DNA from: an uncultured Cohaesibacter sp.
Lineage (GTDB): Bacteria > Pseudomonadota > Alphaproteobacteria > Rhizobiales > Cohaesibacteraceae
Assembly (NCBI RefSeq): GCF_963666525.1
Contig: NZ_OY762905.1
Span: 3,823,501 to 3,887,500 of the forward strand
DNA: 64,000 nt
Direction: 5' to 3'
The position numbers were made by a program, and so were the translations under genes. A model generated the notes under the pieces. That model saw only the letters and a list, made by a program, of their open reading frames with translations. It did not search any database and was not told the DNA's origin. Below are positions 1 through 64,000 of this stretch, one piece after another (position 1 is the first letter of the stretch; each line of letters opens with the position of its first letter).

Positions 1-508
1 GAAGAGGGACGCGGAATAGAACACCACCAGCAACAGGACGAGGATCACGGCGAGCACGGCAGCAATCGTTCCAAGCCCGGCAAGCCCCGAAGCCTTGCCG
101 GAATAGATGATCAGGGTGGCGATGGTGCCCGGTCCGACAATCATCGGGAAGGTGAGCGGATAAAAGGCAAGGGCGCTGAGGACCTTGGGATTTCCCCTTT
201 CCTGATCCGAGCCATGGTGTGAGGCCGCATCGTCCCCTGAGCATGGACCATGCGATGTGAGCCAGAACGGCGCCACCAGCGATGCGGAAGTCATCAACGG
301 ATATTCCGAAAAAGCTGATGATCGCCTGTCCGCCAAACAGGATCACGAGACACATGACCGAGGAGAACAGCACCACCTTGATTGCCAACAGCTTGCGTTC
401 GGCAACCCCGAAACCGTCCGTGAGAGACAGGAAGATCGGCAAATTGACAAAGGGGTTCATGATGGCGAAAAACACGCCGAACATCTTGACGATGGTAAAG
501 GAGGTCAT
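1..508 (-). pseudogene. MarC-family integral membrane protein, frameshifted, runs off left edge
   Basis: Reading from the ATG at 508 gives a hydrophobic MarC-type N-terminus: MTSFTIVKMFGVFF at the start, then NPFVNLPIFLSL and FRIAGG ending in SMLRG. At the run of four C at 234-237 the frame changes. The next frame, from 234 to base 1, continues the family with NPKVLSALAFYPLTFPM and VGPGTIATLIIYSG and has no stop. The net change is one extra base or two missing bases. MarC proteins are inner-membrane proteins of about 200 residues with roughly six helices and no agreed substrate. Either the gene is truly inactivated or this is a sequencing error in a short homopolymer. The family call is firm; the break is seen directly. 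The C-terminus lies outside the window. Confidence 0.8.
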
Positions 509-668
509 GGCTGGCTCTGTTTGTGGTCTGGCGCACGGGGACGGCGCGAACAGAACTGCAAGCTAACGGCCGCTGCGATTGGTAGAGGCCTGTTCTTATG
601 GACTGCAATCACGGCACAACCGTGACCCTGTCCGGCATCCTGCCATCTATGCGGCAGGTTGGGGCACC

Positions 669-695
669 AAAAAGGCCGACCTGCGGATCGGCCTT
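669..695 (-). terminator. Rho-independent terminator of the Lys/Pro-rich protein gene
   Basis: On the minus strand AAGGCCGA (695-688) pairs with TCGGCCTT (679-672) across an 8-nt loop and is followed by a short T tract (673-669). It lies 24 bases past the stop codon of the small gene ending at 719. Confidence 0.65.
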
Positions 696-718
696 CATGG
701 CGGGTGCAATACTGGATA

Positions 719-1036
719 TCAGGGCTTGGGCTGATCGGGCAGGAGCAGCTTGAGAAGGGTCTTCGCGCCGGGCTGTTTCTTCTTCTCGGGCTTTGCTGGC
801 TCCACTTTCTTCTTCTGTGTCGCGGGGGCGGCCTTTGTCTTTTTCTGTTCCGGCTGCTTGGCGGCCGTCGGTGCTTTCTGAGGTGTGGTAGCGGGCTTTT
901 GTACCTTCTTGCCTGGAGCGCAGGCTTGGCTGTTCTTTGCTGACGGCTGCGAGCAGTCAGGGGTCTTTTGCGCTGCGATGGCGAGAGGCGAGGCCAGCAG
1001 GAAGGAGGCAATCAATATGGTTGAAAACAGACGCAT
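719..1036 (-). CDS. Small Lys/Pro/Ala-rich exported protein of unknown function
   Basis: The 105-residue product has a clear signal peptide (MRLFSTILIASFLLASPLAIAA). A short segment with two cysteines follows (DCSQPSAKNSQACAPG), then a low-complexity Lys/Pro/Ala/Gln tail. I do not recognise a family. The tail is strongly basic, so it could bind the cell wall, DNA or acidic envelope polymers, but that is only inference. The start has an AAGGA ribosome site 7 bases upstream and the gene ends at a good terminator. The antisense strand is also open (659-943), but it lacks a ribosome site and its product is an unlikely Leu/Cys/Arg-rich polypeptide. Confidence 0.6.
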   Translation of the reverse strand: MRLFSTILIASFLLASPLAIAAQKTPDCSQPSAKNSQACAPGKKVQKPATTPQKAPTAAKQPEQKKTKAAPATQKKKVEPAKPEKKKQPGAKTLLKLLLPDQPKP

Positions 1037-1289
1037 GGGATATCCTTGAAAAGAGGGGAGGGTAAGCGAGCCGCTGAGGACAGCGAAGCTCTCCGACCCT
1101 TTTCCCCAAAATCGGCCAAAGCAAGAAATGTCACGCGCTTATCATCGGAAAAAGCCAAATTTGGATGTCTGGAAACGTTTGGCACCTGCCCAGAAACAAA
1201 CAAGGGCCTTTTCCAATCCCGGGACCATGAAAATGTCTGGATGGACATGTGTCTTTCTTCCCTGAGAATGAGGCAGGCTACCATCCGCT
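1037..1289. other. Intergenic stretch between the small exported protein and the groEL repeat array
   Basis: This stretch should hold the minus-strand promoter of the small exported protein. I see no convincing gene, RNA or further hairpin. Short open frames on both strands have no ribosome site. Confidence 0.4.
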
Positions 1290-1334
1290 GACCACGCGCA
1301 TAAACGTTACAGGCAAGGGCGTGGGGCCAAAGAA

Positions 1335-1360
1335 AAAGGCCGGTCTGTTGACCGGCCTTT
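1335..1360 (-). terminator. Third (distal) copy of the groEL terminator
   Basis: Perfect stem GGCCGGTC / GACCGGCC with a TGTT loop and A/T flanks. Read on the minus strand it ends in CCTTTTTCTTT. This is the copy farthest from groEL. Confidence 0.7.
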
Positions 1361-1461
1361 CTCAAGAACCAGGCAGAGAGCCTGGAACGTCATGACACCA
1401 TCATGCCGCCCCGGTGCGCTGCGCGCACAAACCGCTTCAGGCATGGGCGTGGGCCAAAGAA

Positions 1462-1487
1462 AAAGGCCGGTTTGTTGACCGGCCTTT
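1462..1487 (-). terminator. Second copy of the groEL terminator
   Basis: Same hairpin as its neighbours, but one loop-closing base is changed (GGTC to GGTT on the plus strand), which leaves a slightly shorter stem. The T tract on the minus strand is kept. Confidence 0.7.
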
Positions 1488-1586
1488 CTCAAGAACCAAG
1501 CAGAGAGCCTGGAACGTCATGATTACATCATGCCGCCCCGGTGCGCTGCGCGCACAAACCGATTCAGGCATGGGCGTGGGCCAAAG

Positions 1587-1614
1587 AAAAAGGCCGGTCT
1601 GTTGACCGGCCTTT
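1587..1614 (-). terminator. Proximal Rho-independent terminator of groES-groEL
   Basis: On the minus strand AAAGGCCGGTC, loop AACA and GACCGGCCTTT form an 11-bp stem followed by TTCTTT. It begins 35 bases past the groEL stop and is the first of three tandem copies. Confidence 0.85.
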
Positions 1615-1649
1615 CTCAAGAACCAAGCAGAGAGCCTGGAACGTCATGA

Positions 1650-3347
<1,698 letters not shown>

Positions 3348-3363
3348 CTAAGGATTCCGGCTA

Positions 3364-3651
3364 TTAGCCCAGAATGCCAAGGATGTCGGACTCTTTCATG
3401 ATCAGCAGGTCTTCACCGTCAATCTTGACTTCGGTGCCGGACCATTTGCCAAACAGAACGCGGTCGCCTGCCTTGCACTCGCAAGGAACGAGCGTGCCGT
3501 CATTGTTGCGAGCGCCGGTGCCCACAGCAACAACTTCGCCTTCGGATGGCTTTTCTTTGGCGGTGTCTGGGATGATGATACCACCAGCGGTTTTCTCTTC
3601 GGATTCAACGCGGCGAACAACGACGCGGTCATTCAGAGGACGGAACTTCAT
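3364..3651 (-). CDS. groES: Co-chaperonin GroES (10 kDa)
   Basis: Forms the seven-subunit lid of the GroEL chamber. I start it at the [14 protein letters not shown] methionine (3651), giving the usual 95 residues. An upstream in-frame ATG (3711) would add 20 residues that match nothing in the family. The mobile-loop region reads [20 protein letters not shown], and the end [11 protein letters not shown] is typical. It is the first gene of the operon; the CIRCE element lies 115 bases upstream in the 5' leader. Confidence 0.98.
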
Positions 3652-3765
3652 TGTCTGAACTTTCCCTAAAGCTGTTATGCAGCTCCCCGGACCCATTTTC
3701 GGGCATTGCATGCCCCTAAAATGCTAGCGGCATCCGAGCAGTCTGCTCCTCGTTTAACAAGTGTG

Positions 3766-3792
3766 TTAGCACTCTCGCTTGGGGAGTGCTAA
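3766..3792 (-). promoter_or_regulatory. CIRCE operator (HrcA binding site)
   Basis: TTAGCACTC, nine bases, GAGTGCTAA is a perfect match to the CIRCE inverted repeat bound by the repressor HrcA. It lies just downstream of the predicted groE promoter, within the transcribed leader. This predicts repression without stress and induction by heat. Confidence 0.95.
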
Positions 3793-3802
3793 CAGCGTCC
3801 TT

Positions 3803-3831
3803 CATTTAGGAGCCTCGGGTTCAGAAGTCAA
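3803..3831 (-). promoter_or_regulatory. Predicted sigma-70-type promoter of groES-groEL
   Basis: On the minus strand TTGACT (3831-3826), a 17-bp spacer and TAAATG (3808-3803) make a plausible -35/-10 pair. A start near 3796 would put CIRCE at the beginning of the transcript, where it is usually found. A heat-shock sigma promoter in the same stretch is not excluded. Confidence 0.55.
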
Positions 3832-4249
3832 TAAATGGGGTGAAAAAAAATCGATGTTCATTTGAAAAATGGGAGCCATCCGATCGATGGGCGCCATTCA
3901 ATGGACGTACCTTCTTGCTCGGACTTTCGGGGCGTAATAACGCACGGAGCCAGTCGTGGACATCGGAAGATCCCGGTTGCTCATTACGAAAAGTATTCAA
4001 TTTTTGAAATATTCGAAGATTTCAAGAACATGTCATGATGGTTTCAATTGAATGTTCATTTGAAACTTTTATTTATTTATGAAATTGGATGGGTATGAGT
4101 ATATTGGCGGGAACTGGCCTGATTTAAAAATATAGTTCTTTAGGTTTAGTGATTTTTAACATGGATATACCATCTTGATGCCAAATGGTCGAGTGCTGCC
4201 TAGGGTCTCTTGTGTCTCTGTTATATAAGTGTGTTGAGTTGGTGATGGT
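3832..4249. other. Intergenic region between groE promoter and chemoreceptor, with an imperfect palindrome
   Basis: AT-rich region with no gene. ATGTTCATTTGAAA occurs twice, at 3854-3867 and 4052-4065. The second copy is the right arm of the near-perfect palindrome GTTTCAATTGAA-TG-TTCATTTGAAAC (4041-4066, 11 of 12 pairs), a possible operator for the chemoreceptor gene. A weaker dyad surrounds CGATCG near 3890. Confidence 0.45.
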
Positions 4250-6277
4250 ATGTTGAATCAATTTTTTGCCTTTTTGACTATCCGGCAGAGGATTGCCGCG
4301 CTCGTCGTCCTGATGCTTTTGGGATTTCTGGGAATGCTGCTGGTCAACAGCCAGACGACCAGCATGCTCAATCAGGCCCGCTCTATGGAACAGGCTTCGC
4401 AGGAGCGGGCGCGCCTGTTTCAGGCCTTGCAGACCGTCAGCCTGAAGGCTGCCAAGCTGTCCGAGGAATTTCTGTTGGAACGGGACATCGCCAAGGCCGA
4501 TGTGACCGCCGGGCTGTTCGCTGCCGCTTTGGCCCAGCCAGTCGACGAGACGGTGCTTGGCCAATTTGGTCCGGCCTATCATGCCAGCCTTGACCAGCTT
4601 GCGAATGCAGCCCGGTCTTTTGATGAAATCAGAACCCGGCGCGTCGGTGTCGGGCTGGGCGAGGAGGATGGTCAGCGCGGCAAGCTCAACGCCGCTGTCC
4701 GGCGGGCTCACGAGAAGCTGGTCTTTTTCACCGAGAAATATGGTCTTGGCCCATCATCCGGGACTGTCGAAGCGAAAATGCTACAACTGAGAAATTACGA
4801 GAAGGACTATATGCTCTTTGGTGATCCGGAGATCATCACCAAATTCGAGACCACATATGATCAACTGATTGCTTCGATGAAGCCGGCGGGCTTCAAGGTT
4901 GTCGCCCGCATGGAGATGAAGGGATTTCTGAAGGTCTATCGGGAGGACTTTACTGACTGGGTGTCCGGCAAGGAAGCGCTCGACGAGACGGTGCTGTCCT
5001 TTCGTCAGGCAATCGGCAAACTGGTTGCCAATGTGGAGGAACAGTCTCAAGCGGTGCTTGCCCAAGGGGCTGCACAAATGACGAATGCCTTGCAGCAGAA
5101 ACGGGACGCGGAAAAGACCTTCTACGGCATTACCATTGCCATAGCTGTTCTGACCATCCTTCTGTCCGTGATGATCGCCCGCTCCATCACCGGGCCGCTA
5201 TCCCGTCTGGCCAATGTCATGGATCGTATTCGGGTCAACGACCTGACCGTCGAGTTGCCGCAGATCCGTTCACGCGATGCACTGGGCCGCCTGTCGGACG
5301 CAGCCCGTAATTTTCTGGACAGTGTCATTCAGGGGGCTCGTCTCAAGGACAATGCCAGACTTGACCATCAGAAGGAACTGGATCGGCAGGCAGCTCTAGA
5401 ATACATGCTGACGCGCTTCCGGCAGGAAACCGAACAGGCCGTGGTGCGGGTGTCGTCGCAGGCGCGTGAGGTCATCCGGCGCACGGCAACGCTCAATGAA
5501 ATTTCGCACAGTGCCAAGGTGTCTTCAGATATGGCCAGCGCCTCGGCCGCTTCCAGCGTCGGCTATGCCAAGGCCGTGAGTGGCAGAGGGCAGGATCTGC
5601 AGACCGCAGCCAACGACATAACCGAGCAGACCGAAAAGGCCCGCCGTGTGGTGGGAGAGGCCGAGCATGTGTCGCGATCGGCTGAAGGCACCATGGAAAG
5701 GCTCAATCAGGCCACCACCCAGATTGGCGATATCGTCGAGATGATCGACAAGATCGCTGCCCAGACCAATCTGCTCGCTCTCAATGCCACCATCGAAGCG
5801 GCGCGTGCCGGCGAGGCGGGCAAGGGCTTTGCCGTCGTGGCTCAGGAGGTCAAGGAGCTGTCATCCCAGACAGCCAGAGCGACCTCCACCATTTCCTCCC
5901 AGATTGCAGACCTGCAGCAGGCCGCCTCAGAAACCGGTACCCTGATCCTGACCATCTCGGACATGATTGCCAGTGTCAATGAAGTGACCAGCACCATCGC
6001 TGTGGCAGTTGATGTTCAGAAGGGCGCAACCGCCCAAATGGACGGGGATATCACGCGCGCACTTGAAGAAAGCCTTGGGGCCAGCAACCGGGTGGCCGAT
6101 GTTGTCGAAACCATCGCCCGGTCCAATAAGGAAGCCGAGGCCTTCAGTCTCGTTTCCACACAGCTTGAAGAGGTGATTAGGGACATGGAACAGTCTGTCC
6201 ACGCTTTCCTTGACGCTGTGGAGCAGGATCTTGACGCCCGGCGAGCAGAGACGCAGGCAGAGCAGGAGGCGGCCTAG
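4250..6277 (+). CDS. Methyl-accepting chemotaxis protein with long periplasmic domain
   Basis: Transmembrane chemoreceptor of 675 residues. TM1 is about residues 15-33. A mostly helical periplasmic ligand domain of about 255 residues follows, then TM2 (about 289-310, [16 protein letters not shown]), HAMP (about 311-363, [16 protein letters not shown]) and a cytoplasmic coiled coil. The signalling tip [20 protein letters not shown] is near residue 501, where it contacts CheA and CheW. No C-terminal CheR-docking pentapeptide is visible. The periplasmic domain has no Cache motif I can see and looks helical-bundle-like, so the ligand is unknown. Its TAG stop overlaps the convergent kinase stop in one CTAG (6274-6277). 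Confidence 0.93.
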
Positions 6278-6864
6278 TCCTTCTGCGTGTGCAGGTGATC
6301 GCGAACCAGATGGGCGAGCACTGCGCTGAGGCGCTCGTCCAGACTGCCCCTGACCGTGATATAGTCGCAGCCCATGGCCTGCAATTCGGCTTCAAAGCGT
6401 TTGAGAAACAGCGGCCGCTGATCCGGTGCATCTCGCTGGCCGTCATCCACCCAAGGCCAATCCACATCACACAGAATATAGAGGCGGGGCGAAAAGGGCG
6501 CTGCCGCAAGGCGTCGCTTATGCCGTTCGGCCCATTTCTCCCATAGGGCCCAGGTGGGGCAGTTCATGTCATGGGGGTAATAATGAGTGGTGTAAACCAG
6601 GGAGGATAGCAGGTCCGTATCGCAGATCAGGATCTTGTTCTGAGCCTCGGCCTCTTCGGCACCGCGCTCCTCATTCACCCACTGGCCCTGCGCAATGGGA
6701 ATGGCGTCTTCCAGCGTCAGGCTCCCCTGCGCTTCGAAGTAGTCGCGCAAATATTCCGGCACCAGTATGCCATCGAGATAATCCGAGAGGGAACGGGCGA
6801 GGGCTGACTTGCCCGTGCTTTCCGGGCCGGTCAGGATGAGACGGGGTAGACGGGAAAAGGGCAT
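6274..6864 (-). CDS. NadR-like AAA/P-loop nucleoside kinase
   Basis: A 196-residue protein with an N-terminal Walker A motif, [27 protein letters not shown] and CDTDLLSS follow, as in the ribosylnicotinamide kinase domain of NadR and the AAA_28 family. These enzymes phosphorylate nicotinamide riboside for NAD salvage; the substrate here is inferred. I start at [11 protein letters not shown] (6864). The longer frame to 6963 adds 33 unrelated residues. No adenylyltransferase or DNA-binding domain is attached, unlike enterobacterial NadR. It ends convergently with the chemoreceptor, sharing a CTAG. Confidence 0.75.
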
Positions 6865-7069
6865 GATCAGGCCGTATCTGTGCGAGGACAACGATAGTGT
6901 TTTTGTCTCAAAGCGCACAGAAATTGTCAATCCCGAACGGGCCTGACAGGTGGATCGGTCCAAATGGCCAGGGCGGAAGGCGACAGGGACTTCAATGCCG
7001 GAAGTGATGGGGGCATGGAGCCCTCACCGGCAAAGTAATGGGGCGGAACAAACAGGTCCGCGATTGGCC

Positions 7070-8461
7070 TCAAGCAGGGTCGGGCTGGTTGGCAACCGGG
7101 GCAACCTTTACCGCCGGAACCATGCCTTCTACATCCTGCGCGATGGACTCAAGGTTATTGGCCATGGCCTGGGCTTCCTCTTCAGATGCCGTCCATGAGC
7201 GTTCCGGGGTCGTCCAGTCGCTGGTTGTCGAACGCCGCTCCCACCAAAGCATGGCAAGGCCGAGCGAAACACCGACGCCGATAGCGACGGTCAGATCCAC
7301 AAGCACCGTCAGCACCAGAGTGATGACCAGCAGGATTACGTCACCGCGTGGACCGGCTGCATAGCTCTTCCACTTGTGCGGTTCGCTCATGTTCCATGCT
7401 GTTATCATCAGCAGGGCGGCAAGAGCAGGCATTGCCAGATGACCGGCAAGCGGAGCTGCAACCAGCATGACCAGCAGCACGACAATAGCGTGGACGATAC
7501 CGGCGACCGGGGTCTGGCCACCGGCCTTGATGTTGGTCGCCGTGCGGGCAATGGCGCCTGTGGCAGGTAGCCCCATGAACAGCGAAGAGGCGATGTTGGC
7601 AAACCCCTGTGCGGTCAGTTCCGCATTGGGGCGATGGTGGCCGTCGATCATGCGGTCGGCAACCATGGCTGAGAGCAGGGATTCAACCCCGGCCAGAAAG
7701 GCGATGATCAATGCCGAAGGGAACAGCTCGATGACACGGGCCCAGCTCAACGCGGGCAGACTAGGGATCGGAAGGCTCTGCGGCAGAGCCCCGAAGCGTG
7801 AAAACAGCGTGTCCACCTGAAGGTTCATGCCAACGATCAGCAGCGACCCTAGGGCGACGGCGACGATCAGACCCGGAAAGCGGGGGAAGGCACGGCGCAG
7901 GCCGACAATCAGCAGCAGCGTGACAGCGGCAACGCCAAAGGCAGCCATATTGAAACTGTCGCGGGCGTGCCACAGGGCAGCGACTTTCTCAAGAAAGTCC
8001 GCCGGGACAGACGCCATCTGCAACCCCATGAAATCCTTGAGCTGGCTGGACGCGATGATGATGCCAATGCCGATGGTGAAGCCATTGACCACCGCTTCGG
8101 GAATGAAGGCAATCAGTCGCCCGACGCGGAAATAGCCCGCCAGCACCAGTATGATGCCTGCCATGAAGGTGGCCATTACCAGCCCATCGTAGCCGTGGGT
8201 CGCAATCACGTTGAAGACCACCACGATGAAGGCACCGGTTGGTCCGCCGATCTGAACCCGGCTACCTCCGAGCAGGGAGATGAAGAGGCCGCCGATGATT
8301 GCCGTTATCAAACCCTTTGCCGGATCCGCGCCAGACGCGATTGCAATCGCAAGGCTGAGTGGCATCGCCACCATGGCGACTGTGATCCCCGCAAAGCAGT
8401 CGGCGAAGAACTGGTCACGGTTATAGGTTTTGATGGTCGTTAGAATCTTTGGCTGGCGCAT
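7070..8461 (-). CDS. SulP-family anion transporter lacking a STAS domain
   Basis: Inner-membrane transporter of the SLC26/SulP type (463 residues), probably carrying sulfate, bicarbonate or another small anion. Characteristic stretches are FADCFAGITVAMVAMPLSLA near the start, GGPTGAFIVVVFNV, VNGFTIGIGIIIASSQLKDF, and the central ELFPSALIIAFLAGVESLLSA. It has 11-14 predicted helices. Most SulP proteins end in a cytoplasmic STAS domain. Here only a short acidic tail of about 50 residues follows the last helix (ERRSTTSDWTTPERSWTASE), so the domain is absent. Substrate cannot be read from sequence. Confidence 0.9.
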   Translation of the reverse strand: MRQPKILTTIKTYNRDQFFADCFAGITVAMVAMPLSLAIAIASGADPAKGLITAIIGGLFISLLGGSRVQIGGPTGAFIVVVFNVIATHGYDGLVMATFMAGIILVLAGYFRVGRLIAFIPEAVVNGFTIGIGIIIASSQLKDFMGLQMASVPADFLEKVAALWHARDSFNMAAFGVAAVTLLLIVGLRRAFPRFPGLIVAVALGSLLIVGMNLQVDTLFSRFGALPQSLPIPSLPALSWARVIELFPSALIIAFLAGVESLLSAMVADRMIDGHHRPNAELTAQGFANIASSLFMGLPATGAIARTATNIKAGGQTPVAGIVHAIVVLLVMLVAAPLAGHLAMPALAALLMITAWNMSEPHKWKSYAAGPRGDVILLVITLVLTVLVDLTVAIGVGVSLGLAMLWWERRSTTSDWTTPERSWTASEEEAQAMANNLESIAQDVEGMVPAVKVAPVANQPDPA

Positions 8462-8800
8462 GGTATTGGTGGCACTATGAACTGGTTACCGGACTTTGCG
8501 TCCGTTGCGGGGGAAGATATTTGACTATTGTCTAATGCCTCTGAAGACAAGTCAGATTAGATCACAGCTTCTATGCGCAAACAGTCTGGCTTGTTCCTGA
8601 CGCTTTCTGCAACTGTATATGTGCACATGAGATGAATCAATAAAAATAGCAGAAATCAGCGAAAAGTAGCGTCCCGGGGAGCTGTGTTCCGGCAATAGCC
8701 CGACTGGGCCATGCGCCACGCGTATAGCTGGAAAATCGTGCCGGATTCAAAATGGGGAGAGAGGTGGCGGGCGCAGATGGCCCGCTTGAGCCCTGAGGGT
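8462..8800. other. Intergenic region upstream of the SulP gene
   Basis: Probably contains the minus-strand promoter of the SulP gene. I see no gene, RNA or clear operator in it. Confidence 0.3.
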
Positions 8801-8821
8801 ACCGTCAGCTGAGCTGACGGT
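8801..8821. terminator. Hairpin spanning the end of the GNAT gene
   Basis: ACCGTCAG-CTGAG-CTGACGGT is a perfect 8-bp stem. It includes the stop and last codons of the acetyltransferase at 8805. No T tract follows on the minus strand, so it may protect the 3' end rather than terminate. Confidence 0.35.
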
Positions 8822-9323
8822 CGTGTTCGTATTCCAGGTCCATGCCCTGATCATTGAGCGTGATTTCCTTGCGGAAATGCACGCGCATCAGCTGATCCCG
8901 TCCATGGGACGGCATAACCCTATGGGTTTCTGCAAAGCCGCGACGATTGTAATAGGCAACGAGTTCGTCCATTGCTTCGGGCGTATGCAGGCGCAGATGC
9001 TGAAGCTCTCGGGACTCGGTCAGCATTTCCAGCTCAGTCAGCATGCGCTTGCCCAGCCCTTCATGCTGATGTTCTCTCTGAACGGCGAGGTAATCGACGT
9101 AAAGGCCGTTTTTCTCTTCATGCAGGGCCGCTGCTGCCAGAACTTCACCGTCGGCTTCGAGAACATAAAGGTTCCCGGCCTTCTGGAAGTCGGACATGTT
9201 GGAGAAGGCGTCAGCCGACTGGCCGATTCCCATGCGGTCTCCGATATAGGCCATGGATTTGATGAAGAGCGTGCGGATATGGGGGAGCTGGCTCGGTTTG
9301 GCCAGCGAGAATGACAGTGTCAT
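8805..9323 (-). CDS. GNAT-family N-acetyltransferase
   Basis: A 172-residue single-domain acetyltransferase. The acetyl-CoA-binding motif A region is VDYLAVQREHQHEGLGKRMLTELE (about residues 75-98) with the (Q/R)xxGxG/A core HEGLGKR. The C-terminal NRRGFAETHRVMP is typical of the fold. The acceptor substrate is unknown. It stands alone, with a hairpin at its stop codon. The start at MTLSFSLAKPS fits the family. Confidence 0.85.
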   Translation of the reverse strand: MTLSFSLAKPSQLPHIRTLFIKSMAYIGDRMGIGQSADAFSNMSDFQKAGNLYVLEADGEVLAAAALHEEKNGLYVDYLAVQREHQHEGLGKRMLTELEMLTESRELQHLRLHTPEAMDELVAYYNRRGFAETHRVMPSHGRDQLMRVHFRKEITLNDQGMDLEYEHDRQLS

Positions 9324-9650
9324 CTTATTTTCCTGTTCTTGCTCCGGCGGGTCGACCCTTTCAGATGCGCAGGCTTGGTGCGTGCGGTGTCCGAAACGGG
9401 AGCCGGTATTATTTGTGTCGTTTGTTCACTCAAAGCTTATGCAGTGAATATGGTGACAAGATGATGACAAATCCAGTCGGACGACTTTTACAGGCAGCCT
9501 TATAAGACGAAAGACGTAAGAAGCGGTGCATGCCCCCGCGATTTCCATTTCGCTTCCGGTGCTTTCAAGGGGAGCGGACATTCCTGTCCAGCTCGGTCGT
9601 GGCGTCAGTTTGGGGAGTGGCAGCGCAGGGGGAGGGCGTTCAGAGAGCGA
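9324..9650. other. Intergenic region upstream of the GNAT gene
   Basis: Should hold the GNAT promoter on the minus strand. No recognisable gene or RNA; short open frames on the plus strand have no ribosome site. Confidence 0.3.
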
Positions 9651-9673
9651 GGGCGGGCTTTTTGTGCCCGCCC
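9651..9673. terminator. GC-rich hairpin past the histidine kinase gene
   Basis: GGGCGGGC-TTTTTGT-GCCCGCCC forms an 8-bp stem 18 bases past the kinase stop codon at 9692. No clear T tract follows on the minus strand; the T run is in the loop. It may act as a terminator or 3'-end stabiliser. Confidence 0.45.
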
Positions 9674-9691
9674 GAAGCGCGGGGGGGCTTT

Positions 9692-11374
9692 CTATTTGCG
9701 CGGCAGGGTGATGGTGGCAGCAAGCCCGCCCGATGGCCTGTTCACAAGGGTCACGTCACCGCCATGGCTGCGAATGATCGTTCGCGTGATCGAAAGGCCA
9801 AGCCCGACACCGCCAGTTTCCAGATTGCGCGATCCTTCCACCCGGAAGAAGGGGGTGAACACTTCCTCGAGCTTTTCGGCCGGGATGCCCGGACCATTGT
9901 CGCAGATCCGGATCTCGATGTGGCGCGGGGTGGCGCTGAGGAACAGATCGGCATTGCCGGCATAGCGCAGGGCATTTTCCGTGAGGTTGGTCAGGGCACG
10001 CTTGAGGCTGACCTGCCGGCAGGCAAAGGTCAGGTTGTCCGGGCCATCGAATGTGACATTGCGTCCAAGTTCCTGATAGTCCTCCGCCATGGAAGACAGC
10101 AGCGCTGCCAGATTGACGTCCCGCGTCTCTTCCTTGCTGGCATCCTCGCGGGCGAAGGCCAGAACCGCATCGGTCATCGCCTGCATTTCCTCAAGGGTCG
10201 CCTGAAGCTTTTCTCGCATTTCATCGTCATCGATGAACTCGGTTCTGAGCCGCAGGGTCGTGATCGGCGTCCGAAGGTCATGACTGACGGCAGCCAGCAT
10301 ACGGGTCCGGTCCTGCACGAAGCGCAGCAGTCGCTCCTGCATGGCGTTGAAGGCGCTGATGGTGCCGCGGATCTCAGTTGGTCCCTCCTCCTTGAGCGGG
10401 GCGATCGCCTCGCCACGGCCAAGCTTGCGCGAGGCACTTTCCAGCTCCCGCAAGGGGGCGGTCAGTTTGCGCACGATCAGCACGACTACCAGAATGATCA
10501 GGACAGCAGACACGATAAGCGAAACCAGAAACGGTCGGCCCCATTTTGCAGGCGGCGTAGGCACTTCCGACTGCACGATCAGCCATCGGCCACTGTCCAG
10601 CGGAACGGCTATTTTCATGTCCTGCGTCCAAACCGGACTATGGTCTGCAAAGCGCCGCCACTGGCGTCGGTCATCTACCCGGTTATTGCGACGCCCCAGG
10701 TCGTCTTCATTCATGGACTGCCCATTGCGCATTCCGAGACCTTGGCCCATTCCCTGCCCCATCCCGGGGCCCATCCCCAAGCCCGGCCCCATTCCGTGAC
10801 CTGCGCCCGTACCGAGACCTTGCCCCAAACCTTTGCCCTGACCGTTGCGCAAAGGACCATTGGGGGCCGGTGCAGGCTGCGGTGGAGCCATCATGTTGGG
10901 CATGTCATCTTCGGGGTCGGGTCTGGGTTGAGACAGCAGGAATGGATCATCCGGCAGCTTGCTGAAACGGACGGTATTGTCTGCAAGGCCAGCGCGCCGC
11001 TCCAGCCGGCTGGCAAGGCCAGCCTCGACACTGCCCTCTTCAGGCACGGACAGATCGGTTGAATCCTCCAGATCAAACCGGATGCCCTGTCCTTCTGCCG
11101 CCTTGAGGAAGCGGCCGTGCAATGTCATGTCGGTCTGGTTGAGCACACGCACCACCGAGGCGGTCCGATCGAGGATCTGGCCACGGGTCGCAGTCAAAGT
11201 GATGCTTTTGCGTTCGAAGGCAAACATGATGATCGAGATGATCTGCGCAGCCACCAACGCAAGCATCAGGGCGGCGATCAACTGTCCGGCAAGTGAACGG
11301 GGCCATAGCGTGAAACTGCGCCTGCGCGGGGCATTGGCATTCTGCGTGGCGTCCTGAGACACGGATCGGGTCAA
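9692..11374 (-). CDS. Sensor histidine kinase with a Gly/Met-rich periplasmic segment
   Basis: Membrane sensor kinase of 560 residues. TM1 is about residues 31-53, the periplasmic sensor about 54-280 and TM2 about 281-302. HAMP is about 303-355, the dimerisation box AAVSHDLRTP has phospho-His365, and an HATPase_c domain follows (NLTENALRY, DNGPGIP, GGVGLGLSI). The periplasmic domain contains a low-complexity block at residues 172-222 (10709-10861), rich in Gly, Met and Gln (GMGPGMGQGMGQGLGMRNGQ), which is unusual in a sensor. Its GMGQGMGQG core is also found in the EF-hand protein at 12562. The gene overlaps its response regulator by four bases. The inferred signal is a metal ion or an EF-hand partner. 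Confidence 0.93.
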   Translation of the reverse strand: MTRSVSQDATQNANAPRRRSFTLWPRSLAGQLIAALMLALVAAQIISIIMFAFERKSITLTATRGQILDRTASVVRVLNQTDMTLHGRFLKAAEGQGIRFDLEDSTDLSVPEEGSVEAGLASRLERRAGLADNTVRFSKLPDDPFLLSQPRPDPEDDMPNMMAPPQPAPAPNGPLRNGQGKGLGQGLGTGAGHGMGPGLGMGPGMGQGMGQGLGMRNGQSMNEDDLGRRNNRVDDRRQWRRFADHSPVWTQDMKIAVPLDSGRWLIVQSEVPTPPAKWGRPFLVSLIVSAVLIILVVVLIVRKLTAPLRELESASRKLGRGEAIAPLKEEGPTEIRGTISAFNAMQERLLRFVQDRTRMLAAVSHDLRTPITTLRLRTEFIDDDEMREKLQATLEEMQAMTDAVLAFAREDASKEETRDVNLAALLSSMAEDYQELGRNVTFDGPDNLTFACRQVSLKRALTNLTENALRYAGNADLFLSATPRHIEIRICDNGPGIPAEKLEEVFTPFFRVEGSRNLETGGVGLGLSITRTIIRSHGGDVTLVNRPSGGLAATITLPRK

Positions 11375-12138
11375 ATATCGTTCTCCTCATCGATGTCATC
11401 AAAGGTCGCGTCCTCGACCTTGCCGGTCACCTTGGCCGTGAAGACATAGCCACCTCCACGCACGGTCTTGATCATGCGGGGATTTTTCGGATCCTCCTCG
11501 ATCTTCTTGCGCAGGCGGGAGACCTGATTGTCGATGGAGCGGTCAAAGATCTGGGCCGTTCGGCCTGAAGTCAGATCCAGCAACTGGTCGCGCGACAACA
11601 CCATCGTCGGGCGTTTGAGGAAGGTGACCAGCAGCCGATAGTCGGCGGCACTCAACGGCACGGTAACGCCATCGGGGCTGACCAGCTCGCGCTGATGCAC
11701 ATAGAGGGTCCAGTCGTCAAAGGTCAGCACTTCGGGCTCGTTCGGCTTTTCCGCCTCGCGTGGCATCGACTGACTGCGCCGCAGTACCGACTTGATGCGG
11801 GCCAGAAGTTCGCGCGGATTGAAGGGCTTGGTCAGATAGTCATCTGCACCGATCTCCAGGCCGATGATGCGGTCGGTTTCTTCGCCGAGCGCCGTCAGCA
11901 GGATAACCGGGATATTCTCGTTCTCGCGCACGTAGCGGCACAGGGTAAGGCCATCCTCGCCGGGCATCATGACATCCAGCACGATCAGGTCGATCGCAGC
12001 CGTCTTCAGCATCTGGCGCATCTTCACGCCGCCGTCCGCATCGCTCACCCGGAAGCCATTCTTCGAGAGATACTTCGATAACAGCTCGCGAATGTCACGA
12101 TGATCATCCACCACCAGAATATGTGCAGATTGTTCCAT
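11371..12138 (-). CDS. OmpR-family response regulator
   Basis: DNA-binding partner of the adjacent kinase, 255 residues. The receiver is residues 6-120: acidic pair DD11-12, phospho-acceptor Asp55 in LIVLDVMMPGEDG, conserved Lys in YLTKPFNPREL. A C-terminal winged-helix domain follows (DRSIDNQVSRLRKKIEEDP, MIKTVRGGGYVF). The acidic end VEDATFDDIDEENDI is a small extension. It is first in the two-gene operon, with GGAG 9 bases before the ATG. It is divergent from the EF-hand gene at 12562, which makes the EF-hand genes its likely targets. Confidence 0.95.
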   Translation of the reverse strand: MEQSAHILVVDDHRDIRELLSKYLSKNGFRVSDADGGVKMRQMLKTAAIDLIVLDVMMPGEDGLTLCRYVRENENIPVILLTALGEETDRIIGLEIGADDYLTKPFNPRELLARIKSVLRRSQSMPREAEKPNEPEVLTFDDWTLYVHQRELVSPDGVTVPLSAADYRLLVTFLKRPTMVLSRDQLLDLTSGRTAQIFDRSIDNQVSRLRKKIEEDPKNPRMIKTVRGGGYVFTAKVTGKVEDATFDDIDEENDI

Positions 12139-12316
12139 GGCTGAAATCTCCGTTGCCTTTTTGCTCCCCGATGCGCATTGCGGGGGCCTCTGCCCGGTTG
12201 GGGCTTCTCTCCTTCGACATATCGTCGTGCCGCCATCCTATATCAATTATCAGATAACAGGAAACATGTTGCTGTCCAGAAAAATATACGTGTTTTTTCA
12301 AGCACTAACGAAGGAA

Positions 12317-12358
12317 ATTGTAACCGACTGTATCAATCTGCGAACCAGTTACACAGAG
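12317..12358 (+). promoter_or_regulatory. Predicted response-regulator site upstream of the first EF-hand gene
   Basis: ATTGTAACCGACTGTATCA (12317-12335) carries half-sites GTAAC and GTATC exactly 10 bp apart, as for OmpR-type regulators. ACACAGAG follows at 12351. The same arrangement, 18 of 19 identical in the first part, precedes the paralogous gene at 13840. Binding by the divergent response regulator is inferred. Confidence 0.5.
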
Positions 12359-12520
12359 AGACAATCGGACAGAATTCGACGATGGACCTGCGCCGGATTC
12401 GGCCTATCTTCATGTCATCGGCAGGCGATGAACCAGAGCATGGGACGCCGACCCGAAGAGCAACCGGCCCTGCGAAGTCTACAGGGCTTCATGGATACTG
12501 TAGAACGAACAAGGCTCGAT

Positions 12521-12539
12521 GGCCAATGAGGAATTGGCC
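12521..12539 (+). promoter_or_regulatory. 5'-UTR hairpin with GAGGA loop, first EF-hand gene
   Basis: GGCCAAT-GAGGA-ATTGGCC is a perfect 7-bp stem whose loop is a Shine-Dalgarno-like GAGGA. It ends 22 bases before the ATG, and the true ribosome site AGAGGA (12549-12554) lies outside it. The paralogue has the same hairpin with a compensatory change in the outer pair. Confidence 0.65.
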
Positions 12540-12561
12540 TCTGAGACAAGAGGAAAAACAA

Positions 12562-13605
12562 ATGAAAAACCTGACGAAAATCGCACTGACCGTAGCACTG
12601 ATCAGCGGCGCTTCCGCCATGGCAATGGGCGTTAATTCTGCATCCGCAAAGGGCTGGGGCAACGGTCCGGCAATGGGTGCCGGAATGGGGCCTGCTCAGG
12701 GGCAGCGCATGGATGGTCCTCGTGGCTTCCTTGATCTGAAGGCCCTCGATACCGACAACGACGGCACCCTGACCAAGGAAGAGCTGACAGCTGGTCTGGG
12801 CAAGAAAATTACCGACAACGATACCAACAGCGACAATGCCGTATCCCTTGAGGAGTTCAAGACCGAGTGGATGGCCATGACCAAGGATCGGATGGTTCGC
12901 GCCTTCCAGCGTTTCGACCGTGATGGCGATGGCAAGGTAACCCTTGAAGAATTCAGCGCTCCGGCGAAAGCCCAGTTTGACCGCCTTGATGCCAACAATG
13001 ACGGCAAGATCGACAACACCGACCGCCAGGCACGTCAGGGACAGGGCCCTCGGGGCAATTTCGATCAGCGTGATGGCCGTTGGGGTGGAGGTCCACGGGG
13101 TGGCCAGTTCCAGCAGGGCCAGTTCCAGCAGGGCCAATTCGGACCTCAGGGTGGACCGATGGGTGGCCCCGGCATGATGGGTGGCAAGATGCGTGGGCCA
13201 CATGGTGGTCAGTTCCAGATGGGCCAGTATCCTCAGGGCCAGTTCTCGCAGGGTCAGATGGGGCCACAGTTCGGTGGCCAATTCGGACCTCAGGGTGGAC
13301 CGATGGGTGGTCCCGGCATGATGGGTGGCAAGATGCGCGGGCCGCATGGTGGCCAGTTCCAGATGGGCCAGTACCCTCAGGGCCAGTATCCTCAGGGTCA
13401 GCTCCCTCAGGGCAATTTCGGTCAGCCGATGCCCGGTCAGGGTATGGGACAGGGTATGGGCCAGGGCCAGATGGGGCCGGTTCAGCCAGCTCCTGCACCA
13501 CAGTTGGCGCCTTCCGCCAACACCCCGGCACCAGTTGCCCCTCAGGCACCTGACGCAGCTTCCTTCGAAGCCCCGGTCCTTCCGCCAATCGCCATGGTGG
13601 AATAG
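12562..13605 (+). CDS. Exported four-EF-hand protein with Gly/Met/Gln-rich repeats
   Basis: 347 residues, starting at MKNLTKIALTVALISG, which follows AGAGGA by 7 bases. A signal peptide covers about residues 1-29. There are four 12-residue EF-hand loops: DTDNDGTLTKEE (63-74), DTNSDNAVSLEE (87-98), DRDGDGKVTLEE (119-130) and DANNDGKIDNTD (143-154). A low-complexity tail of about 150 residues rich in Gly, Gln, Met and Pro follows. It has two near-identical 48-residue repeats (144 bp; 13132-13275 and from 13276) containing GPMGGPGMMGGKMRGPHGGQ. A Pro/Ala C-terminus ends the protein. Calcium binding follows from the loops; the Met/His-rich tail may also bind metal. Paralogue of the gene at 14077. 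Confidence 0.85.
   Translation: MKNLTKIALTVALISGASAMAMGVNSASAKGWGNGPAMGAGMGPAQGQRMDGPRGFLDLKALDTDNDGTLTKEELTAGLGKKITDNDTNSDNAVSLEEFKTEWMAMTKDRMVRAFQRFDRDGDGKVTLEEFSAPAKAQFDRLDANNDGKIDNTDRQARQGQGPRGNFDQRDGRWGGGPRGGQFQQGQFQQGQFGPQGGPMGGPGMMGGKMRGPHGGQFQMGQYPQGQFSQGQMGPQFGGQFGPQGGPMGGPGMMGGKMRGPHGGQFQMGQYPQGQYPQGQLPQGNFGQPMPGQGMGQGMGQGQMGPVQPAPAPQLAPSANTPAPVAPQAPDAASFEAPVLPPIAMVE
13132..13412 (+). repeat. 144-bp in-frame tandem repeat inside the EF-hand gene
   Basis: GGCCAATTCGGACCTCAGGG starts at 13132 and again at 13276. The copies differ at a few silent or conservative sites and encode 48 residues each. The second copy grades into shorter PQGQ-type units. Copy number may vary between strains. 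Confidence 0.8.
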
Positions 13606-13741
13606 CACCGGCCGCCAAACCGGCAGATGCATGGCCAGCAGCGCGTCTGCGGCCCAAAAACGATGCGGGTCCAAAACCAGCTGGGAAGGCCCGCCACAAG
13701 CGCTCGATAGAAGCGCCAGATAAAACAGATGTAGCGCGTAG

Positions 13742-13778
13742 CCCCGGTGTCAGTTTTTGGCAGCGGGGTTTTTGTTTT
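13742..13778 (+). terminator. Rho-independent terminator after the first EF-hand gene
   Basis: CCCCGGTGTC, loop AGTTTTT and GGCAGCGGGG pair at 9 of 10 positions and are followed by TTTTTGTTTT. It separates the two EF-hand genes into independent units. Confidence 0.8.
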
Positions 13779-13839
13779 GAGGCTTTTTCCGCCGTTGAGC
13801 AGACATTGCGACAAGGGTGCGGGGGATAACCGGAGATGA

Positions 13840-13879
13840 ATTGTAACCGTCTGTATCAGAGCAAAATGCTGACACAGAG
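13840..13879 (+). promoter_or_regulatory. Predicted response-regulator site upstream of the second EF-hand gene
   Basis: ATTGTAACCGTCTGTATCA (13840-13858) followed by ACACAGAG (13872-13879) repeats the motif at 12317. GTAAC and GTATC are again 10 bp apart. The distance from the motif to the leader hairpin is also similar (194 versus 204 bases). Confidence 0.5.
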
Positions 13880-14033
13880 GGTGACAAAACTCTCCGGAAA
13901 CTCCCGAAAAATGTACTATTCTTGGATCATGATAAAACCATCGACCGAGCTGGCAAAGTGCCGGTCATCCGGTTGCAGGTCGGGCAGGACGAAGAGATTT
14001 GATCCGCCAGGGGACCTGGAAATGGAAAATGGA

Positions 14034-14052
14034 AGCCAATGAGGAATTGGCT
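14034..14052 (+). promoter_or_regulatory. 5'-UTR hairpin with GAGGA loop, second EF-hand gene
   Basis: AGCCAAT-GAGGA-ATTGGCT forms a 7-bp stem. Compared with the first gene the outer G-C pair has become A-T on both sides, a compensatory change, while the loop is unchanged. It ends 24 bases before the ATG; the ribosome site AGAGGA (14063-14068) is downstream. Confidence 0.65.
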
Positions 14053-14076
14053 GCCGCTTGCTAGAGGAACAAAGAG

Positions 14077-14745
14077 ATGAAAACCGCTTCGAAAATTGCA
14101 CTTGCAATCGCATTGGTCGCTGGCGTATCGGCAGCGTCCATTACTCTGAACTCGGCTTCTGCCGGCGGCTGGGGCTATGGTGGCTATGGCTGGAACAATC
14201 AGCAGGACGGTACCTGGATGGGCCGTCGCGGTGGCGGCATGCGTGGCGGCATGATGGGTGGCGGCATGCGCGGTGGCATGATGGGCCCCGGTGGCTACGG
14301 CTACAACCGTGCAGCAGGGCCGGCCTTCGGTGGCGCCATGATGCTGCAGCAGTTTGATGCCAACAAGGACGGCGTCTTGACCAAGGAAGAAGTCGACACA
14401 GGCTTCGCTGCGAAAGTCACCGAAAATGACAAGGACGGTGATAACGCCATCTCTCTTGAGGAGTTCAAGAATGAATGGCTGAAGATGACCCAGAACCGAA
14501 TGGTTCGCGGCTTCCAGCGTCTGGACAGCGACGCCAGTGGCAAGATCACGCCGGAAGAGCTCAAGAGCCATGCCGATGCCATGTTTGCCTTCATGGACAG
14601 CAATGGCGACGGCAAGCTTGATCAGAATGATGGCCCGCGCCGCGGCATGGGATATGGTCCAGGCTTCGGTCCGCGCTTCATGAATGGTCCAGTGCCAGCT
14701 CCGACGCAGCCAGTTCCGGCACCATCAGAGGGGTCTGCTCAGTAA
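14077..14745 (+). CDS. Exported four-EF-hand protein, Gly/Met-rich N-terminal segment
   Basis: 222 residues. A signal peptide (MKTASKIALAIALVAGVSAA) is followed by a Gly/Met/Trp-rich segment (residues 30-90) with repeated GGGMRGGMM units. The four EF-hand loops are DANKDGVLTKEE (94-105), DKDGDNAISLEE (118-129), DSDASGKITPEE (150-161) and DSNGDGKLDQND (174-185). A Pro-rich tail ends the protein. Loop spacing and sequence match the protein at 12562, so the two are tandem paralogues, but the low-complexity part is N-terminal here and C-terminal there. Predicted periplasmic calcium binder; role unknown. Confidence 0.87.
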   Translation: MKTASKIALAIALVAGVSAASITLNSASAGGWGYGGYGWNNQQDGTWMGRRGGGMRGGMMGGGMRGGMMGPGGYGYNRAAGPAFGGAMMLQQFDANKDGVLTKEEVDTGFAAKVTENDKDGDNAISLEEFKNEWLKMTQNRMVRGFQRLDSDASGKITPEELKSHADAMFAFMDSNGDGKLDQNDGPRRGMGYGPGFGPRFMNGPVPAPTQPVPAPSEGSAQ

Positions 14746-14799
14746 TGGCGCACCTGACCTGCGCGGATTGAGACAGGAAACCGTCAGTTCATGCTGAAC

Positions 14800-14837
14800 A
14801 AAAGACCCGCAGCCTCTTTCGAGGCTGCGGGTCTTTT
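14800..14837. terminator. Bidirectional terminator
   Basis: AAAAGACCCGCAGCCTC, loop TTTC, GAGGCTGCGGGTCTTTT: a perfect 17-bp stem with A and T flanks on either side. It serves both the EF-hand gene (+) and the acetyltransferase (-). Confidence 0.9.
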
Positions 14838-14867
14838 CATGTCTTGTGAAACTCGATCGGAGTGACG

Positions 14868-15359
14868 CTACTCTTCGTTCTGCGCTTCGAGGCGATAGCC
14901 GAATTCCCAGCTGTTGGACACATCGCCCAAAAAGCGCACAACTGGCACCTTGGTGAAGCCGATCTTCTCATAGAAGGCATGTCCTTCGAGAAAACGGGTG
15001 TCGCTCCAGAGGCGAATGGCATTGCCCTCGCGGCTATCCACCAGATCCGTGGCCAGATTGAACATCGACCAGGCCAGTCCCTCTCCACGGGCCTTGCGGG
15101 CCACATAGACCGTGTGCAGCTCGAACAGGCCCGGTGTCAGCGATTCCGACACGGCAAGGCAACCGACGATTTCGCCGTCCTGTTCTGCCACCCACATTTC
15201 GCCCCCGATGGCAGCGTAGTAGCTGGCAGGGTGTGCGAGTTCGGGATACTCGTCAGAAACAAAATGGCAATTCTCATAATCGGCGAAGATATCTGTGATC
15301 AGTTTGCTGATTGCCGGGCCATCTGTGTCAGCGGCGGGACGAATGAGGGCGTAGCTCAT
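14868..15359 (-). CDS. GNAT-family N-acetyltransferase
   Basis: 163-residue acetyltransferase starting at MSYALIRPAADTDGPAI (15359), preceded by AAGAAG; two in-frame upstream ATGs are less likely. The motif A region is LHTVYVARKARGEGLAWSMFNLA with the acetyl-CoA loop RKARGEGLA, and the end FYEKIGFTKVPVVRFLG is typical. Substrate unknown. It is transcribed toward the bidirectional terminator at 14800. Confidence 0.85.
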   Translation of the reverse strand: MSYALIRPAADTDGPAISKLITDIFADYENCHFVSDEYPELAHPASYYAAIGGEMWVAEQDGEIVGCLAVSESLTPGLFELHTVYVARKARGEGLAWSMFNLATDLVDSREGNAIRLWSDTRFLEGHAFYEKIGFTKVPVVRFLGDVSNSWEFGYRLEAQNEE

Positions 15360-15445
15360 GGGCATCTTCTTTCGGTCATGACTGAGCATGAGCGCCGACC
15401 ATGGGTTCGCGCTCGGTATTCTGGAGTAACGGAAAGGCCGCCCGA

Positions 15446-15766
15446 TCAGCGATAAATGGCGATTCCGATACCATTGCGGCGCGCCTGATCGACGATTTCT
15501 GCAAGCGCAGGATCCTGCACATCGGGACCGGCCCGAAGCACACGGGAAACGGTGATGAAATTATATCCCGCCTTGATCAGTACCTGCTTGGCGGTTTCCC
15601 GCGCAAAGCCGGCGTGTTCACTGTCGATGGCGACAATGAAGTTGCGGCGCTGCGGTTGCGTTTGCGGTGGCTTGGGGGCTTCGCTGGCCCTACCCTGAAC
15701 ACAGAAAATCATGCACTTGTCTCTCTCGTACCCGATAGTCCCGACTCTTAAAGGCGTTGGGCTCAT
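15446..15766 (-). CDS. Hypothetical protein, 106 residues
   Basis: I do not recognise a family. The C-terminal two thirds (RRNFIVAIDSEHAGFARETA, then AKQVLIKAGYNFITVSRVLR and EIVDQARRNGIGIAIYR) looks like a small alpha/beta domain. The N-terminal 35 residues are Pro/Gln-rich and the start is uncertain. The frame is consistent with real coding, and there is no signal peptide or membrane segment. It lies 86 bases upstream of the acetyltransferase on the same strand, so co-transcription is possible. Confidence 0.5.
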   Translation of the reverse strand: MSPTPLRVGTIGYERDKCMIFCVQGRASEAPKPPQTQPQRRNFIVAIDSEHAGFARETAKQVLIKAGYNFITVSRVLRAGPDVQDPALAEIVDQARRNGIGIAIYR

Positions 15767-16018
15767 CTGTCGAGATGTTATCGCTCATTATGAAACAGAA
15801 GACGGGGATGACACCGTATGAGGGTCAATCAATGGGCAAATCTGTCTGAAATCGAACAGAAATACCCGGCAATAGCACATCATCGGTCTGCGCGGGCGGC
15901 GGAAGATGGCAATCGGCAAGGGGACGCTGCCGGGGGCAGGTCGTGAATCACCTAGTCATGGATCGTCCGCCTGCTGATGCGATCGGCAATTCCTGTCATC
16001 CGGCGGCGGGAGAGGGCT
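15767..16018. other. Intergenic region past the sigma-54 activator gene
   Basis: Should carry the minus-strand promoter of the 106-residue hypothetical gene and the 3' end of the activator unit. No clear hairpin with a T tract and no other gene seen. Confidence 0.3.
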
Positions 16019-17512
16019 TCAGGCGGGTTCCTTCTGGGCCCAGCTCATGCGTTTGCGATAGATTGTCGAGGGGCTGATTTCCAGCGCAGCTGCTGCGCGG
16101 GAGATGTTGCCATCGAAATGGCTGAGGGCACCTTCGATAATCTGCTTTTCCTGTTGCCAGAAAGGCTGGATCGCATCGGACATCGCAGCACCCATCTGGC
16201 GCAGATCTCGGATGGCGCGGTTGAGGTCCCGCTCGAAGCTTTCGTCCGAATGCAACAGGTCCGGCAGATGATCCGGCTCGACCACCGTGCCGTCATACAT
16301 CACGGTCAGGCGGCGAATGGCGTTCTGCAGCTGGCGCACGTTGCCCGGCCAGCGATAGGCTTCCAGCATGTGCTCGGCTTCAGTGCTGAAAATGCGGAAA
16401 CTCTTGCCTTCCTCATGCGCATATTGGTTGAGGAAGCTCTTGGCCAGCGGCACGATGTCGCCAGAGCGGTCGCGCAGCGGCGGCAGATGGATCGGCAGTA
16501 CATGCATGCGATAGAACAGGTCTTCACGGAACCGGCCGGCCCGCACTTCCTCAAGCGGATCGCGGTTGGTTGCGGCGATGAAGCGGATGTTGAGGGAAAT
16601 TTCCTGACTGCCACCAACACGGCGCAGGCTGCCGGTCTGGATGAGGCGAAGCAGCTTGGCCTGAAGATCGAGCGGCATTTCGCCAATCTCGTCAAGGAAC
16701 AGCGTACCGCCGTCGGCCAATTCTGCCGCCCCCTTGCGGTCATCATTGGCGCCGGTGAACGCGCCACGCATATGGCCGAAAACTTCCGATTCCATCAGAT
16801 CCGCAGGAATGGCACTGCAGTTGATGGCAATGAACGGGCCGGAACTGCGAGACGAACGGGCATGCAATGCCTGGGCGCAGACTTCCTTGCCAGTGCCCGA
16901 CTCTCCGGTGATGAACACGGGAGCCTTTGATCCGGCGATCCGCATGATCTGGTCATAGACCCCGTGCATGGCCGGGGACTTGCCGATGAAGCCCTCGAAA
17001 TCGCGCATGACCTCGAAATCGGATGACTGGTCCGGCGCACGGGACGCGCCCATGCCATTGACTGTCGAGGAGGCCGTCGGGCGGGACGAGAGAATTATGT
17101 CGCTGCGCGGGGCCGGGCGGTGATGGGCGATCATTTCACTCATCCGGCTGCTCAGCGCTTCGGCCGATACCGGCCGGGCGATGAAATCATGGGCACCAGC
17201 CTGCATCGAGGCAACAGCGCGCGACACCGAGCCATTTTCGCTCAGAGCCAGAAGCAGCATGTTTGGGTGGCGGCTGGCAAGACGGGAGAGGACCTTTAGT
17301 TCTTCCTCATCTTCAAACGTGATGAGGGCGCAAGCCGGTTCCATGAGGAAACTGGCCGGGGCTTTGTCGTCAAACATCTGAATGTCGCATGGCTGCTTGA
17401 GCTTGTCTTCAAGCAGTCCCGTCAATTGATCATTGATCATGCGGCGAAATGCTGGATCAGAACTAACGACTGCGATGCGGACGGAATTGAGATCCGCAGG
17501 TCCTGATGACAT
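16019..17512 (-). CDS. Sigma-54-dependent transcription activator with degenerate receiver domain
   Basis: 497 residues from MSSGPADLNSVRIAVV (17512); the longer frame to 17839 adds 109 residues with no support. N-terminal receiver-like domain (about 8-125), AAA+ domain (about 172-410) with Walker A GESGTGKE and the sigma-54 contact loop GAFTGA (250-255), and a Fis-type helix-turn-helix at the end (NISRAAAALEISPSTIYRKR). The receiver lacks the phospho-Asp: beta-3 reads ALITFEDEEE where D is expected. The conserved Lys is Arg113 (FIARPVS). Phosphorylation control is therefore unlikely; a bound ligand or protein partner is the alternative, as proposed for VpsR-like proteins. Targets unknown. 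Confidence 0.9.
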   Translation of the reverse strand: MSSGPADLNSVRIAVVSSDPAFRRMINDQLTGLLEDKLKQPCDIQMFDDKAPASFLMEPACALITFEDEEELKVLSRLASRHPNMLLLALSENGSVSRAVASMQAGAHDFIARPVSAEALSSRMSEMIAHHRPAPRSDIILSSRPTASSTVNGMGASRAPDQSSDFEVMRDFEGFIGKSPAMHGVYDQIMRIAGSKAPVFITGESGTGKEVCAQALHARSSRSSGPFIAINCSAIPADLMESEVFGHMRGAFTGANDDRKGAAELADGGTLFLDEIGEMPLDLQAKLLRLIQTGSLRRVGGSQEISLNIRFIAATNRDPLEEVRAGRFREDLFYRMHVLPIHLPPLRDRSGDIVPLAKSFLNQYAHEEGKSFRIFSTEAEHMLEAYRWPGNVRQLQNAIRRLTVMYDGTVVEPDHLPDLLHSDESFERDLNRAIRDLRQMGAAMSDAIQPFWQQEKQIIEGALSHFDGNISRAAAALEISPSTIYRKRMSWAQKEPA

Positions 17513-17976
17513 GATTTGAACACCCCTATTGAATTGTCTTCTGCAACCATGTTGCGCAAACAGAGTAAACAAAGTCTTTTCATTTGGACACGGAAGGGGA
17601 TTTAACGGGCCTTTTTGCTGCATTCTGCAAAAAAAAGGCAAAATTATGGTGTGCAAACCCTTGCCAAATCGCGGGAGAGTGCCCGATCGGCCTGTTTTTA
17701 AACAGGTCCGGATAAAAAATCCTGAAGTTTCCCGCGTGAGTGGCGGCAAAATCGGGGCTACGGGGCAAGAAAGGGCTGCAATGATGTGGGCATGCCGGTG
17801 ATATGATTGGGCTATGCCCATGTTATGACTGGGCCACAACCCCTGAAGGGATGGAATGGCCGGGCATTTCGGAAAGGTCCAGCCGTTCTTGAGTGGGACC
17901 GCATGGGCGGACGTTCAGGAGCAGACGTTCAGGAGCATCCCTTCGCTTGTGAAGCGTCTGGTTGTCTGTGAGGCTG
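17513..17976. other. Intergenic region upstream of the sigma-54 activator
   Basis: Contains the minus-strand promoter of the activator gene. No convincing gene: long open frames through it are extensions of neighbours. A sigma-54-like sequence at 17652-17666 has wrong spacing. Confidence 0.3.
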
Positions 17977-18174
17977 TTACGCCAGGGCGGCCGGGAAACC
18001 GGCTTCTTCGATGGCCGAGCGAATTGCTTCAGGATCGGCACCGGACTCCACGGTGACGGCGCCTGTTTCGAGGCTGGCATCGACTTCGGCAGAGGCGTCA
18101 ACACTCTTGACGGCTTCGGTGACAGATTTGACGCAGCCGCCGCAGGACATTTCCTGTACGTTCAGTTTGATCAT
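17977..18174 (-). CDS. Heavy-metal-associated (HMA) domain protein, CopZ-like
   Basis: 65-residue single-domain metallochaperone. The metal site is MSCGGCVKSV (GMxCxxC type, two Cys for soft metals such as Cu(I)), and the rest fits the ferredoxin-like HMA fold (AVTVESGADPEAIRSAIEEAGF). Family members deliver copper to P-type ATPases or regulators; no such partner is next to it here. The start at MIKLNVQEM gives the usual length; a much longer frame upstream is not supported. Divergent from the patatin gene. Confidence 0.9.
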   Translation of the reverse strand: MIKLNVQEMSCGGCVKSVTEAVKSVDASAEVDASLETGAVTVESGADPEAIRSAIEEAGFPAALA

Positions 18175-18253
18175 GACAAGGGTCTCTGTTGTTTGATCTG
18201 TTAAAGTTGAATAGGAAAAATATATTAATTGCCTGAGCAGCATGCAATGGCCT

Positions 18254-18270
18254 TGCCAACACAAATGGCA
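18254..18270. promoter_or_regulatory. Inverted repeat between the HMA and patatin genes
   Basis: TGCCA-ACACAAA-TGGCA is a 5-bp dyad with a 7-base spacer in the divergent promoter region, flanked by TTGC/GCAA elements. It could be an operator for either gene. No regulator can be named. Confidence 0.25.
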
Positions 18271-18295
18271 TGCAAGAAACCAGAGAGGCGGACGG

Positions 18296-19132
18296 ATGAG
18301 CGAAAAGACGGTAGCGATTGCCTTCGGCGGCGGTGGCGCGCGTGGCATTTCCCATATCTGGGTCATGGAAGCTCTCGATGAACTCGGGGTGAAGCCGGTG
18401 GCCCTGTCCGGCACATCCATCGGTGCCCTAGCCTCGATCTGCTATGCCTCGGGCATGAGCGGCAAGGATCTGCATGACTATATGCTGGCGCTGTTCAGCA
18501 ACACCGGTGAAGTGCTTTCCCGGTTCTGGAAACACAGGCCCCGAAGTCTCTCGCAGATGTTCACCTTGCAGAATCCGATGGCCAGTTGGGCCCAGCTCGA
18601 TCCTCACTGGATTGTCGAAACCTTCCTGCCGCATGAAATCAAGGCGGATTTCAGTGGGCTGGAGATTCCTGTCAGTCTCAGTGCGACGGACTATTTCTCC
18701 GGTGAGGAAGTCATTTTCGACAAGGGTGCCGTTGGCCCGGCGCTGGCCGCGTCCATCGCCATCCCCGCCCTGTTCCGCCCCATCGAGATCGACAGTCGGC
18801 TGTTAATCGATGGCGGCTGCGTCAACCCCATGCCAGTGGATCATGTGCGCAAGAAGGCCGATATCGTCATCGCTATTGATGTTGTCGGCCTTCCGCAAAG
18901 GCCTGCGGACAACAGGATAGGGTCGTTTGAGATGGGCTTTGGCGCAACGCAGGTGTTGATGCAGACGATCCAGCGCGAAAAGATGCGTCACGACAAGCCC
19001 GATCTGTTGGTGCGCCCGCGCGTCGACGAATTCCGACCGCTCGACTTTCTCAAGACAGCCGACATTCTGGCTGCAAGCAAACGTACCAAGGACGAGGTAA
19101 AGACCAGTCTGGGGCGCTTGCTGGATCGTTGA
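18296..19132 (+). CDS. Patatin-like phospholipase family protein
   Basis: 278-residue serine hydrolase of the bacterial patatin/RssA type. It starts at MSEKTVAIAFGGGGARG (18296), behind a GAGGCGG ribosome site. Oxyanion-hole glycines are GGGGARG (11-17), the nucleophile is Ser41 in GTSIG, and the catalytic Asp is in LIDGGCVNP. It has the full Ser-Asp dyad and no signal peptide, so it probably acts on membrane lipids from the cytosolic side. Natural substrate unknown. Confidence 0.9.
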   Translation: MSEKTVAIAFGGGGARGISHIWVMEALDELGVKPVALSGTSIGALASICYASGMSGKDLHDYMLALFSNTGEVLSRFWKHRPRSLSQMFTLQNPMASWAQLDPHWIVETFLPHEIKADFSGLEIPVSLSATDYFSGEEVIFDKGAVGPALAASIAIPALFRPIEIDSRLLIDGGCVNPMPVDHVRKKADIVIAIDVVGLPQRPADNRIGSFEMGFGATQVLMQTIQREKMRHDKPDLLVRPRVDEFRPLDFLKTADILAASKRTKDEVKTSLGRLLDR

Positions 19133-19292
19133 TGACACCTATCGTCTCTTCCGGCACTCTGGCCGCCTTTCCGGGTTTTCTGGGGATTTTCCTTGTCAAA
19201 GGCGGGGTCTTCACCCTATGTTGAGTTTATTAGGTGATAGTACCTATGTTTTACTACTGGTAATCTGAACCCTGTCCTGACTGAGGCTTCAT

Positions 19293-19979
19293 ATGCCCTT
19301 GACACCGCTGCTGCCGACCCTTTGCGTCGGGGCTTTTCTGGCTGTGCTTATTCCGTTGGAAGCGATGACTGCCGTCGCCCCCGGCGACGAGCGCACCAAG
19401 GCGGCTGAAAAGAACAACGTAAAGATCCGCAGTCTTGATCAGGAGGATGTAAGGGCTCTCAAGCAGGGAAGCGGCGCGAATTTTGCCGATGCTGCTGAAC
19501 TGAACGGCGTTCCGGGACCGGCCAGTCTTCTGGAGCTGAAGGACAGGATTCCGCTCGATGCGGAGCAGGTCAAGGAGTTGCAGGCCCTTGATCAGCGCAC
19601 AACCGAAGAGGCGCAAAAGGAGGGGCGGAGCTATCTGGCGCAGGAAGCCAAGCTCGAGGAAGAGTTCCGCTCTGGCAACATCAATGATGGCCTGCTGCAG
19701 ACCGCGCTTGGATATATCGAGGAATCCCGACGAAAACTCAGATATATTCATCTGTCCGCCCACTTGCAGACATTGAACATTTTGAGGCCGGAGCAGATAG
19801 ACCGCTATCAAGAGCTGCACTCGCGGATGCAGAGTGCGGCAGGCCCTTGTTCTTCGTTGCCCGGGCAGAGCGCCGGCGCGATGCCTGCAACGCTTACGCG
19901 ACTGACAGTGCTGCCGCAAAAGGTGGCCTACACCATCGACACCGCCGCCGTGGCGCCTTTGCAAATGGCCTGCAACTGA
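19293..19979 (+). CDS. Exported Spy/CpxP-like protein
   Basis: 228 residues with an N-terminal export segment (MPLTPLLPTLCVGAFLAVLIPLEAM). A helical core, about residues 84-170, contains the repeated pattern LDAEQVKELQALDQ and LRPEQIDRYQELHS seen in the Spy/CpxP/ZraP (LTxxQ) group of periplasmic chaperones and metal-stress proteins. Two Cys occur late (GPCSSLPG and the final MACN). The assignment rests on this helical pattern, so it is tentative. It stands alone between the patatin and DUF6101 genes. Confidence 0.6.
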   Translation: MPLTPLLPTLCVGAFLAVLIPLEAMTAVAPGDERTKAAEKNNVKIRSLDQEDVRALKQGSGANFADAAELNGVPGPASLLELKDRIPLDAEQVKELQALDQRTTEEAQKEGRSYLAQEAKLEEEFRSGNINDGLLQTALGYIEESRRKLRYIHLSAHLQTLNILRPEQIDRYQELHSRMQSAAGPCSSLPGQSAGAMPATLTRLTVLPQKVAYTIDTAAVAPLQMACN

Positions 19980-20067
19980 TCTTTTCCTGAGAGACTGGCT
20001 GAACAACCCGCATCGGTGTGCCGACGCGGATGGAAATCCGTACCACAGGTTTGGGCCGAAGCGCAAA

Positions 20068-20085
20068 GAGGGCCGTGCGGCCCTC
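20068..20085 (-). terminator. Terminator of the DUF6101 gene
   Basis: On the minus strand GAGGGCC-GCAC-GGCCCTC is a perfect 7-bp stem followed by TTTGCGC. The T tract is short. It lies 39 bases past the stop at 20125. Confidence 0.6.
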
Positions 20086-20124
20086 CATTGAAACGTGTTT
20101 CCCGGTTTTGGGTGGTCGTCTTGC

Positions 20125-20772
20125 CTAGTTGCGGGCGATGATCTCTCGCCCTTCAAAGCGCGGCATGGAACCGCCCATACCAACCTTGCGGCGGGCCAGG
20201 AAACGGGGGCGACGGATCGCGAACTGTGCATGGGGGCGGCGTGCCATCTGTGGTCCCTTGACGAGATCCGACAGGGGGCCATCCTGATCCGAGGCAATTT
20301 CATAGTCGCCTGCGCCGAGCGGCTTGTGCAGCATGGCCAGATTGTAGCGCTTGGACCAGCTCTGCCAATCGACGGCCGCATCCTCAAGATCCGTGCTGAC
20401 CATTAACGGCAGGGTCAGGTTGGGGTCTTCATGAACCAGTTCAAGGATGCAGATCAGCGGATTGCCTTCGCGCTTGCCGACGATGAAGCGGGCGCCGATG
20501 CCCTTGTAATAGGACAGCGGAACGCGGACGATGAGCGGCAGCCCGCAGCTGAGGTTGCATTCCACCAGAACCTGATTGGCCTTGATCTGGGCGATGCCGG
20601 GCACATGGGCTCCAAACAGGGCTGTTTCGCTGAAACCGCTCAATTTGGCCGCCTTGGCGCGGATCTCACCGGATTGGAAGTATTTGGCCAGATTGTGGGG
20701 GTCGATGCGTGCGGCCCCTACAGCCTGGTAGGAAATGGCTTCCGTGTATTTCTGATTTTCTTGACGCCTCAC
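20125..20772 (-). CDS. DUF6101-family protein
   Basis: 215 residues, soluble, no signal peptide. The central part (PLIVRVPLSYYKGIGARF, then DPNLTLPLMVST and DWQSWSKRYNLAML) and the basic Arg-rich end (FAIRRPRFLARRKVG) resemble the DUF6101 proteins of Rhizobiales as I remember them. Function unknown; these proteins are usually annotated hypothetical. The charged tail suggests contact with nucleic acid or phospholipid, which is inference only. Confidence 0.6.
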   Translation of the reverse strand: MRRQENQKYTEAISYQAVGAARIDPHNLAKYFQSGEIRAKAAKLSGFSETALFGAHVPGIAQIKANQVLVECNLSCGLPLIVRVPLSYYKGIGARFIVGKREGNPLICILELVHEDPNLTLPLMVSTDLEDAAVDWQSWSKRYNLAMLHKPLGAGDYEIASDQDGPLSDLVKGPQMARRPHAQFAIRRPRFLARRKVGMGGSMPRFEGREIIARN

Positions 20773-21057
20773 GTGCCTTCTCCTTCGAGCCCCATTCAGG
20801 GTGCTTCTTTTGAATAGGCTCAGGCTACCAGAGAGGCTTCATTATTTGCTTAATCAGGAGGGTTAAAAAAGCGTGATATTATATAGGGTTAGTGAAATAT
20901 TACCGGGGGTGGATCTTCACCTTTTGGCAACCAGTTTCCCCCAGATTGTGGCGAAGGCTCGTATGCCTTTTTACTTGCTCAAGCCGCTGCAAGTCCCTAA
21001 GACATAGAGAAAGCGATATTTTTGCGCTCCACCAGCTCAAGCAGAAGACAATAGTTC
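20773..21057. other. Divergent intergenic region, DUF6101 / pmbA
   Basis: AT-rich around 20840-20910 and expected to hold promoters in both directions. No specific operator recognised. Confidence 0.3.
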
Positions 21058-22428
21058 ATGTCAGACCTTCTCGATCAATCCGTCATAGAGGAAAGAGCCC
21101 ACCACCTGGTCAAGGCGGCCATGAAGGCCGGAGCCGATTCCGCCGACGCCGTTGCCGCCCGGGCTATTTCCAGCTCCGTTGGCCTGCGCGATGGCGCTCT
21201 TGAAGAAAATGAACATTCCGAAAATGACTCCATGGCGCTTCGGGTGTTCATCGATGGGTGCAAGGCATCGATTTCGACCAATACCACCGATGATATGGAT
21301 ATCCTGACCAAGCTGGCGGAACGAGCGGTGGCCATGGCGCACATGTCGCCTCCGGATCCCTTTGCCCGCCTTGCTGCGCGCAGCGATCTGATGGAACCAT
21401 CTCTGGTCGAGGCGCGCATCAAGGCTCTGGACCCTGCCGACTTCAATATTCCCACCTCGGAAGATCTGACCCGCATGGTGGAAGAGGCTGAAGAAGCGGC
21501 CATGGCCGTCCAAGGGGTGACCAAATCGGGTGGCGCTGCCGCCGGACATTTCCTCGGCGGGGCTGTGCTGGCGACTTCGCACGGGTTCGTTGGCTCCTAT
21601 ATGTCTTCGCGCATTTCCTTTTCCGTGACAGCCATTGCCGGTTCGGGAACCACGATGGAACGCGACTATTCCTTCTCGGCGGCGGTGCACCGGGATGACC
21701 TGCGAGAGCCGAGCCTTGTCGGACGTCGGGCAGGGGAGCGGGCCGTTGAACGGCTCAATCCTGCCAAGATCGAGACCGGCACCTATGACATCCTGTTCGA
21801 GCCGCGGGTCGCAACAACACTGGTTGGTCATTTCGCCTCCGCCATCAATGGGGCCGCCATCGCGCGCCACACCTCTTTCCTTAACGGCAAGCTTGGGCGT
21901 CGCATCTTCCCGGCGGGCATCTGCATCAATGACGACCCGACGCTGCGCCGTGGACTGGGCTCGCGGCCCTTCGATGGTGAAGGGGTTGATTGCCAGCCGC
22001 TGGCGCTGGTCGAAGACGGCTATCTCAACCAGTGGGTTCTGGATAGCGCAACTGCTGCCGAGCTGGGGCTGAAAACCAATGGTCGAGCCTCGCGCTCCGG
22101 CGCCAACCCCTATCCCTCGACCACCAACCTGCGACTGGAAGCGGGATCTCACACCAAGGAACAGCTGATTTCCGGCATCAAGGACGGGGTTTATATCACC
22201 GACCTGATCGGCCATGGGGTCAACGGCGTGACCGGCGACTATTCCCGCGGCGCTTCCGGTATTCGCATCAAGGACGGCAAGCTGGCTGAAGCCGTTTCCG
22301 AAATCACGATTGCCGGTAACCTGATCGACATGTTTGCACGGGTGATCACGGCTGATGACCTTTCCTTTGAGCATGCTGTCAACGCACCGTCCATTCTGAT
22401 CGAGGGAATGACCGTTGCCGGACGATAA
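21058..22428 (+). CDS. pmbA: PmbA/TldE-type metalloprotease subunit
   Basis: 456-residue partner of TldD. The TldD-TldE complex degrades or matures small peptides such as microcin B17 leader and CcdA. Family signatures are GLRDGALEENEHSENDSM in the N-terminal half, GRRAGERAVERLNPAKIETG, and the C-terminal GASGIRIKDGKLAEAVSEIT with TIAGNLIDMF. It lacks the HExxxH zinc motif, as expected for the TldE subunit; TldD is separate at 33665. It begins the operon leading to lipid A genes, and its stop overlaps the phosphatase start by 14 bases. Confidence 0.93.
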   Translation: MSDLLDQSVIEERAHHLVKAAMKAGADSADAVAARAISSSVGLRDGALEENEHSENDSMALRVFIDGCKASISTNTTDDMDILTKLAERAVAMAHMSPPDPFARLAARSDLMEPSLVEARIKALDPADFNIPTSEDLTRMVEEAEEAAMAVQGVTKSGGAAAGHFLGGAVLATSHGFVGSYMSSRISFSVTAIAGSGTTMERDYSFSAAVHRDDLREPSLVGRRAGERAVERLNPAKIETGTYDILFEPRVATTLVGHFASAINGAAIARHTSFLNGKLGRRIFPAGICINDDPTLRRGLGSRPFDGEGVDCQPLALVEDGYLNQWVLDSATAAELGLKTNGRASRSGANPYPSTTNLRLEAGSHTKEQLISGIKDGVYITDLIGHGVNGVTGDYSRGASGIRIKDGKLAEAVSEITIAGNLIDMFARVITADDLSFEHAVNAPSILIEGMTVAGR

Positions 22429-23257
22429 GACTTTTGAGCCTTCTGCTGGTTTCAAACATGCCTATAAGGAAGACAAGCTGCTGCTGGAAGCTGCCGCCTA
22501 CCAGGCCGGCGAGCTGGCGTTGCGCTACTTCAACCGCGATCCTCAGGTCTGGACCAAGAAGAATGCCAGCCCGGTGACAGAAGCGGACCTGGCCGTCGAC
22601 GCCTTTCTCAAGGAACGACTGCTGGACGCTCGTCCCGATTATGGCTGGCTGTCCGAGGAAAGCGAGGACAATCCCGACCGTCTCGGCAAGCAGCGCGTTT
22701 TCGTCATCGACCCAATCGATGGCACCCACGCCTTCATTGACGGGGGTACCGAGTGGACCATTTCTCTTGCTGTCGTGGAGAACAACCGCCCCGTTGCCGC
22801 GGTGCTCTATGCGCCGGTGCGTGGAGAAATGTATTGCGCTTCCCGCTTCGGTGGCACCGAGCTTAACAATGTGCCGGTCGTCTGTCCGCGGCTCGCCAGT
22901 CTCGAAGGCGCAAGGGTGGCCGGCCCGCGCCCTGCCATCGCACGGGGACCCTTGGCGCGCGCGGGCGTTCAGAACGCAGGCTACATCCGCTCACTCGCCT
23001 ATCGCATCGTGATGGTCACCACCGGCGCGCTTGATCTGGCGCTGGCTCGCGGCTATTCCAATGACTGGGATCTGGCCGCCGCCGATCTCATTGTCGAGGA
23101 GGCCAATGGCGTGCTGCGGGACAAGAAGAACATGGTCCTCAAATACAACATGCCCAATGTCCACCATGACTGCCTGTTTGCCTCCTGCAAGGCGCTGAGC
23201 CGGCTTGTCGCCCCGATGATGCCGTCCCTGCAGTTCCCGCAGCGGCGCCAGGACTGA
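22415..23257 (+). CDS. Inositol monophosphatase family protein (CysQ/HisN-like)
   Basis: 280-residue Mg-dependent phosphatase. Metal-site motifs are WLSEESED, DPIDGTHAFIDGG and the late DWDLAAADLIVEEANG. Candidate substrates are 3'-phosphoadenosine 5'-phosphate (CysQ), histidinol phosphate or inositol phosphate; sequence alone does not decide. It starts inside the end of pmbA (14-base overlap), which indicates translational coupling. The same pair precedes lipid A genes in other Rhizobiales. The small DUF4170 gene often found after it is not seen here. Confidence 0.88.
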   Translation: MPDDKTFEPSAGFKHAYKEDKLLLEAAAYQAGELALRYFNRDPQVWTKKNASPVTEADLAVDAFLKERLLDARPDYGWLSEESEDNPDRLGKQRVFVIDPIDGTHAFIDGGTEWTISLAVVENNRPVAAVLYAPVRGEMYCASRFGGTELNNVPVVCPRLASLEGARVAGPRPAIARGPLARAGVQNAGYIRSLAYRIVMVTTGALDLALARGYSNDWDLAAADLIVEEANGVLRDKKNMVLKYNMPNVHHDCLFASCKALSRLVAPMMPSLQFPQRRQD

Positions 23258-23574
23258 GCCTGAGCGCGCAACCTCTTCTCATCGGCTTTCTTCATCCGTG
23301 CGCTATCTGCTTGCGGCCCTGTCAGTGGCACGAGGGGCGTGTCTGCATTCCTGTCTTTCCTGCCCGGCAAAGCGCCGACTTTTCCCCCATGCTTGTGGAT
23401 TGCTGAGGCCGCTGTTTTTCTTGCCTGCCGATATCGCCCCTCCTTTTCCGTCAGGGAGGTCTCGGCCCTTCCATTTGCAGAAAAATAGCACTATATGGAG
23501 AGCGCAAAGGACGGAGCTGGCTGACTTTTACGAGCAGGATATTCTCTTCGTCAGGTCAGATCAGATCGGAGAAA
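23258..23574. other. Gap between the phosphatase and DUF374 genes
   Basis: No gene I can support. DUF4170, which often sits here in relatives, is absent. The stretch may contain a secondary promoter for the acyltransferase. Confidence 0.3.
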
Positions 23575-24279
23575 ATGCAGACTGTGCGAGAGTTGAAGAA
23601 GGTTTTTCGCTCAAAATTTGTTTTGACGTTGGGTGGACGGCTCATCGCTCTCTGGCTGCGTCTGGTGCATGCCACCACGCGCATGGTCAACGATCCTGCC
23701 GAGGGCTATGCCCGCGTCGAAGGGCACTATCCCGCGATCGTCACCCTCTGGCACGGACAGCATTTCATGGTGCCGCTGGTGAAGCGCAAAAAGGACCCCT
23801 TCAAGGCTCTGGTTTCGCGCTCCGGCGATGGCCACCTGAACAGCGTTGCGGCTCAGGCTCTTGGGGTCGGCGTGGTGCGTGGCTCCGGCGGGCGCAATCG
23901 CTCCAAGACCCTGACTAAGGGCGGCATTTCAGCGCTCAAGAATCTCATTTCCTGCCTGCGCGAGGGCGTCGGTGTGGTCATGACAGCCAACGTGCCAAAG
24001 ACCGGTGCTCGGGAATGCGGCCTGGGCGTGGTAACCCTGGCCAAGCTCAGCGGGCGGCCAATCATTCCGGCAGCCTATGCCTCATCCCGGCGCATTGACC
24101 TCGATACCTGGGACAAGGCGTCGATCAATCTGCCTTTCGGCCGGGCCGCCTTCATCATCGGTGACCCGATCTATGTGAACCGCGAGGCTGACGACGAAGA
24201 ACTGGAGCTTATGCGCCAGCAGGTCGAAGCGGCCCTCAATGAGGCGACCCGCAAGGCATATGCCGCGCTGGAGCGCTGA
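23575..24279 (+). CDS. Lysophospholipid acyltransferase family protein (DUF374)
   Basis: 234 residues, DUF374 type. Core motifs are IVTLWHGQHFMVPL, with the His of the acyltransferase site, then ALVSRSGDGHLNS, RGSGGRNRSKTL and VVMTANVPKTGARECGLGVV. A single hydrophobic N-terminal segment (SKFVLTLGGRLIALWLRLVH) should anchor it to the inner membrane. In Rhizobiales this gene lies beside waaA and lpxK and is thought to serve lipid A or phospholipid acylation; the exact reaction is unproven. Confidence 0.85.
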   Translation: MQTVRELKKVFRSKFVLTLGGRLIALWLRLVHATTRMVNDPAEGYARVEGHYPAIVTLWHGQHFMVPLVKRKKDPFKALVSRSGDGHLNSVAAQALGVGVVRGSGGRNRSKTLTKGGISALKNLISCLREGVGVVMTANVPKTGARECGLGVVTLAKLSGRPIIPAAYASSRRIDLDTWDKASINLPFGRAAFIIGDPIYVNREADDEELELMRQQVEAALNEATRKAYAALER

Positions 24280-24609
24280 TCGGGTCAAGACCGCTTTCTG
24301 CGACAGATCGGGCTTATCCCCCTATTGTCCCCATGCAACTGCACTTGACGACATATCGCGTGTCGGGAAGATCCGGCTCTTGCAAATTTGCCAAAACACT
24401 TGCATGGTGAGGCAACTTTGGAAGTATTTGACAGGAGCGACCAAAATTACCTGCAAAAAGGTAGTTTCGGGGTCCTGTGCTGCGCACCTGCAAGAGAGAA
24501 CAACAGGGGACCATTCCGGATGTCCGGGATGATTGTTGAATATGTCTCCGCTGCCATCTTTTGGACCATAAGTTTAGGCCATAGTGAGGAAAAACGGAAC
24601 GGAAGGTTG
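24280..24609. other. Gap between the DUF374 and waaA genes
   Basis: An open frame in phase with waaA begins at 24388, but its first 74 codons do not resemble the family. No gene or hairpin supported. Possible internal promoter. Confidence 0.3.
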
Positions 24610-25935
24610 ATGGACTGGTCAGGACGATTCGCACTTTCCGCCTATCGCATGGCGGGATACGCAGCGAGCCCCTTGGCTCCTCTGCTAGTGGGATTGCGCG
24701 CGCGCAAGGGCAAGGAAGTGCCCGCCCGCCGCAAGGAGCGCTATGGAAGAACGACCCTTTCTCGTCCGTCCGGCCCCCTCATCTGGGTGCATGCCGCCTC
24801 GGTGGGTGAAACCAATGCTGTGTTGCCGCTGATCACGCAGATCACCGAAACCGGCACCCAGGTCCTGCTGACAACGGTCACCGTGACCTCTGCACAGATT
24901 GCCCAGAAGCATCTGCCGAAAGGGGCGACCCATCAGTTCGTGCCGTTCGACATTGCACCCTTCGTCAACCGCTTTCTCGATACCTGGCAGCCGGACATGG
25001 CGCTGTTTGTCGAGTCTGAAATCTGGCCTTATACCCTGTACGAGCTCAACAATCGCGACATTCCGATGATCGTCGTCAATGGCCGCATGTCCGAGCGGTC
25101 CTTCCGGCGCTGGTCCCGCTTCCCGTCGGTCTTCCGGCAGATGTTCGGCAATGTGCCGCTGTGTTTGGCGCAGACTGATGAGGACCGCGAGCGCTACGCC
25201 AATCTTGGTGTGACGCAGGTCGAGGTAACTGGCAATCTGAAGTTTGATGTTCCGCCGCCTCAGGCCGATGAGGAACAGCTCCAGCGCCTCCGGGCAGCCA
25301 TCGGGGCTCGCCCGGTCTGGGTTGCCGCCAGCACCCATCCGGGAGAAGAACGCCTTCTGGCGCAGGCCCACAGCCGGATGGCCGTGCGCATTCCTCATCT
25401 GCTGACCATCATCGTGCCGCGCCATCCGGAGCGCAGCGAGGAGATCGTGCGGGAAATGATTGGCATCGTGCCGCGCGTGCAGCGTCGCTCCGAGGAACCG
25501 GATCTCTTCCCCAAGACCGACATCTACATCGCCGATACGATTGGCGAACTGGGGCTCTTCTATCGCCTGTCGCGCATCGCCTTTGTCGGTGGCTCGCTAG
25601 TCAATCACGGTGGACAGAATCCGATCGAGCCGGCGCGGCTGGGCTGCACCATCCTGCATGGTCCGAGCGTCAGCAACTTCGCCAACATCTATGATGCCCT
25701 CGATCAGACCGGTGGAGCCCAGTGCCTCAACAACGAGCGGGAGCTCATCCAGACCCTCGCAAGGCTCATTGCCTCGCCCGCGGAAATCGATCGCCGCATC
25801 GAACTGGCGCGCCGCGCCATGCGGCCCTTCTCCGGTGCTCTTGACAAGACGATGATGGCGCTCAACCCTTTCCTTGAACCCCTCAAGATCAACGCCGAGC
25901 TGAACCGGTTCAACAGCGACGATCCTTCGAGCTAG
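24610..25935 (+). CDS. waaA: 3-deoxy-D-manno-octulosonic acid (Kdo) transferase
   Basis: Adds Kdo from CMP-Kdo to the lipid A precursor at the inner membrane. 441 residues from MDWSGRFALSAYRMAGY (24610), preceded by GGAAGG. Family motifs: IWVHAASVGETNAVLPL (with the catalytic Glu), FVESEIWPYTLYEL, PMIVVNGRMSERSFRRW, VAASTHPGEE and GGSLVNHGGQNPIEPA. The GT30 nucleotide site and membrane-associated N-terminus are present. lpxK follows after 23 bases. Confidence 0.96.
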   Translation: MDWSGRFALSAYRMAGYAASPLAPLLVGLRARKGKEVPARRKERYGRTTLSRPSGPLIWVHAASVGETNAVLPLITQITETGTQVLLTTVTVTSAQIAQKHLPKGATHQFVPFDIAPFVNRFLDTWQPDMALFVESEIWPYTLYELNNRDIPMIVVNGRMSERSFRRWSRFPSVFRQMFGNVPLCLAQTDEDRERYANLGVTQVEVTGNLKFDVPPPQADEEQLQRLRAAIGARPVWVAASTHPGEERLLAQAHSRMAVRIPHLLTIIVPRHPERSEEIVREMIGIVPRVQRRSEEPDLFPKTDIYIADTIGELGLFYRLSRIAFVGGSLVNHGGQNPIEPARLGCTILHGPSVSNFANIYDALDQTGGAQCLNNERELIQTLARLIASPAEIDRRIELARRAMRPFSGALDKTMMALNPFLEPLKINAELNRFNSDDPSS

Positions 25936-25958
25936 GGCACCCACGAGGAGAGACGGAC

Positions 25959-26978
25959 ATGAAGGCTCCCGGCTTTTGGACAGAGCGCTCGACGCTGGCC
26001 TGGCTGCTTTATCCGCTGGGCCTTCTTTACGGCAGCATCTCGCTTTCCCGTTTCAACAAGAAGCCGCGCTACAAGGCCCACATGCCGGTGATCTGCATTG
26101 GCAATCTGGTGCTGGGTGGCGCAGGCAAGACCCCGACCGCGCTGGCGCTTGGGCGAGCTGCCGTCGCGCTCAATCTTTCACCGGTCTTTCTGACGCGTGG
26201 TTTCAAGGGCAGTGAACCGGGGCCTCTTGTGGTCGATGCGAGCCGTCACACCATTGCCGAAGTGGGCGACGAAGCGCTGCTGCTGGCGCGGGTGGCTACG
26301 ACCATCGTTTCGCGGGATCGTGTCGAAGGGGCCAGACTGGCCGAACAGATCTATGCCGAAAGAGACGGCGGCGTCATCATCATGGATGATGGCTTCCAGA
26401 ACCCCTATCTGCACAAGGATTTCAATCTGGTCGTGGTTGATTCCCGCCAGAGTCTCGGCAATGGCTTCATCTTTCCTGCCGGTCCCCTGCGCGCTCCACT
26501 CAACCCGCAGGTGCGGCGCGCCGACCAGTTCCTGATTGTCGGGGAGGGCGGTCATGCGCCGCAGTTGCGCCAGCTGCTGGCCCGCCTTGGCAAGGCCAGC
26601 AATCATGCCTCTCTGCGTCCCGGAAAGTGCAATCTGCTGGGCGGGACACGGGTCTTTGCCTTCTGCGGCATCGGCCATCCGGACAAATTCTATCTGACGC
26701 TTGAAGAGCTGGAGCTTGAGATTGTCGACTATCAGGATTTCGATGATCACCACGCCTTCACGGAAGCCGAAGCCGAAGCGATTCTGGCCCGGGCCGAGGC
26801 TCAGGATCTCGACATCGTCACGACCTCAAAGGACCACGTCCGTCTTCAGAATCTGGGAGAGGCAGGGGCGCGGCTGGCCAGCAGGGCCCATGTCATTGAG
26901 GTCGAAATGAAGTTCGACGACATGAGCTTCCCGCGGCGGGTCATTGAGCAGGCCCAGCGCAAATTTTCGCGCCGCTGA
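25959..26978 (+). CDS. lpxK: Tetraacyldisaccharide 4'-kinase
   Basis: Phosphorylates the 4' position of the lipid A disaccharide, the step before Kdo addition. 339 residues. N-terminal membrane-associated helix (LLYPLGLLYGSIS), Walker A GNLVLGGAGKTPTALAL, RGFKG, then IIMDDGFQNPYLHKDF with the Walker B-like Asp pair, and TTSKDHVRL near the end. It starts 23 bases after waaA with GAGGAGA upstream. It closes the pmbA / phosphatase / DUF374 / waaA / lpxK cluster. Confidence 0.97.
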   Translation: MKAPGFWTERSTLAWLLYPLGLLYGSISLSRFNKKPRYKAHMPVICIGNLVLGGAGKTPTALALGRAAVALNLSPVFLTRGFKGSEPGPLVVDASRHTIAEVGDEALLLARVATTIVSRDRVEGARLAEQIYAERDGGVIIMDDGFQNPYLHKDFNLVVVDSRQSLGNGFIFPAGPLRAPLNPQVRRADQFLIVGEGGHAPQLRQLLARLGKASNHASLRPGKCNLLGGTRVFAFCGIGHPDKFYLTLEELELEIVDYQDFDDHHAFTEAEAEAILARAEAQDLDIVTTSKDHVRLQNLGEAGARLASRAHVIEVEMKFDDMSFPRRVIEQAQRKFSRR

Positions 26979-27028
26979 GCTGCTGGTTACGGCATCAGAG
27001 CGGTGCCGGGTCTATGCTATCCTGCCCT

Positions 27029-27244
27029 TCATGCCTTTTGAGCAGCGGCCTTCTCGGCCTTGTAGGATGCTTCACAATCCACATAGGCTTCCTGCCTGTC
27101 CACCGACCAGTATTTCAGGTCATCAAGCGGGATCGGGCGACCGGTGACCGCACAGGTAACATAGGATCCGGAGTGAACGATCTGCAGATCGCCATCCATG
27201 TATCGCACCACGGCTTCCTTGCCGGAATTGGGCAGAGTGATCAT
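27029..27244 (-). CDS. DUF2093 family protein
   Basis: 71-residue cytosolic protein starting at MITLPNSGKEAVVRYMDGD (27244). The block VTCAVTGRPIPLDDLKYWSVDRQEAY is diagnostic for the alphaproteobacterial DUF2093 family; the two Cys (VTCAVTG and YVDCEASY) could bind metal. In relatives it also sits next to lpxK. Function unknown. Convergent with lpxK. Confidence 0.85.
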   Translation of the reverse strand: MITLPNSGKEAVVRYMDGDLQIVHSGSYVTCAVTGRPIPLDDLKYWSVDRQEAYVDCEASYKAEKAAAQKA

Positions 27245-27390
27245 CGTCCTTATTGTCCTTGTAGAAATTGTGCCTTGCCCTGTTCTAGCGCCCATTTCGG
27301 GCCATGGCCAGACTCGTCATGCCGGTTGTTCGCATTTTCTGCCGTCCCGTCAGGGAACGGGAAAGCAGTGCCCATCCTGCCGACGCAGTG

Positions 27391-28881
27391 CTACATGTTG
27401 CCCTTGGCAGAAGAGAAGGGTGACAGGGCCCGCCGATACCAGATCTCGGTCGGCTCGCCGGAGCCGCTCCCCGGTCCACCCTGCTTGCGGTTTATGACAC
27501 GGAAGCAGCTCAGAATGGCCATAAAACCGAACAGCACAGCACCTACCGCCTGACCCAGAATGGCCCCTTCAGCGCCAGCCAGATAGGTCCCCAGCATCAC
27601 GGTCGGCACGGTGCCCAGCGTCGAACGGCCCCAGTTGAAGGCGGTGGAATAGGCGGGGTAGCCCAGATTGTTGAATGCGGCGTTGGACACGAACAGGAAG
27701 CCCATGAAGATGCCGCTCGGGGCGATCCATGTGCAGAAGAAACGGACGAAATCTGCCGCCCCGCCTGTGGCGCCGAAGGCTCGGACAATCAGATCCTGCG
27801 CGAAAAACAGGATGAGCCAGACGACTGCCGAATAGCCAAGGATGAAATACATGCTGTCCCGCAGTGTCATGCGCACGCGATCATAGAGGCCGGCGCCGAG
27901 ATTCTGCCCGAAGATCGGTCCGACCGAGCCGGAAAGGGCAAACAGTGCGGTCCACGCCAGAGGCTGGATACGCCCGACAATCGCCCAGCCTGCCACGGCA
28001 TCATCGCCAAAGTCGGCAATAGCCATGGTGACATAGGCGTTACCAACCGGCGTGGCGATATTGGTGAGGATGGCAGGAATGGCAATCGGGAACAGCACCC
28101 GCCATTGCACCAGCAGATCGGCGAGCCCGGTAGGGCGGCTGATGAGCTGCTTGGTCTGCACTGTCCCCCGGATGCCGACAGCGATCATCACGAAGCGGGA
28201 CAGGATGGAGGCGATGGCCGCCCCCTCGATGCCAAGCCCGAAACCGAAAATGAAGATCGGGTCGAGCACCGCCGAGGCAAAGCCGCCAGCCAGCGTGACA
28301 TACATCGAGCCTTTGGCGTCGCCATTGGCGCGCATGATGCCAGCCAACATCATCGACAGGCCGAGGAATGGCATCGACGGGATGACAATGGACAGGAAGC
28401 TTGTTGCGATGGTGTGGGTGTTGTCGCGCGCGCCGATGAAGGTTAGCAGCTCGGGGATGAAACTGAAGATTACGCTCGCCATGACGATCATCATGAGGAA
28501 GACCGCGATCAGAGCACTTCCCGCCCGACGCTTGGCAAGATCATGTCGTTCCTCCCCCACTGCACGGGCAATGACCGCAGATCCACCGATCATCATGCCG
28601 ATGCTGAGGGCATTGTTGAAGAACATGATGGTTGCTGAATAGCCGATGGCGGCGGCCAGCTCGGCCTGCCCAAGCAGCGAGATATAGAAAAGATTGGCCA
28701 GATCGACGGCGAATACCGCGATCATCCCCACGGCTCCGGTCGCCGTCATTGTCACTACATGGCGGAAAATCGAGCCGGTGACAAATTTTGCTCGTCGCTG
28801 TGTCACATCGCCTCCGGAAGGGCCTGTCGGGCAGGTAGGGGTGGCGGGTGCCGAAGTCGACTGCGTGATCTTTTCGGTCAT
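27391..28881 (-). CDS. MATE-family multidrug efflux transporter
   Basis: 496-residue membrane pump with about 12 helices in two repeats. It starts at MTEKITQSTSAP (28881), behind CAGGA; the longer frame adds 30 residues. Typical MATE segments are VDLANLFYISLLGQAELAAAIGYS, IARAVGEERHDLAKR, MLAGIMRANGDAKGSMY with DPIFIFGFGLGIEGAAIAS, and AFNNLGYPAYSTAFNWGRST. Members export cationic drugs with Na+ or H+. A different MATE gene of the NorM type is at the right edge. Confidence 0.92.
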   Translation of the reverse strand: MTEKITQSTSAPATPTCPTGPSGGDVTQRRAKFVTGSIFRHVVTMTATGAVGMIAVFAVDLANLFYISLLGQAELAAAIGYSATIMFFNNALSIGMMIGGSAVIARAVGEERHDLAKRRAGSALIAVFLMMIVMASVIFSFIPELLTFIGARDNTHTIATSFLSIVIPSMPFLGLSMMLAGIMRANGDAKGSMYVTLAGGFASAVLDPIFIFGFGLGIEGAAIASILSRFVMIAVGIRGTVQTKQLISRPTGLADLLVQWRVLFPIAIPAILTNIATPVGNAYVTMAIADFGDDAVAGWAIVGRIQPLAWTALFALSGSVGPIFGQNLGAGLYDRVRMTLRDSMYFILGYSAVVWLILFFAQDLIVRAFGATGGAADFVRFFCTWIAPSGIFMGFLFVSNAAFNNLGYPAYSTAFNWGRSTLGTVPTVMLGTYLAGAEGAILGQAVGAVLFGFMAILSCFRVINRKQGGPGSGSGEPTEIWYRRALSPFSSAKGNM

Positions 28882-29076
28882 GCAAAATCCTGTCATTTGG
28901 CAGCCGGCGAGGGCAGAGGCAAGGAAATCTGAGGGGGCATCCCGTCGGATGCACATCCGGACGTGAGACAACTAGATAGGCAATGTTGCGGCGAAATGAA
29001 AGGGGGCCTACGCAATTGACCTTTTCATGTCCGTATCACTGCGGTCGTTTCGGGCATTGATGATCCCAAAAACAGT

Positions 29077-29099
29077 CAACCCGGGCAAAACCCGGGTTG
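29077..29099 (-). terminator. Terminator of the RNA helicase gene
   Basis: CAACCCGGG-CAAAA-CCCGGGTTG is a perfect 9-bp stem. On the minus strand it is followed by ACTGTTTTTGG. It lies 59 bases past the helicase stop. Confidence 0.75.
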
Positions 29100-29157
29100 C
29101 TGCAAATCTGTTATTCGGTATGCGTTCTCGCGCACGGCGAGGCAAGCCTCAAGCGGT

Positions 29158-31011
29158 CTAGTCGTTGAGCGGATGATAGTTCGATTTTCCACCCTTGCCA
29201 CCTTTGCTTCGGTAAGGCTTCTTGTCGCGGCGGAAGCCGTCGTCACCGCGGTCCCGACGGAATCCGTCGTCCCTGCTGCGGCCTTCTGGGCGCGCATCAC
29301 GGCGACGCGAACGCGGGCCAGGACCATCGCCGGACCGTGGGCCCTTGCCCTGCGGCTTGCCACGACCACCCTGACCGCCACGGCCACCGCCCAGAAGCTG
29401 TTCCGGACGTTCACCGATCTTGGTGATCCGGAGGCTCTTTTCGCCGGTGCCTTCTGTCTCCATCACGTCCTGGAACCGGTCTGCAACATCGGGAGCCAGT
29501 TCGAATACGGTTTCACTCTCGAGAATGCGGATGAAGCCGACTTTCTTCTTGTTGAAGCCGCCAACCCGACAGATGAGCGGCAATAGCCAGCGTGGTTCGG
29601 CGCGATGCTTGCGACCGGCGTTGACACGGAACCAGACGCCATCTTCAAAGTCGTTGCGTTCGCGCTCACGCTCGCCCTTGCGGCCGTCGTCCTGATAGCT
29701 GAGTTCGATCAGTTCTTCCGGTGCAGGGTAGTTTGCCTGCTGGGTGCCAAGAAACGCATGAGCAATCTGCTCGGCGCCATAGGTGGCCAGAAGGTTCTGT
29801 GCCAGAGCCAGGTCGTCCCCTGCCGGGGCAGACTTCAGCAGCGGATGGTTGAAGATGCGGGCCTGGTCCTGCTTGAGAATGTCGTCGATGGAAGGAACGG
29901 CCTCCCACTGGACGCGAACATTGGCGAATTTCAGCAGACGGTGGACCAGATTGCGCTTGTTCTGCGGCACGATGATCGCGCAGTTGCCCTTGCGGCCAGC
30001 GCGGCCGGTACGACCCGAGCGGTGCAGCAGGGTTTCGGAGTTGTTGGGCAGATCCGCATGGATCACCAGATCAAGATTTGGCAGGTCGATGCCGCGGGCG
30101 GCAACGTCGGTTGCCACGCAGACCCGCGCCCGGCCGTCACGCATGGACTGCAGCGCAAGCGTACGTTCGCTCTGGCTCAGTTCGCCGGACAGGGCCACAA
30201 CGGCAAAGCCGCGGTTGGACAGGCGCGATGACAGATGGCGCACCATCTCACGGGTCGAACAGAAGATCATCGCGCTCGGGGACTCGTGGAATCGCAGCAC
30301 GTTGATGACGGCTTTTTCCTTGTCCTTCGGCGAGACAAGATGGGCATGATAGTCAATGTCGGCATGCTGTTGACGCTGCTCGGCGGTGGTGATCCGCAGG
30401 GCGTCGCGCTGATAGGTCTTGGCCAGTTCCTCGATCGGCTTGGGAACCGTGGCGGAAAACAGGAATGTCTGGCGCTCTTCAGAGGCGCTGGACAGAATGA
30501 ATTCCAGATCTTCGCGGAAACCCAGATCGAGCATCTCGTCTGCTTCGTCCAGCACGGAAACCCGCAGCCAGCCAAGATCCAGAGACCCGCGTTCGATGTG
30601 GTCGCGCAGGCGGCCCGGCGTGCCGACCAGAATATGGCAGCCGCTGGACAGGTCGCGGCGCTCGCGACGGATATCCATACCGCCAACGCAGGACGCAATG
30701 TGTGCGCCGCAGTCGGCGTAGAGCCATTCGAGTTCAGCCTTGACCTGCATCGCCAGTTCGCGAGTCGGGGCAATGACCAGCGCCAGCGGTTCGGCAGCGC
30801 GCGGCAGCTTGCCGCCAGCGTCCAGCAGGCTTTCTGCCATGCCAAGGCCGAAGGCAACGGTCTTGCCCGAGCCCGTCTGGGCGGACACAAGCAGGTCGCG
30901 TCCCTTTACATCGGCTTCGATGACGGCTTGCTGTACGGATGTGAGGTGATCATAGCCGCGATTGGTCAATGCGGAGGCAAGCGCGGGATGCACGCTTTCA
31001 AAAGTAGTCAT
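29158..31011 (-). CDS. DEAD-box RNA helicase with DbpA-type C-terminal domain
   Basis: 617 residues. Motifs in order: Q-motif HLTSVQQ, SAQTGSGKT (motif I), APTRELA (Ia), DEAD in SVLDEADEMLDLG (II), SAT (III), VATDVAARGIDLP (V) and HRSGRTGRAGR (VI). A DbpA/CsdA-type RNA-binding domain lies at about residues 470-545 (WFRVNAGRKHRAEPRWLLPLI). A basic Gly/Arg/Asp tail (about 550-617) has repeated DDGFRRD units. Likely roles are ribosome assembly and RNA remodelling at low temperature. DEAD proteins of this type often control their own level, which cannot be seen here. Confidence 0.93.
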   Translation of the reverse strand: MTTFESVHPALASALTNRGYDHLTSVQQAVIEADVKGRDLLVSAQTGSGKTVAFGLGMAESLLDAGGKLPRAAEPLALVIAPTRELAMQVKAELEWLYADCGAHIASCVGGMDIRRERRDLSSGCHILVGTPGRLRDHIERGSLDLGWLRVSVLDEADEMLDLGFREDLEFILSSASEERQTFLFSATVPKPIEELAKTYQRDALRITTAEQRQQHADIDYHAHLVSPKDKEKAVINVLRFHESPSAMIFCSTREMVRHLSSRLSNRGFAVVALSGELSQSERTLALQSMRDGRARVCVATDVAARGIDLPNLDLVIHADLPNNSETLLHRSGRTGRAGRKGNCAIIVPQNKRNLVHRLLKFANVRVQWEAVPSIDDILKQDQARIFNHPLLKSAPAGDDLALAQNLLATYGAEQIAHAFLGTQQANYPAPEELIELSYQDDGRKGERERERNDFEDGVWFRVNAGRKHRAEPRWLLPLICRVGGFNKKKVGFIRILESETVFELAPDVADRFQDVMETEGTGEKSLRITKIGERPEQLLGGGRGGQGGRGKPQGKGPRSGDGPGPRSRRRDARPEGRSRDDGFRRDRGDDGFRRDKKPYRSKGGKGGKSNYHPLND

Positions 31012-31310
31012 GTTAGGCTTTCCAGGAAATCCTTGCCAGCAGAGCTCTGGCCTTCGTCAATTGTTTCCCGCGTCTTGAAGCCTTTTCCCCTCGCAGCTTT
31101 CTTGCTCAGAGGCAAGCTGCACCATCGGCCATCCATGTCACGGGGTGAGGCCCCCTTGTAGAGGACGAATTTGCAAAATGCAATCGTTCCTTGGCACTCA
31201 ATGATGCAATTGGGCAAAAAGATTGTCACCAATGATCGGGCGGGCGGGTTCGGCGGGCGCGATGGCTGCGTTTTGCCGGGGTTTGCGCGGACAGCGTCCT
31301 GACGTGGTGC
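31012..31310. other. Upstream region of the RNA helicase
   Basis: Holds the minus-strand promoter and leader of the helicase. No specific motif seen. Confidence 0.3.
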
Positions 31311-31619
31311 CTAGACCCCCCGTTCCCTCTCAATGGCCATTTTTGTCCGCATATCGGCAATCTGTTGCTCAAGAGCATTGTGCCGGATGGGATCCTTTAC
31401 CTGATCAAGCCGTTTGAGAAGGGTCTGAAGTTTCCGGTTGAGGGTAACAAAAGCAGGCTCCCCGCCCTGTTCCCTGACGACTCGGGCCAGCAGGTCATCT
31501 GACGAAAGATTTAAATCGGACAGGGGCTTGCCCGCGTTCGGCAAGTTGGAAAGGTCGCCGTTGTCGAGAGCTTCCTCAATACGCTGTTCGATCAAATGAT
31601 CAAGAGGATGCTTTGCCAT
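31311..31619 (-). CDS. DUF1992 (DnaJ-homologue subfamily C-like) protein
   Basis: 102 residues from [21 protein letters not shown] (31619); a frame to 31733 adds 38 unrelated residues. The block [20 protein letters not shown] is diagnostic for DUF1992, a domain found alone in bacteria and in the eukaryotic DNAJC28 group. It has no J-domain itself. Function unknown; probably cytosolic. Confidence 0.85.
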
Positions 31620-31842
31620 CGTAGGATTCGCCTTGGGAAACGCCAGAAATGAAAACGAAAAGGGAACGCAAATTAGCCGGACCATAGCAAGTGGTATGCT
31701 GTGCGACAAAAGGTCTCTATCGATTGGAACCAATCTAATGCTTTTGGGTAATAAGTTTCCCGCAAGTTTACCTTTCTATAACCGTAAACAGAAAACAATC
31801 GGAGAAAACCAGCAGACCTACAAAATGCACCGGAGCCAAATC

Positions 31843-33525
31843 ATGTCCAAGATCTTTCATAGCATCTCGAGCCGACTCTACGCGCTCGTTGCTTTCTTTG
31901 TCCTATCCTTCATGCTCATGCTGGGCTACCAGCTTTTTACCCTCGACGGCAACCTCAACAGCTTCAAGCGCCACGAGATCCAGAGCGTCGTTGACGCAGC
32001 CTACAACGTGACCGACACCTTCTACAAGAAGGCCCAGAGTGGTGAGCTTTCCACGGAAGAGGCTCAGCTTCGAGCCAGAACCGCCTTGCGTGGCCTACGC
32101 TATCAGGAGAAGGATTATGTCTTCGTCTATGATGGTGCCGGTGTGAATGTTGTCCATCCTGCCAAGCCGGAACACGAGAACACCAACATGATGCAGTCTC
32201 GGGATGGCAACGGCAAGTATCATGTCAAGGAGTTCATCGAGAAGGCAACGCAGAATGGCAATGCCTACGTCGACTATGTCTATCAGGACCCGAGCGGGAA
32301 GTATTTTGACAAGCTCTCCTATGTGAAACACTTCAGGGCCTGGAACTGGATTCTCGGGTCCGGCGTGCTGCTCACCGATGTGCAGGACACGTTCTGGAAA
32401 GCGGCCCGCAACTCCGGAATGATCGCACTGGTGCTTGTGGTGGTCGCAGGCAGCTTCGGCTTCTTTCTCGCCCGCAACATTGCCAAGCCCATCTCAGCTC
32501 TCAATCAGGACATTCTCGCCATCGCCGACAACCAGCTGAAGGCCGAGATCTCCGGTCAGGATCGCAATGACGAAATCGGTGCCATGAGCCGCGCTGTGGA
32601 GAAATTCCGCATTGGCGCCATCGAGCGGCGCCGTCTGGCCGAACTGGAAAAGCAGAATGATGCCGAGCGTATCGAACGGGCCGAGCGGACGTCCGAACTG
32701 ATCAGGCTCTTCCGGGAGAGCGTTGGCCGGAACCTTGATGTGGTTGCGACCCAGGTTGGTGAAATGGATCATGCCGCCAACAATCTCGAAGACATTGCTC
32801 GCCAGACAGAAGGCAGCTCCTCGCAGGCCTCTGCCTCCAGCCACGATGCTTCGGCCAACGTACGCTCGGTCGCCTCTGCGGCTGAAGAACTCACCGCTTC
32901 GATCAACGAAATCATGCAACAGGCGGTCCGCAGCAAGGAAGTGGTCGCCGTCGCAACCGAAGACACCAAGATCTCCAATGGCAAGGTCGCCGAACTGGAC
33001 GAAGCCTCACGCAAGATCGGTGAAGTGGTCAGCCTCATTCAGGCCATCGCCGAGCAGACCAATCTTCTGGCGCTCAATGCCACTATCGAAGCAGCGCGGG
33101 CCGGTGAAGCCGGAAGGGGATTTGCCGTTGTTGCCGCCGAGGTCAAGGAGCTGGCAAACCAGACATCAAAGGCTACCGAGGAAATCAGCGGCTTGATCAA
33201 TGCCATTCAGGTTTCCAGCGGAGAGACGGTCGAATCGATCGCCAAGATTGCCCGGGTCATGGAAGAAGTCGACGGATATACCTCCGCGATTGCCACGGCC
33301 GTCGAGCAGCAGGGTGCAGCCACGGGCGAAATCGCTTCCAATGTGCAGCAGGCAGCCAACAGCACCCATTCCGCCTCGCAGAACATGCAGTCGGTTTCCG
33401 AGAAAGCGGCACAGACCACCGAGTCCGCCCAGATGGTCAAGAATGCCACCAACGAGCTGAACACAAGCGCCGTTTCGCTGAAAAGGAACATCGAGCAATT
33501 CCTTGCCGATGTCTCTGCGGCCTGA
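31843..33525 (+). CDS. Methyl-accepting chemotaxis protein, single Cache sensor
   Basis: 560 residues from [16 protein letters not shown] (31843); GGAG lies 7 bases upstream, while the longer frame has no support. TM1 12-31, single Cache (sCache_2) domain about 40-175 with [23 protein letters not shown]2 192-210, HAMP about 211-263. Signalling tip [20 protein letters not shown] near residue 402. Related ligands are small carboxylates, but the specificity is not readable. No methylesterase-docking tail seen. Confidence 0.93.
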
Positions 33526-33584
33526 GCTGAGCCAACCGGCTTTGAGCGCCTCGCCATCAGGGGCGTCTTGAAGACCTTGAACGA

Positions 33585-33620
33585 AAAAAGGAGGTTGGCA
33601 ATCATGCCATCCTCCTTTTT
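33585..33620. terminator. Bidirectional terminator between chemoreceptor and tldD
   Basis: AAAAAGGAGG / CCTCCTTTTT form a 10-bp stem, with an inner GGCA/TGCC stem closing an ATCA loop. A tracts and T tracts suit both strands. Confidence 0.85.
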
Positions 33621-33664
33621 CAATTGAGACTTTTCATCCCGGTTGCAAGTCGCAAAGACGGCAA

Positions 33665-35164
33665 TCAGGTGCGCGTGCCGCCCACCGTGATGCCGTCTAT
33701 CCGGAGGGTCGGCTGGCCAACGCCCACCGGCACGCCCTGACCCTGTTTGCCACAGGTGCCAACGCCGGTGTCCAGCTCCATGTCGTTGCCGATCATCGAG
33801 ATGCGTTTCATCGCTTCGGGACCATTGCCGATCAGGGTTGCACCTTTGACCGGTGCACCGACCTTGCCGTCTTCGATGACATAGGCTTCGGTGCAGGAGA
33901 AAACGAACTTGCCTGAAGTGATATCGACCTGACCGCCGCCGAAGTTGACCGCATAGATGCCATTCTTGACGGATTTCAGAATTTCCTCAGGATCATGGTT
34001 CCCGGCTTCCATGATGGTGTTGGTCATGCGTGGCATCGGCAAATGGGCGTAGGATTGACGCCGGCCGTTGCCGGTGGAGCTTGTCCCCATCAGACGGGCG
34101 TTCTGTCTGTCCTGCATGTAGCCGACCAGAATGCCATCCTCGATCAGCGTGGTGCGTTGCGAAGGCGTGCCTTCGTCATCGATGTTGAGCGAACCGCGTT
34201 TGCCGCGAATGGTGCCATCGTCAACGACCGTCACCCCCTTGGCTGCGACCTGCTGGCCCATCAGTTCGGAAAAGGCCGAGCTCTTGCGCCGGTTGAAATC
34301 GCCTTCAAGGCCATGGCCGACCGCTTCATGCAGCAGTACACCCGGCCAACCGGGACCAAGCACCACATCAAGCTCGCCCGCCGGGGCGGCGATGGCTTCC
34401 AGATTGACCAGTGCCTGACGAATGGCTTCATCGGCGGCATTCTTCCAGCCGCCTTCCAGACCGTTGTCCTCAAGGAAAAATTCATAACTGTTGCGACCGC
34501 CAAACCCGTGGCTGCCCGCTTCCATGCGCTCACCTTCGCCCACGACCACGGACACGTTGAGCCGGACGAGCGGACGCACATCCTCGAACCACTGGCCGTT
34601 GGGCCGCAGGATGCCGACGCGGCGCCAGTTGCCCACCAGCGAGGCCGACACCTGCCGGACGCGCGGATCCTTGTCGCGTGCATAGGCGTCGATTTCTTCC
34701 AGCAGAGCGATTTTCATGCCGAGGGTCAGGTCGTCAACGGGGTTGAAACCGCGGTAGATCTGGTGGTTGGCTCGCGGTGGCGCCATGTCCCAGACGCCCT
34801 CATAGCCTTGTGCTACACCGCGAACGGAGTCGGCTGCGCGCCGGATCGCGGCCATGTTTAGCTCGCCGGAATGGGCGTAGCCTGCCATCTCGCCCGCAAC
34901 GGCCCTCAGGCCAAAGCCCTGACCGGTATCAAACGCGGAGCTTTTCAGGCGTCCATTGTCAAACACCAGACTTTCCGACTGGGTCTGCTCGAAGAACAGT
35001 TCGCCATCGTCAGCCCCATGCACCGTATCGGCAAGAAGTTGCCTCAGCTCTTCCTTGTCCAGACCATAGCTATCGAGCAGATCATTGCCTTCGCCCTTGA
35101 TGAGACTGGAAGCAGGCGAGAGCGCCTGAAAGGAGGCTGGCAATGAAGATGATAGAGAATGCAT
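33665..35164 (-). CDS. tldD: Zinc metalloprotease TldD
   Basis: Catalytic subunit of the TldD-TldE peptidase, about 499 residues. The zinc site is HEAVGHGLEGD (HExxxH) in VLLHEAVGHGLEGDFNRRKSS. Other family blocks are LVFDNGRLKSSAFDTGQGFGLR and YMQDRQNARLMGTSSTGNGR. The partner PmbA is encoded at 21058, 11 kb away and on the other strand. The start is uncertain: I chose MHSLSSSLPASF (35164), but MSRVNIV (35215) is possible, and neither has a strong ribosome site. Confidence 0.95.
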   Translation of the reverse strand: MHSLSSSLPASFQALSPASSLIKGEGNDLLDSYGLDKEELRQLLADTVHGADDGELFFEQTQSESLVFDNGRLKSSAFDTGQGFGLRAVAGEMAGYAHSGELNMAAIRRAADSVRGVAQGYEGVWDMAPPRANHQIYRGFNPVDDLTLGMKIALLEEIDAYARDKDPRVRQVSASLVGNWRRVGILRPNGQWFEDVRPLVRLNVSVVVGEGERMEAGSHGFGGRNSYEFFLEDNGLEGGWKNAADEAIRQALVNLEAIAAPAGELDVVLGPGWPGVLLHEAVGHGLEGDFNRRKSSAFSELMGQQVAAKGVTVVDDGTIRGKRGSLNIDDEGTPSQRTTLIEDGILVGYMQDRQNARLMGTSSTGNGRRQSYAHLPMPRMTNTIMEAGNHDPEEILKSVKNGIYAVNFGGGQVDITSGKFVFSCTEAYVIEDGKVGAPVKGATLIGNGPEAMKRISMIGNDMELDTGVGTCGKQGQGVPVGVGQPTLRIDGITVGGTRT

Positions 35165-35482
35165 GGTGGACCCGCGAGATGATTGCAATTGTGTGACTAT
35201 GTTCACTCTAGACATAAGACGCTTGCGGCCCAATATCCAGTTAAAGCATTAAACAATAAAAACGACTTCGCTTAAAGTCCTGTGAATCCCGAAAATTTCC
35301 GACCCTGCAATTTTGACCTTTGCGATTGCCTCAGAGGCGGTCAGAGGGAAGATCTGCCCGTATTTTTGTGTCTGCATTTTGAAGACTGTTGCGCATTGTA
35401 AAAATTAAACCTCGGGTTAACCATATTTTTCTAAAATCATTAACCATGATGATGGCCGCGGAGACACGAAAGGAGTGTAGCC
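35165..35482. other. Divergent intergenic region, tldD / EF-hand gene
   Basis: AT-rich near 35390-35450, with three TTAA blocks around 35404-35451. Two of them are separated by 8 bp (35404-35419), one more than the CtrA consensus. Promoters in both directions are expected here. Confidence 0.3.
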
Positions 35483-35932
35483 ATGATTAGTGGTGCATCG
35501 GGCTACATGCCGATTTTCCGGATCAGTAACCAGACGGCCGTTGACCTGATGGTCGACAAATACGATCTCGACAAGAGCGGCGACCTTGATGTCGATGAAG
35601 CGCAGAATGTGCCAATCCTGAGCCGCAAGAACTTCGAGTCCGCCGACAGCTTCGGCGATGGCAAGCTGACCAAGCCGGAGTTCATGTCCTATCTCAACCA
35701 GATGAAGCTGGAAGTCGTGCAGGGCAGCACGATCAATCCGCTGGCGCTGGTGTTGGGTGGCGAGGGAATTAACGAGGACACCTTTACCGAAATCGTCTCT
35801 CAGGCGGAAAATCAGGAAAGCAAACAGAATTTCATCAATTACATGCTGCACCTGACAGACGAGTATGAAGCCGCTCTGAAGCTGCAGAATGCCGGTGGAG
35901 AAGATGGCAACTCGGTTGACCTGTCCGCCTGA
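35483..35932 (+). CDS. EF-hand protein, probably cytosolic
   Basis: 149 residues, no signal peptide. One canonical loop is DLDKSGDLDVDE (28-39). A second, DSFGDGKLTKPE (about 55-66), lacks the usual acidic residue at position 3 and is probably weak. The rest is helical and acidic. Strong ribosome site AAAGGAG. Function unknown. It resembles the two exported EF-hand proteins only in the loops, not in the Gly/Met-rich parts. Confidence 0.7.
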   Translation: MISGASGYMPIFRISNQTAVDLMVDKYDLDKSGDLDVDEAQNVPILSRKNFESADSFGDGKLTKPEFMSYLNQMKLEVVQGSTINPLALVLGGEGINEDTFTEIVSQAENQESKQNFINYMLHLTDEYEAALKLQNAGGEDGNSVDLSA

Positions 35933-35979
35933 TCGGCCCTGATGCCTGGCTGTCTGTCCGCTCTTTCATGAAAAAGGAA

Positions 35980-36015
35980 GCCCCCCATCTTACATCGATG
36001 GAGGGCTTTTGTTTG
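35980..36015 (+). terminator. Terminator of the 35483 EF-hand gene
   Basis: GCCCCCCATC, 7-base loop, GATGGAGGGC pair at 9 of 10 positions and are followed by TTTTGTTT. A tracts upstream could let it work for the convergent chemoreceptor too. Confidence 0.75.
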
Positions 36016-36064
36016 TCGGCCTTGCGGGCTTCTGCCGCGAGCGGATTGTAGCGGAGCGGGCTGC

Positions 36065-37804
36065 TTAGGCAGCCCGGGTTTCACCTGCGCCATTTTGCTG
36101 CCTGATCCCTTCAAGGAAGGCATCGACCTGCTCGGACAGATTGGCGATCTGGGTTTCCAGATCGCTTGCGTGCCGGGACATGTCGGCTGCTGCGCGATCA
36201 TTTTCGTGAGCCAACCCGTTGAGGGCTTCGGCATTCTCGGTTACCTGATGACTGTTGCGCGCGGCATCGGAAATACTGCAACTGATTTCCTGCGAGGCTG
36301 CGCCCTGCTGTTCAACCGCTGAGGCGATGGTGCTGGAAATGCGGTTGAGTTCGCCGATCGTGCCGTCGACATGCTCGATGGCGACCACGGCCTCGGAAAT
36401 CATCCTCTGGATCGTATTGATCTGGTCGGCGATCTCTTCGGTTGCCTTGCCGGTCTGGGATGCAAGATCCTTGACTTCTGCTGCCACAACCGCAAAGCCA
36501 CGGCCTGCCTCGCCCGCTCTGGCGGCCTCGATGGTGGCATTGAGGGCCAGAAGGTTGGTTTGTTCGGCAATGTCCTTGATCAACCCGACAATCTGGCCGA
36601 TAGCCTTGGAGGACTGGGACAGGGAGCCGATGACACCCGACGCCTTCTGGACTTCATCCACGGCGGTGCGCGAGAAGCGGTTGGTTTCGTCGATCTGGCA
36701 AGCAATCTCCGTGATCGAGGTGGTCATTTCCTCGGACGCTCCGGCGACGGTCTGCACATTGCTGCTGGAAGCGGACATGGCCTCGGAGATCGATTTGACA
36801 CGATCACTATTCTCCCGCGACCGCTCGGCCAGTTGCTCGGTCTGCAGCCCGAAACCGGTGGCAGCATGGGCAACGGTCTTGATGATATGGCTGACGGCAT
36901 TGTCGAACCGGTCGGCCATGTCCATCATCATGATGCGCTGCTGTTCCTCGCCCTTCTTCTTCTGGATCGCCTGTTCCTTTTCAAGCGCCAGCCGTTCTCT
37001 GGAGCCGTCCCGGAACACGATCAACGCTCGTCCCAGGTCCCCGATTTCATCGGTTCTGTGCGTGTTGGGAATATCAAGATCCAGATTGCCGTCAGCCAGC
37101 AGGCGGGTTGTTTGGACGGCCTTGCCGAGCGGACGGGTGATGGAGAAGGCGGTCAGGACGGAACTGATGACGATCACGAGGGCAATGATGCCTGCGAACA
37201 GATAGAGCCGCTGCATGTTGGTGGCATAGATCGCATTGATATCGTCAATATAGACCCCGGTGACCACCACCCAGCCCCATGGGGCAAACAGCGTGGCATA
37301 GGACATCTTCGGCGTGGCGTCTGTCTCGCCCGGTTTGGGCCAGACATAATTGAGACTACCAGCACCCTTTTCATTGGCGATCTTGATGAAGTTGCGCGTG
37401 GTGTAGACCCCGTTGATATCCTTGGTGCCGGAGGTGTCCTTGCCTACGACATCGGCATTGAACGGATGCATGAGGATGCGACTGTCCATGCCGAGAATGA
37501 AGAAATAGTCGTCCGCGTTGTAGCGCATCATGGAAATGGCATCCATGGCGCGTTGCTTGGCTTCCGCTTCCGTCAGGACACCTTTTTGTGCCTGTTGACT
37601 ATAGCTTTCAGCTATAGCTACTGCGGATTGAACAAGGTGAGAGAGTTCCCGTTCCTTGTCTGCCATCAGATCGTCTTTTGTCATCATTCCCGATTGTATA
37701 GTCAAAGTGACGATACCTATAGCCGATAGCAATACTATCGAAAAAATCTTGAACTTTATCGAAGTTGCCCATTTGGGCAAAAAAGAGAGAGGATTGATTG
37801 ACAT
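36065..37804 (-). CDS. Methyl-accepting chemotaxis protein, single Cache sensor
   Basis: 579 residues from MSINPLSFLPKWATS (37804), behind CAGGGA; an ATG ten codons earlier has no ribosome site. TM1 about 19-38, sCache_2 domain about 45-185 with RYNADDYFFILGMDSRILMHPF and FAPWGWVVVTGVY, TM2 about 200-222, HAMP, then the signalling domain with tip [20 protein letters not shown] near residue 410. Similar architecture to the receptor at 31843. Ligand unknown. Confidence 0.93.
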   Translation of the reverse strand: MSINPLSFLPKWATSIKFKIFSIVLLSAIGIVTLTIQSGMMTKDDLMADKERELSHLVQSAVAIAESYSQQAQKGVLTEAEAKQRAMDAISMMRYNADDYFFILGMDSRILMHPFNADVVGKDTSGTKDINGVYTTRNFIKIANEKGAGSLNYVWPKPGETDATPKMSYATLFAPWGWVVVTGVYIDDINAIYATNMQRLYLFAGIIALVIVISSVLTAFSITRPLGKAVQTTRLLADGNLDLDIPNTHRTDEIGDLGRALIVFRDGSRERLALEKEQAIQKKKGEEQQRIMMMDMADRFDNAVSHIIKTVAHAATGFGLQTEQLAERSRENSDRVKSISEAMSASSSNVQTVAGASEEMTTSITEIACQIDETNRFSRTAVDEVQKASGVIGSLSQSSKAIGQIVGLIKDIAEQTNLLALNATIEAARAGEAGRGFAVVAAEVKDLASQTGKATEEIADQINTIQRMISEAVVAIEHVDGTIGELNRISSTIASAVEQQGAASQEISCSISDAARNSHQVTENAEALNGLAHENDRAAADMSRHASDLETQIANLSEQVDAFLEGIRQQNGAGETRAA

Positions 37805-37834
37805 GACTGGTCCCTGTCGAAAAGGTTTCTTCAT

Positions 37835-38137
37835 ATTTTACTTTATGGAAGACTAACCTACTTGCAATTTTGTGAAAATTCTGGCCCCCACAAGTTAAGA
37901 AAATGTAATGTCTTGTATTTTTGACGTAGGTTGAAAAATTTATTCCCAATATTACTTCTGGATATAGCGGTTTCTATATAGGTTATCTTTCGTATTTATA
38001 GTAAAAATAAATGGCAAATAAAAATCTGGTTATGGCTGGGGCTGGCGTTGACGTTGGCCATGCCCATCGCTCGCCTTATGGCAACGCTTGATTTGCCCGA
38101 GGAGACATGGTCACACTAAGGGAAAATCCGATTCTCC
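37835..38137. other. Divergent intergenic region, chemoreceptor / mutY
   Basis: AT-rich, with no gene. The chemoreceptor promoter on the minus strand and the mutY promoter on the plus strand are expected here. Confidence 0.3.
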
Positions 38138-39274
38138 ATGGGTAGCAACAAGACGGGTGACCCCAAAGTGAACGACAGCACCGCGCTCCAGGGCGCCTCC
38201 GGGACCGTAAATGCCCCGAAGGCCTCCGCTCTCCTGCTCTGGTATGACAGGCATCACCGGACCTTGCCCTGGCGAACGTCCCCGGCCGATGCGGCTGTTG
38301 GTGTCTTGCCCGATCCCTACCATGTCTGGCTCAGCGAGATCATGCTGCAGCAGACCACTGTCGGCGCTGTAAAAGACTATTTCACTGCCTTTCTGACGCG
38401 CTGGCCAACGGTTGACGCTCTGGCGGCTGCCGACGAGGAAGACATACTCAAGGCATGGGCCGGGCTCGGCTATTATTCCCGTGCCCGCAATCTGCACAAA
38501 TGCGCCCGCACCATTGTTGCCAATCATGACGGGCATTTCCCCGACAATGCCATAGCCCTGAAAACACTGCCGGGCATAGGCGACTATACCGCTGCCGCCA
38601 TTGCGGCCATCGCCTTTGACGAACCTGTGGCGGTCGTCGATGGCAACATCGAGAGGATCATCGCTCGCCTCTATCGGATTGATGAACCGTTGCCTGCCGC
38701 TAAGAAGCCGATCAAAGAGAGGATGGCGCAGCTGACCCCTGCGCAACGTCCGGGTGATTTCGCGCAGGCGATGATGGATCTGGGTGCCAGCTTGTGCAGC
38801 CCAAAGAGGCCTGCCTGCTCGCTCTGTCCTTACAGTGGTGCCTGTGAAGCCGAGATGGTGGGGGACATGGAGCGCTATCCCGTCAAGGCACCCAAGAAGG
38901 ACAAGCCGGTCCGCCGCGGCGCCGCCTTTCTCATTCGCCGACCTGATGGCGCCCTGTGGCTCCAGAAGCGTCCGGACAGGGGGCTGCTTGCCTCTATGAC
39001 GGCAGTGCCGACAACAGATTGGTTTGATAAGAAGGAAGGCGAGCAGTTCGATCCGGAAACAGCGCTTTCAGCCGCCCCGGCGGGGCTGCACTTTCACAAG
39101 AAATCGGGGCAGGTTACCCACACCTTCACCCACTTTCATCTTGAGCTCGATATCTATGAAACGACGTGTGAAGTGCAGGCACCGCTTGCTCAGGGCTGGT
39201 GGTCTCCACCGGACCAGATCAGGGGCGAGGCCTTGCCGACCGTCTTCCGCAAAGTGGTGGAGTTCACCCCATGA
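38138..39274 (+). CDS. mutY: A/G-specific adenine glycosylase MutY
   Basis: Removes adenine mispaired with 8-oxoguanine. 378 residues. Helix-hairpin-helix with catalytic region LPGIGDYTAAAIAAIAFDEPVAVVDGNIERI, the upstream PYHVWLSEIMLQQTTV, and the [4Fe-4S] ligands C-x6-C-x2-C-x5-C in CSPKRPACSLCPYSGAC. C-terminal NUDIX-like domain with RRGAAFLIRRPDGALWLQKRP. Its stop overlaps the acetyltransferase start by four bases (ATGA). Confidence 0.97.
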   Translation: MGSNKTGDPKVNDSTALQGASGTVNAPKASALLLWYDRHHRTLPWRTSPADAAVGVLPDPYHVWLSEIMLQQTTVGAVKDYFTAFLTRWPTVDALAAADEEDILKAWAGLGYYSRARNLHKCARTIVANHDGHFPDNAIALKTLPGIGDYTAAAIAAIAFDEPVAVVDGNIERIIARLYRIDEPLPAAKKPIKERMAQLTPAQRPGDFAQAMMDLGASLCSPKRPACSLCPYSGACEAEMVGDMERYPVKAPKKDKPVRRGAAFLIRRPDGALWLQKRPDRGLLASMTAVPTTDWFDKKEGEQFDPETALSAAPAGLHFHKKSGQVTHTFTHFHLELDIYETTCEVQAPLAQGWWSPPDQIRGEALPTVFRKVVEFTP

Positions 39275-39750
39275 CCCTGAAACCAATCAAGCATGCTCCC
39301 GGAGATGCCGCTCTTGGCGAGATTCTGGCGCTCATCCATAGGGCATTTGCCTATATGGATGGGCGCATCGACCCGCCGAGCTCCATGCATCGGTTGACCC
39401 TGGAAGACATTGCCCGCCAATGCGAAATTGGTGAAGTCTGGTCCATCGGCTCTCCAGTGAGGGCCTGCGTGTTTCTTACGGGCAAACCCGATTGTCTCTA
39501 TCTGGGCAAGATGGCCGTGTCGACCGACGCTCGTGGTGATGGTCTGGGACGGGCGCTGGTGAGAATTGCCGAGCAGCGTGCCGAGTTCCTCGGTTATACT
39601 TCGCTGGAATTGCAAACCCGCATCGAACTCGTTGAAAACCATAAGATCTTTGCTGCTCTCGGTTTTGTCAAAACCCTTGAGACCGCACATCCGGGGTATG
39701 ACCGACCGACATCCATCACGATGCGCAAGACCGTCAGGCAGGCGCATTAG
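39271..39750 (+). CDS. GNAT-family N-acetyltransferase
   Basis: 159 residues, starting at the ATG within ATGA at the mutY stop, so it is translationally coupled. The acetyl-CoA motif is LGKMAVSTDARGDGLGRALV (with DARGDGLGR), followed by LGYTSLELQTRIELVENHKIFAALGF. Substrate unknown; coupling to mutY does not by itself imply a shared role. Confidence 0.85.
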   Translation: MTLKPIKHAPGDAALGEILALIHRAFAYMDGRIDPPSSMHRLTLEDIARQCEIGEVWSIGSPVRACVFLTGKPDCLYLGKMAVSTDARGDGLGRALVRIAEQRAEFLGYTSLELQTRIELVENHKIFAALGFVKTLETAHPGYDRPTSITMRKTVRQAH

Positions 39751-39828
39751 CATCTAGGCTTGACTGTCTATGCCATCGGGCGCCTGCCAAGAGCATGCGA
39801 AGCATCACCCCAACCATGGAGAATCAAG

Positions 39829-40179
39829 GTGACGGACCGTTTCGCCAAAACTCCGGAGCCACCCTATTACGCGGTGATCTTTTCCAACCGGCTCAAGCAG
39901 CAGCACGATGGCTATGAAGCCATGGGGGATGCCATGGCCCGGTTGGCTCTGCAACAGCCCGGCTGCCTCGGAGCGGAAAGCACCCGCGACGGTGCGCTGT
40001 TCGGCATCACGGTTTCCTATTGGCAGGATGAGCAGAGCATGATCGACTGGAAGCGGCATGCCGAGCACCTGATGGCGCAGCGGCTCGGCATCGAGCAATG
40101 GTACGAGCATTACGAGTTGCGCGTGGCCCGCGTCGAGCGGGCCTACTCCGGACCAGAGGGGCGTCGGGAAGGGCTCTAG
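39829..40179 (+). CDS. Antibiotic biosynthesis monooxygenase (ABM) family protein
   Basis: 116 residues from a GTG start (39829) with GGAG 7 bases before it; an upstream ATG (39760) lacks support. Single ABM ferredoxin-like fold: YYAVIFSNRLKQQHDGYEAM, GCLGAESTRDGALFGITVSYWQDEQSM and WKRHAEHLMAQRLG. Members are small dimeric oxygenases or heme-related enzymes, many of unknown substrate. A run of nine G (40179-40187) begins at the last base of the stop codon. Confidence 0.75.
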   Translation: MTDRFAKTPEPPYYAVIFSNRLKQQHDGYEAMGDAMARLALQQPGCLGAESTRDGALFGITVSYWQDEQSMIDWKRHAEHLMAQRLGIEQWYEHYELRVARVERAYSGPEGRREGL

Positions 40180-40271
40180 GGGGGGGGACGACTATCCTTA
40201 GACACAGATCACATTGGCCCGCACATTTTCGGTTGATCTCGCAACTGTATTCTTTGCATTTGAAAATATTT

Positions 40272-40285
40272 CTGACTAAAGTCAG
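40272..40285. promoter_or_regulatory. Inverted repeat upstream of the MarR-GNAT gene
   Basis: CTGACT-AA-AGTCAG is a perfect 6-bp dyad, 65 bases before the ATG at 40351. Candidate operator for the MarR domain encoded downstream. Confidence 0.35.
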
Positions 40286-40350
40286 GTAAAATCGCGAGGC
40301 TCGGATCACGAAGCGTCGCGAACAGGAAGAACAATGCAAGGAGTTGGGGT

Positions 40351-41226
40351 ATGTTGTCAGATCCGATAGCGCGCACCCGCCGTTTTCATCGAGCTGTCAC
40401 CACAGAAGCCGGGGTGCTGGACGCGTCTTTTCTGGGGCGGGGGCGTCCGCTGGGGCCGGCCCGGGTTCTCAATGCCATTGGTCGGGGCATTACCGACATC
40501 GGTGAAATCCGCGCCTATCTGCGGCTGGACTCCGGCCTCATGAGTCGTCTGTTGCGTGGGCTGGAGGACGAGGGGCTGGTGACCGTGGAAAGCAGCGAGG
40601 TGGACGCCCGTCGCCGTTCGGTCGCTCTGACGGAGGCTGGTGAGGCGGAGTTTGCCGCCTATGAAGCCCTGTCTGACAAGCAGGCCACCGACATCGTTGC
40701 CCGCCATCCGCATCCGGAGGTACTGTTGCAAGCCATGGATATCGTTGCTACTGCCCTTGGTTACGAGCGAACGACCATCGAGATCGTCTCGCCGCTTGAT
40801 CCACGGGCGATCGTCTGTCTTGAAGCCTATTACGCCGAGCTGGCAAGGCGTCTCAAAAGTGGTTTCGACGTCAATCTGTCTGCCGATCCCGAAGCAAGGG
40901 ACATGGAGCATCCGCGCGGAGCCTTCCTGCTGGCGATGCAGGACGGGATGCCCATCGGCTGCATCGGCCTCAAGGGAACGGACAAGGGATATGCGGAGCT
41001 GAAGCGGCTGTGGATTGCCCCCACGGCCCGTGGCATGGGCCTTGCCCAGCGCATGATGCGGGAAGCCGAAGCAAGGGCGCGGGATCTCGGCATCACCTGT
41101 CTGAGGCTTGATACCAACAGCGTCCTGAGCGACGCCGTGGCCATGTATCACAAGCTCGGCTGGAGCGAGATTGAACGTTTCAATGAAGATCCCTATCCGG
41201 ATCTGTTCTTTGAAAAGTTGCTGTGA
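40351..41226 (+). CDS. MarR-GNAT fusion protein
   Basis: 291 residues. Winged-helix MarR domain at about 1-125 (LGPARVLNAIGRGITDIGEI, RLDSGLMSRLLRGLEDEGLVTV, VDARRRSVALTEAG). A GNAT domain follows at about 140-291 (LKRLWIAPTARGMGLAQRMMREAEARARDLG with RGMGLA, and YHKLGWSEIERF). Fusions of this type are known in bacteria; effector and acceptor are unknown. An inverted repeat upstream may be its own operator. Confidence 0.88.
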   Translation: MLSDPIARTRRFHRAVTTEAGVLDASFLGRGRPLGPARVLNAIGRGITDIGEIRAYLRLDSGLMSRLLRGLEDEGLVTVESSEVDARRRSVALTEAGEAEFAAYEALSDKQATDIVARHPHPEVLLQAMDIVATALGYERTTIEIVSPLDPRAIVCLEAYYAELARRLKSGFDVNLSADPEARDMEHPRGAFLLAMQDGMPIGCIGLKGTDKGYAELKRLWIAPTARGMGLAQRMMREAEARARDLGITCLRLDTNSVLSDAVAMYHKLGWSEIERFNEDPYPDLFFEKLL

Positions 41227-41286
41227 GTCTCACTGAGCCGGGGCTCCTTTGAAGGCAAATCAACTCAAAGCCTGCCACCCAAATAA

Positions 41287-41310
41287 AAAGACGGCCATCA
41301 GGCCGCCTTT
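41287..41310. terminator. Terminator after the MarR-GNAT gene
   Basis: AAAGACGGCC-ATCA-GGCCGCCTTT pairs at 9 of 10 positions. A and T flanks make it usable in both directions. Confidence 0.7.
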
Positions 41311-41496
41311 AGTTGGGTGAAAATCACGAGGTCGCAAACTGGGTCAGAGCAAGCCTCCGTCGCCTGCTACGCAAAACTCAAGGCAGGCGACATTGGATCT
41401 TGATCAGGATTTCACCGAAAAACTGGAACTCAGAACATCTCCTTGGTTAAACCTTGAGGGCGGGCCAACCGGTCCGCCGGAAAAGGGCAGGGGCCA

Positions 41497-43163
<1,667 letters not shown>

Positions 43164-43712
43164 ATGAAGAAAACAGAAGACAGCAACGACAGGCAATCGG
43201 CACAGCGCTCTTTCGAGGCCGCCAATCGCCGCTATCAGAGAAAGAGTGCGGTACAGCTGCGTGACGTCATCGGGTCATCCCTGACCCCGCTGTGTCGCAA
43301 GCAGGGCTTTGCGTCTTCCGATATCCTGCGCTTCTGGGGCGAAATCGTCGGCCCGCAATTTGCCGAATGTACCGAGCCGGAACGCATCCGCTGGCCCCGC
43401 CGGGATGAATCCGAAGGCTTCAAGCCTGGAACTCTGGTGCTGCATTGCGAGGGTGCCCAGTCGGTTTTCCTGCAACATGAACAGGCCACCATCATCCAGC
43501 GGGTCAATGCCTATTTCGGCTATCCGGCCATCGACCGTATCCAGATTTTGCAACGCCCGGTTCACGCCAAACCGTCGCGGCGCCCCGATCCCTTGCGCCC
43601 TCTGACGGTGAGCGAGGCGGACGCCCTCGAGCATCAGATCGAAGGGGTGAAAGACGACAAGATGGCTGCCGCCCTGCGCCGTCTGGGCCATGCGGTTCTG
43701 GCTCGCAACTGA
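43164..43712 (+). CDS. DUF721 (DciA-like) protein
   Basis: 182 residues. The conserved DUF721 block is VIGSSLTPLCRKQGFASSDILRFWGEIVGPQFAECTEPERI, followed by LVLHCEGAQSVFLQHEQATIIQRVNAYFGYPAIDRIQI. DUF721 includes DciA, the helicase operator that delivers DnaB at replication start in many bacteria. Cytosolic. It precedes the ohrR gene but with a different promoter context. Confidence 0.85.
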   Translation: MKKTEDSNDRQSAQRSFEAANRRYQRKSAVQLRDVIGSSLTPLCRKQGFASSDILRFWGEIVGPQFAECTEPERIRWPRRDESEGFKPGTLVLHCEGAQSVFLQHEQATIIQRVNAYFGYPAIDRIQILQRPVHAKPSRRPDPLRPLTVSEADALEHQIEGVKDDKMAAALRRLGHAVLARN

Positions 43713-43800
43713 CGATCCCCAGAAAACGTCCCGGTCTTCGGGGTGAAGGGTGCATGGCCCACTTAAGAACACCTTGTCAACGCACTGGGGCATGATTACG

Positions 43801-43816
43801 TTGCGCGATAACAAAT
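43801..43816. promoter_or_regulatory. Predicted OhrR operator upstream of ohrR
   Basis: TTGCGCGATAACAAAT, sharing GCGATAAC with two sites in the ohr promoter. It lies 12 bases before the ohrR start, suiting autoregulation. Confidence 0.5.
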
Positions 43817-43828
43817 CAGGAACGCGCC

Positions 43829-44266
43829 ATGACCGATATCATGCCTCTAGACCGGCAACTCTGTTTTTCTCTCTACTCGGCCTCCCTTGCCATGACGCAG
43901 CTATACAAGCCGCTGCTGGAGCCGCTCGGGCTGACCTATCCACAATATCTCATCATGCTGATCCTGTGGGAGAAGGATGGGGTAAGCCTCAAGGATATAG
44001 GCAGTCGGCTCGGTCAGAAGTCCGGGGCGCTGACCCCGGTGCTCAAGCGGCTGGAGCAGGATGGCCTTGTCAAGCGCGTCCGCGATGAAAAAGACGAGCG
44101 TGCGCTCAACATCAGCCTGACGGAAAAAGGCGAAGCGTTGCGCAAGCCTGCCTCGAAGGTCGCTCCTTGCGTGGCGGAGGCCTGCGGCATGTCGATTCCG
44201 GAACTCATCGACTTGAAAGCCAAACTTGAAGAGCTGCGAAAAAATCTGCTCGACTCTCAAAAATAG
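43829..44266 (+). CDS. ohrR: Organic hydroperoxide-sensing MarR repressor OhrR
   Basis: 145 residues. The redox-sensing Cys is in PLDRQLCFSLYSASL near the N-terminus, as in one-Cys and two-Cys OhrR. Winged helix: GVSLKDIGSRLGQKSGALTPVLKRLEQDGLV and DERALNISLTEKG. A late Cys (APCVAEAC) could be the resolving residue of a two-Cys type. Adjacent to and upstream of ohr, which it should repress until oxidised by organic peroxides. Confidence 0.95.
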   Translation: MTDIMPLDRQLCFSLYSASLAMTQLYKPLLEPLGLTYPQYLIMLILWEKDGVSLKDIGSRLGQKSGALTPVLKRLEQDGLVKRVRDEKDERALNISLTEKGEALRKPASKVAPCVAEACGMSIPELIDLKAKLEELRKNLLDSQK

Positions 44267-44356
44267 TTTGCGCGATAACTAAATATGTGCTAGCGATGTC
44301 ATCTCAAAAGAGCAACGATCTATTCGCATTCAAATAATTACTGCGATAACTAATTT
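44265..44356. promoter_or_regulatory. ohr promoter region with two OhrR-like sites
   Basis: AGTTTGCG-CGATAACT (44265-44280) is an imperfect dyad at the end of ohrR. ATTACTGCGATAACTAAT (44337-44354) repeats GCGATAACTAA 40 bases before ohr. With the site before ohrR this makes three copies. Confidence 0.5.
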
Positions 44357-44395
44357 CGCTATCAGAAACAAATCAGTAGAGGAGAGGACGAGCCC

Positions 44396-44815
44396 ATGAA
44401 AATTCTTTACACCACGAGCGCTACGGTAACCGGCGGCCGCGAGGGATCGGCCAAATCGGACGACGGCCAGTTGCAGGTCACCCTTGTGGCCCCGAAGGAG
44501 TTGGGCGGTGCCGGTGGCGAGGGAACAAACCCCGAGCAGATGTTTGCAGCCGGCTATGCAGCCTGTTTCCTCAGCGCTCTGAAACTGGTTGCTTCGCAGG
44601 ACAAGGTCAAACTGGTCGACCCCACCATCGTAGCAACCGTCGGTATCGGCCCCAACGACAATGGCGTCGGCTTCGCGCTGAAGGTTGATCTGGTCGCCGA
44701 TCTCAAGGATCTGGATGCCGCAACTGCAAATGCCCTCTTGGAAAAGGCTCATCAGGTCTGCCCATATTCCAACGCCACCCGCAACAACATCGAAGTGACC
44801 GTCTCGGCAAAGTAG
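44396..44815 (+). CDS. ohr: Organic hydroperoxide resistance protein Ohr
   Basis: Thiol peroxidase that reduces organic and fatty acid hydroperoxides using lipoylated partners. 139 residues. Two catalytic Cys: GYAACFLSAL and HQVCPYSNATRNN. Conserved REGSAKSDDG segment with the active-site Arg. Standard Ohr length. It is regulated with ohrR through the shared operators. Confidence 0.97.
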   Translation: MKILYTTSATVTGGREGSAKSDDGQLQVTLVAPKELGGAGGEGTNPEQMFAAGYAACFLSALKLVASQDKVKLVDPTIVATVGIGPNDNGVGFALKVDLVADLKDLDAATANALLEKAHQVCPYSNATRNNIEVTVSAK

Positions 44816-45120
44816 ACGGATAACGATTCTCAGCGGAGGCTGGCTTGCGACGCCAGTGGAGCTCTTGATCAAGAATGCGTGAAATGGCGCTCCTGACCAC
44901 AGGAAGCGCCATTTTTCATTAGAATTGCGCAAACGTCTTTGTTTTTCCCCTAGGTATTACCATGTAAGATGGAACCAACAATTCCTGCTGACTGAGACCT
45001 GCCCTCAAAACTCTATGTTTGGCCCCGACAAGCAGTGGGAAGACTGCGTCGGGCCGTCCATTCAAATCTGCGCCAAGGGCAGGCCTGTCGCAAGGGAAGG
45101 GAATGTGGAGGAAAAGCCCG

Positions 45121-45747
45121 ATGCCGACATCAGAGCAATTCTGGGATGCCATCGCCAGCAACTATGCTGCCAGGCCGATCAAGAATGTCGATGCCTACGA
45201 AAAGACGATGGAGCGCACGCGGCTCTATCTCAAGCCCGATGACAAGGTACTGGAACTGGGGTGCGGTTCCGGATCCACGGCACTGTTGCTGTCACCCCAC
45301 GTAGGGCACATCTGGGCCAGTGATATCTCGTCCCGCCTGATCGAGATCGGAAGACAGAAGGCAAAAGACCAGAACGTGACCAACGTGGAGTTTATTCACG
45401 GCGACATCCATGCTCCGGCCATTGAAGAGCACGCTCCCTTCAACGGCATCTGGGCCTTTAACTTCATTCATCTTCTGGAAGATATCCCTGCGTCGCTGGA
45501 GCGCATGCACAAGCTGCTCAAGCCTGGTGGCGTGCTGATTTCCAAGACCGCTTGCCTTTCCGGCAGGCACGGGTTGCTGCGCATCCCGATCACCGTCATG
45601 CAATGGTTTGGCAAGGCGCCTCACGTCAGCTACATTTCGGCCGAGAAACTGGAGCTGCTGATGCAGGCTCAGGGCTTTGAGATCCTCGAATCCTGCACCT
45701 TCCCGAAAGCATCGGAGGTGCGCTTCATCGTCGCTCGCAAGCTCTGA
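45121..45747 (+). CDS. Class I SAM-dependent methyltransferase
   Basis: 208 residues from MPTSEQFWDAIASNYAA (45121), behind GGAGG 9 bases upstream; the longer frame to 45019 has no support. Motif I VLELGCGSGSTALLL, acidic residue in WASDISSRLIEIG, motif II region FNGIWAFNFIHLLEDI, and LKPGGVLISKTACL. Small-molecule type fold; substrate unknown. Isolated between ohr and dsbA. Confidence 0.85.
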   Translation: MPTSEQFWDAIASNYAARPIKNVDAYEKTMERTRLYLKPDDKVLELGCGSGSTALLLSPHVGHIWASDISSRLIEIGRQKAKDQNVTNVEFIHGDIHAPAIEEHAPFNGIWAFNFIHLLEDIPASLERMHKLLKPGGVLISKTACLSGRHGLLRIPITVMQWFGKAPHVSYISAEKLELLMQAQGFEILESCTFPKASEVRFIVARKL

Positions 45748-45963
45748 CCGCAAGCCTGCAAAAGGCTTGAAAACACGCGGTAATTTTTGAAGAATCGAAA
45801 ATTACAATTTTGTAACGAATGGCATTTCGTCGCAGCTTGCCCTCTCATCGCCAAAATGTGATTGGATAGGGTAAGACAAGTAACAGGACTGCCGGGGCTT
45901 TCTCGCTAAAATGCTGGCAACTGTCCCCAACGATCCAAATCGCAACTCTTAAGGACCTACACC

Positions 45964-46620
45964 ATGGCTTTGAACCGTAGAGACTTCCTGATCACCGGCG
46001 CAAAAGCAACAGCTGGCTTCGTTGCCCTGGCGGCTCTTCCCCTTGCAATGGCTGCGCCTGCAGCCGCTGAATCCTATCCGCTTGAAGAAATGCTCAAGAG
46101 AAATGTTGATCTCGAAGAGATTTCTCTGGGTGAGGAAGGGGCTCCGATCACCGTGATCGAGTATTTCTCGATGACCTGCAGCCACTGTGCGCATTTTCAT
46201 GGCACCACCTTCAAGTATTTGAAGGAAAAATACATCGACACCGGCAAGATGCGCTTCATCCTCAGGGAGTTCCCGCTTGATCCACTGGCCACCGCCGGTG
46301 CCATGCTGGCGCGCCGCACCCCCGGTGGCAAGGCTCTGGCAATGATCGATCTGCTGCTTAGCCAGCAGCGTAACTGGGCCTTCACCGACGATCCGGTAGG
46401 CAATCTGCAGCGCCTGACCAAACTGGCCGGTTTTTCACAGGAAAGCTTTGAGAAAGCCGTTTCCGACGATAAATTGCTGGACGCCATTGAAGCAGTGCGG
46501 GAACGTGGTCAGAAGGAATTCGGAATCAACTCAACGCCAACTTTCTTCGTGAATGGCGAAAAGCATATTGGAGCCCTGTCGAATGAGGAATTCGACAAAG
46601 TACTGGAGCCATTGCTGTAA
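45964..46620 (+). CDS. DsbA-family thiol oxidoreductase with Tat signal
   Basis: 218 residues. Twin-arginine signal MALNRRDFLITGAKATAGF, cleaved after about AAPAAAE. Thioredoxin-like DsbA fold with active site SMTCSHCAHFH (CSHC rather than the usual CPHC) and cis-Pro loop NSTPTFFVNG. Tat export suggests that it folds or gains a cofactor in the cytosol first. The same position next to smc is common in Rhizobiales. Expected role: periplasmic disulfide formation. Confidence 0.9.
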   Translation: MALNRRDFLITGAKATAGFVALAALPLAMAAPAAAESYPLEEMLKRNVDLEEISLGEEGAPITVIEYFSMTCSHCAHFHGTTFKYLKEKYIDTGKMRFILREFPLDPLATAGAMLARRTPGGKALAMIDLLLSQQRNWAFTDDPVGNLQRLTKLAGFSQESFEKAVSDDKLLDAIEAVRERGQKEFGINSTPTFFVNGEKHIGALSNEEFDKVLEPLL

Positions 46621-46630
46621 GAGCTTTTCC

Positions 46631-46654
46631 GTCGGCGGGACTGTCCCCGCCGAC
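46631..46654 (+). terminator. Hairpin after the DsbA-like gene
   Basis: GTCGGCGGG-ACTGTC-CCCGCCGAC is a 9-bp stem followed by CGTTTC, 10 bases past the stop. Weak T tract. Confidence 0.5.
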
Positions 46655-46818
46655 CGTTTCATGGCGCGCCCTGAACCTGCCCGCGCACTTGTTGCGAGGC
46701 GGACAGCGGGGCGCCTTTTTGTTTGTTCTGGCCGTGCCGGGGCTGATCGCCTTTCCACCCGCTCTTTTGTCCGCCCTGGCGGACGCAACGCCTTGGGCGC
46801 TGAGCGAGGGGCTGGCTG

Positions 46819-49800
46819 ATGAAATTCACCAAACTGCGCATATTGGGGTTCAAGTCCTTTGTGGAACCCATGGATTTCGTCATCGAAGGTGGCCTGACCG
46901 GCATCGTCGGCCCAAATGGTTGTGGCAAGTCCAATCTGGTGGAATCCCTGCGCTGGGTGATGGGCGAAAACAGCTACAAGAACATGCGCGCTTCGGGCAT
47001 GGATGACGTCATCTTCAACGGGTCCACCAACCGTCCCGCCCGTAACACCGCAGAAGTGACAGTCTATCTGGACAACAGCGACCGTACGGCTCCAGCCGGG
47101 TTCAATGACAGTGACGAACTGGAAATATCCCGCCGCATCGAGCGCGAGAGCGGATCCAACTACCGCATCAACGGTAAGGATGCCCGCGCCCGTGACATTC
47201 AGCTGCTGTTCGCCGATGCTTCGACCGGCGCGCGCTCTCCCTCATTGGTCGGTCAGGGGCGCATCGGCGAAATCATCAGCCAGAAGCCGACCCAGCGGCG
47301 CGGTCTTCTGGAGGAAGCCGCTGGCATTTCCGGTCTGCACAGCCGTCGCCATGAGGCTGAATTGCGGCTCAAGGCCGCCGAAACCAATCTGGAGCGCCTC
47401 GAGGATATCATGGCGCAGATCTCCACCCAGTTGGAAGGTTTGAAGCGTCAGGCCCGTCAGGCCAGTCGCTATCGCAATCTCTCCGCCGACATCCGCGCGA
47501 CTGAAGCCACCCTTTACCATCTGCGTTGGCAGGAGCTGTTGGGCGAGGAGCAAAAGGCGCAGGAGATGCTGCGGATCGCCGATTTCAAGGTTGCCGAGGC
47601 GACGACGGCTCAGGCCGCGGCAGCGCGAGAGGAGGCTGTGGTCAACCACACTCTGCCAGCCCTGCGCGACGAAGCCGCCGCCAAGGCTGCCGGTCTGCAA
47701 CGACTTACCCTTGCCGCTCGCGAACTCGACAATGAGGAAAAGCGGGTTGGGGAAAAGCTGGCCGATCTCGCCCGGCGTATTGAGCAACTGAAGGCCGACA
47801 AGCAGCGCGAAGAACAGATGCTGGCCGAGAATGCCGATCTGTTGAAGGCGCTTGATGAGGAAAGGGCCGAGCTGATGGCGGAGGACGAGGGGGCCTCTGC
47901 CGCCCAGCTTGCCGCCAATGACGCGCTCAAGAAGGCCGAATCCGAACTGGCGAAGGCTGAAGCTGTTGCCAGCGACTGGACTTCGCGTCTGGCTGAGGCC
48001 GAAGGGGCCGCGCGGCAATTGCAGCAGGCAACCGAGGCGGCACGCGGCCGTCTGGCGCGCCTCTCCAGCCAGAAGGCCCAGAGTGAACGCGATCTTGATC
48101 GGGTCATCGAACAACTCGACAGGGATGCCGGTCTCGACACCCTCCGCGACGAGGTGGACATCGCTTCCGAAGTGCTCGAAACGCTGGAGCTGGAGGCAGA
48201 AGAGGCCACAGGCGCTGTTGCCGAAGCCCGTGAGGCCGAGAGTGTCGCCCGTCGCGCCCGCGCCGATGCGGAAAGCGCTTTCAATAGGCTCGACACTGAA
48301 GCGCGCACACTGCAGAAGATTGTTGAAGGTGGGCAGGACAAGCGCTATCCGCCTCTGCTTGATAGCCTCAAGGTCGACGCCGGATTCGAGGTGGCGCTCG
48401 CCGCAGCCCTTGGTGACGATCTCGATGCGCCGCTTGATGCGGCCGCGCCGCGCCACTGGGGGGAGATCAGTGGCGATGATGACGGACTGTCGCTGCCCGG
48501 TGACCTGCCGCGCCTCGGCGCCCATGTTTCCGGCCCTCAGAGGCTCAGCCGTCGTCTCAACCAGATCGGCATCGTGGCTGCAGACCGTGGCACCGAATTG
48601 CAGAAGATCCTGAAACCGGGCCAGCGACTGGTCAGCCGGGAAGGCGATCTTTGGCGTTGGGATGGACTGGTCATGCGTGCAGGCGCGCCCACTGCCGCCG
48701 CCCAGCGGCTCGAACAGCGCAACAGGCTGGACGAGTTGGAAGGTCGGCTTGGTGAGGCCGAGGAGCAGCTTGAGAACGCCCGCTACGCCTTCGAGGAACA
48801 GCGCACGCTGGCAGCAGGCAAGGAACGGGACGAACAGACCGCTCGGAACCGTTGGCGCGATGCCCAGAAGCGCCTTTCCAGCCTGCGCGACACGCTGGCC
48901 CGGGCTGAACGCGACGCCAACCAGATCCTTGCCCGCAAGGCTACGCTGGAAGCGACGATTGGCCGGCTGGCAGAGGAGGAGGCGGAGGCAAGAACCGCGT
49001 TGACCGATGCGGAGCGGCAGCAGAAGGAATTGCCCGCTATCGATCATTTGCAGCGCGAGCGGGATAGCGCCAGACTGCTCCAGACCGAAAAGCGTACCCT
49101 TTTGACCGAAGTCCGCGCCGAGGCGGATGGGCTGGTTCGCGATGCCCTGATGCGTGCCAAGCGGCTTGCTGCCATTGAGCGCGAACGGGCGAGCTGGGTA
49201 TCCCGCGCCGACAATGCCGATGTCCAGATCGCCACACTCGATGAACGTCTGGCGCAAACCGAAACTGAGCGGGACGACCTGCTGGACAGGCCGGACGATA
49301 TTTCCATCAAGCGTCGGGCGCTGCTTTCGGAAATCGGCAAGGCCGAGGAAGCCCAGAGGGAAACCGGCGATAAGCTGGCGCTGGCCGAACGCACAGCCCT
49401 TGAAGCTGGCATTGCGGCCAAGGCTGCACTTGAGGCGCTTGGCAGCACGCGCGAAGAACGCAGTCGGGCCGACGAACGCATCAACGGCATCAGGGCCCGC
49501 AAGACCGAATTGACCCGCCAGATCGACGATGCCATGGAATGTGCGCCCGCCGCTACCTTTGGTCTTTCCGGCTTGCGCAAGGATGCTCCTCTGCCGTCGA
49601 TGGCATCGGTGGAAAGCAAGCTGGACCGGCTGAAGGCAGAACGGGAGCGGCTCGGCGGTGTCAACCTGCGCGCCGACGAGGAAGCAACCGAGATTTCCGA
49701 ACAGCTCACCACCATGGAGACCGAGCGGGACGACTTGATCGAGGCCATCAAGAAGCTGCGCACCGGCATTTTCAACCTCAACCGGGAAGCCCGCGCTCGT

Positions 49801-50325
49801 CTGTTGTCGTCCTTCGATGTGGTCAACAATCACTTCAAATCGCTGTTTGCCAAACTCTTTGGTGGCGGCGAGGCCGAATTGATCCTGACCGAAGCGGACG
49901 ACCCGCTACAGGCAGGGCTGGATATCATTGCCCGCCCGCCTGGCAAGAAGCCGCAGACCATGACCCTCTTGTCCGGCGGCGAGCAGGCGCTGACGGCGAT
50001 GGCGCTGATCTTTGCGGTGTTCCTCACCAACCCAGCCCCGATCTGCGTGCTCGATGAGGTCGACGCGCCGCTTGACGACGCCAACGTGGAGCGCTTCTGC
50101 GCCCTGCTGGAAGAAATGCGCGCCCTCACGGAAACTCGTTTTGTGACCATCACCCACAACCCGATCACCATGGCGCGGCAAGACCGGCTGTTCGGCGTGA
50201 CCATGGCTGAGCGCGGTGTGTCGCAGCTGGTCTCGGTCAATCTGGAAGCCGCCGAGGAACTGGTGGCCGAGGACGAAAGCCGCGCGGCTATTGCCACGGT
50301 GCCTCCGGGGCATCCGCATCCCTGA
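46819..50325 (+). CDS. smc: Chromosome segregation protein SMC
   Basis: 1168 residues. N-terminal ATPase half with Walker A GIVGPNGCGKSNLVESL and LVGQGRIGEIISQKP. Long coiled coils, hinge about 505-620. C-terminal half with signature LLSGGEQALTAMAL (about 1050) and Walker B ICVLDEVDAPLDD (about 1075). Forms the ring that organises chromosomes with ScpA/ScpB; these partners are not in this window. An 863-residue open frame on the other strand is a codon-bias shadow. Confidence 0.98.
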   Translation: MKFTKLRILGFKSFVEPMDFVIEGGLTGIVGPNGCGKSNLVESLRWVMGENSYKNMRASGMDDVIFNGSTNRPARNTAEVTVYLDNSDRTAPAGFNDSDELEISRRIERESGSNYRINGKDARARDIQLLFADASTGARSPSLVGQGRIGEIISQKPTQRRGLLEEAAGISGLHSRRHEAELRLKAAETNLERLEDIMAQISTQLEGLKRQARQASRYRNLSADIRATEATLYHLRWQELLGEEQKAQEMLRIADFKVAEATTAQAAAAREEAVVNHTLPALRDEAAAKAAGLQRLTLAARELDNEEKRVGEKLADLARRIEQLKADKQREEQMLAENADLLKALDEERAELMAEDEGASAAQLAANDALKKAESELAKAEAVASDWTSRLAEAEGAARQLQQATEAARGRLARLSSQKAQSERDLDRVIEQLDRDAGLDTLRDEVDIASEVLETLELEAEEATGAVAEAREAESVARRARADAESAFNRLDTEARTLQKIVEGGQDKRYPPLLDSLKVDAGFEVALAAALGDDLDAPLDAAAPRHWGEISGDDDGLSLPGDLPRLGAHVSGPQRLSRRLNQIGIVAADRGTELQKILKPGQRLVSREGDLWRWDGLVMRAGAPTAAAQRLEQRNRLDELEGRLGEAEEQLENARYAFEEQRTLAAGKERDEQTARNRWRDAQKRLSSLRDTLARAERDANQILARKATLEATIGRLAEEEAEARTALTDAERQQKELPAIDHLQRERDSARLLQTEKRTLLTEVRAEADGLVRDALMRAKRLAAIERERASWVSRADNADVQIATLDERLAQTETERDDLLDRPDDISIKRRALLSEIGKAEEAQRETGDKLALAERTALEAGIAAKAALEALGSTREERSRADERINGIRARKTELTRQIDDAMECAPAATFGLSGLRKDAPLPSMASVESKLDRLKAERERLGGVNLRADEEATEISEQLTTMETERDDLIEAIKKLRTGIFNLNREARARLLSSFDVVNNHFKSLFAKLFGGGEAELILTEADDPLQAGLDIIARPPGKKPQTMTLLSGGEQALTAMALIFAVFLTNPAPICVLDEVDAPLDDANVERFCALLEEMRALTETRFVTITHNPITMARQDRLFGVTMAERGVSQLVSVNLEAAEELVAEDESRAAIATVPPGHPHP

Positions 50326-50511
50326 GGACCACAGCAGTCCTTGCACGTTGGCGCAACCCGAACCGCATGCCGATACAACCGCCGCTCTTGCTTTTGGATA
50401 AGTCTTACTAAAGGGCGAGGCACGATGTGGGGAATGCGAATGTCGACTTTTCAGTCGGGGCAATTTGTGGCTAGTCTTCAGGGAACGGATTTCTGAAGGG
50501 GAAGGTCTCCG

Positions 50512-51210
50512 ATGTCTGAACCAATTTCTGCTGAAGGCCTCAAGCTGACGCTTTATATCGCCAACAAGAATTACTCCTCCTGGTCGTTCAGGCCATGGAT
50601 TGCGATGAAGACGAAGAATATCGCCTTCACAGAGCATTTGTTGCGATTTGACGAGGCCACCGGCCATGCGCATTTCATCGAATTTTCTCCGACCAAGAAG
50701 GTCCCCGCTCTGAAGATCGAGCAAGAGGGCAAGGCGCCTGTGGTCGTTTGCGAGAGCCTGGCGATCCTTGAAGTTGTGGCCGAACTCTTCCCCGAAGCGG
50801 GGCTCTGGCCAGAGGATCTGATTGACCGGGCCAAGGCGCGCGCCTTTGCTGCTGAAATGCACGGCGGCTTTTTCGGTCTCAGGGGCAGTTGTCCGATGAA
50901 CATGCGCCGCGAGATCAAGCCGCTTGATCTGGACCCCTACAGCGCAGCTGCCGTGGTCAAGAATGTCGAGCGGATCGAACAGATCTGGCGCGAAAGCCTT
51001 GATGCATCCGGTGGTCCCTTCCTGTTTGGATCCTTCGGGGCGGTGGATGCGATGTTTGCACCGGTCATTAACCGCTTCGAGAAATACGCACTGACAGACA
51101 GTGAGGTGTTCCACGCCTATCGCTTCGCCATGAAAACACTGCCAGCCTGGAAGGAGTGGGAAGAGGCGGCATTGAAAGAGCCATGGGTCGTCGAAGAAGA
51201 CGAGGCATAG
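50512..51210 (+). CDS. Glutathione S-transferase family protein
   Basis: 232 residues. N-terminal thioredoxin-like domain: LTLYIANKNYSSWSFRPWIAMK, where the Ser of SSWSFRPW is the likely catalytic residue, and KKVPALKIEQEGKAPVVVCESLAI with the cis-Pro and the ES glutathione motif. All-helical C-terminal domain. Resembles the SSWSxR group found with maleylacetoacetate isomerase-like enzymes. Substrate unknown. Confidence 0.9.
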   Translation: MSEPISAEGLKLTLYIANKNYSSWSFRPWIAMKTKNIAFTEHLLRFDEATGHAHFIEFSPTKKVPALKIEQEGKAPVVVCESLAILEVVAELFPEAGLWPEDLIDRAKARAFAAEMHGGFFGLRGSCPMNMRREIKPLDLDPYSAAAVVKNVERIEQIWRESLDASGGPFLFGSFGAVDAMFAPVINRFEKYALTDSEVFHAYRFAMKTLPAWKEWEEAALKEPWVVEEDEA

Positions 51211-51252
51211 GCCGGGTCTTCACACCAAACATTCCGTCGGTAGCCTGTGCGA

Positions 51253-51762
51253 CTAGTCGAACAGGCGGTCGACTTCGTCCTGAGCTGTCGGATGGTCGAT
51301 GGCCAGCATCCAGTCCGTTGCGCTTGCCGTATCGTTGATGAGGGCACTGACGCGGTCGATCAGAGGCCGGATTTCGGTGGAAGCCATGAACGCAAGGGCA
51401 TCGAAACTGGCGCCCGATTGCTCCCCTTCCACCGAGACGATGCGTTCGACAAGCCCCATGATTTTGGTGTCGATATCATTGACCAGCGATTCCAGCTGAT
51501 CGCGCACCTGCGGCTGGACTGAATCGTAAAGGGAAATGGCGAGCTGCTTTTCCTTGAAGGTCGATTGCTCGAAATAGTCCGGATAGCACATGGGGCGCCA
51601 GGAGACGATGTCTTCAGCGCATTCCGGCATCGAGGGCAACATCTCGATAAGCATCAGAACTTCATTGAAATGGTTGAGATAGTCCGTCGCCAACAACGTC
51701 ACGGGATTGATGTTGGCTTCCAACAACAGCTCTGGCTCAGGGAGGACGGACATGTCTGACAT
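51253..51762 (-). CDS. Hypothetical acidic protein, 169 residues
   Basis: I do not recognise a family. It is acidic, mostly helical, with no signal peptide or membrane segment. Features include LLATDYLNHFNEVLMLIEMLPSMPE, EDIVSWRPMCYPDYFEQSTFKEKQLAI and a C-terminal DRVSALINDTASATDWMLAI. The start (ATG 51762, or 51753 three codons later) is not decided. The frame fits coding. Convergent with the GST gene. Confidence 0.6.
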   Translation of the reverse strand: MSDMSVLPEPELLLEANINPVTLLATDYLNHFNEVLMLIEMLPSMPECAEDIVSWRPMCYPDYFEQSTFKEKQLAISLYDSVQPQVRDQLESLVNDIDTKIMGLVERIVSVEGEQSGASFDALAFMASTEIRPLIDRVSALINDTASATDWMLAIDHPTAQDEVDRLFD

Positions 51763-51889
51763 TTTGGAACTCTCAACGAAGCTTCACGGACTACAGGCAA
51801 CTTGCACGGAATTGAACGCGTTCGGTTCCAGATCGCGCCGATCATACCTGCAGTTCTTGGTCTATCTGATCCCGCATGAGAAGATATGA
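51752..51889 (+). CDS. Possible small protein, 45 residues
   Basis: MSDILELSTKLHGLQATCTE at the start, then a basic/hydrophobic end (SRRSYLQFLVYLIPHEKI). A strong site GGGAGGA precedes the ATG. It overlaps the start of the gene on the other strand by 11 bases, so the ribosome site may be coincidental: it also encodes part of that protein on the opposite strand. Low confidence. Confidence 0.3.
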   Translation: MSDILELSTKLHGLQATCTELNAFGSRSRRSYLQFLVYLIPHEKI

Positions 51890-52078
51890 CTCGTTGCTTT
51901 GCAGGTTGCTGGACAGTTTCGGCGCCATTCAGCCTCCCGAACCGATTTCCTACCCGGTCCACTTTTAACCATAGGGTGCTATAGTTTCCAAATACTTGAC
52001 GTCTGGCTGCGACGGTGAAAAAGATGAAACAAGATAAAGATTTGGGAAACCGATTAGAATAGCTCGAATTGGATAGTC
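51890..52078. other. Upstream region of the SRAP gene
   Basis: Should hold the plus-strand promoter of the SRAP gene and part of the promoter of the minus-strand hypothetical gene. AT-rich before 52078. No LexA box (GAAC-N7-GAAC or GTTC-N7-GTTC) found by eye. Confidence 0.3.
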
Positions 52079-52897
52079 ATGACCGGAAGACTACATATTG
52101 CTGCTGAACTTGTTGACTTTATTGCACTATTTGGCGAAGCCGGAGAACTGCCCGGAATGCATCCGATGCCGCCCAGACATAACGTCGCACCGACGGAACC
52201 TGTGCTGACCATCGTTGAGGAGTATGGCAAACGCGTCGCACGCCTGATGAAGTGGGCGTTTGTCCCTGACTGGGTGAAAGACCCTCGCGACTTTTCGCTG
52301 ATAACCTCGGCACGCCGGGAAATCGTTGAAAAGAAGCCGTCGTTCAAGAATGCGATCCGCTATCGGCGATGCCTCGTTCCGGTGACTGGCTTCTATGAAT
52401 GGCAACGTCACGCAAGCGGAGAGACGACCCCCTATTTCTTTCGCTCTGAGGGGCAGGGACTGTTCGCGCTGGCCGCAATCTGGGAGGCGTGGATGGGGCC
52501 TAATGGCGAGGAGTTTGACGGTCTTGCGATCTTGACGACACCGGCCCCTCGCGCCTTCAGGTCAGTCACGGATCGACTGCCTCTGATCATTGCAGCCAAT
52601 GACTACGGTTGTTGGCTCAACACACGTTCCGGCCGCTTTGAGGACGCCCGCCCGCTGCTTTCATCTTCGGCGGACGGCCATCTGACCGCCTTTCCTGTCT
52701 CGGACAGGGTCAACCAGCGTCATAACGACGATCCGTCCCTGACAGAGCCGCGCGGCGGACAAGGGCAGACCTTGACTAACCTCCAGACCGTTGAGCCGGA
52801 TGGAGGAAAAGCTGGCAGGCGAGGGAAAGCGGCGGTCGACAGAGAGAAAATGCAGGCAAAGCAGTCGGGACCAAGCGATCAGCTCGATCTGTTCTGA
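52079..52897 (+). CDS. SRAP (YedK/HMCES-like) protein with degenerate active site
   Basis: 272 residues of the SOS-response-associated peptidase family. Conserved parts: NVAPTEPVLTI, MKWAFVPDWVKDP, RYRRCLVPVTGFYEWQ and VTDRLPLIIA. The family attaches to abasic sites in single-stranded DNA through Cys2 after Met removal. Here residue 2 is Thr (MTGR rather than MCGR). The HDRxP His is also Thr (VTDRLP), and the Asn of INAR is Ser (ITSARRE). Only the Glu in GFYEW is kept of the four active-site residues of Escherichia coli YedK. It is either a non-covalent DNA binder or uses Thr2 chemistry. The extended Gly/Lys-rich tail (about 225-272) is not typical. Confidence 0.85.
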   Translation: MTGRLHIAAELVDFIALFGEAGELPGMHPMPPRHNVAPTEPVLTIVEEYGKRVARLMKWAFVPDWVKDPRDFSLITSARREIVEKKPSFKNAIRYRRCLVPVTGFYEWQRHASGETTPYFFRSEGQGLFALAAIWEAWMGPNGEEFDGLAILTTPAPRAFRSVTDRLPLIIAANDYGCWLNTRSGRFEDARPLLSSSADGHLTAFPVSDRVNQRHNDDPSLTEPRGGQGQTLTNLQTVEPDGGKAGRRGKAAVDREKMQAKQSGPSDQLDLF

Positions 52898-53080
52898 ACA
52901 GGCCGTCTGTGGGCTCACATGATGAAAGCGGGGAAGGGCTGATTAGGTAGGCGGTTTAGCTCCACCTTGACCTGTTCTATGTTGTTAGGCTTGGCTTGCG
53001 GGCCTGCCAGGGGAGGTGATCTGTCTTTTCCGCTCAGCGCCGGAGCACTGGATGCCCAACCATCAAATACTCCAGAATCA
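52898..53080. other. Intergenic gap between SRAP and porin genes
   Basis: No gene, RNA or distinct motif seen in the gap between the two convergent genes. Confidence 0.25.
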
Positions 53081-53084
53081 CAAA

Positions 53085-53110
53085 GGCCCCGAGAGAAATC
53101 TCTCGAGGCC
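53085..53110 (-). terminator. Terminator of the porin gene
   Basis: On the minus strand GGCCTCGAGAGA-TT-TCTCTCGGGGCC, a 12-bp stem with one T-G wobble, followed by TTTGTG. 33 bases past the stop. Confidence 0.8.
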
Positions 53111-53143
53111 CAAGAACTGTTTCCAGTCTAAGCTAGGCTTAGA

Positions 53144-54211
53144 TTAGAAAGTACGTTTCAGGTACAGTTTGCCTGCTACGTCGTCCCAGTCGGTACCGAA
53201 GCCGGTGTCGAAGTCGGTCTTTTCGTAACCAACGCGAGCGCCAACTTCCAGGTTTTTAACCGGATAGTAGGTCAACTGAGCAGAAGTACCCCAGGTTTTG
53301 TAATTTTCGTCGGTGTAGTCGATGTAGCCACCATCAATACCGATTTTCAGGTTGTCAGCCAGAGCGTACTCGAGGCCAGCGTTGACACCCCACTTGCTGT
53401 ACAGGTTGCCCATGGTGTCGTTATCGTAGCCGTTTTCGTAGCCACCAGCGATACCGAAGGACAGGCCTTCCATCAGGTTGAAGGAAGCTTCTGCACCGAT
53501 GATGTAACCAAGATCTGCAGAGTAAGCATAGCTTGCATAGCGAGACTGATAGATAGCAGCAGCTACGTTAGCAGAACCCCAGCCCTGAGAAACAGCCAGA
53601 CGTGCAGCGAGAGAAGGCATGGTGGTGCCAGCGCCGCCGGTGTTGGAGGTGTATTCTTCGAGAGCTACAGTAGCGGTTACGCCGTTGCCCAGAGAAGCTA
53701 CATAACCGATGGTCTGCAGGTCGCCATGGCCGATGCCGAAGTCATCGTAGTACAGGCCAGCGTTGAAGTCGACGATAGAGTCGGTCAGACCAGCGTACAG
53801 GCCGCCGAGCTGCAGGTAAGCTTTATCGAAAGCTACGCCAGCACCTTTGGTAGCACCAGCACCGGTGTTGTCGTCGTATTCGATGTGAGCAGCAAGAGTA
53901 CCGAATTCGGTTTCTTCTTTAGCGTCAAATGCAACAGTGGTTTCTACATAGTAGCCAATTTCGTCAACAGATTTGCCAACGCCAGTGCCAGTGCCATTGT
54001 AGTTTACGAATTTGTTCTGTACGCCGAATTCAACTTTACCGGAGATCTTCAGGCAGGTATCAGTACCTGGGATGAAGAAGTAACCAGCGCCGTATGCGTC
54101 ACATACTTTAACGTAATCTACAGGTTCTGCTACTGGCAGGTCTGCTGCCTGAGCTGCACCGCCAGCTACGAGAGCAGCTGCGGAACCAAGGATAAGGCTC
54201 TTGATGTTCAT
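53144..54211 (-). CDS. Outer-membrane porin (Porin_2 family)
   Basis: 355 residues from MNIKSLILGSAAALVAGG (54211), with an alternative ATG seven codons earlier. Signal peptide ends at AAQAADLP. Diagnostic Rhizobiales porin segment DYVKVCDAYGAGYFFIPGTDTCLKISG with two Cys. About 16 beta strands follow and the protein ends in KLYLKRTF with a C-terminal Phe, as needed for outer-membrane insertion. The codon choice is highly biased, which fits strong expression. Related to Brucella Omp2-type porins. Confidence 0.95.
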   Translation of the reverse strand: MNIKSLILGSAAALVAGGAAQAADLPVAEPVDYVKVCDAYGAGYFFIPGTDTCLKISGKVEFGVQNKFVNYNGTGTGVGKSVDEIGYYVETTVAFDAKEETEFGTLAAHIEYDDNTGAGATKGAGVAFDKAYLQLGGLYAGLTDSIVDFNAGLYYDDFGIGHGDLQTIGYVASLGNGVTATVALEEYTSNTGGAGTTMPSLAARLAVSQGWGSANVAAAIYQSRYASYAYSADLGYIIGAEASFNLMEGLSFGIAGGYENGYDNDTMGNLYSKWGVNAGLEYALADNLKIGIDGGYIDYTDENYKTWGTSAQLTYYPVKNLEVGARVGYEKTDFDTGFGTDWDDVAGKLYLKRTF

Positions 54212-54703
54212 GTTTCTGACCTTCATTGTCATAACAAAAAAATTTTTTGCAGTGACCAGTCCAGTCAGAACTGTAATTCACTGCTTGCGACAAGACTGAC
54301 AATACTCGTTTCTCCGGCTGTATCAATCGTCTCTTGTTATCGGGGGGATTACTTTGCAGGGACTGTTGCACAAAAAACACAAATTAGCCCCTGAGTCGCG
54401 GATTTCTGCCAATTCGTTACTGAATTATTAATAGAAATCATGTGGGTTTACGGATCTGTCGACCTGGTTTATGCATGTTTCCAAGGAGAAATTATCCAGT
54501 CGGTACGGAATCGTCTTGCAGATTTTTGCGTTCTATCGAGTGCGATTCCTCCCGAACAGAGAGGAAGATGACAGCTCAAATATCATTTGCCCGTGAATCG
54601 GGTGATCCTGTCTGCGAAGATTCGGAGTAGCCTGAGACGGGGACAGGAATGTCTGTCACAAGACATCAGGCACTTGAAAACGGGGTGCATGCCAGCACCA
54701 ACG
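54212..54703. other. Porin upstream region and gap to the lipoprotein gene
   Basis: Long leader and promoter of the porin lie here on the minus strand, AT-rich near 54240-54250. No RNA gene recognised. The rest shows no coding. Confidence 0.35.
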
Positions 54704-54741
54704 AAAAAGGCCGCCCGATGGAACCATCGAAGGCGGCCTTT
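54704..54741 (-). terminator. Terminator of the lipoprotein gene
   Basis: On the minus strand AAAGGCCGCCTTCGATGG, TTCC area, CATCGGGCGGCCTTTTTC. The stem is at least 15 bp with one mismatch, followed by a T tract; 23 bases past the stop at 54764. Confidence 0.85.
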
Positions 54742-54763
54742 GTCTATGTGCTGTAAACTGGTA

Positions 54764-55552
54764 TCAGGAACCCGTGTCGGAGCTCTTCTTGCCGAAAGGC
54801 CAGAGACGGGAGAAGAAACGCTTCTTGCCTGGCTTTTCTTCTTCCTGCTTCAGCTTGTCCATTTCGGCGGCCACTTCCGGCGGCACGTCGGTAAAGCGTT
54901 CCGGCGGCTGCGTCAGATAGTTGCGCTTGTTCTTTTCGCCGTCCTTCTGCCCGCGGATGAGAGCCAGACGTTCCTTGACCTGCCGATCATATTCAGCCAG
55001 TTCATAGGGACTGACGGGTCCCTTGGAGTAATCCGGCTCCTTGATCTGCTGGGCGAACTTGGCAGACGAGGTGTTGTTCTTGATGATGGAATCACGCTGT
55101 TCGGGAGGCAGGCGACGGATGGCGGCAAGCAACTGCTCGCGCTCGGCGTCGGTCATGTTCTCCATGCGCTCATTATAGATCTGGCGCAAGACGTCCGGAT
55201 CCTGCGGCCAGTCTGCAGAGGCGTAGGACGGATTGTTTCTCTTGTCGTTCGGATTTGGAAGAGGAGCGTCCTGCGGCGGCAGAACCAGCCCGGCGCGCGC
55301 CTTGTAATCGATCGTGGTTTGCTTCTTGTCGTTTGGCAGGATCCCGAAGACGCCGGTCACGTCGTCAAGCAGTTCCTTCTCATGGGTTTCACCCGTGCCA
55401 TAGGTGGTGCTGGACATGCTGGAACAGCCGGCAAGGATCATCCCCATGGTTCCGAGCACAGCAAGCGCGACCAGACCGGACGACCGAGCCGACCGGCTTT
55501 CGAGAGTTGGGGCACCGGATTGGAAAAAGTCCTTGTACCGTCTAACAGTCAT
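54764..55552 (-). CDS. Outer-membrane lipoprotein, DUF3035/BamF-like
   Basis: 262 residues from MTVRRYKDFFQ (55552), with AAGGCGAG upstream. A signal segment ends in the lipobox MILAGCSSMS with lipidated Cys. The middle (KARAGLVLPPQDAPLPNP) matches the PPDF-type proline segment of DUF3035 proteins, some of which are named BamF as extra subunits of the beta-barrel assembly machine. The position after lspA supports this. The rest is charged and helical (MTDAEREQLLAAIRRLPPEQ). The BamF role is inferred. Confidence 0.65.
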   Translation of the reverse strand: MTVRRYKDFFQSGAPTLESRSARSSGLVALAVLGTMGMILAGCSSMSSTTYGTGETHEKELLDDVTGVFGILPNDKKQTTIDYKARAGLVLPPQDAPLPNPNDKRNNPSYASADWPQDPDVLRQIYNERMENMTDAEREQLLAAIRRLPPEQRDSIIKNNTSSAKFAQQIKEPDYSKGPVSPYELAEYDRQVKERLALIRGQKDGEKNKRNYLTQPPERFTDVPPEVAAEMDKLKQEEEKPGKKRFFSRLWPFGKKSSDTGS

Positions 55553-55745
55553 GAAGATCTCGCCTTTTGATACTCGGGCAGCAACGTGCCAGCCCATACG
55601 CAAACAAACTTGATGCACATCGTTAAAAATGTGCTGATCAAATTTAGACATACTTCCGAACGGGCCACAAGATCAAGAGAAGGTTGTCATTGTAGAAAGA
55701 CAAAAGCACCGGGCCTGGCGGAAAAAGCTCACTCGTCTGGACTAA

Positions 55746-56282
55746 TCACTCATTTGCGGCATCTTTGCGGCTGGCCGAGCCGCTTTTTGCTGTAGATGAC
55801 GATTTGCCGCCCCCGAACAGGCTTTCGATCACCAGCAAGGCCGCACCGACCACGATCCAGACGTCGGCGAGATTGAAGACATACCAGCTGAAGCTGCCGA
55901 CATGAAAGTGGAACATGTCGACCACCGCCCCGTGCAGGATGCGGTCAAGCCCGTTGCCCAGCGCTCCACCCATTACCAGTCCCAGAGCAAAGGCTGTGAG
56001 CGGGTCGCGAGTCCGCCAGATCCAGAGTGCCAGCACAATCGCCGCAATCCCGGCCAGTCCGATCAGCAGGTAGCGGCCAAGATCGTCGTCCTGCTGCAGC
56101 CAGCCATAGGAAATGCCGCGGTTCCACACCAGCACCAGATCGAAGAAGGGGGCGAGTCGCACAGGTCCGTGCAGGCGCATGACACTGTCGATCTGATACC
56201 CGAACAGCAGCCACAGCTTGAACGCCTGATCGACCAGAAAGCCAGTGAGGGCAATGAGATAGGCCAGCGACCGTGACGACAT
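55746..56282 (-). CDS. lspA: Lipoprotein signal peptidase (LspA)
   Basis: Cleaves signal peptides of prolipoproteins in the inner membrane. 178 residues from MSSRSLAYLIALTGFL (56282). Four predicted helices. Catalytic Asp pair in NGLDRILHGAVVDMF and YVFNLADVWI; NRGISYGWL is the family's N-R-G-x-S/A motif. It is downstream of ileS and upstream of the BamF-like lipoprotein, which is a likely client. Confidence 0.96.
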   Translation of the reverse strand: MSSRSLAYLIALTGFLVDQAFKLWLLFGYQIDSVMRLHGPVRLAPFFDLVLVWNRGISYGWLQQDDDLGRYLLIGLAGIAAIVLALWIWRTRDPLTAFALGLVMGGALGNGLDRILHGAVVDMFHFHVGSFSWYVFNLADVWIVVGAALLVIESLFGGGKSSSTAKSGSASRKDAANE

Positions 56283-56399
56283 GCACGCCTCCGAAAGCAA
56301 AAGGGAAAAGGCGGCTTCCGCGCCTGATCCGGGAACAGCGGAAAGCCGGGGACTGAACCCTGCCAGTCCCCGGCTTTACCATAAGCTCAAATGCGACCT

Positions 56400-59318
56400 T
56401 TACGCGGCATCGATTTCACGCATGGTAGCAGCATCGCGCAGGGACAGATCCGGATAGTCCGGATCGGAGCCAACCTCGGGCAGGATCTTCCAGCTGCGCT
56501 GGCATTTCGTGCCTTCCGCCAGAGCAGGAACAACAGCAACGCCTTTAACGTCTTCGATCACGAAGGCTCCGGCAGGAGCATCTCCGGCGATCAACTCGGC
56601 CTGCGAGGTGATGGAGATTTCAGCCAGATCAATGCCCTTCATGGCATCCATGATTGCTGTGTCAGCGACATAGACCTTCGGGGCGGCTTCCAGAGAGGAA
56701 CCGATGCGCTTTTCCTTGCGCTCGATTTCCAGTGCGCCGGTGACAACGCGGCGCAGGGCTTTCACCTTCTCCCACTTGGCAGCAAGCGCATCATCCTTCC
56801 ACTCGCCCGGAACTTCCGGGAACTGGCGGAAGTGGACCGAATCGCTTTCCGACGGATAGCGGCTCTGCCAGGTTTCTTCCATGGTGAACGGCAGGATCGG
56901 GGAGAGCCATGCGGTCAGATGGATGAACAGCTCGTGAATGACATAGAGCGAGGCCTTGCGACGCATCGAGCTTGGAGCGTCACAATAGAGCGCATCCTTG
57001 CGGACGTCGAAATAGAAGGCCGACAGCTCGATGCCCATGAAATAGTTGAGCTCGTGCATGATGCGTTTGAAATCGAAATTGTCATAGGCATCATTCACCA
57101 GTCGGTCGAGCTGATGGATACGGTGCAGCATCAGCCGTTCCAGCTCCGGCATGTCGGAGAGGTTCACTTCGGTGCCGTCATAATGAGCCAGCGAGCCGAG
57201 CATCCAGCGGACGGTGTTGCGCATCTTGCGATAGGCGTCGGCGATGGTCTTGAGGATTTCCGGTCCGATGCGCTGATCGTCCGAATAGTCCGCGCTGGCC
57301 ACCCACATGCGCAGGATGTCCGCTCCATATTCCTTGATGATATCCTGCGGCGCGATGGTGTTGCCGATGGACTTGGACATCTTGCGGCCCTGTTCGTCCA
57401 TGGTGAAGCCATGGGTCAGCACAGCATTGTATGGTGCACGGCCACGGGTGCCACAGCTTTCCAGCAGGGAGGAGTGGAACCAGCCGCGATGCTGGTCCGA
57501 GCCTTCCAGATAGAGGTCGGCTGGCCACTTGAGGTCTTCACGCTGCTCCAGGCAGAAGGCATGGGTCGAACCGGAATCGAACCACACGTCGAGAATGTCG
57601 GTGACCTGCTTCCAGTCTTCTGCATCATAATCTGCCCCGAGGAACCGTTCCTTGGCGCCATCGGCGAACCATGCATCGGCGCCTTCTTCAAGGAAGGCAT
57701 CAAAGATGCGCTGGTTCACTTCGCTATCCTGAAGCACGACGGTCGGGTCGTCCTTCTTGATGAAGATGGTGATCGGCACGCCCCATGCGCGCTGACGGGA
57801 GATGACCCAGTCGGGACGGGTTTCGATCATCGAACGCAGGCGGGTCTGGCCGGACTTCGGCACGAACCGGGTTGCGTCGATGGCATCGAGCGCACGCTTG
57901 CGCAGGGTGTCGCCTTCTCCGTCGATGTTGCGATCCATGGCGATGAACCACTGCGGGGTGTTGCGGAAGATGAGCGGAGCCTTGGAGCGCCAGCTGTGCG
58001 GATAGCTGTGCTTGATCTTGCCGCGTGCCAGCAGTGAGCCAACCTCTACCAGCTTGTCGATGACGGCACCGTTGGTGCTGCCTTCGCCACCCTTGCGGTC
58101 AAGGATGTAAAGGCCCTGGAACAGCGGAACGTGCGGGAAGTAGGAGCCATCTTCCATGACGGTGTGCGGAATTTCCGGCGTGCCGCATTCCTCGAACCGG
58201 GTGCGGTTGGCGACGAACACTTCATAGTCGTCTGCGCCGTGACCCGGAGCCGTATGCACAAAGCCTGTACCGGCTTCCTCGGTGACATGCTCACCCGGCA
58301 GCATCGGCACATCGAAGTCATAATAGCCATCGGCACCGTCAAGGCCGGCGAACGGATGCGCGCATTCGGAAATCTGGGCCGGATCGACGTCGAACTTGCG
58401 TTCGTAGCCTTCAACGCGGGCTGCCTTGAAGACGCTTTCGGCCAGTGCGTCTGCCATGATCAGCTTGTCGCCGACCTTGCCCCAGTTGTCATCTGCCGCA
58501 GCGGTGATCTCGTAGAGACCATAGCTGATGGACGGATTGAAACAGATGGCGCGGTTGCCCGGGATGGTCCAAGGGGTTGTCGTCCAGATCACCACATCGG
58601 CATCAAGCAGATCATCCATCTTGTCTTCATCGACCGTGCCATGCAGGCCGGTGATCGGGAAGCGCACCCAGATGGTGAAGGAGGTATGGTCGTGATACTC
58701 GACCTCGGCTTCGGCCAGGGCGGTCTTCTCAACGATCGACCACATTACCGGCTTGGAGCCCTGGAAGAGCTGGCCGGACATGGCGAATTTCATCAACTCG
58801 TTGGCAATGCGGGCTTCGGCATCAAAGGTCATGGTGCGGTATGGGGTCTCGAAATCGCCGAGGACACCGAGACGCTTGAATTCCTCGGACTGGATGCCGA
58901 TCCAGTGCTGGGCGAACTCGCGGCATTCCTGACGGAATTCCTTGACCGGAACAGCGTCCTTGTTCTTGCCCTTCTTGCGATATTTTTCCTCGATCTTCCA
59001 TTCGATCGGCAAACCGTGGCAGTCCCAGCCTGGCACATAGTTGGAATCATAGCCGCGCATCTGGAAGGAGCGGGTGATGGTGTCCTTCAGGATCTTGTTG
59101 AGCGCGTGGCCGATATGCAGGTTGCCGTTGGCATAGGGAGGGCCATCATGCAGCACATATTTTTCGCGGCCTTCAGAGCGTTTGCGCAGCGCCTTGTAGA
59201 GATCCATGGATTCCCAGCGTTCAAGGATCTTGGGCTCGTTCTTGGGCAGGCCCGCACGCATGGGAAAATCGGTCTGGGGTAGGTAAAGCGTTTTGGAATA
59301 ATCGCGTTCTTCAGTCAT
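56400..59318 (-). CDS. ileS: Isoleucyl-tRNA synthetase
   Basis: Charges tRNA-Ile. 972 residues, class Ia. HIGH motif in [14 protein letters not shown] (about 63-76), editing domain between, KMSKS in [12 protein letters not shown] (about 650), anticodon-binding and C-terminal domains. The C-terminus has one Cys (KCQRSW) rather than a full zinc-binding set, as in some bacterial forms. lspA follows after 117 bases. Confidence 0.98.
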
Positions 59319-59965
59319 TGTCTATCACTTCCGTGCAGCTCGACCAGTTGTCTGTTGCTCGTTGCGAGCAAAGCCGCGGATAGGCCCTTGAAGCGGCTGT
59401 CCTGCGGCGAGGTATGGTTCGGTCAAGCTATTGAATTCGTGGGAAAAGGCATCAGGCAGCAGTAAGTGTACCCGGCCCCTTGTTGGTCCCGGTCCCTCGT
59501 GGGCGCTGCAGTTGCGCCAGTTACACGAAGGCCGGGCCAGTAATTCGACTGGCTATCTGGCCAATGTGGCCTGCGGCTGGGGGTGCATAGCACCGGAACT
59601 GGGCAAGTCTCATATCTGGTTTCATGCGCGGGGCATGTCTCGTAAGCATCGCGGTTGCCTTTTTCTCGCGCGCGACATTAATTCATGCCTTCCCTGAGCA
59701 CAAGCCCCCCATGACCGTTGTTTTCTCGAAAAGTCGCGCTTTTGTCGCATGGGTGCCAAGCCGCGGTTCGGCTCCATCCGGGCCGGCGCTTAAGGTGCGT
59801 TCTGGCCTGCTCGACAATTCCTACAAATCCCCCGTTTTACCTGACATGCGATGCTTGCCCGTCGGCTTTTCGTGGTTTCAGGCATATGGGTCCCGGACGG
59901 GTCCGGACGCTGAATAGCACCAGAAGAGAAGCCGGAGAGAAAGCAACAGGGACAAAAGCAACATC
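59319..59965. other. Divergent intergenic region, ileS / amidase
   Basis: 647 bases with no gene I can support; short open frames lack ribosome sites and family features. Contains the ileS leader and the amidase promoter. No T-box-like structure or tRNA recognised by eye. Confidence 0.35.
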
Positions 59966-60823
59966 ATGTTCGACACCTCGGCCTCCAACCCATTTACCAT
60001 CCGCAACCACAGCCTCTGCCACAATGGTGAGCCCGTGGCTTTTGCGCGTTCGCCCAACCAGTCGGCCACCTTTGCGCCGCGCGGCATCATCCTGCACGAT
60101 ACAGCGGGCCGCCTTGACAATGGCAGCGCTGTCCGCTGGTTCCTGAACGCGGATGCCAGAGCGTCGGCGCACCTGACCATTGAGCGCGACGGAGCTGTGA
60201 CCCAACTGGTCGCCTTCAATCGCTGCGCCTGGCACGCTGGAAAGAGCAGCTACAAGGGCGAAAGCGGCGTCAACGCCTTTGCCTTCGGTATCGAGATGGT
60301 CAATCTGGGCAAATGCTCCAAGATGCGGGATGGCTCTTTGCAGCCATGGTTCAAGGGCGACTATCGCGATGGCTCCGACGGTCTGCATTTCGCCTTTGTG
60401 GCGACCCGCGCCCATGGCAAGGGCTGGTGGCTCGACTACACCCCGGCGCAGATCAGGACTCTTGCAGCCATCTGTCAGGTTTTGATCGCCCGCTATGATC
60501 TCTCTTTCATTGCCGGTCACTTTGAAATCGCGCCGGGCCGCAAGATCGACCCCAATCCGCTGTTTCCACTAGATAGCCTGCGGGCCTCGCTGCTGGGGGA
60601 ACGGCAGGAGGATGCTCCCGCACCGACCCTGCTGACCGATGCCAACCTGCGCCGCTGGCCATCCTACGCCGACAATGTCATAAAGGTGGTCGGCAAGGGC
60701 CAGGCGGTGGATGTCATCCGCAGTGGCACCTTCAAGCCTCTCGGTCATCCCGAGGTCTGGCATCTGGTGGCCGCCGGCGACCAGCAGGGCTGGATCAATG
60801 GCACCCTGATCGATATGGATTGA
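59966..60823 (+). CDS. N-acetylmuramoyl-L-alanine amidase, AmpD-like
   Basis: 285 residues. Amidase_2 fold: zinc ligands in GIILHDTAG (His), AGHFEIAPGRKIDPNP (His and Asp), and the aromatic/acidic site around AWHAGKSSY. No signal peptide, so probably cytosolic AmpD-type, recycling anhydro-muropeptides. The C-terminal 75 residues (KVVGKGQAVDVI, GHPEVWHLVAAGDQQGWINGT) form an SH3b-like wall-binding module. That is unusual for a strictly cytosolic enzyme. Confidence 0.85.
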   Translation: MFDTSASNPFTIRNHSLCHNGEPVAFARSPNQSATFAPRGIILHDTAGRLDNGSAVRWFLNADARASAHLTIERDGAVTQLVAFNRCAWHAGKSSYKGESGVNAFAFGIEMVNLGKCSKMRDGSLQPWFKGDYRDGSDGLHFAFVATRAHGKGWWLDYTPAQIRTLAAICQVLIARYDLSFIAGHFEIAPGRKIDPNPLFPLDSLRASLLGERQEDAPAPTLLTDANLRRWPSYADNVIKVVGKGQAVDVIRSGTFKPLGHPEVWHLVAAGDQQGWINGTLIDMD

Positions 60824-60852
60824 AGGGCGTTCAGGCGGTCTCGCAAACCAAA

Positions 60853-60872
60853 AGAGGCCCCAAGGGGCCTCT
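60853..60872 (-). terminator. Terminator of ribF
   Basis: AGAGGCCCC-AA-GGGGCCTCT, a perfect 9-bp stem, followed on the minus strand by TTTGGTTTG. 47 bases past the ribF stop. Confidence 0.7.
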
Positions 60873-60918
60873 CGATCCGTTCGTCCACACCGTGGTCGCT
60901 CCTGATGAGCCGGATGGC

Positions 60919-61911
60919 TCAATCCCAGAGACGTGTTTCCAGTTCGGACAGTGGCTCCGCATAACGCAGAATGGCGCGGGCCTGAACGCTGTCCGTATCC
61001 ATCTGGTTGATCAGTGCGTCAAGGCCGTCGAATTTCATCTCTTCGCGCAGATAGCTGTAGAGAATGACCCGGACTTCCTCATCGTAGAGATTGTCCTCGA
61101 AATCGAAGATATGCACCTCGAAGACGCGCGGGCCGTTGTCGAACATCGGCCGACGGCCAAAGCTGGCCACGCCGTCATACAGGGACCCGTTCTTGCGCAC
61201 GAACTTGACCGCATAGACACCTTCTCTGAGGCGGCTGTTGTCCGGCAGCGTCATGTTGGCCGTGGGATAGCCCAGCTTGCGGCCGTTCTTGGCACCATGA
61301 ATCACCACGCCCGAGAAAAAATGGCGATAGCCGAGCAGGCGGTTGGCGGGAGCAACGGCGCCGTCTTCCAGCGCCTGCCGGATGCGTGTCGATGATACGG
61401 CGTCTCCAGAGCGGTCGGTCTTCATGTCGACGATGGTGACGCCGATGCCCAATGCCTCTCCCTTTTCCTTCAGATAGTCCGGGGTGCCCACCCGGTCCTT
61501 GCCGAAATGGAAGTCATAGCCGGCGATCACCTTCCTGGCGTTGAGCTTGGAGATCAGCATGTCAGTGATGAACAGGTCCGGCGACTGGCTGGCAAAATCC
61601 TCATCAAAGGACAGTGATACCATGCCGTCAAGGCCGAGAGCCTTGGCGACCAGCGCCTTTTCCTCGTGCGGGGTCAGGCGGAACACCGGACGATTGGGGC
61701 GGAACAGGGTACGGGGATGCGGCTCGAAGGTCAGCATGACTGCCTTGAGGCCTGCCGCGCGCGCTTCCGTGACGGCATCTTCCAGAACGGCCTGATGGCC
61801 CCGATGCATGCCGTCGAAATTGCCGATCGCGACAACGCTGCCCTTGAAGCTGTCCGGCAACGGCTGCTCAGGATGTCTGATATCGATAAAGGAAGCAGCA
61901 GGGGTCATCAT
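60919..61911 (-). CDS. ribF: Bifunctional riboflavin kinase / FAD synthetase
   Basis: Makes FMN and FAD. 330 residues from MMTPAASFIDIRH (61911); the frame extends further upstream without support. FAD synthetase domain: VAIGNFDGMHRGHQAVLEDA (HxGH type), DPFALS-like FDEDFASQSPDLF, VSSTRIRQALEDG. Riboflavin kinase domain: RLREGVYAVKFVR and DFEDNLYDEEVRV. Upstream of the YbaY-like gene's convergent partner region; independent unit. Confidence 0.95.
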   Translation of the reverse strand: MMTPAASFIDIRHPEQPLPDSFKGSVVAIGNFDGMHRGHQAVLEDAVTEARAAGLKAVMLTFEPHPRTLFRPNRPVFRLTPHEEKALVAKALGLDGMVSLSFDEDFASQSPDLFITDMLISKLNARKVIAGYDFHFGKDRVGTPDYLKEKGEALGIGVTIVDMKTDRSGDAVSSTRIRQALEDGAVAPANRLLGYRHFFSGVVIHGAKNGRKLGYPTANMTLPDNSRLREGVYAVKFVRKNGSLYDGVASFGRRPMFDNGPRVFEVHIFDFEDNLYDEEVRVILYSYLREEMKFDGLDALINQMDTDSVQARAILRYAEPLSELETRLWD

Positions 61912-62133
61912 CTTGGGGCAACTCCACTTGACCGGTCCGTGACCGGCAGGGTTGAAACTTAAAGCGCATGATGCACGGAACATGCTACTGAACGGGCGGG
62001 AAGGTGCCTAACCTCGCAACCAAGGTCAAGGGCCTCCATTAATATAGACCCACCCCGATCCACATCAAGAGCGTGTCAGCCACCACAATTCGGCATGCCT
62101 TTCCCGCTCCGCAAGACCCTCATGAACATTGGC

Positions 62134-62664
62134 TCACCGGTAGACGGGTGCGGGCAAGATCTGATGGTTGCCCCCTTGCCCGGCGGCTGCAGGAGCGGCG
62201 ATCTGATTGGTGGTTGGCGCATCAAGGGCCGCCTCTGCAGCTTCCGGCGGGGCGGCAATGGTCGATGTCATCATGATCACCGGGTGCAGGGAGGTGGTGT
62301 AATAGACATAGCCGCTGGCCTTGACCGCATTGCCCGCCCGCAGCTCCGCCGAATAGCGGCAGGAGCCGCGCGAGGTGCATTTGGTCCGGTCGTTGCTGTT
62401 GATCGACAGGGTGAAGTCTGCGTGCTGAACACCCGGCGTGGGGATCACTTCGCTGGACTTGAGAACGCCGGATGCGTCCTGCAAACCGACCAGCAGCACA
62501 TCGCCGCTTGTCGCCGAAAAGCCCCACTGCGCTTCGCCGCTGATCTCCTCGCCCGTGGACAGTGCTTCGCCCATTTCTTCGATGCCCATCGGCATGGTCT
62601 GGCAGCCAGCGAGCCCGGCCATGAGGACCAGTGTCCAAAGGAAAGATGGTTTTGCGCGCAACAT
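62134..62664 (-). CDS. Lipoprotein, YbaY/YscW-like
   Basis: 176 residues. Lipobox LAGC in MAGLAGCQTMPM. The domain GDVLLVGLQDASGVLKSSEVI with ADFTLSINSNDRTKC resembles the YbaY/YscW type (beta sandwich) of lipoproteins; the match is loose. Ala/Pro-rich tail. Function unknown; periplasmic face of a membrane. Confidence 0.55.
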   Translation of the reverse strand: MLRAKPSFLWTLVLMAGLAGCQTMPMGIEEMGEALSTGEEISGEAQWGFSATSGDVLLVGLQDASGVLKSSEVIPTPGVQHADFTLSINSNDRTKCTSRGSCRYSAELRAGNAVKASGYVYYTTSLHPVIMMTSTIAAPPEAAEAALDAPTTNQIAAPAAAGQGGNHQILPAPVYR

Positions 62665-63143
62665 GTCAGCCTCAGGATGTCGGCTCAGGGCGGGTAGGAT
62701 ACCCGCAAAAGAGCAATCTCAGAACAGCAATCAGTATGACCGGATACCCTTTGCAAGGCTGCCGCCTGACAAAAGTCGGCGGTAACACCCGCGATAAGGG
62801 CAAAATGCCTGTGGTCTTCGTTTTATAACGGCTCCCCGATCGAGGCCAGTTCTTTTTCCTCAGCTTTGGTCAAATCGCGGATGGCGGGTAAATTCCATGG
62901 AACGCCAGACGGGTTGCCTGAAAGCAAGAGATGTGGGCGCATCGCCAGCGCAAGGAAAAGTTACATGAGGCAATAATAGCACTATACATGGAGAGACAAC
63001 ACAGATAGGGTTTGTCTCCGATCATATGACTGCTCGGCGTTGAAGACTTATGGCGCACTGTCCAGGGCGATTGCTGTGGATGGAAAACTGCCCCCAGGGT
63101 CGCCGGCGAAGAACTGAATAATCTCGCAAACCCTGGTGATATC
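62665..63143. other. Divergent intergenic region, lipoprotein / MATE
   Basis: No gene or RNA recognised. Promoters in both directions are expected here. Nothing else to report. Confidence 0.3.
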
Positions 63144-64000
63144 ATGCAAGACCAGCAACCCGTGCTGGAAGGGCAGAGCCGTTTGACTGCCCAAACCGAT
63201 AGCAACACTGGTGCCCCGATTTCCTGGCGCGGCGAGGCCGCCGCCACTTTGGCACTGGCCTGGCCGCTGGTGCTGGCCCAGTTGGCACAGTTTTCACTCC
63301 AGATCACCGATGTGGTCATGATGGGCTGGATTGGCCGCGATGCACTGGCCGCCGGCTCACTGGCGTCTGCTCTGATGCATCCCGCTGCGGTTTTCGGCAT
63401 CGGTGCGCTTTCTGCCGTCAGTCCGATGGTAGCCCAGGCGATTGGTGCCAAGGATGAAACCTCGGTACGCCGCTCGGCCCGTCAGGGCATCTGGGTTGCC
63501 GTCGTCATATCGGTCCTGATCATGGCAATCCTTTATCAGAGCGAGCATATCTACCGCATCGGTGGCCAGATGCCTGACATTGCGGCCAAGGCTGCGGGCT
63601 ATCTCAATTTTGCGGCACTGGGCGTCTTTCCTTCGCTCGGTTTCGTTGCCTTGCGCTCGCTGGTGACCGCACACGGCGAGACCCGTGTAATCCTGCTCTC
63701 CACTATTGCCAGCTTCTTTGTCAACTTTGCCGGCAACTATGTGCTGATGTTCGGCAAGTTCGGCTTCCCGGAACTGGGGCTGATCGGGGCTGGGATCTCC
63801 ACCTCCGTGGTGCAGACCTTTGTCTTCATTCTGCTGGTGGCCTATGTGCTGCGCAAGAAGAGCTACAAGAAATACAATCTGCTGTTCCACTTCTGGAAGC
63901 CTGACTGGCCGCGCTTCTTTGAACTCTTCCGCGTCGGCATTCCAATCGGCTTGATGGTCATGGTGGAAGTTGGGCTGTTTGCCGCTGCCGTCTTCCTGAT
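63144..64000 (+). CDS. NorM-type MATE efflux transporter, partial at right edge
   Basis: First 285 residues, running off the window. WPLVLAQLAQFSLQITDVVMMGWIGRDALAA is the NorM-type N-terminal signature, followed by helices with the typical alternation and LRSLVTAHGETRVILL. It starts at ATG 63144 (MQDQQPVLEG), though the ribosome site is weak. Exchanges Na+ or H+ for cationic drugs. Distinct from the MATE gene at 27391, which belongs to another branch. Confidence 0.9.
   Translation, partial: MQDQQPVLEGQSRLTAQTDSNTGAPISWRGEAAATLALAWPLVLAQLAQFSLQITDVVMMGWIGRDALAAGSLASALMHPAAVFGIGALSAVSPMVAQAIGAKDETSVRRSARQGIWVAVVISVLIMAILYQSEHIYRIGGQMPDIAAKAAGYLNFAALGVFPSLGFVALRSLVTAHGETRVILLSTIASFFVNFAGNYVLMFGKFGFPELGLIGAGISTSVVQTFVFILLVAYVLRKKSYKKYNLLFHFWKPDWPRFFELFRVGIPIGLMVMVEVGLFAAAVFL

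Follow-up and report, generated by a model that had tools for sequence, protein, structure and literature searches.

A two-component system divergent from two EF-hand genes

The window under study, a stretch of 64,000 nucleotides from the genome of an uncultured Cohaesibacter species, contains a sensor histidine kinase, an OmpR-type regulator and two EF-hand proteins, all found with the expected domains where the initial annotation had placed them (Table 1). The kinase matched HAMP, HisKA and HATPase_c and the regulator Response_reg and Trans_reg_C, each over the gathering cut-off, an architecture that assigns the pair to the OmpR/EnvZ-type two-component systems. Both EF-hand proteins exceeded the cut-offs of several EF-hand models; signal peptides were called by eye. 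The kinase block previously described as rich in Gly, Met and Gln is indeed so, and a structure model places it between helix 3 and strand 2 of the sensor. No metal gene was seen by eye among the immediate neighbours within the window.

Table 1. Position of genes and sequence features at the locus (numbering of the window)
Feature	Position	Strand	Remark
Sensor histidine kinase	9692..11374	-	TTG start, overlaps regulator stop
Gly/Met/Gln-rich block within kinase periplasmic domain	10718..10849	-	predicted disordered
GMGQGMGQG, kinase copy (residues 204-212)	10739..10765	-	
OmpR-type response regulator	11371..12138	-	
Operator 1, putative (TGTAACCGACTGTATC-N13-GTTACACAGAGAGACA)	12319..12363	+	between regulator and EF-hand gene 1
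5'-UTR stem-loop GGCCAAT-GAGGA-ATTGGCC	12521..12539	+	precedes EF-hand gene 1
Exported four-EF-hand protein 1, Gly/Met/Gln-rich tail	12562..13605	+	
GMGQGMGQG, EF-hand protein 1 copy (residues 294-302)	13441..13467	+	
Operator 2, putative	13842..13886	+	precedes EF-hand gene 2
5'-UTR stem-loop AGCCAAT-GAGGA-ATTGGCT	14034..14052	+	precedes EF-hand gene 2
Exported four-EF-hand protein 2	14077..14745	+	

By NCBIfam, the kinase is EnvZ/CpxA/CztS-like, with CpxA as second-best match, yet of the 25 families listed there is none whose cut-off it reaches. The equivalog cut-offs of EnvZ/OmpR proper were not reached (208.6 versus 415 and 259.1 versus 331), nor was that of the CztS/SilS/CopS heavy-metal kinases (TIGR01386, 145.7 versus 292.55). 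The EF-hand proteins had no Pfam match to the CpxP/ZraP/Spy LTxxQ fold family at E 0.1, and neither matched SilE/PcoE in Pfam or NCBIfam at the same threshold, in libraries that may hold no SilE model. The kinase sensor had no PDB match in a profile search (E < 0.9), nor did its structure model with Foldseek (E 0.001); the EF-hand model, poor overall (pLDDT 62), had no match at E 0.001.

Four near-canonical EF loops are retained across families. Among 35 sequences, D93, D149 and E160 are invariant and D97, E104, D151, D173 and D177 nearly so, and a profile built from these proteins retrieves calmodulins. The spacing within each EF pair is 12 residues, as is reported for lanmodulin in PMC11845868, and the LanM model was matched at E 1.8e-11, which would fit lanthanide handling of the lanmodulin type. 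However, the NF053806 scores of 44.3 and 29.2 lie far under the cut-off of 135, the loops have no Pro at position 2, and the middle pair is spaced by 20 residues. We thus rejected a lanmodulin identity and regard lanthanide handling as highly improbable.

The gene arrangement is conserved across families

In all 18 Cohaesibacter genomes, EF-hand genes lie next to the kinase-regulator pair in divergent orientation. Beyond the genus, the same arrangement was found in 51 of 77 distant loci, or 47 of 77 when four doubtful ones are set aside, so that the adjacency in relatives, which the initial annotation had proposed to check, is conserved throughout the genus and in most distant loci opened. On a kinase tree of 91 rows, the EF-hand label required 7 changes, compared to 29.1 for shuffled labels. 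Regulator, putative operator and EF-hand targets occur in 13 families of the window genome's order and on Rhodobacterales plasmids. Judged by comparative sequence analysis, the kinase-regulator pair and the neighbouring exported EF-hand genes are one conserved regulatory unit.

The four EF loops, their invariant or nearly invariant acidic residues and the calmodulins found by profile would be in line with a calcium-responsive system, in which the kinase or the EF-hand proteins sense Ca2+. Against this, two loci (L066, L197) retain the layout and a well-scoring operator although the divergent gene encodes a Met/Gln/Gly-rich protein without EF hands, next to a kinase with a Met-rich loop, and in two others (L064, L184) a PepSY_TM gene occupies the place of the EF-hand partner.

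A shared putative operator points to the EF-hand genes as probable regulon

A 45-bp putative operator, TGTAWC-N4-TGTAWC-N13-GNNACA-N6-GACA, precedes both EF-hand genes of the window. Within Cohaesibacter, every one of the 31 linked EF-hand genes has it upstream, 30 of them as an exact match and one with a single mismatch. Using weights derived from these 31 sites, the region upstream of the regulator outscored all 40 Markov shuffles in 35 of 47 EF-linked distant loci, and in 17 of 30 distant loci without an EF link. At the Hoeflea plasmid locus, these weights revealed no operator, 7 of 40 shuffles scoring as high. Unlinked operators with at most one mismatch numbered 16 in the 18 genomes; 13 precede PepSY_TM genes, two EF-hand genes, and for one no gene was seen. 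Of 15 short PepSY_TM genes, 14 carry the operator; we take the encoded membrane protein to be a possible metal reductase. Given the conserved linkage and the shared operator, the EF-hand genes probably belong to the regulon of the regulator. This regulatory link, earlier only inferred, thereby gains strong support at the sequence level, including operators at some unlinked EF-hand genes. In the window's own genome, an unlinked EF-hand gene regarded as a candidate target lies at 4.373 Mb.

The first operator half alone yielded 87 sites in the 18 genomes, the reversed pattern 18. It also precedes genes for an RND adaptor, outer-membrane efflux, TRIC-like (by eye) and ceramidase-family proteins, as well as many unnamed genes. 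These genes were not counted as regulon, since the second half is absent and the half-site may also serve a different OmpR-type regulator (L072:11837-12568).

Some of the sites bear on a role in envelope or oxidative stress, in which oxidation of the loop methionines would be sensed and the regulon (PepSY_TM, ferric-reductase-like and MsrQ-like proteins) would repair or reduce. An operator with two mismatches precedes a Ferric_reduct/FAD protein (L134), the first half-site precedes MsrQ-like proteins in three genomes (G015, G005, G016; G007 gave a weak profile match, E 0.44), and the CpxA likeness of the kinase would agree with such a role. However, the MsrQ score reaches 72.7 against a cut-off of 130, MamZ scores equally high, and the MsrQ-like genes have the half-site only, making this explanation unlikely.

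Methionine content of kinase loop and partner co-varies

The sequence GMGQGMGQG does occur in both the kinase and EF-hand protein 1, as noted before. None of 2000 composition shuffles and 2 of 2000 doublet shuffles reached this shared 9-mer. The two copies are written with different codons, and at the DNA level the longest identical stretch is 10 bases, just what codon shuffling gives on average. According to these shuffles, the match exceeds composition alone, yet it does not represent DNA homology. Because the longest run shared by kinase and EF-hand protein is 8 residues in one other Cohaesibacter pair (L039) and 2-5 in the 16 remaining ones, we dismissed the literal sequence as a local feature that relatives do not retain. 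Across families, it is methionine content, as read from the sequences, that recurs rather than the literal repeat.

Over 27 genus groups, the methionine content of the kinase loop correlated with that of the partner arms (rho 0.53, p 0.0026). The co-variation persisted after tree correction in 66 pairs (PGLS lambda, p 6.8e-5; stricter Brownian model, p 0.008, or about 0.07 when corrected for the nine residues tested), whereas the sensor without its loop, serving as control, showed none (p 0.21, 66 pairs). Met-rich arms accompany all six groups with a Met-rich loop, compared to 7 of 21 others. Loop methionine also tracked that of the partner's EF core (rho 0.62); the match is thus not restricted to the arms. 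In the half of Cohaesibacter to which the window belongs, methionine makes up about 8% of both parts. The tendency of sensor and partner to be Met-rich together points, at the level of composition, to a metal such as copper being handled by both, and not to simple calcium sensing. However, in 14 of 27 groups both loop and arms have little methionine, and 7 of 27 combine Met-rich arms with a low loop. Since many members are not Met-rich, copper cannot be the general ligand.

The same comparisons bear on a more modest explanation, namely that the EF-hand proteins are mere outputs and that the low-complexity likeness arose incidentally from expanding repeats or genome bias, without a common ligand or contact. 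Low-complexity arms change fast; K and P correlate over groups with both the loop and the control region; p values below 0.05 under lambda were also obtained for K, R, D and E, and for K and E with the control region as well; and whole-composition similarity exceeded shuffles in control regions too, more weakly. The methionine signal argues against it, as, once corrected for the tree, it follows the loop and not the remainder of the sensor, and it unites Met-rich loops with Met-rich arms. On balance, we doubt that the proteins are outputs only.

Plasmid context and a proposed mechanism

A copper or heavy-metal P-type ATPase is present at 13 of the 14 annotated plasmid loci that include a related EF-hand gene, and the same divergent regulator-kinase pair at 8 of these 14. 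In a search of plasmids with the kinase, an EF-hand gene was present only in Hoeflea among the eight loci opened, and a plasmid search with the sensor of another locus (L144) gave no match at 1e-12. Taken with the methionine co-variation, the plasmid context favours copper or silver for the Met-rich lineages at least, and there Cu(I) or Ag(I) is most likely the ligand; for Cohaesibacter, we infer copper. Both observations also speak against the calcium-responsive reading, which we consider quite unlikely, calcium sensing being without specific support.

We therefore propose, at about an even chance of being right, an envelope metal-responsive two-component system whose EF-hand proteins are regulated periplasmic metal-binding accessories. 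The kinase would detect a periplasmic metal, or the damage it does, via a folded core bearing the disordered loop. Once phosphorylated, the regulator would bind the 45-bp operator, formed of two facing direct repeats, and switch on the divergent EF-hand genes, unlinked EF-hand genes and the PepSY_TM membrane protein. The EF-hand proteins would combine an EF-hand core with Gly/Met or charged arms, and these arms may take up the ligand of the kinase loop, which would buffer the ligand and feed back on the system, as CpxP, ZraP and SilE do for theirs. Metal binding, ligand, feedback and the direction of regulation are presumed in this scheme. A further, tentative idea with a chance well short of even is that disordered kinase loop and EF-hand partner form a widespread alphaproteobacterial sensing unit evolving in step, using methionine for copper or silver and charged residues otherwise; the partner might compete for or deliver the ligand, and the EF-hand core might add calcium dependence.

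Only a small number of bacterial EF-hand proteins have, to our knowledge, been assigned to a regulator. The present system offers a regulator together with a putative operator and named EF-hand targets, and in its Met-rich branch copper or silver replaces calcium as the likely ligand. The purpose of the EF-hand proteins becomes testable using a single operator, a single mutant and a panel of metals.

Comparison with known systems

A full-text literature search, with most subscription journals beyond its reach, found no description of this system. The calcium-linked kinase system CarSR and the EF-hand protein EfhP, likewise found in one organism, are listed as separate Pseudomonas proteins in PMC10574481 and are not the closest parallel in layout. 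UzcRS of Caulobacter, described in PMC8963506 as responding to U/Zn/Cu, is also an alphaproteobacterial two-component system with envelope targets; judged by the motif given there, CATTAC-N6-TTAA, which is unlike the operator reported here, we rejected it as the same system. RetPC57/RetPC58 of Rhizobium etli, as presented in PMC7769827, is a rhizobial OmpR-type pair with a divergent target as well, which differs in being an RND pump with outer-membrane protein instead of EF-hand genes. Two plasmid kinases with such an RND-divergent layout (L126, L127) fall inside our kinase tree, from which RetPC57/58 themselves are absent, and their loci have no operator within five mismatches.

In the enterobacterial CpxRA-CpxP and ZraSR-ZraP systems, a periplasmic protein is encoded next to its activating system or divergently from it, and damps that system in turn. 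The present locus has a corresponding layout, with the partner gene divergent from the pair and a putative regulator site in between, and CpxA is the second-best kinase match, though below cut-off; it differs in having an EF-hand partner, not one of the LTxxQ family, and another regulon. In SilRS-SilE and PcoRS-PcoE, a Met-rich disordered periplasmic metal binder is under the control of a metal-sensing OmpR-type system, encoded in plasmid copper islands. Although our kinase scores under the CztS/SilS/CopS cut-off and an EF-hand core is added to the partner, the likeness extends to a Met-rich, disordered, putative periplasmic metal binder, to probable OmpR-type control and to plasmid copper islands.

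A conserved locus pairing a kinase and regulator with EF-hand genes

As the initial annotation had described, the window carries genes for a kinase, a regulator and two EF-hand proteins, and in all 18 Cohaesibacter genomes the kinase-regulator pair lies divergent from EF-hand genes, one in 5 genomes and two in 13. Both EF-hand proteins of the window have four loops with a 12-20-12 spacing, the second being 94% identical to its relative in C. haloalkalitolerans (locus L037). Among 35 members compared, the MVRxFQxxD stretch separating loop 2 from loop 3 shows good conservation, with F145 and D149 invariant.

Outside the genus, we opened 77 loci (16 and 60 from kinase-match listings, and one plasmid, L128). 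Since these were picked as good kinase matches, the figures describe this kinase family and not all genomes; a kinase match at 1e-75 was found in 108 of the 297 genomes of the order. In 51 of the 77 loci, a divergent ORF encodes two or more EF-like loops, as judged by a regular expression instead of a curated model. After removal of four doubtful cases (L170, L174, L185 and L199), 47 EF-linked loci were left, spanning 12 families besides the window's own. On a kinase tree of 91 rows (7 from Cohaesibacter), the EF label changed 7 times compared to 29.1 times with shuffled labels, which argues that the linkage is old or has been repeatedly kept. In two distant loci (L184 and L064), the divergent gene itself encodes PepSY_TM, in one of them fused to flavodoxin-type reductase domains.

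A shared operator and a 5'-UTR stem-loop

A common 45-bp element lies 5' of EF-hand genes 1 and 2. In this putative operator, two TGTAWC direct repeats ten bases apart are followed, after 13 bases, by a second pair facing the first. It occurs at all 31 linked EF-hand genes of the genus, that is, those at the kinase-regulator locus (30 exact, one with one mismatch), and its location between divergent genes makes autoregulation likely. Searching the 18 genomes (labelled with G, the window's own being G000) with up to 3 mismatches, and counting each place outside the locus once, revealed 34 further sites; the reversed pattern gave 10 matches over all genomes. Sixteen of these sites had at most one mismatch: 13 preceded PepSY_TM genes, two EF-hand genes (G016, G005), and one, in L080 of G014, had no visible gene. 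The four sites with two mismatches preceded genes for PepSY_TM (G016), an EF-hand protein (G017), a Ferric_reduct/FAD protein (G015) and, judged by eye, a cytochrome-like protein (G010). Among the 14 with three mismatches, five preceded EF-hand genes (G000, G003, G006, G010, G012), two RND adaptors, one a ceramidase-family and one an esterase-like gene, the other five being intragenic or lacking a sensible gene. Of note, a perfect operator in L080 has no recognisable gene downstream and might serve a small ORF or RNA.

Allowing two mismatches, the operator lies immediately upstream of 14 of the 15 short PepSY_TM genes of the genus and of none of the nine long ones. Several unlinked EF-hand genes (e.g. 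G011 1722717, G002 4557112) have no site within three mismatches, so the operator is no general marker of EF-hand genes. A profile built solely from the 31 linked sites recovered, at an E cut-off of 0.01, 12 held-out places: four EF-hand, four PepSY_TM, one ferric-reductase-like, one ceramidase-family and two without a recognised gene. Upstream of the regulator, the 31-site weights scored above all 40 Markov shuffles in 35 of the 47 EF-linked and 17 of the 30 other distant loci. This distribution and the shuffle test suggest that the operator goes with the family of the regulator; within Cohaesibacter, it seems to delineate EF-hand and PepSY_TM genes as one regulon.

The two EF-hand genes share a second element, a stem-loop ending 22-24 nt upstream of both start codons, whose loop looks like a Shine-Dalgarno sequence. 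Its 15-mer has exactly two copies in its own genome and 25 in the 18 genomes, 23 of them at the kinase-EF-hand locus (reversed control, 0). Of 30 linked EF-hand genes read (of 31), 28 carry the stem-loop or a close form and two a variant loop; three of the seven stem pairs show changes on both sides and four do not vary. It was not seen before the unlinked genes L089, L133, L137, L138, L139 and L206.

Positions of the stem-loop in the window and of elements at other loci
Feature	Position	Context
Stem-loop CCAAT-GAGGA-ATTGG	12521-12539	5'-UTR of EF-hand gene 1
Stem-loop CCAAT-GAGGA-ATTGG	14034-14052	5'-UTR of EF-hand gene 2
Perfect operator	L080:3178-3222	G014
Partner without EF hands	L066:5246-5641	
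Half-site	L073:5090	before RND adaptor-pump operon
Half-site	L074:4870	before RND adaptor-pump operon
Second OmpR-type pair	L072:11837-13989	~130 kb away
Gly/Pro-rich protein gene	L072:11003-11617	divergent from second pair

Matched methionine content of kinase and partner

The periplasmic domain of the kinase is a conserved frame enclosing a hypervariable loop, predicted to be disordered. In nine genomes, including the window's, the loop is Met-richer, whereas in the other nine it is charged and Met-poor, and the arms of the EF-hand partner (its parts outside the EF core) behave likewise (loop 8.4% vs 1.7% Met, arms 7.7% vs 2.4%). Across 27 genus-level groups (the four doubtful loci excluded), loop and arm Met were correlated (rho 0.53, permutation p 0.0026), with no such correlation for the sensor without its loop (-0.11) or the kinase C-terminus (-0.33). 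Loop Met also tracked EF-core Met (0.62), pointing to involvement of the whole partner. K (0.54) and P (0.39) correlated with the loop as well, but also with the sensor without it. Overall composition similarity between loop and arms (centred cosine 0.289) was reached by 0 of 5000 shuffles, compared to 11 to 58 for control pairs (0.10 to 0.14). With tree correction (66 pairs, FastTree, midpoint root; L194 additionally excluded), the Met association survived (p 6.8e-5 with lambda at 0.90; p 0.008 under a purely Brownian model), and the control region showed none (p 0.21). Four other residues among the nine tested (R, K, D and E) gave p < 0.05 under lambda, but none of these four did so under Brownian motion. 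Arms reached at least 6% Met in 6/6 groups whose loop did so, versus 7/21 others (Fisher p 0.006). At the sequence level, the evidence supports a single regulon as well as matched Met content. That the loop is below the Met-rich level in 21 of the 27 groups counts against our metal-based reading. Separately, L066 and L197 have orthologous divergent partners without EF hands, short exported Met/Gln/Gly-rich proteins; at both loci, the loop of the kinase is rich in Met and operator scores are good.

Copper and stress as candidate signals

A plasmid search with the kinase led to eight opened loci, one with an EF-hand gene (Hoeflea), whose protein matched 66 records, many of them near-copies. In the stretch shown, 13 of 14 annotated plasmid loci with a related EF-hand gene, Hoeflea included, carry a copper or heavy-metal P-type ATPase (the exception being Aestuarium), and 8/14 a multicopper or copper oxidase; these loci are not independent, as Dinoroseobacter and Salipiger share one EF-hand protein accession. 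A divergent regulator-kinase pair is present in eight (Hoeflea, Marinovum, Roseovarius, Aestuarium, Gemmobacter, Aliiroseovarius, Ruegeria and a record labelled Dysgonomonadaceae). Five of the seven non-Hoeflea sensors share E-M-x-E-M-H-x-A-M-M, with looser forms in Ruegeria and Gemmobacter. The plasmid partners read are Met-rich by eye, and this branch is among the Met-richest. Operator scores were positive in 4/6 scored intergenic stretches (without shuffle control), and the 31-site weights gave no operator at the Hoeflea locus. Carried over from this branch, copper could be the ligand in Cohaesibacter; inspection by eye recognised no copper gene near the window locus. In six loci (L221, L222, L223, L226, L229, L232), marine-plasmid Met-rich EF-hand genes adjoin copper or heavy-metal genes without a neighbouring regulator-kinase pair.

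Half-sites, consisting of the TGTAWC pair without the second half, precede an RND adaptor-pump operon (L073, L074 and orthologues L081-L087 and L118) and an outer-membrane efflux protein gene (L101, L119), both kept in several species. MsrQ-like ferric-reductase-fold membrane proteins are encoded downstream of half-sites in L096, L113 and L115; the MsrQ-like protein of L212 has a weak profile match only. Given these half-sites, the system may have a stress role. Half-sites also lie near the second pair in L072, whose parallel layout may share them.

Proposed mechanism and known systems

In the mechanism we propose, the kinase loop and EF-hand arms would bind metal in the periplasm, the regulator would activate its target genes, PepSY_TM would reduce the metal and the EF-hand proteins would feed back on the system. 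A description of this unit was not found in the full-text literature searched, a scope outside which most subscription journals fall and which included PMC12864828, PMC8963506, PMC11845868, PMC9291206, PMC10574481 and PMC7769827. Compared with known systems, the kinase resembles EnvZ, CpxA and CztS and the regulator resembles OmpR; both score under the cut-off of all 25 NCBIfam families shown.
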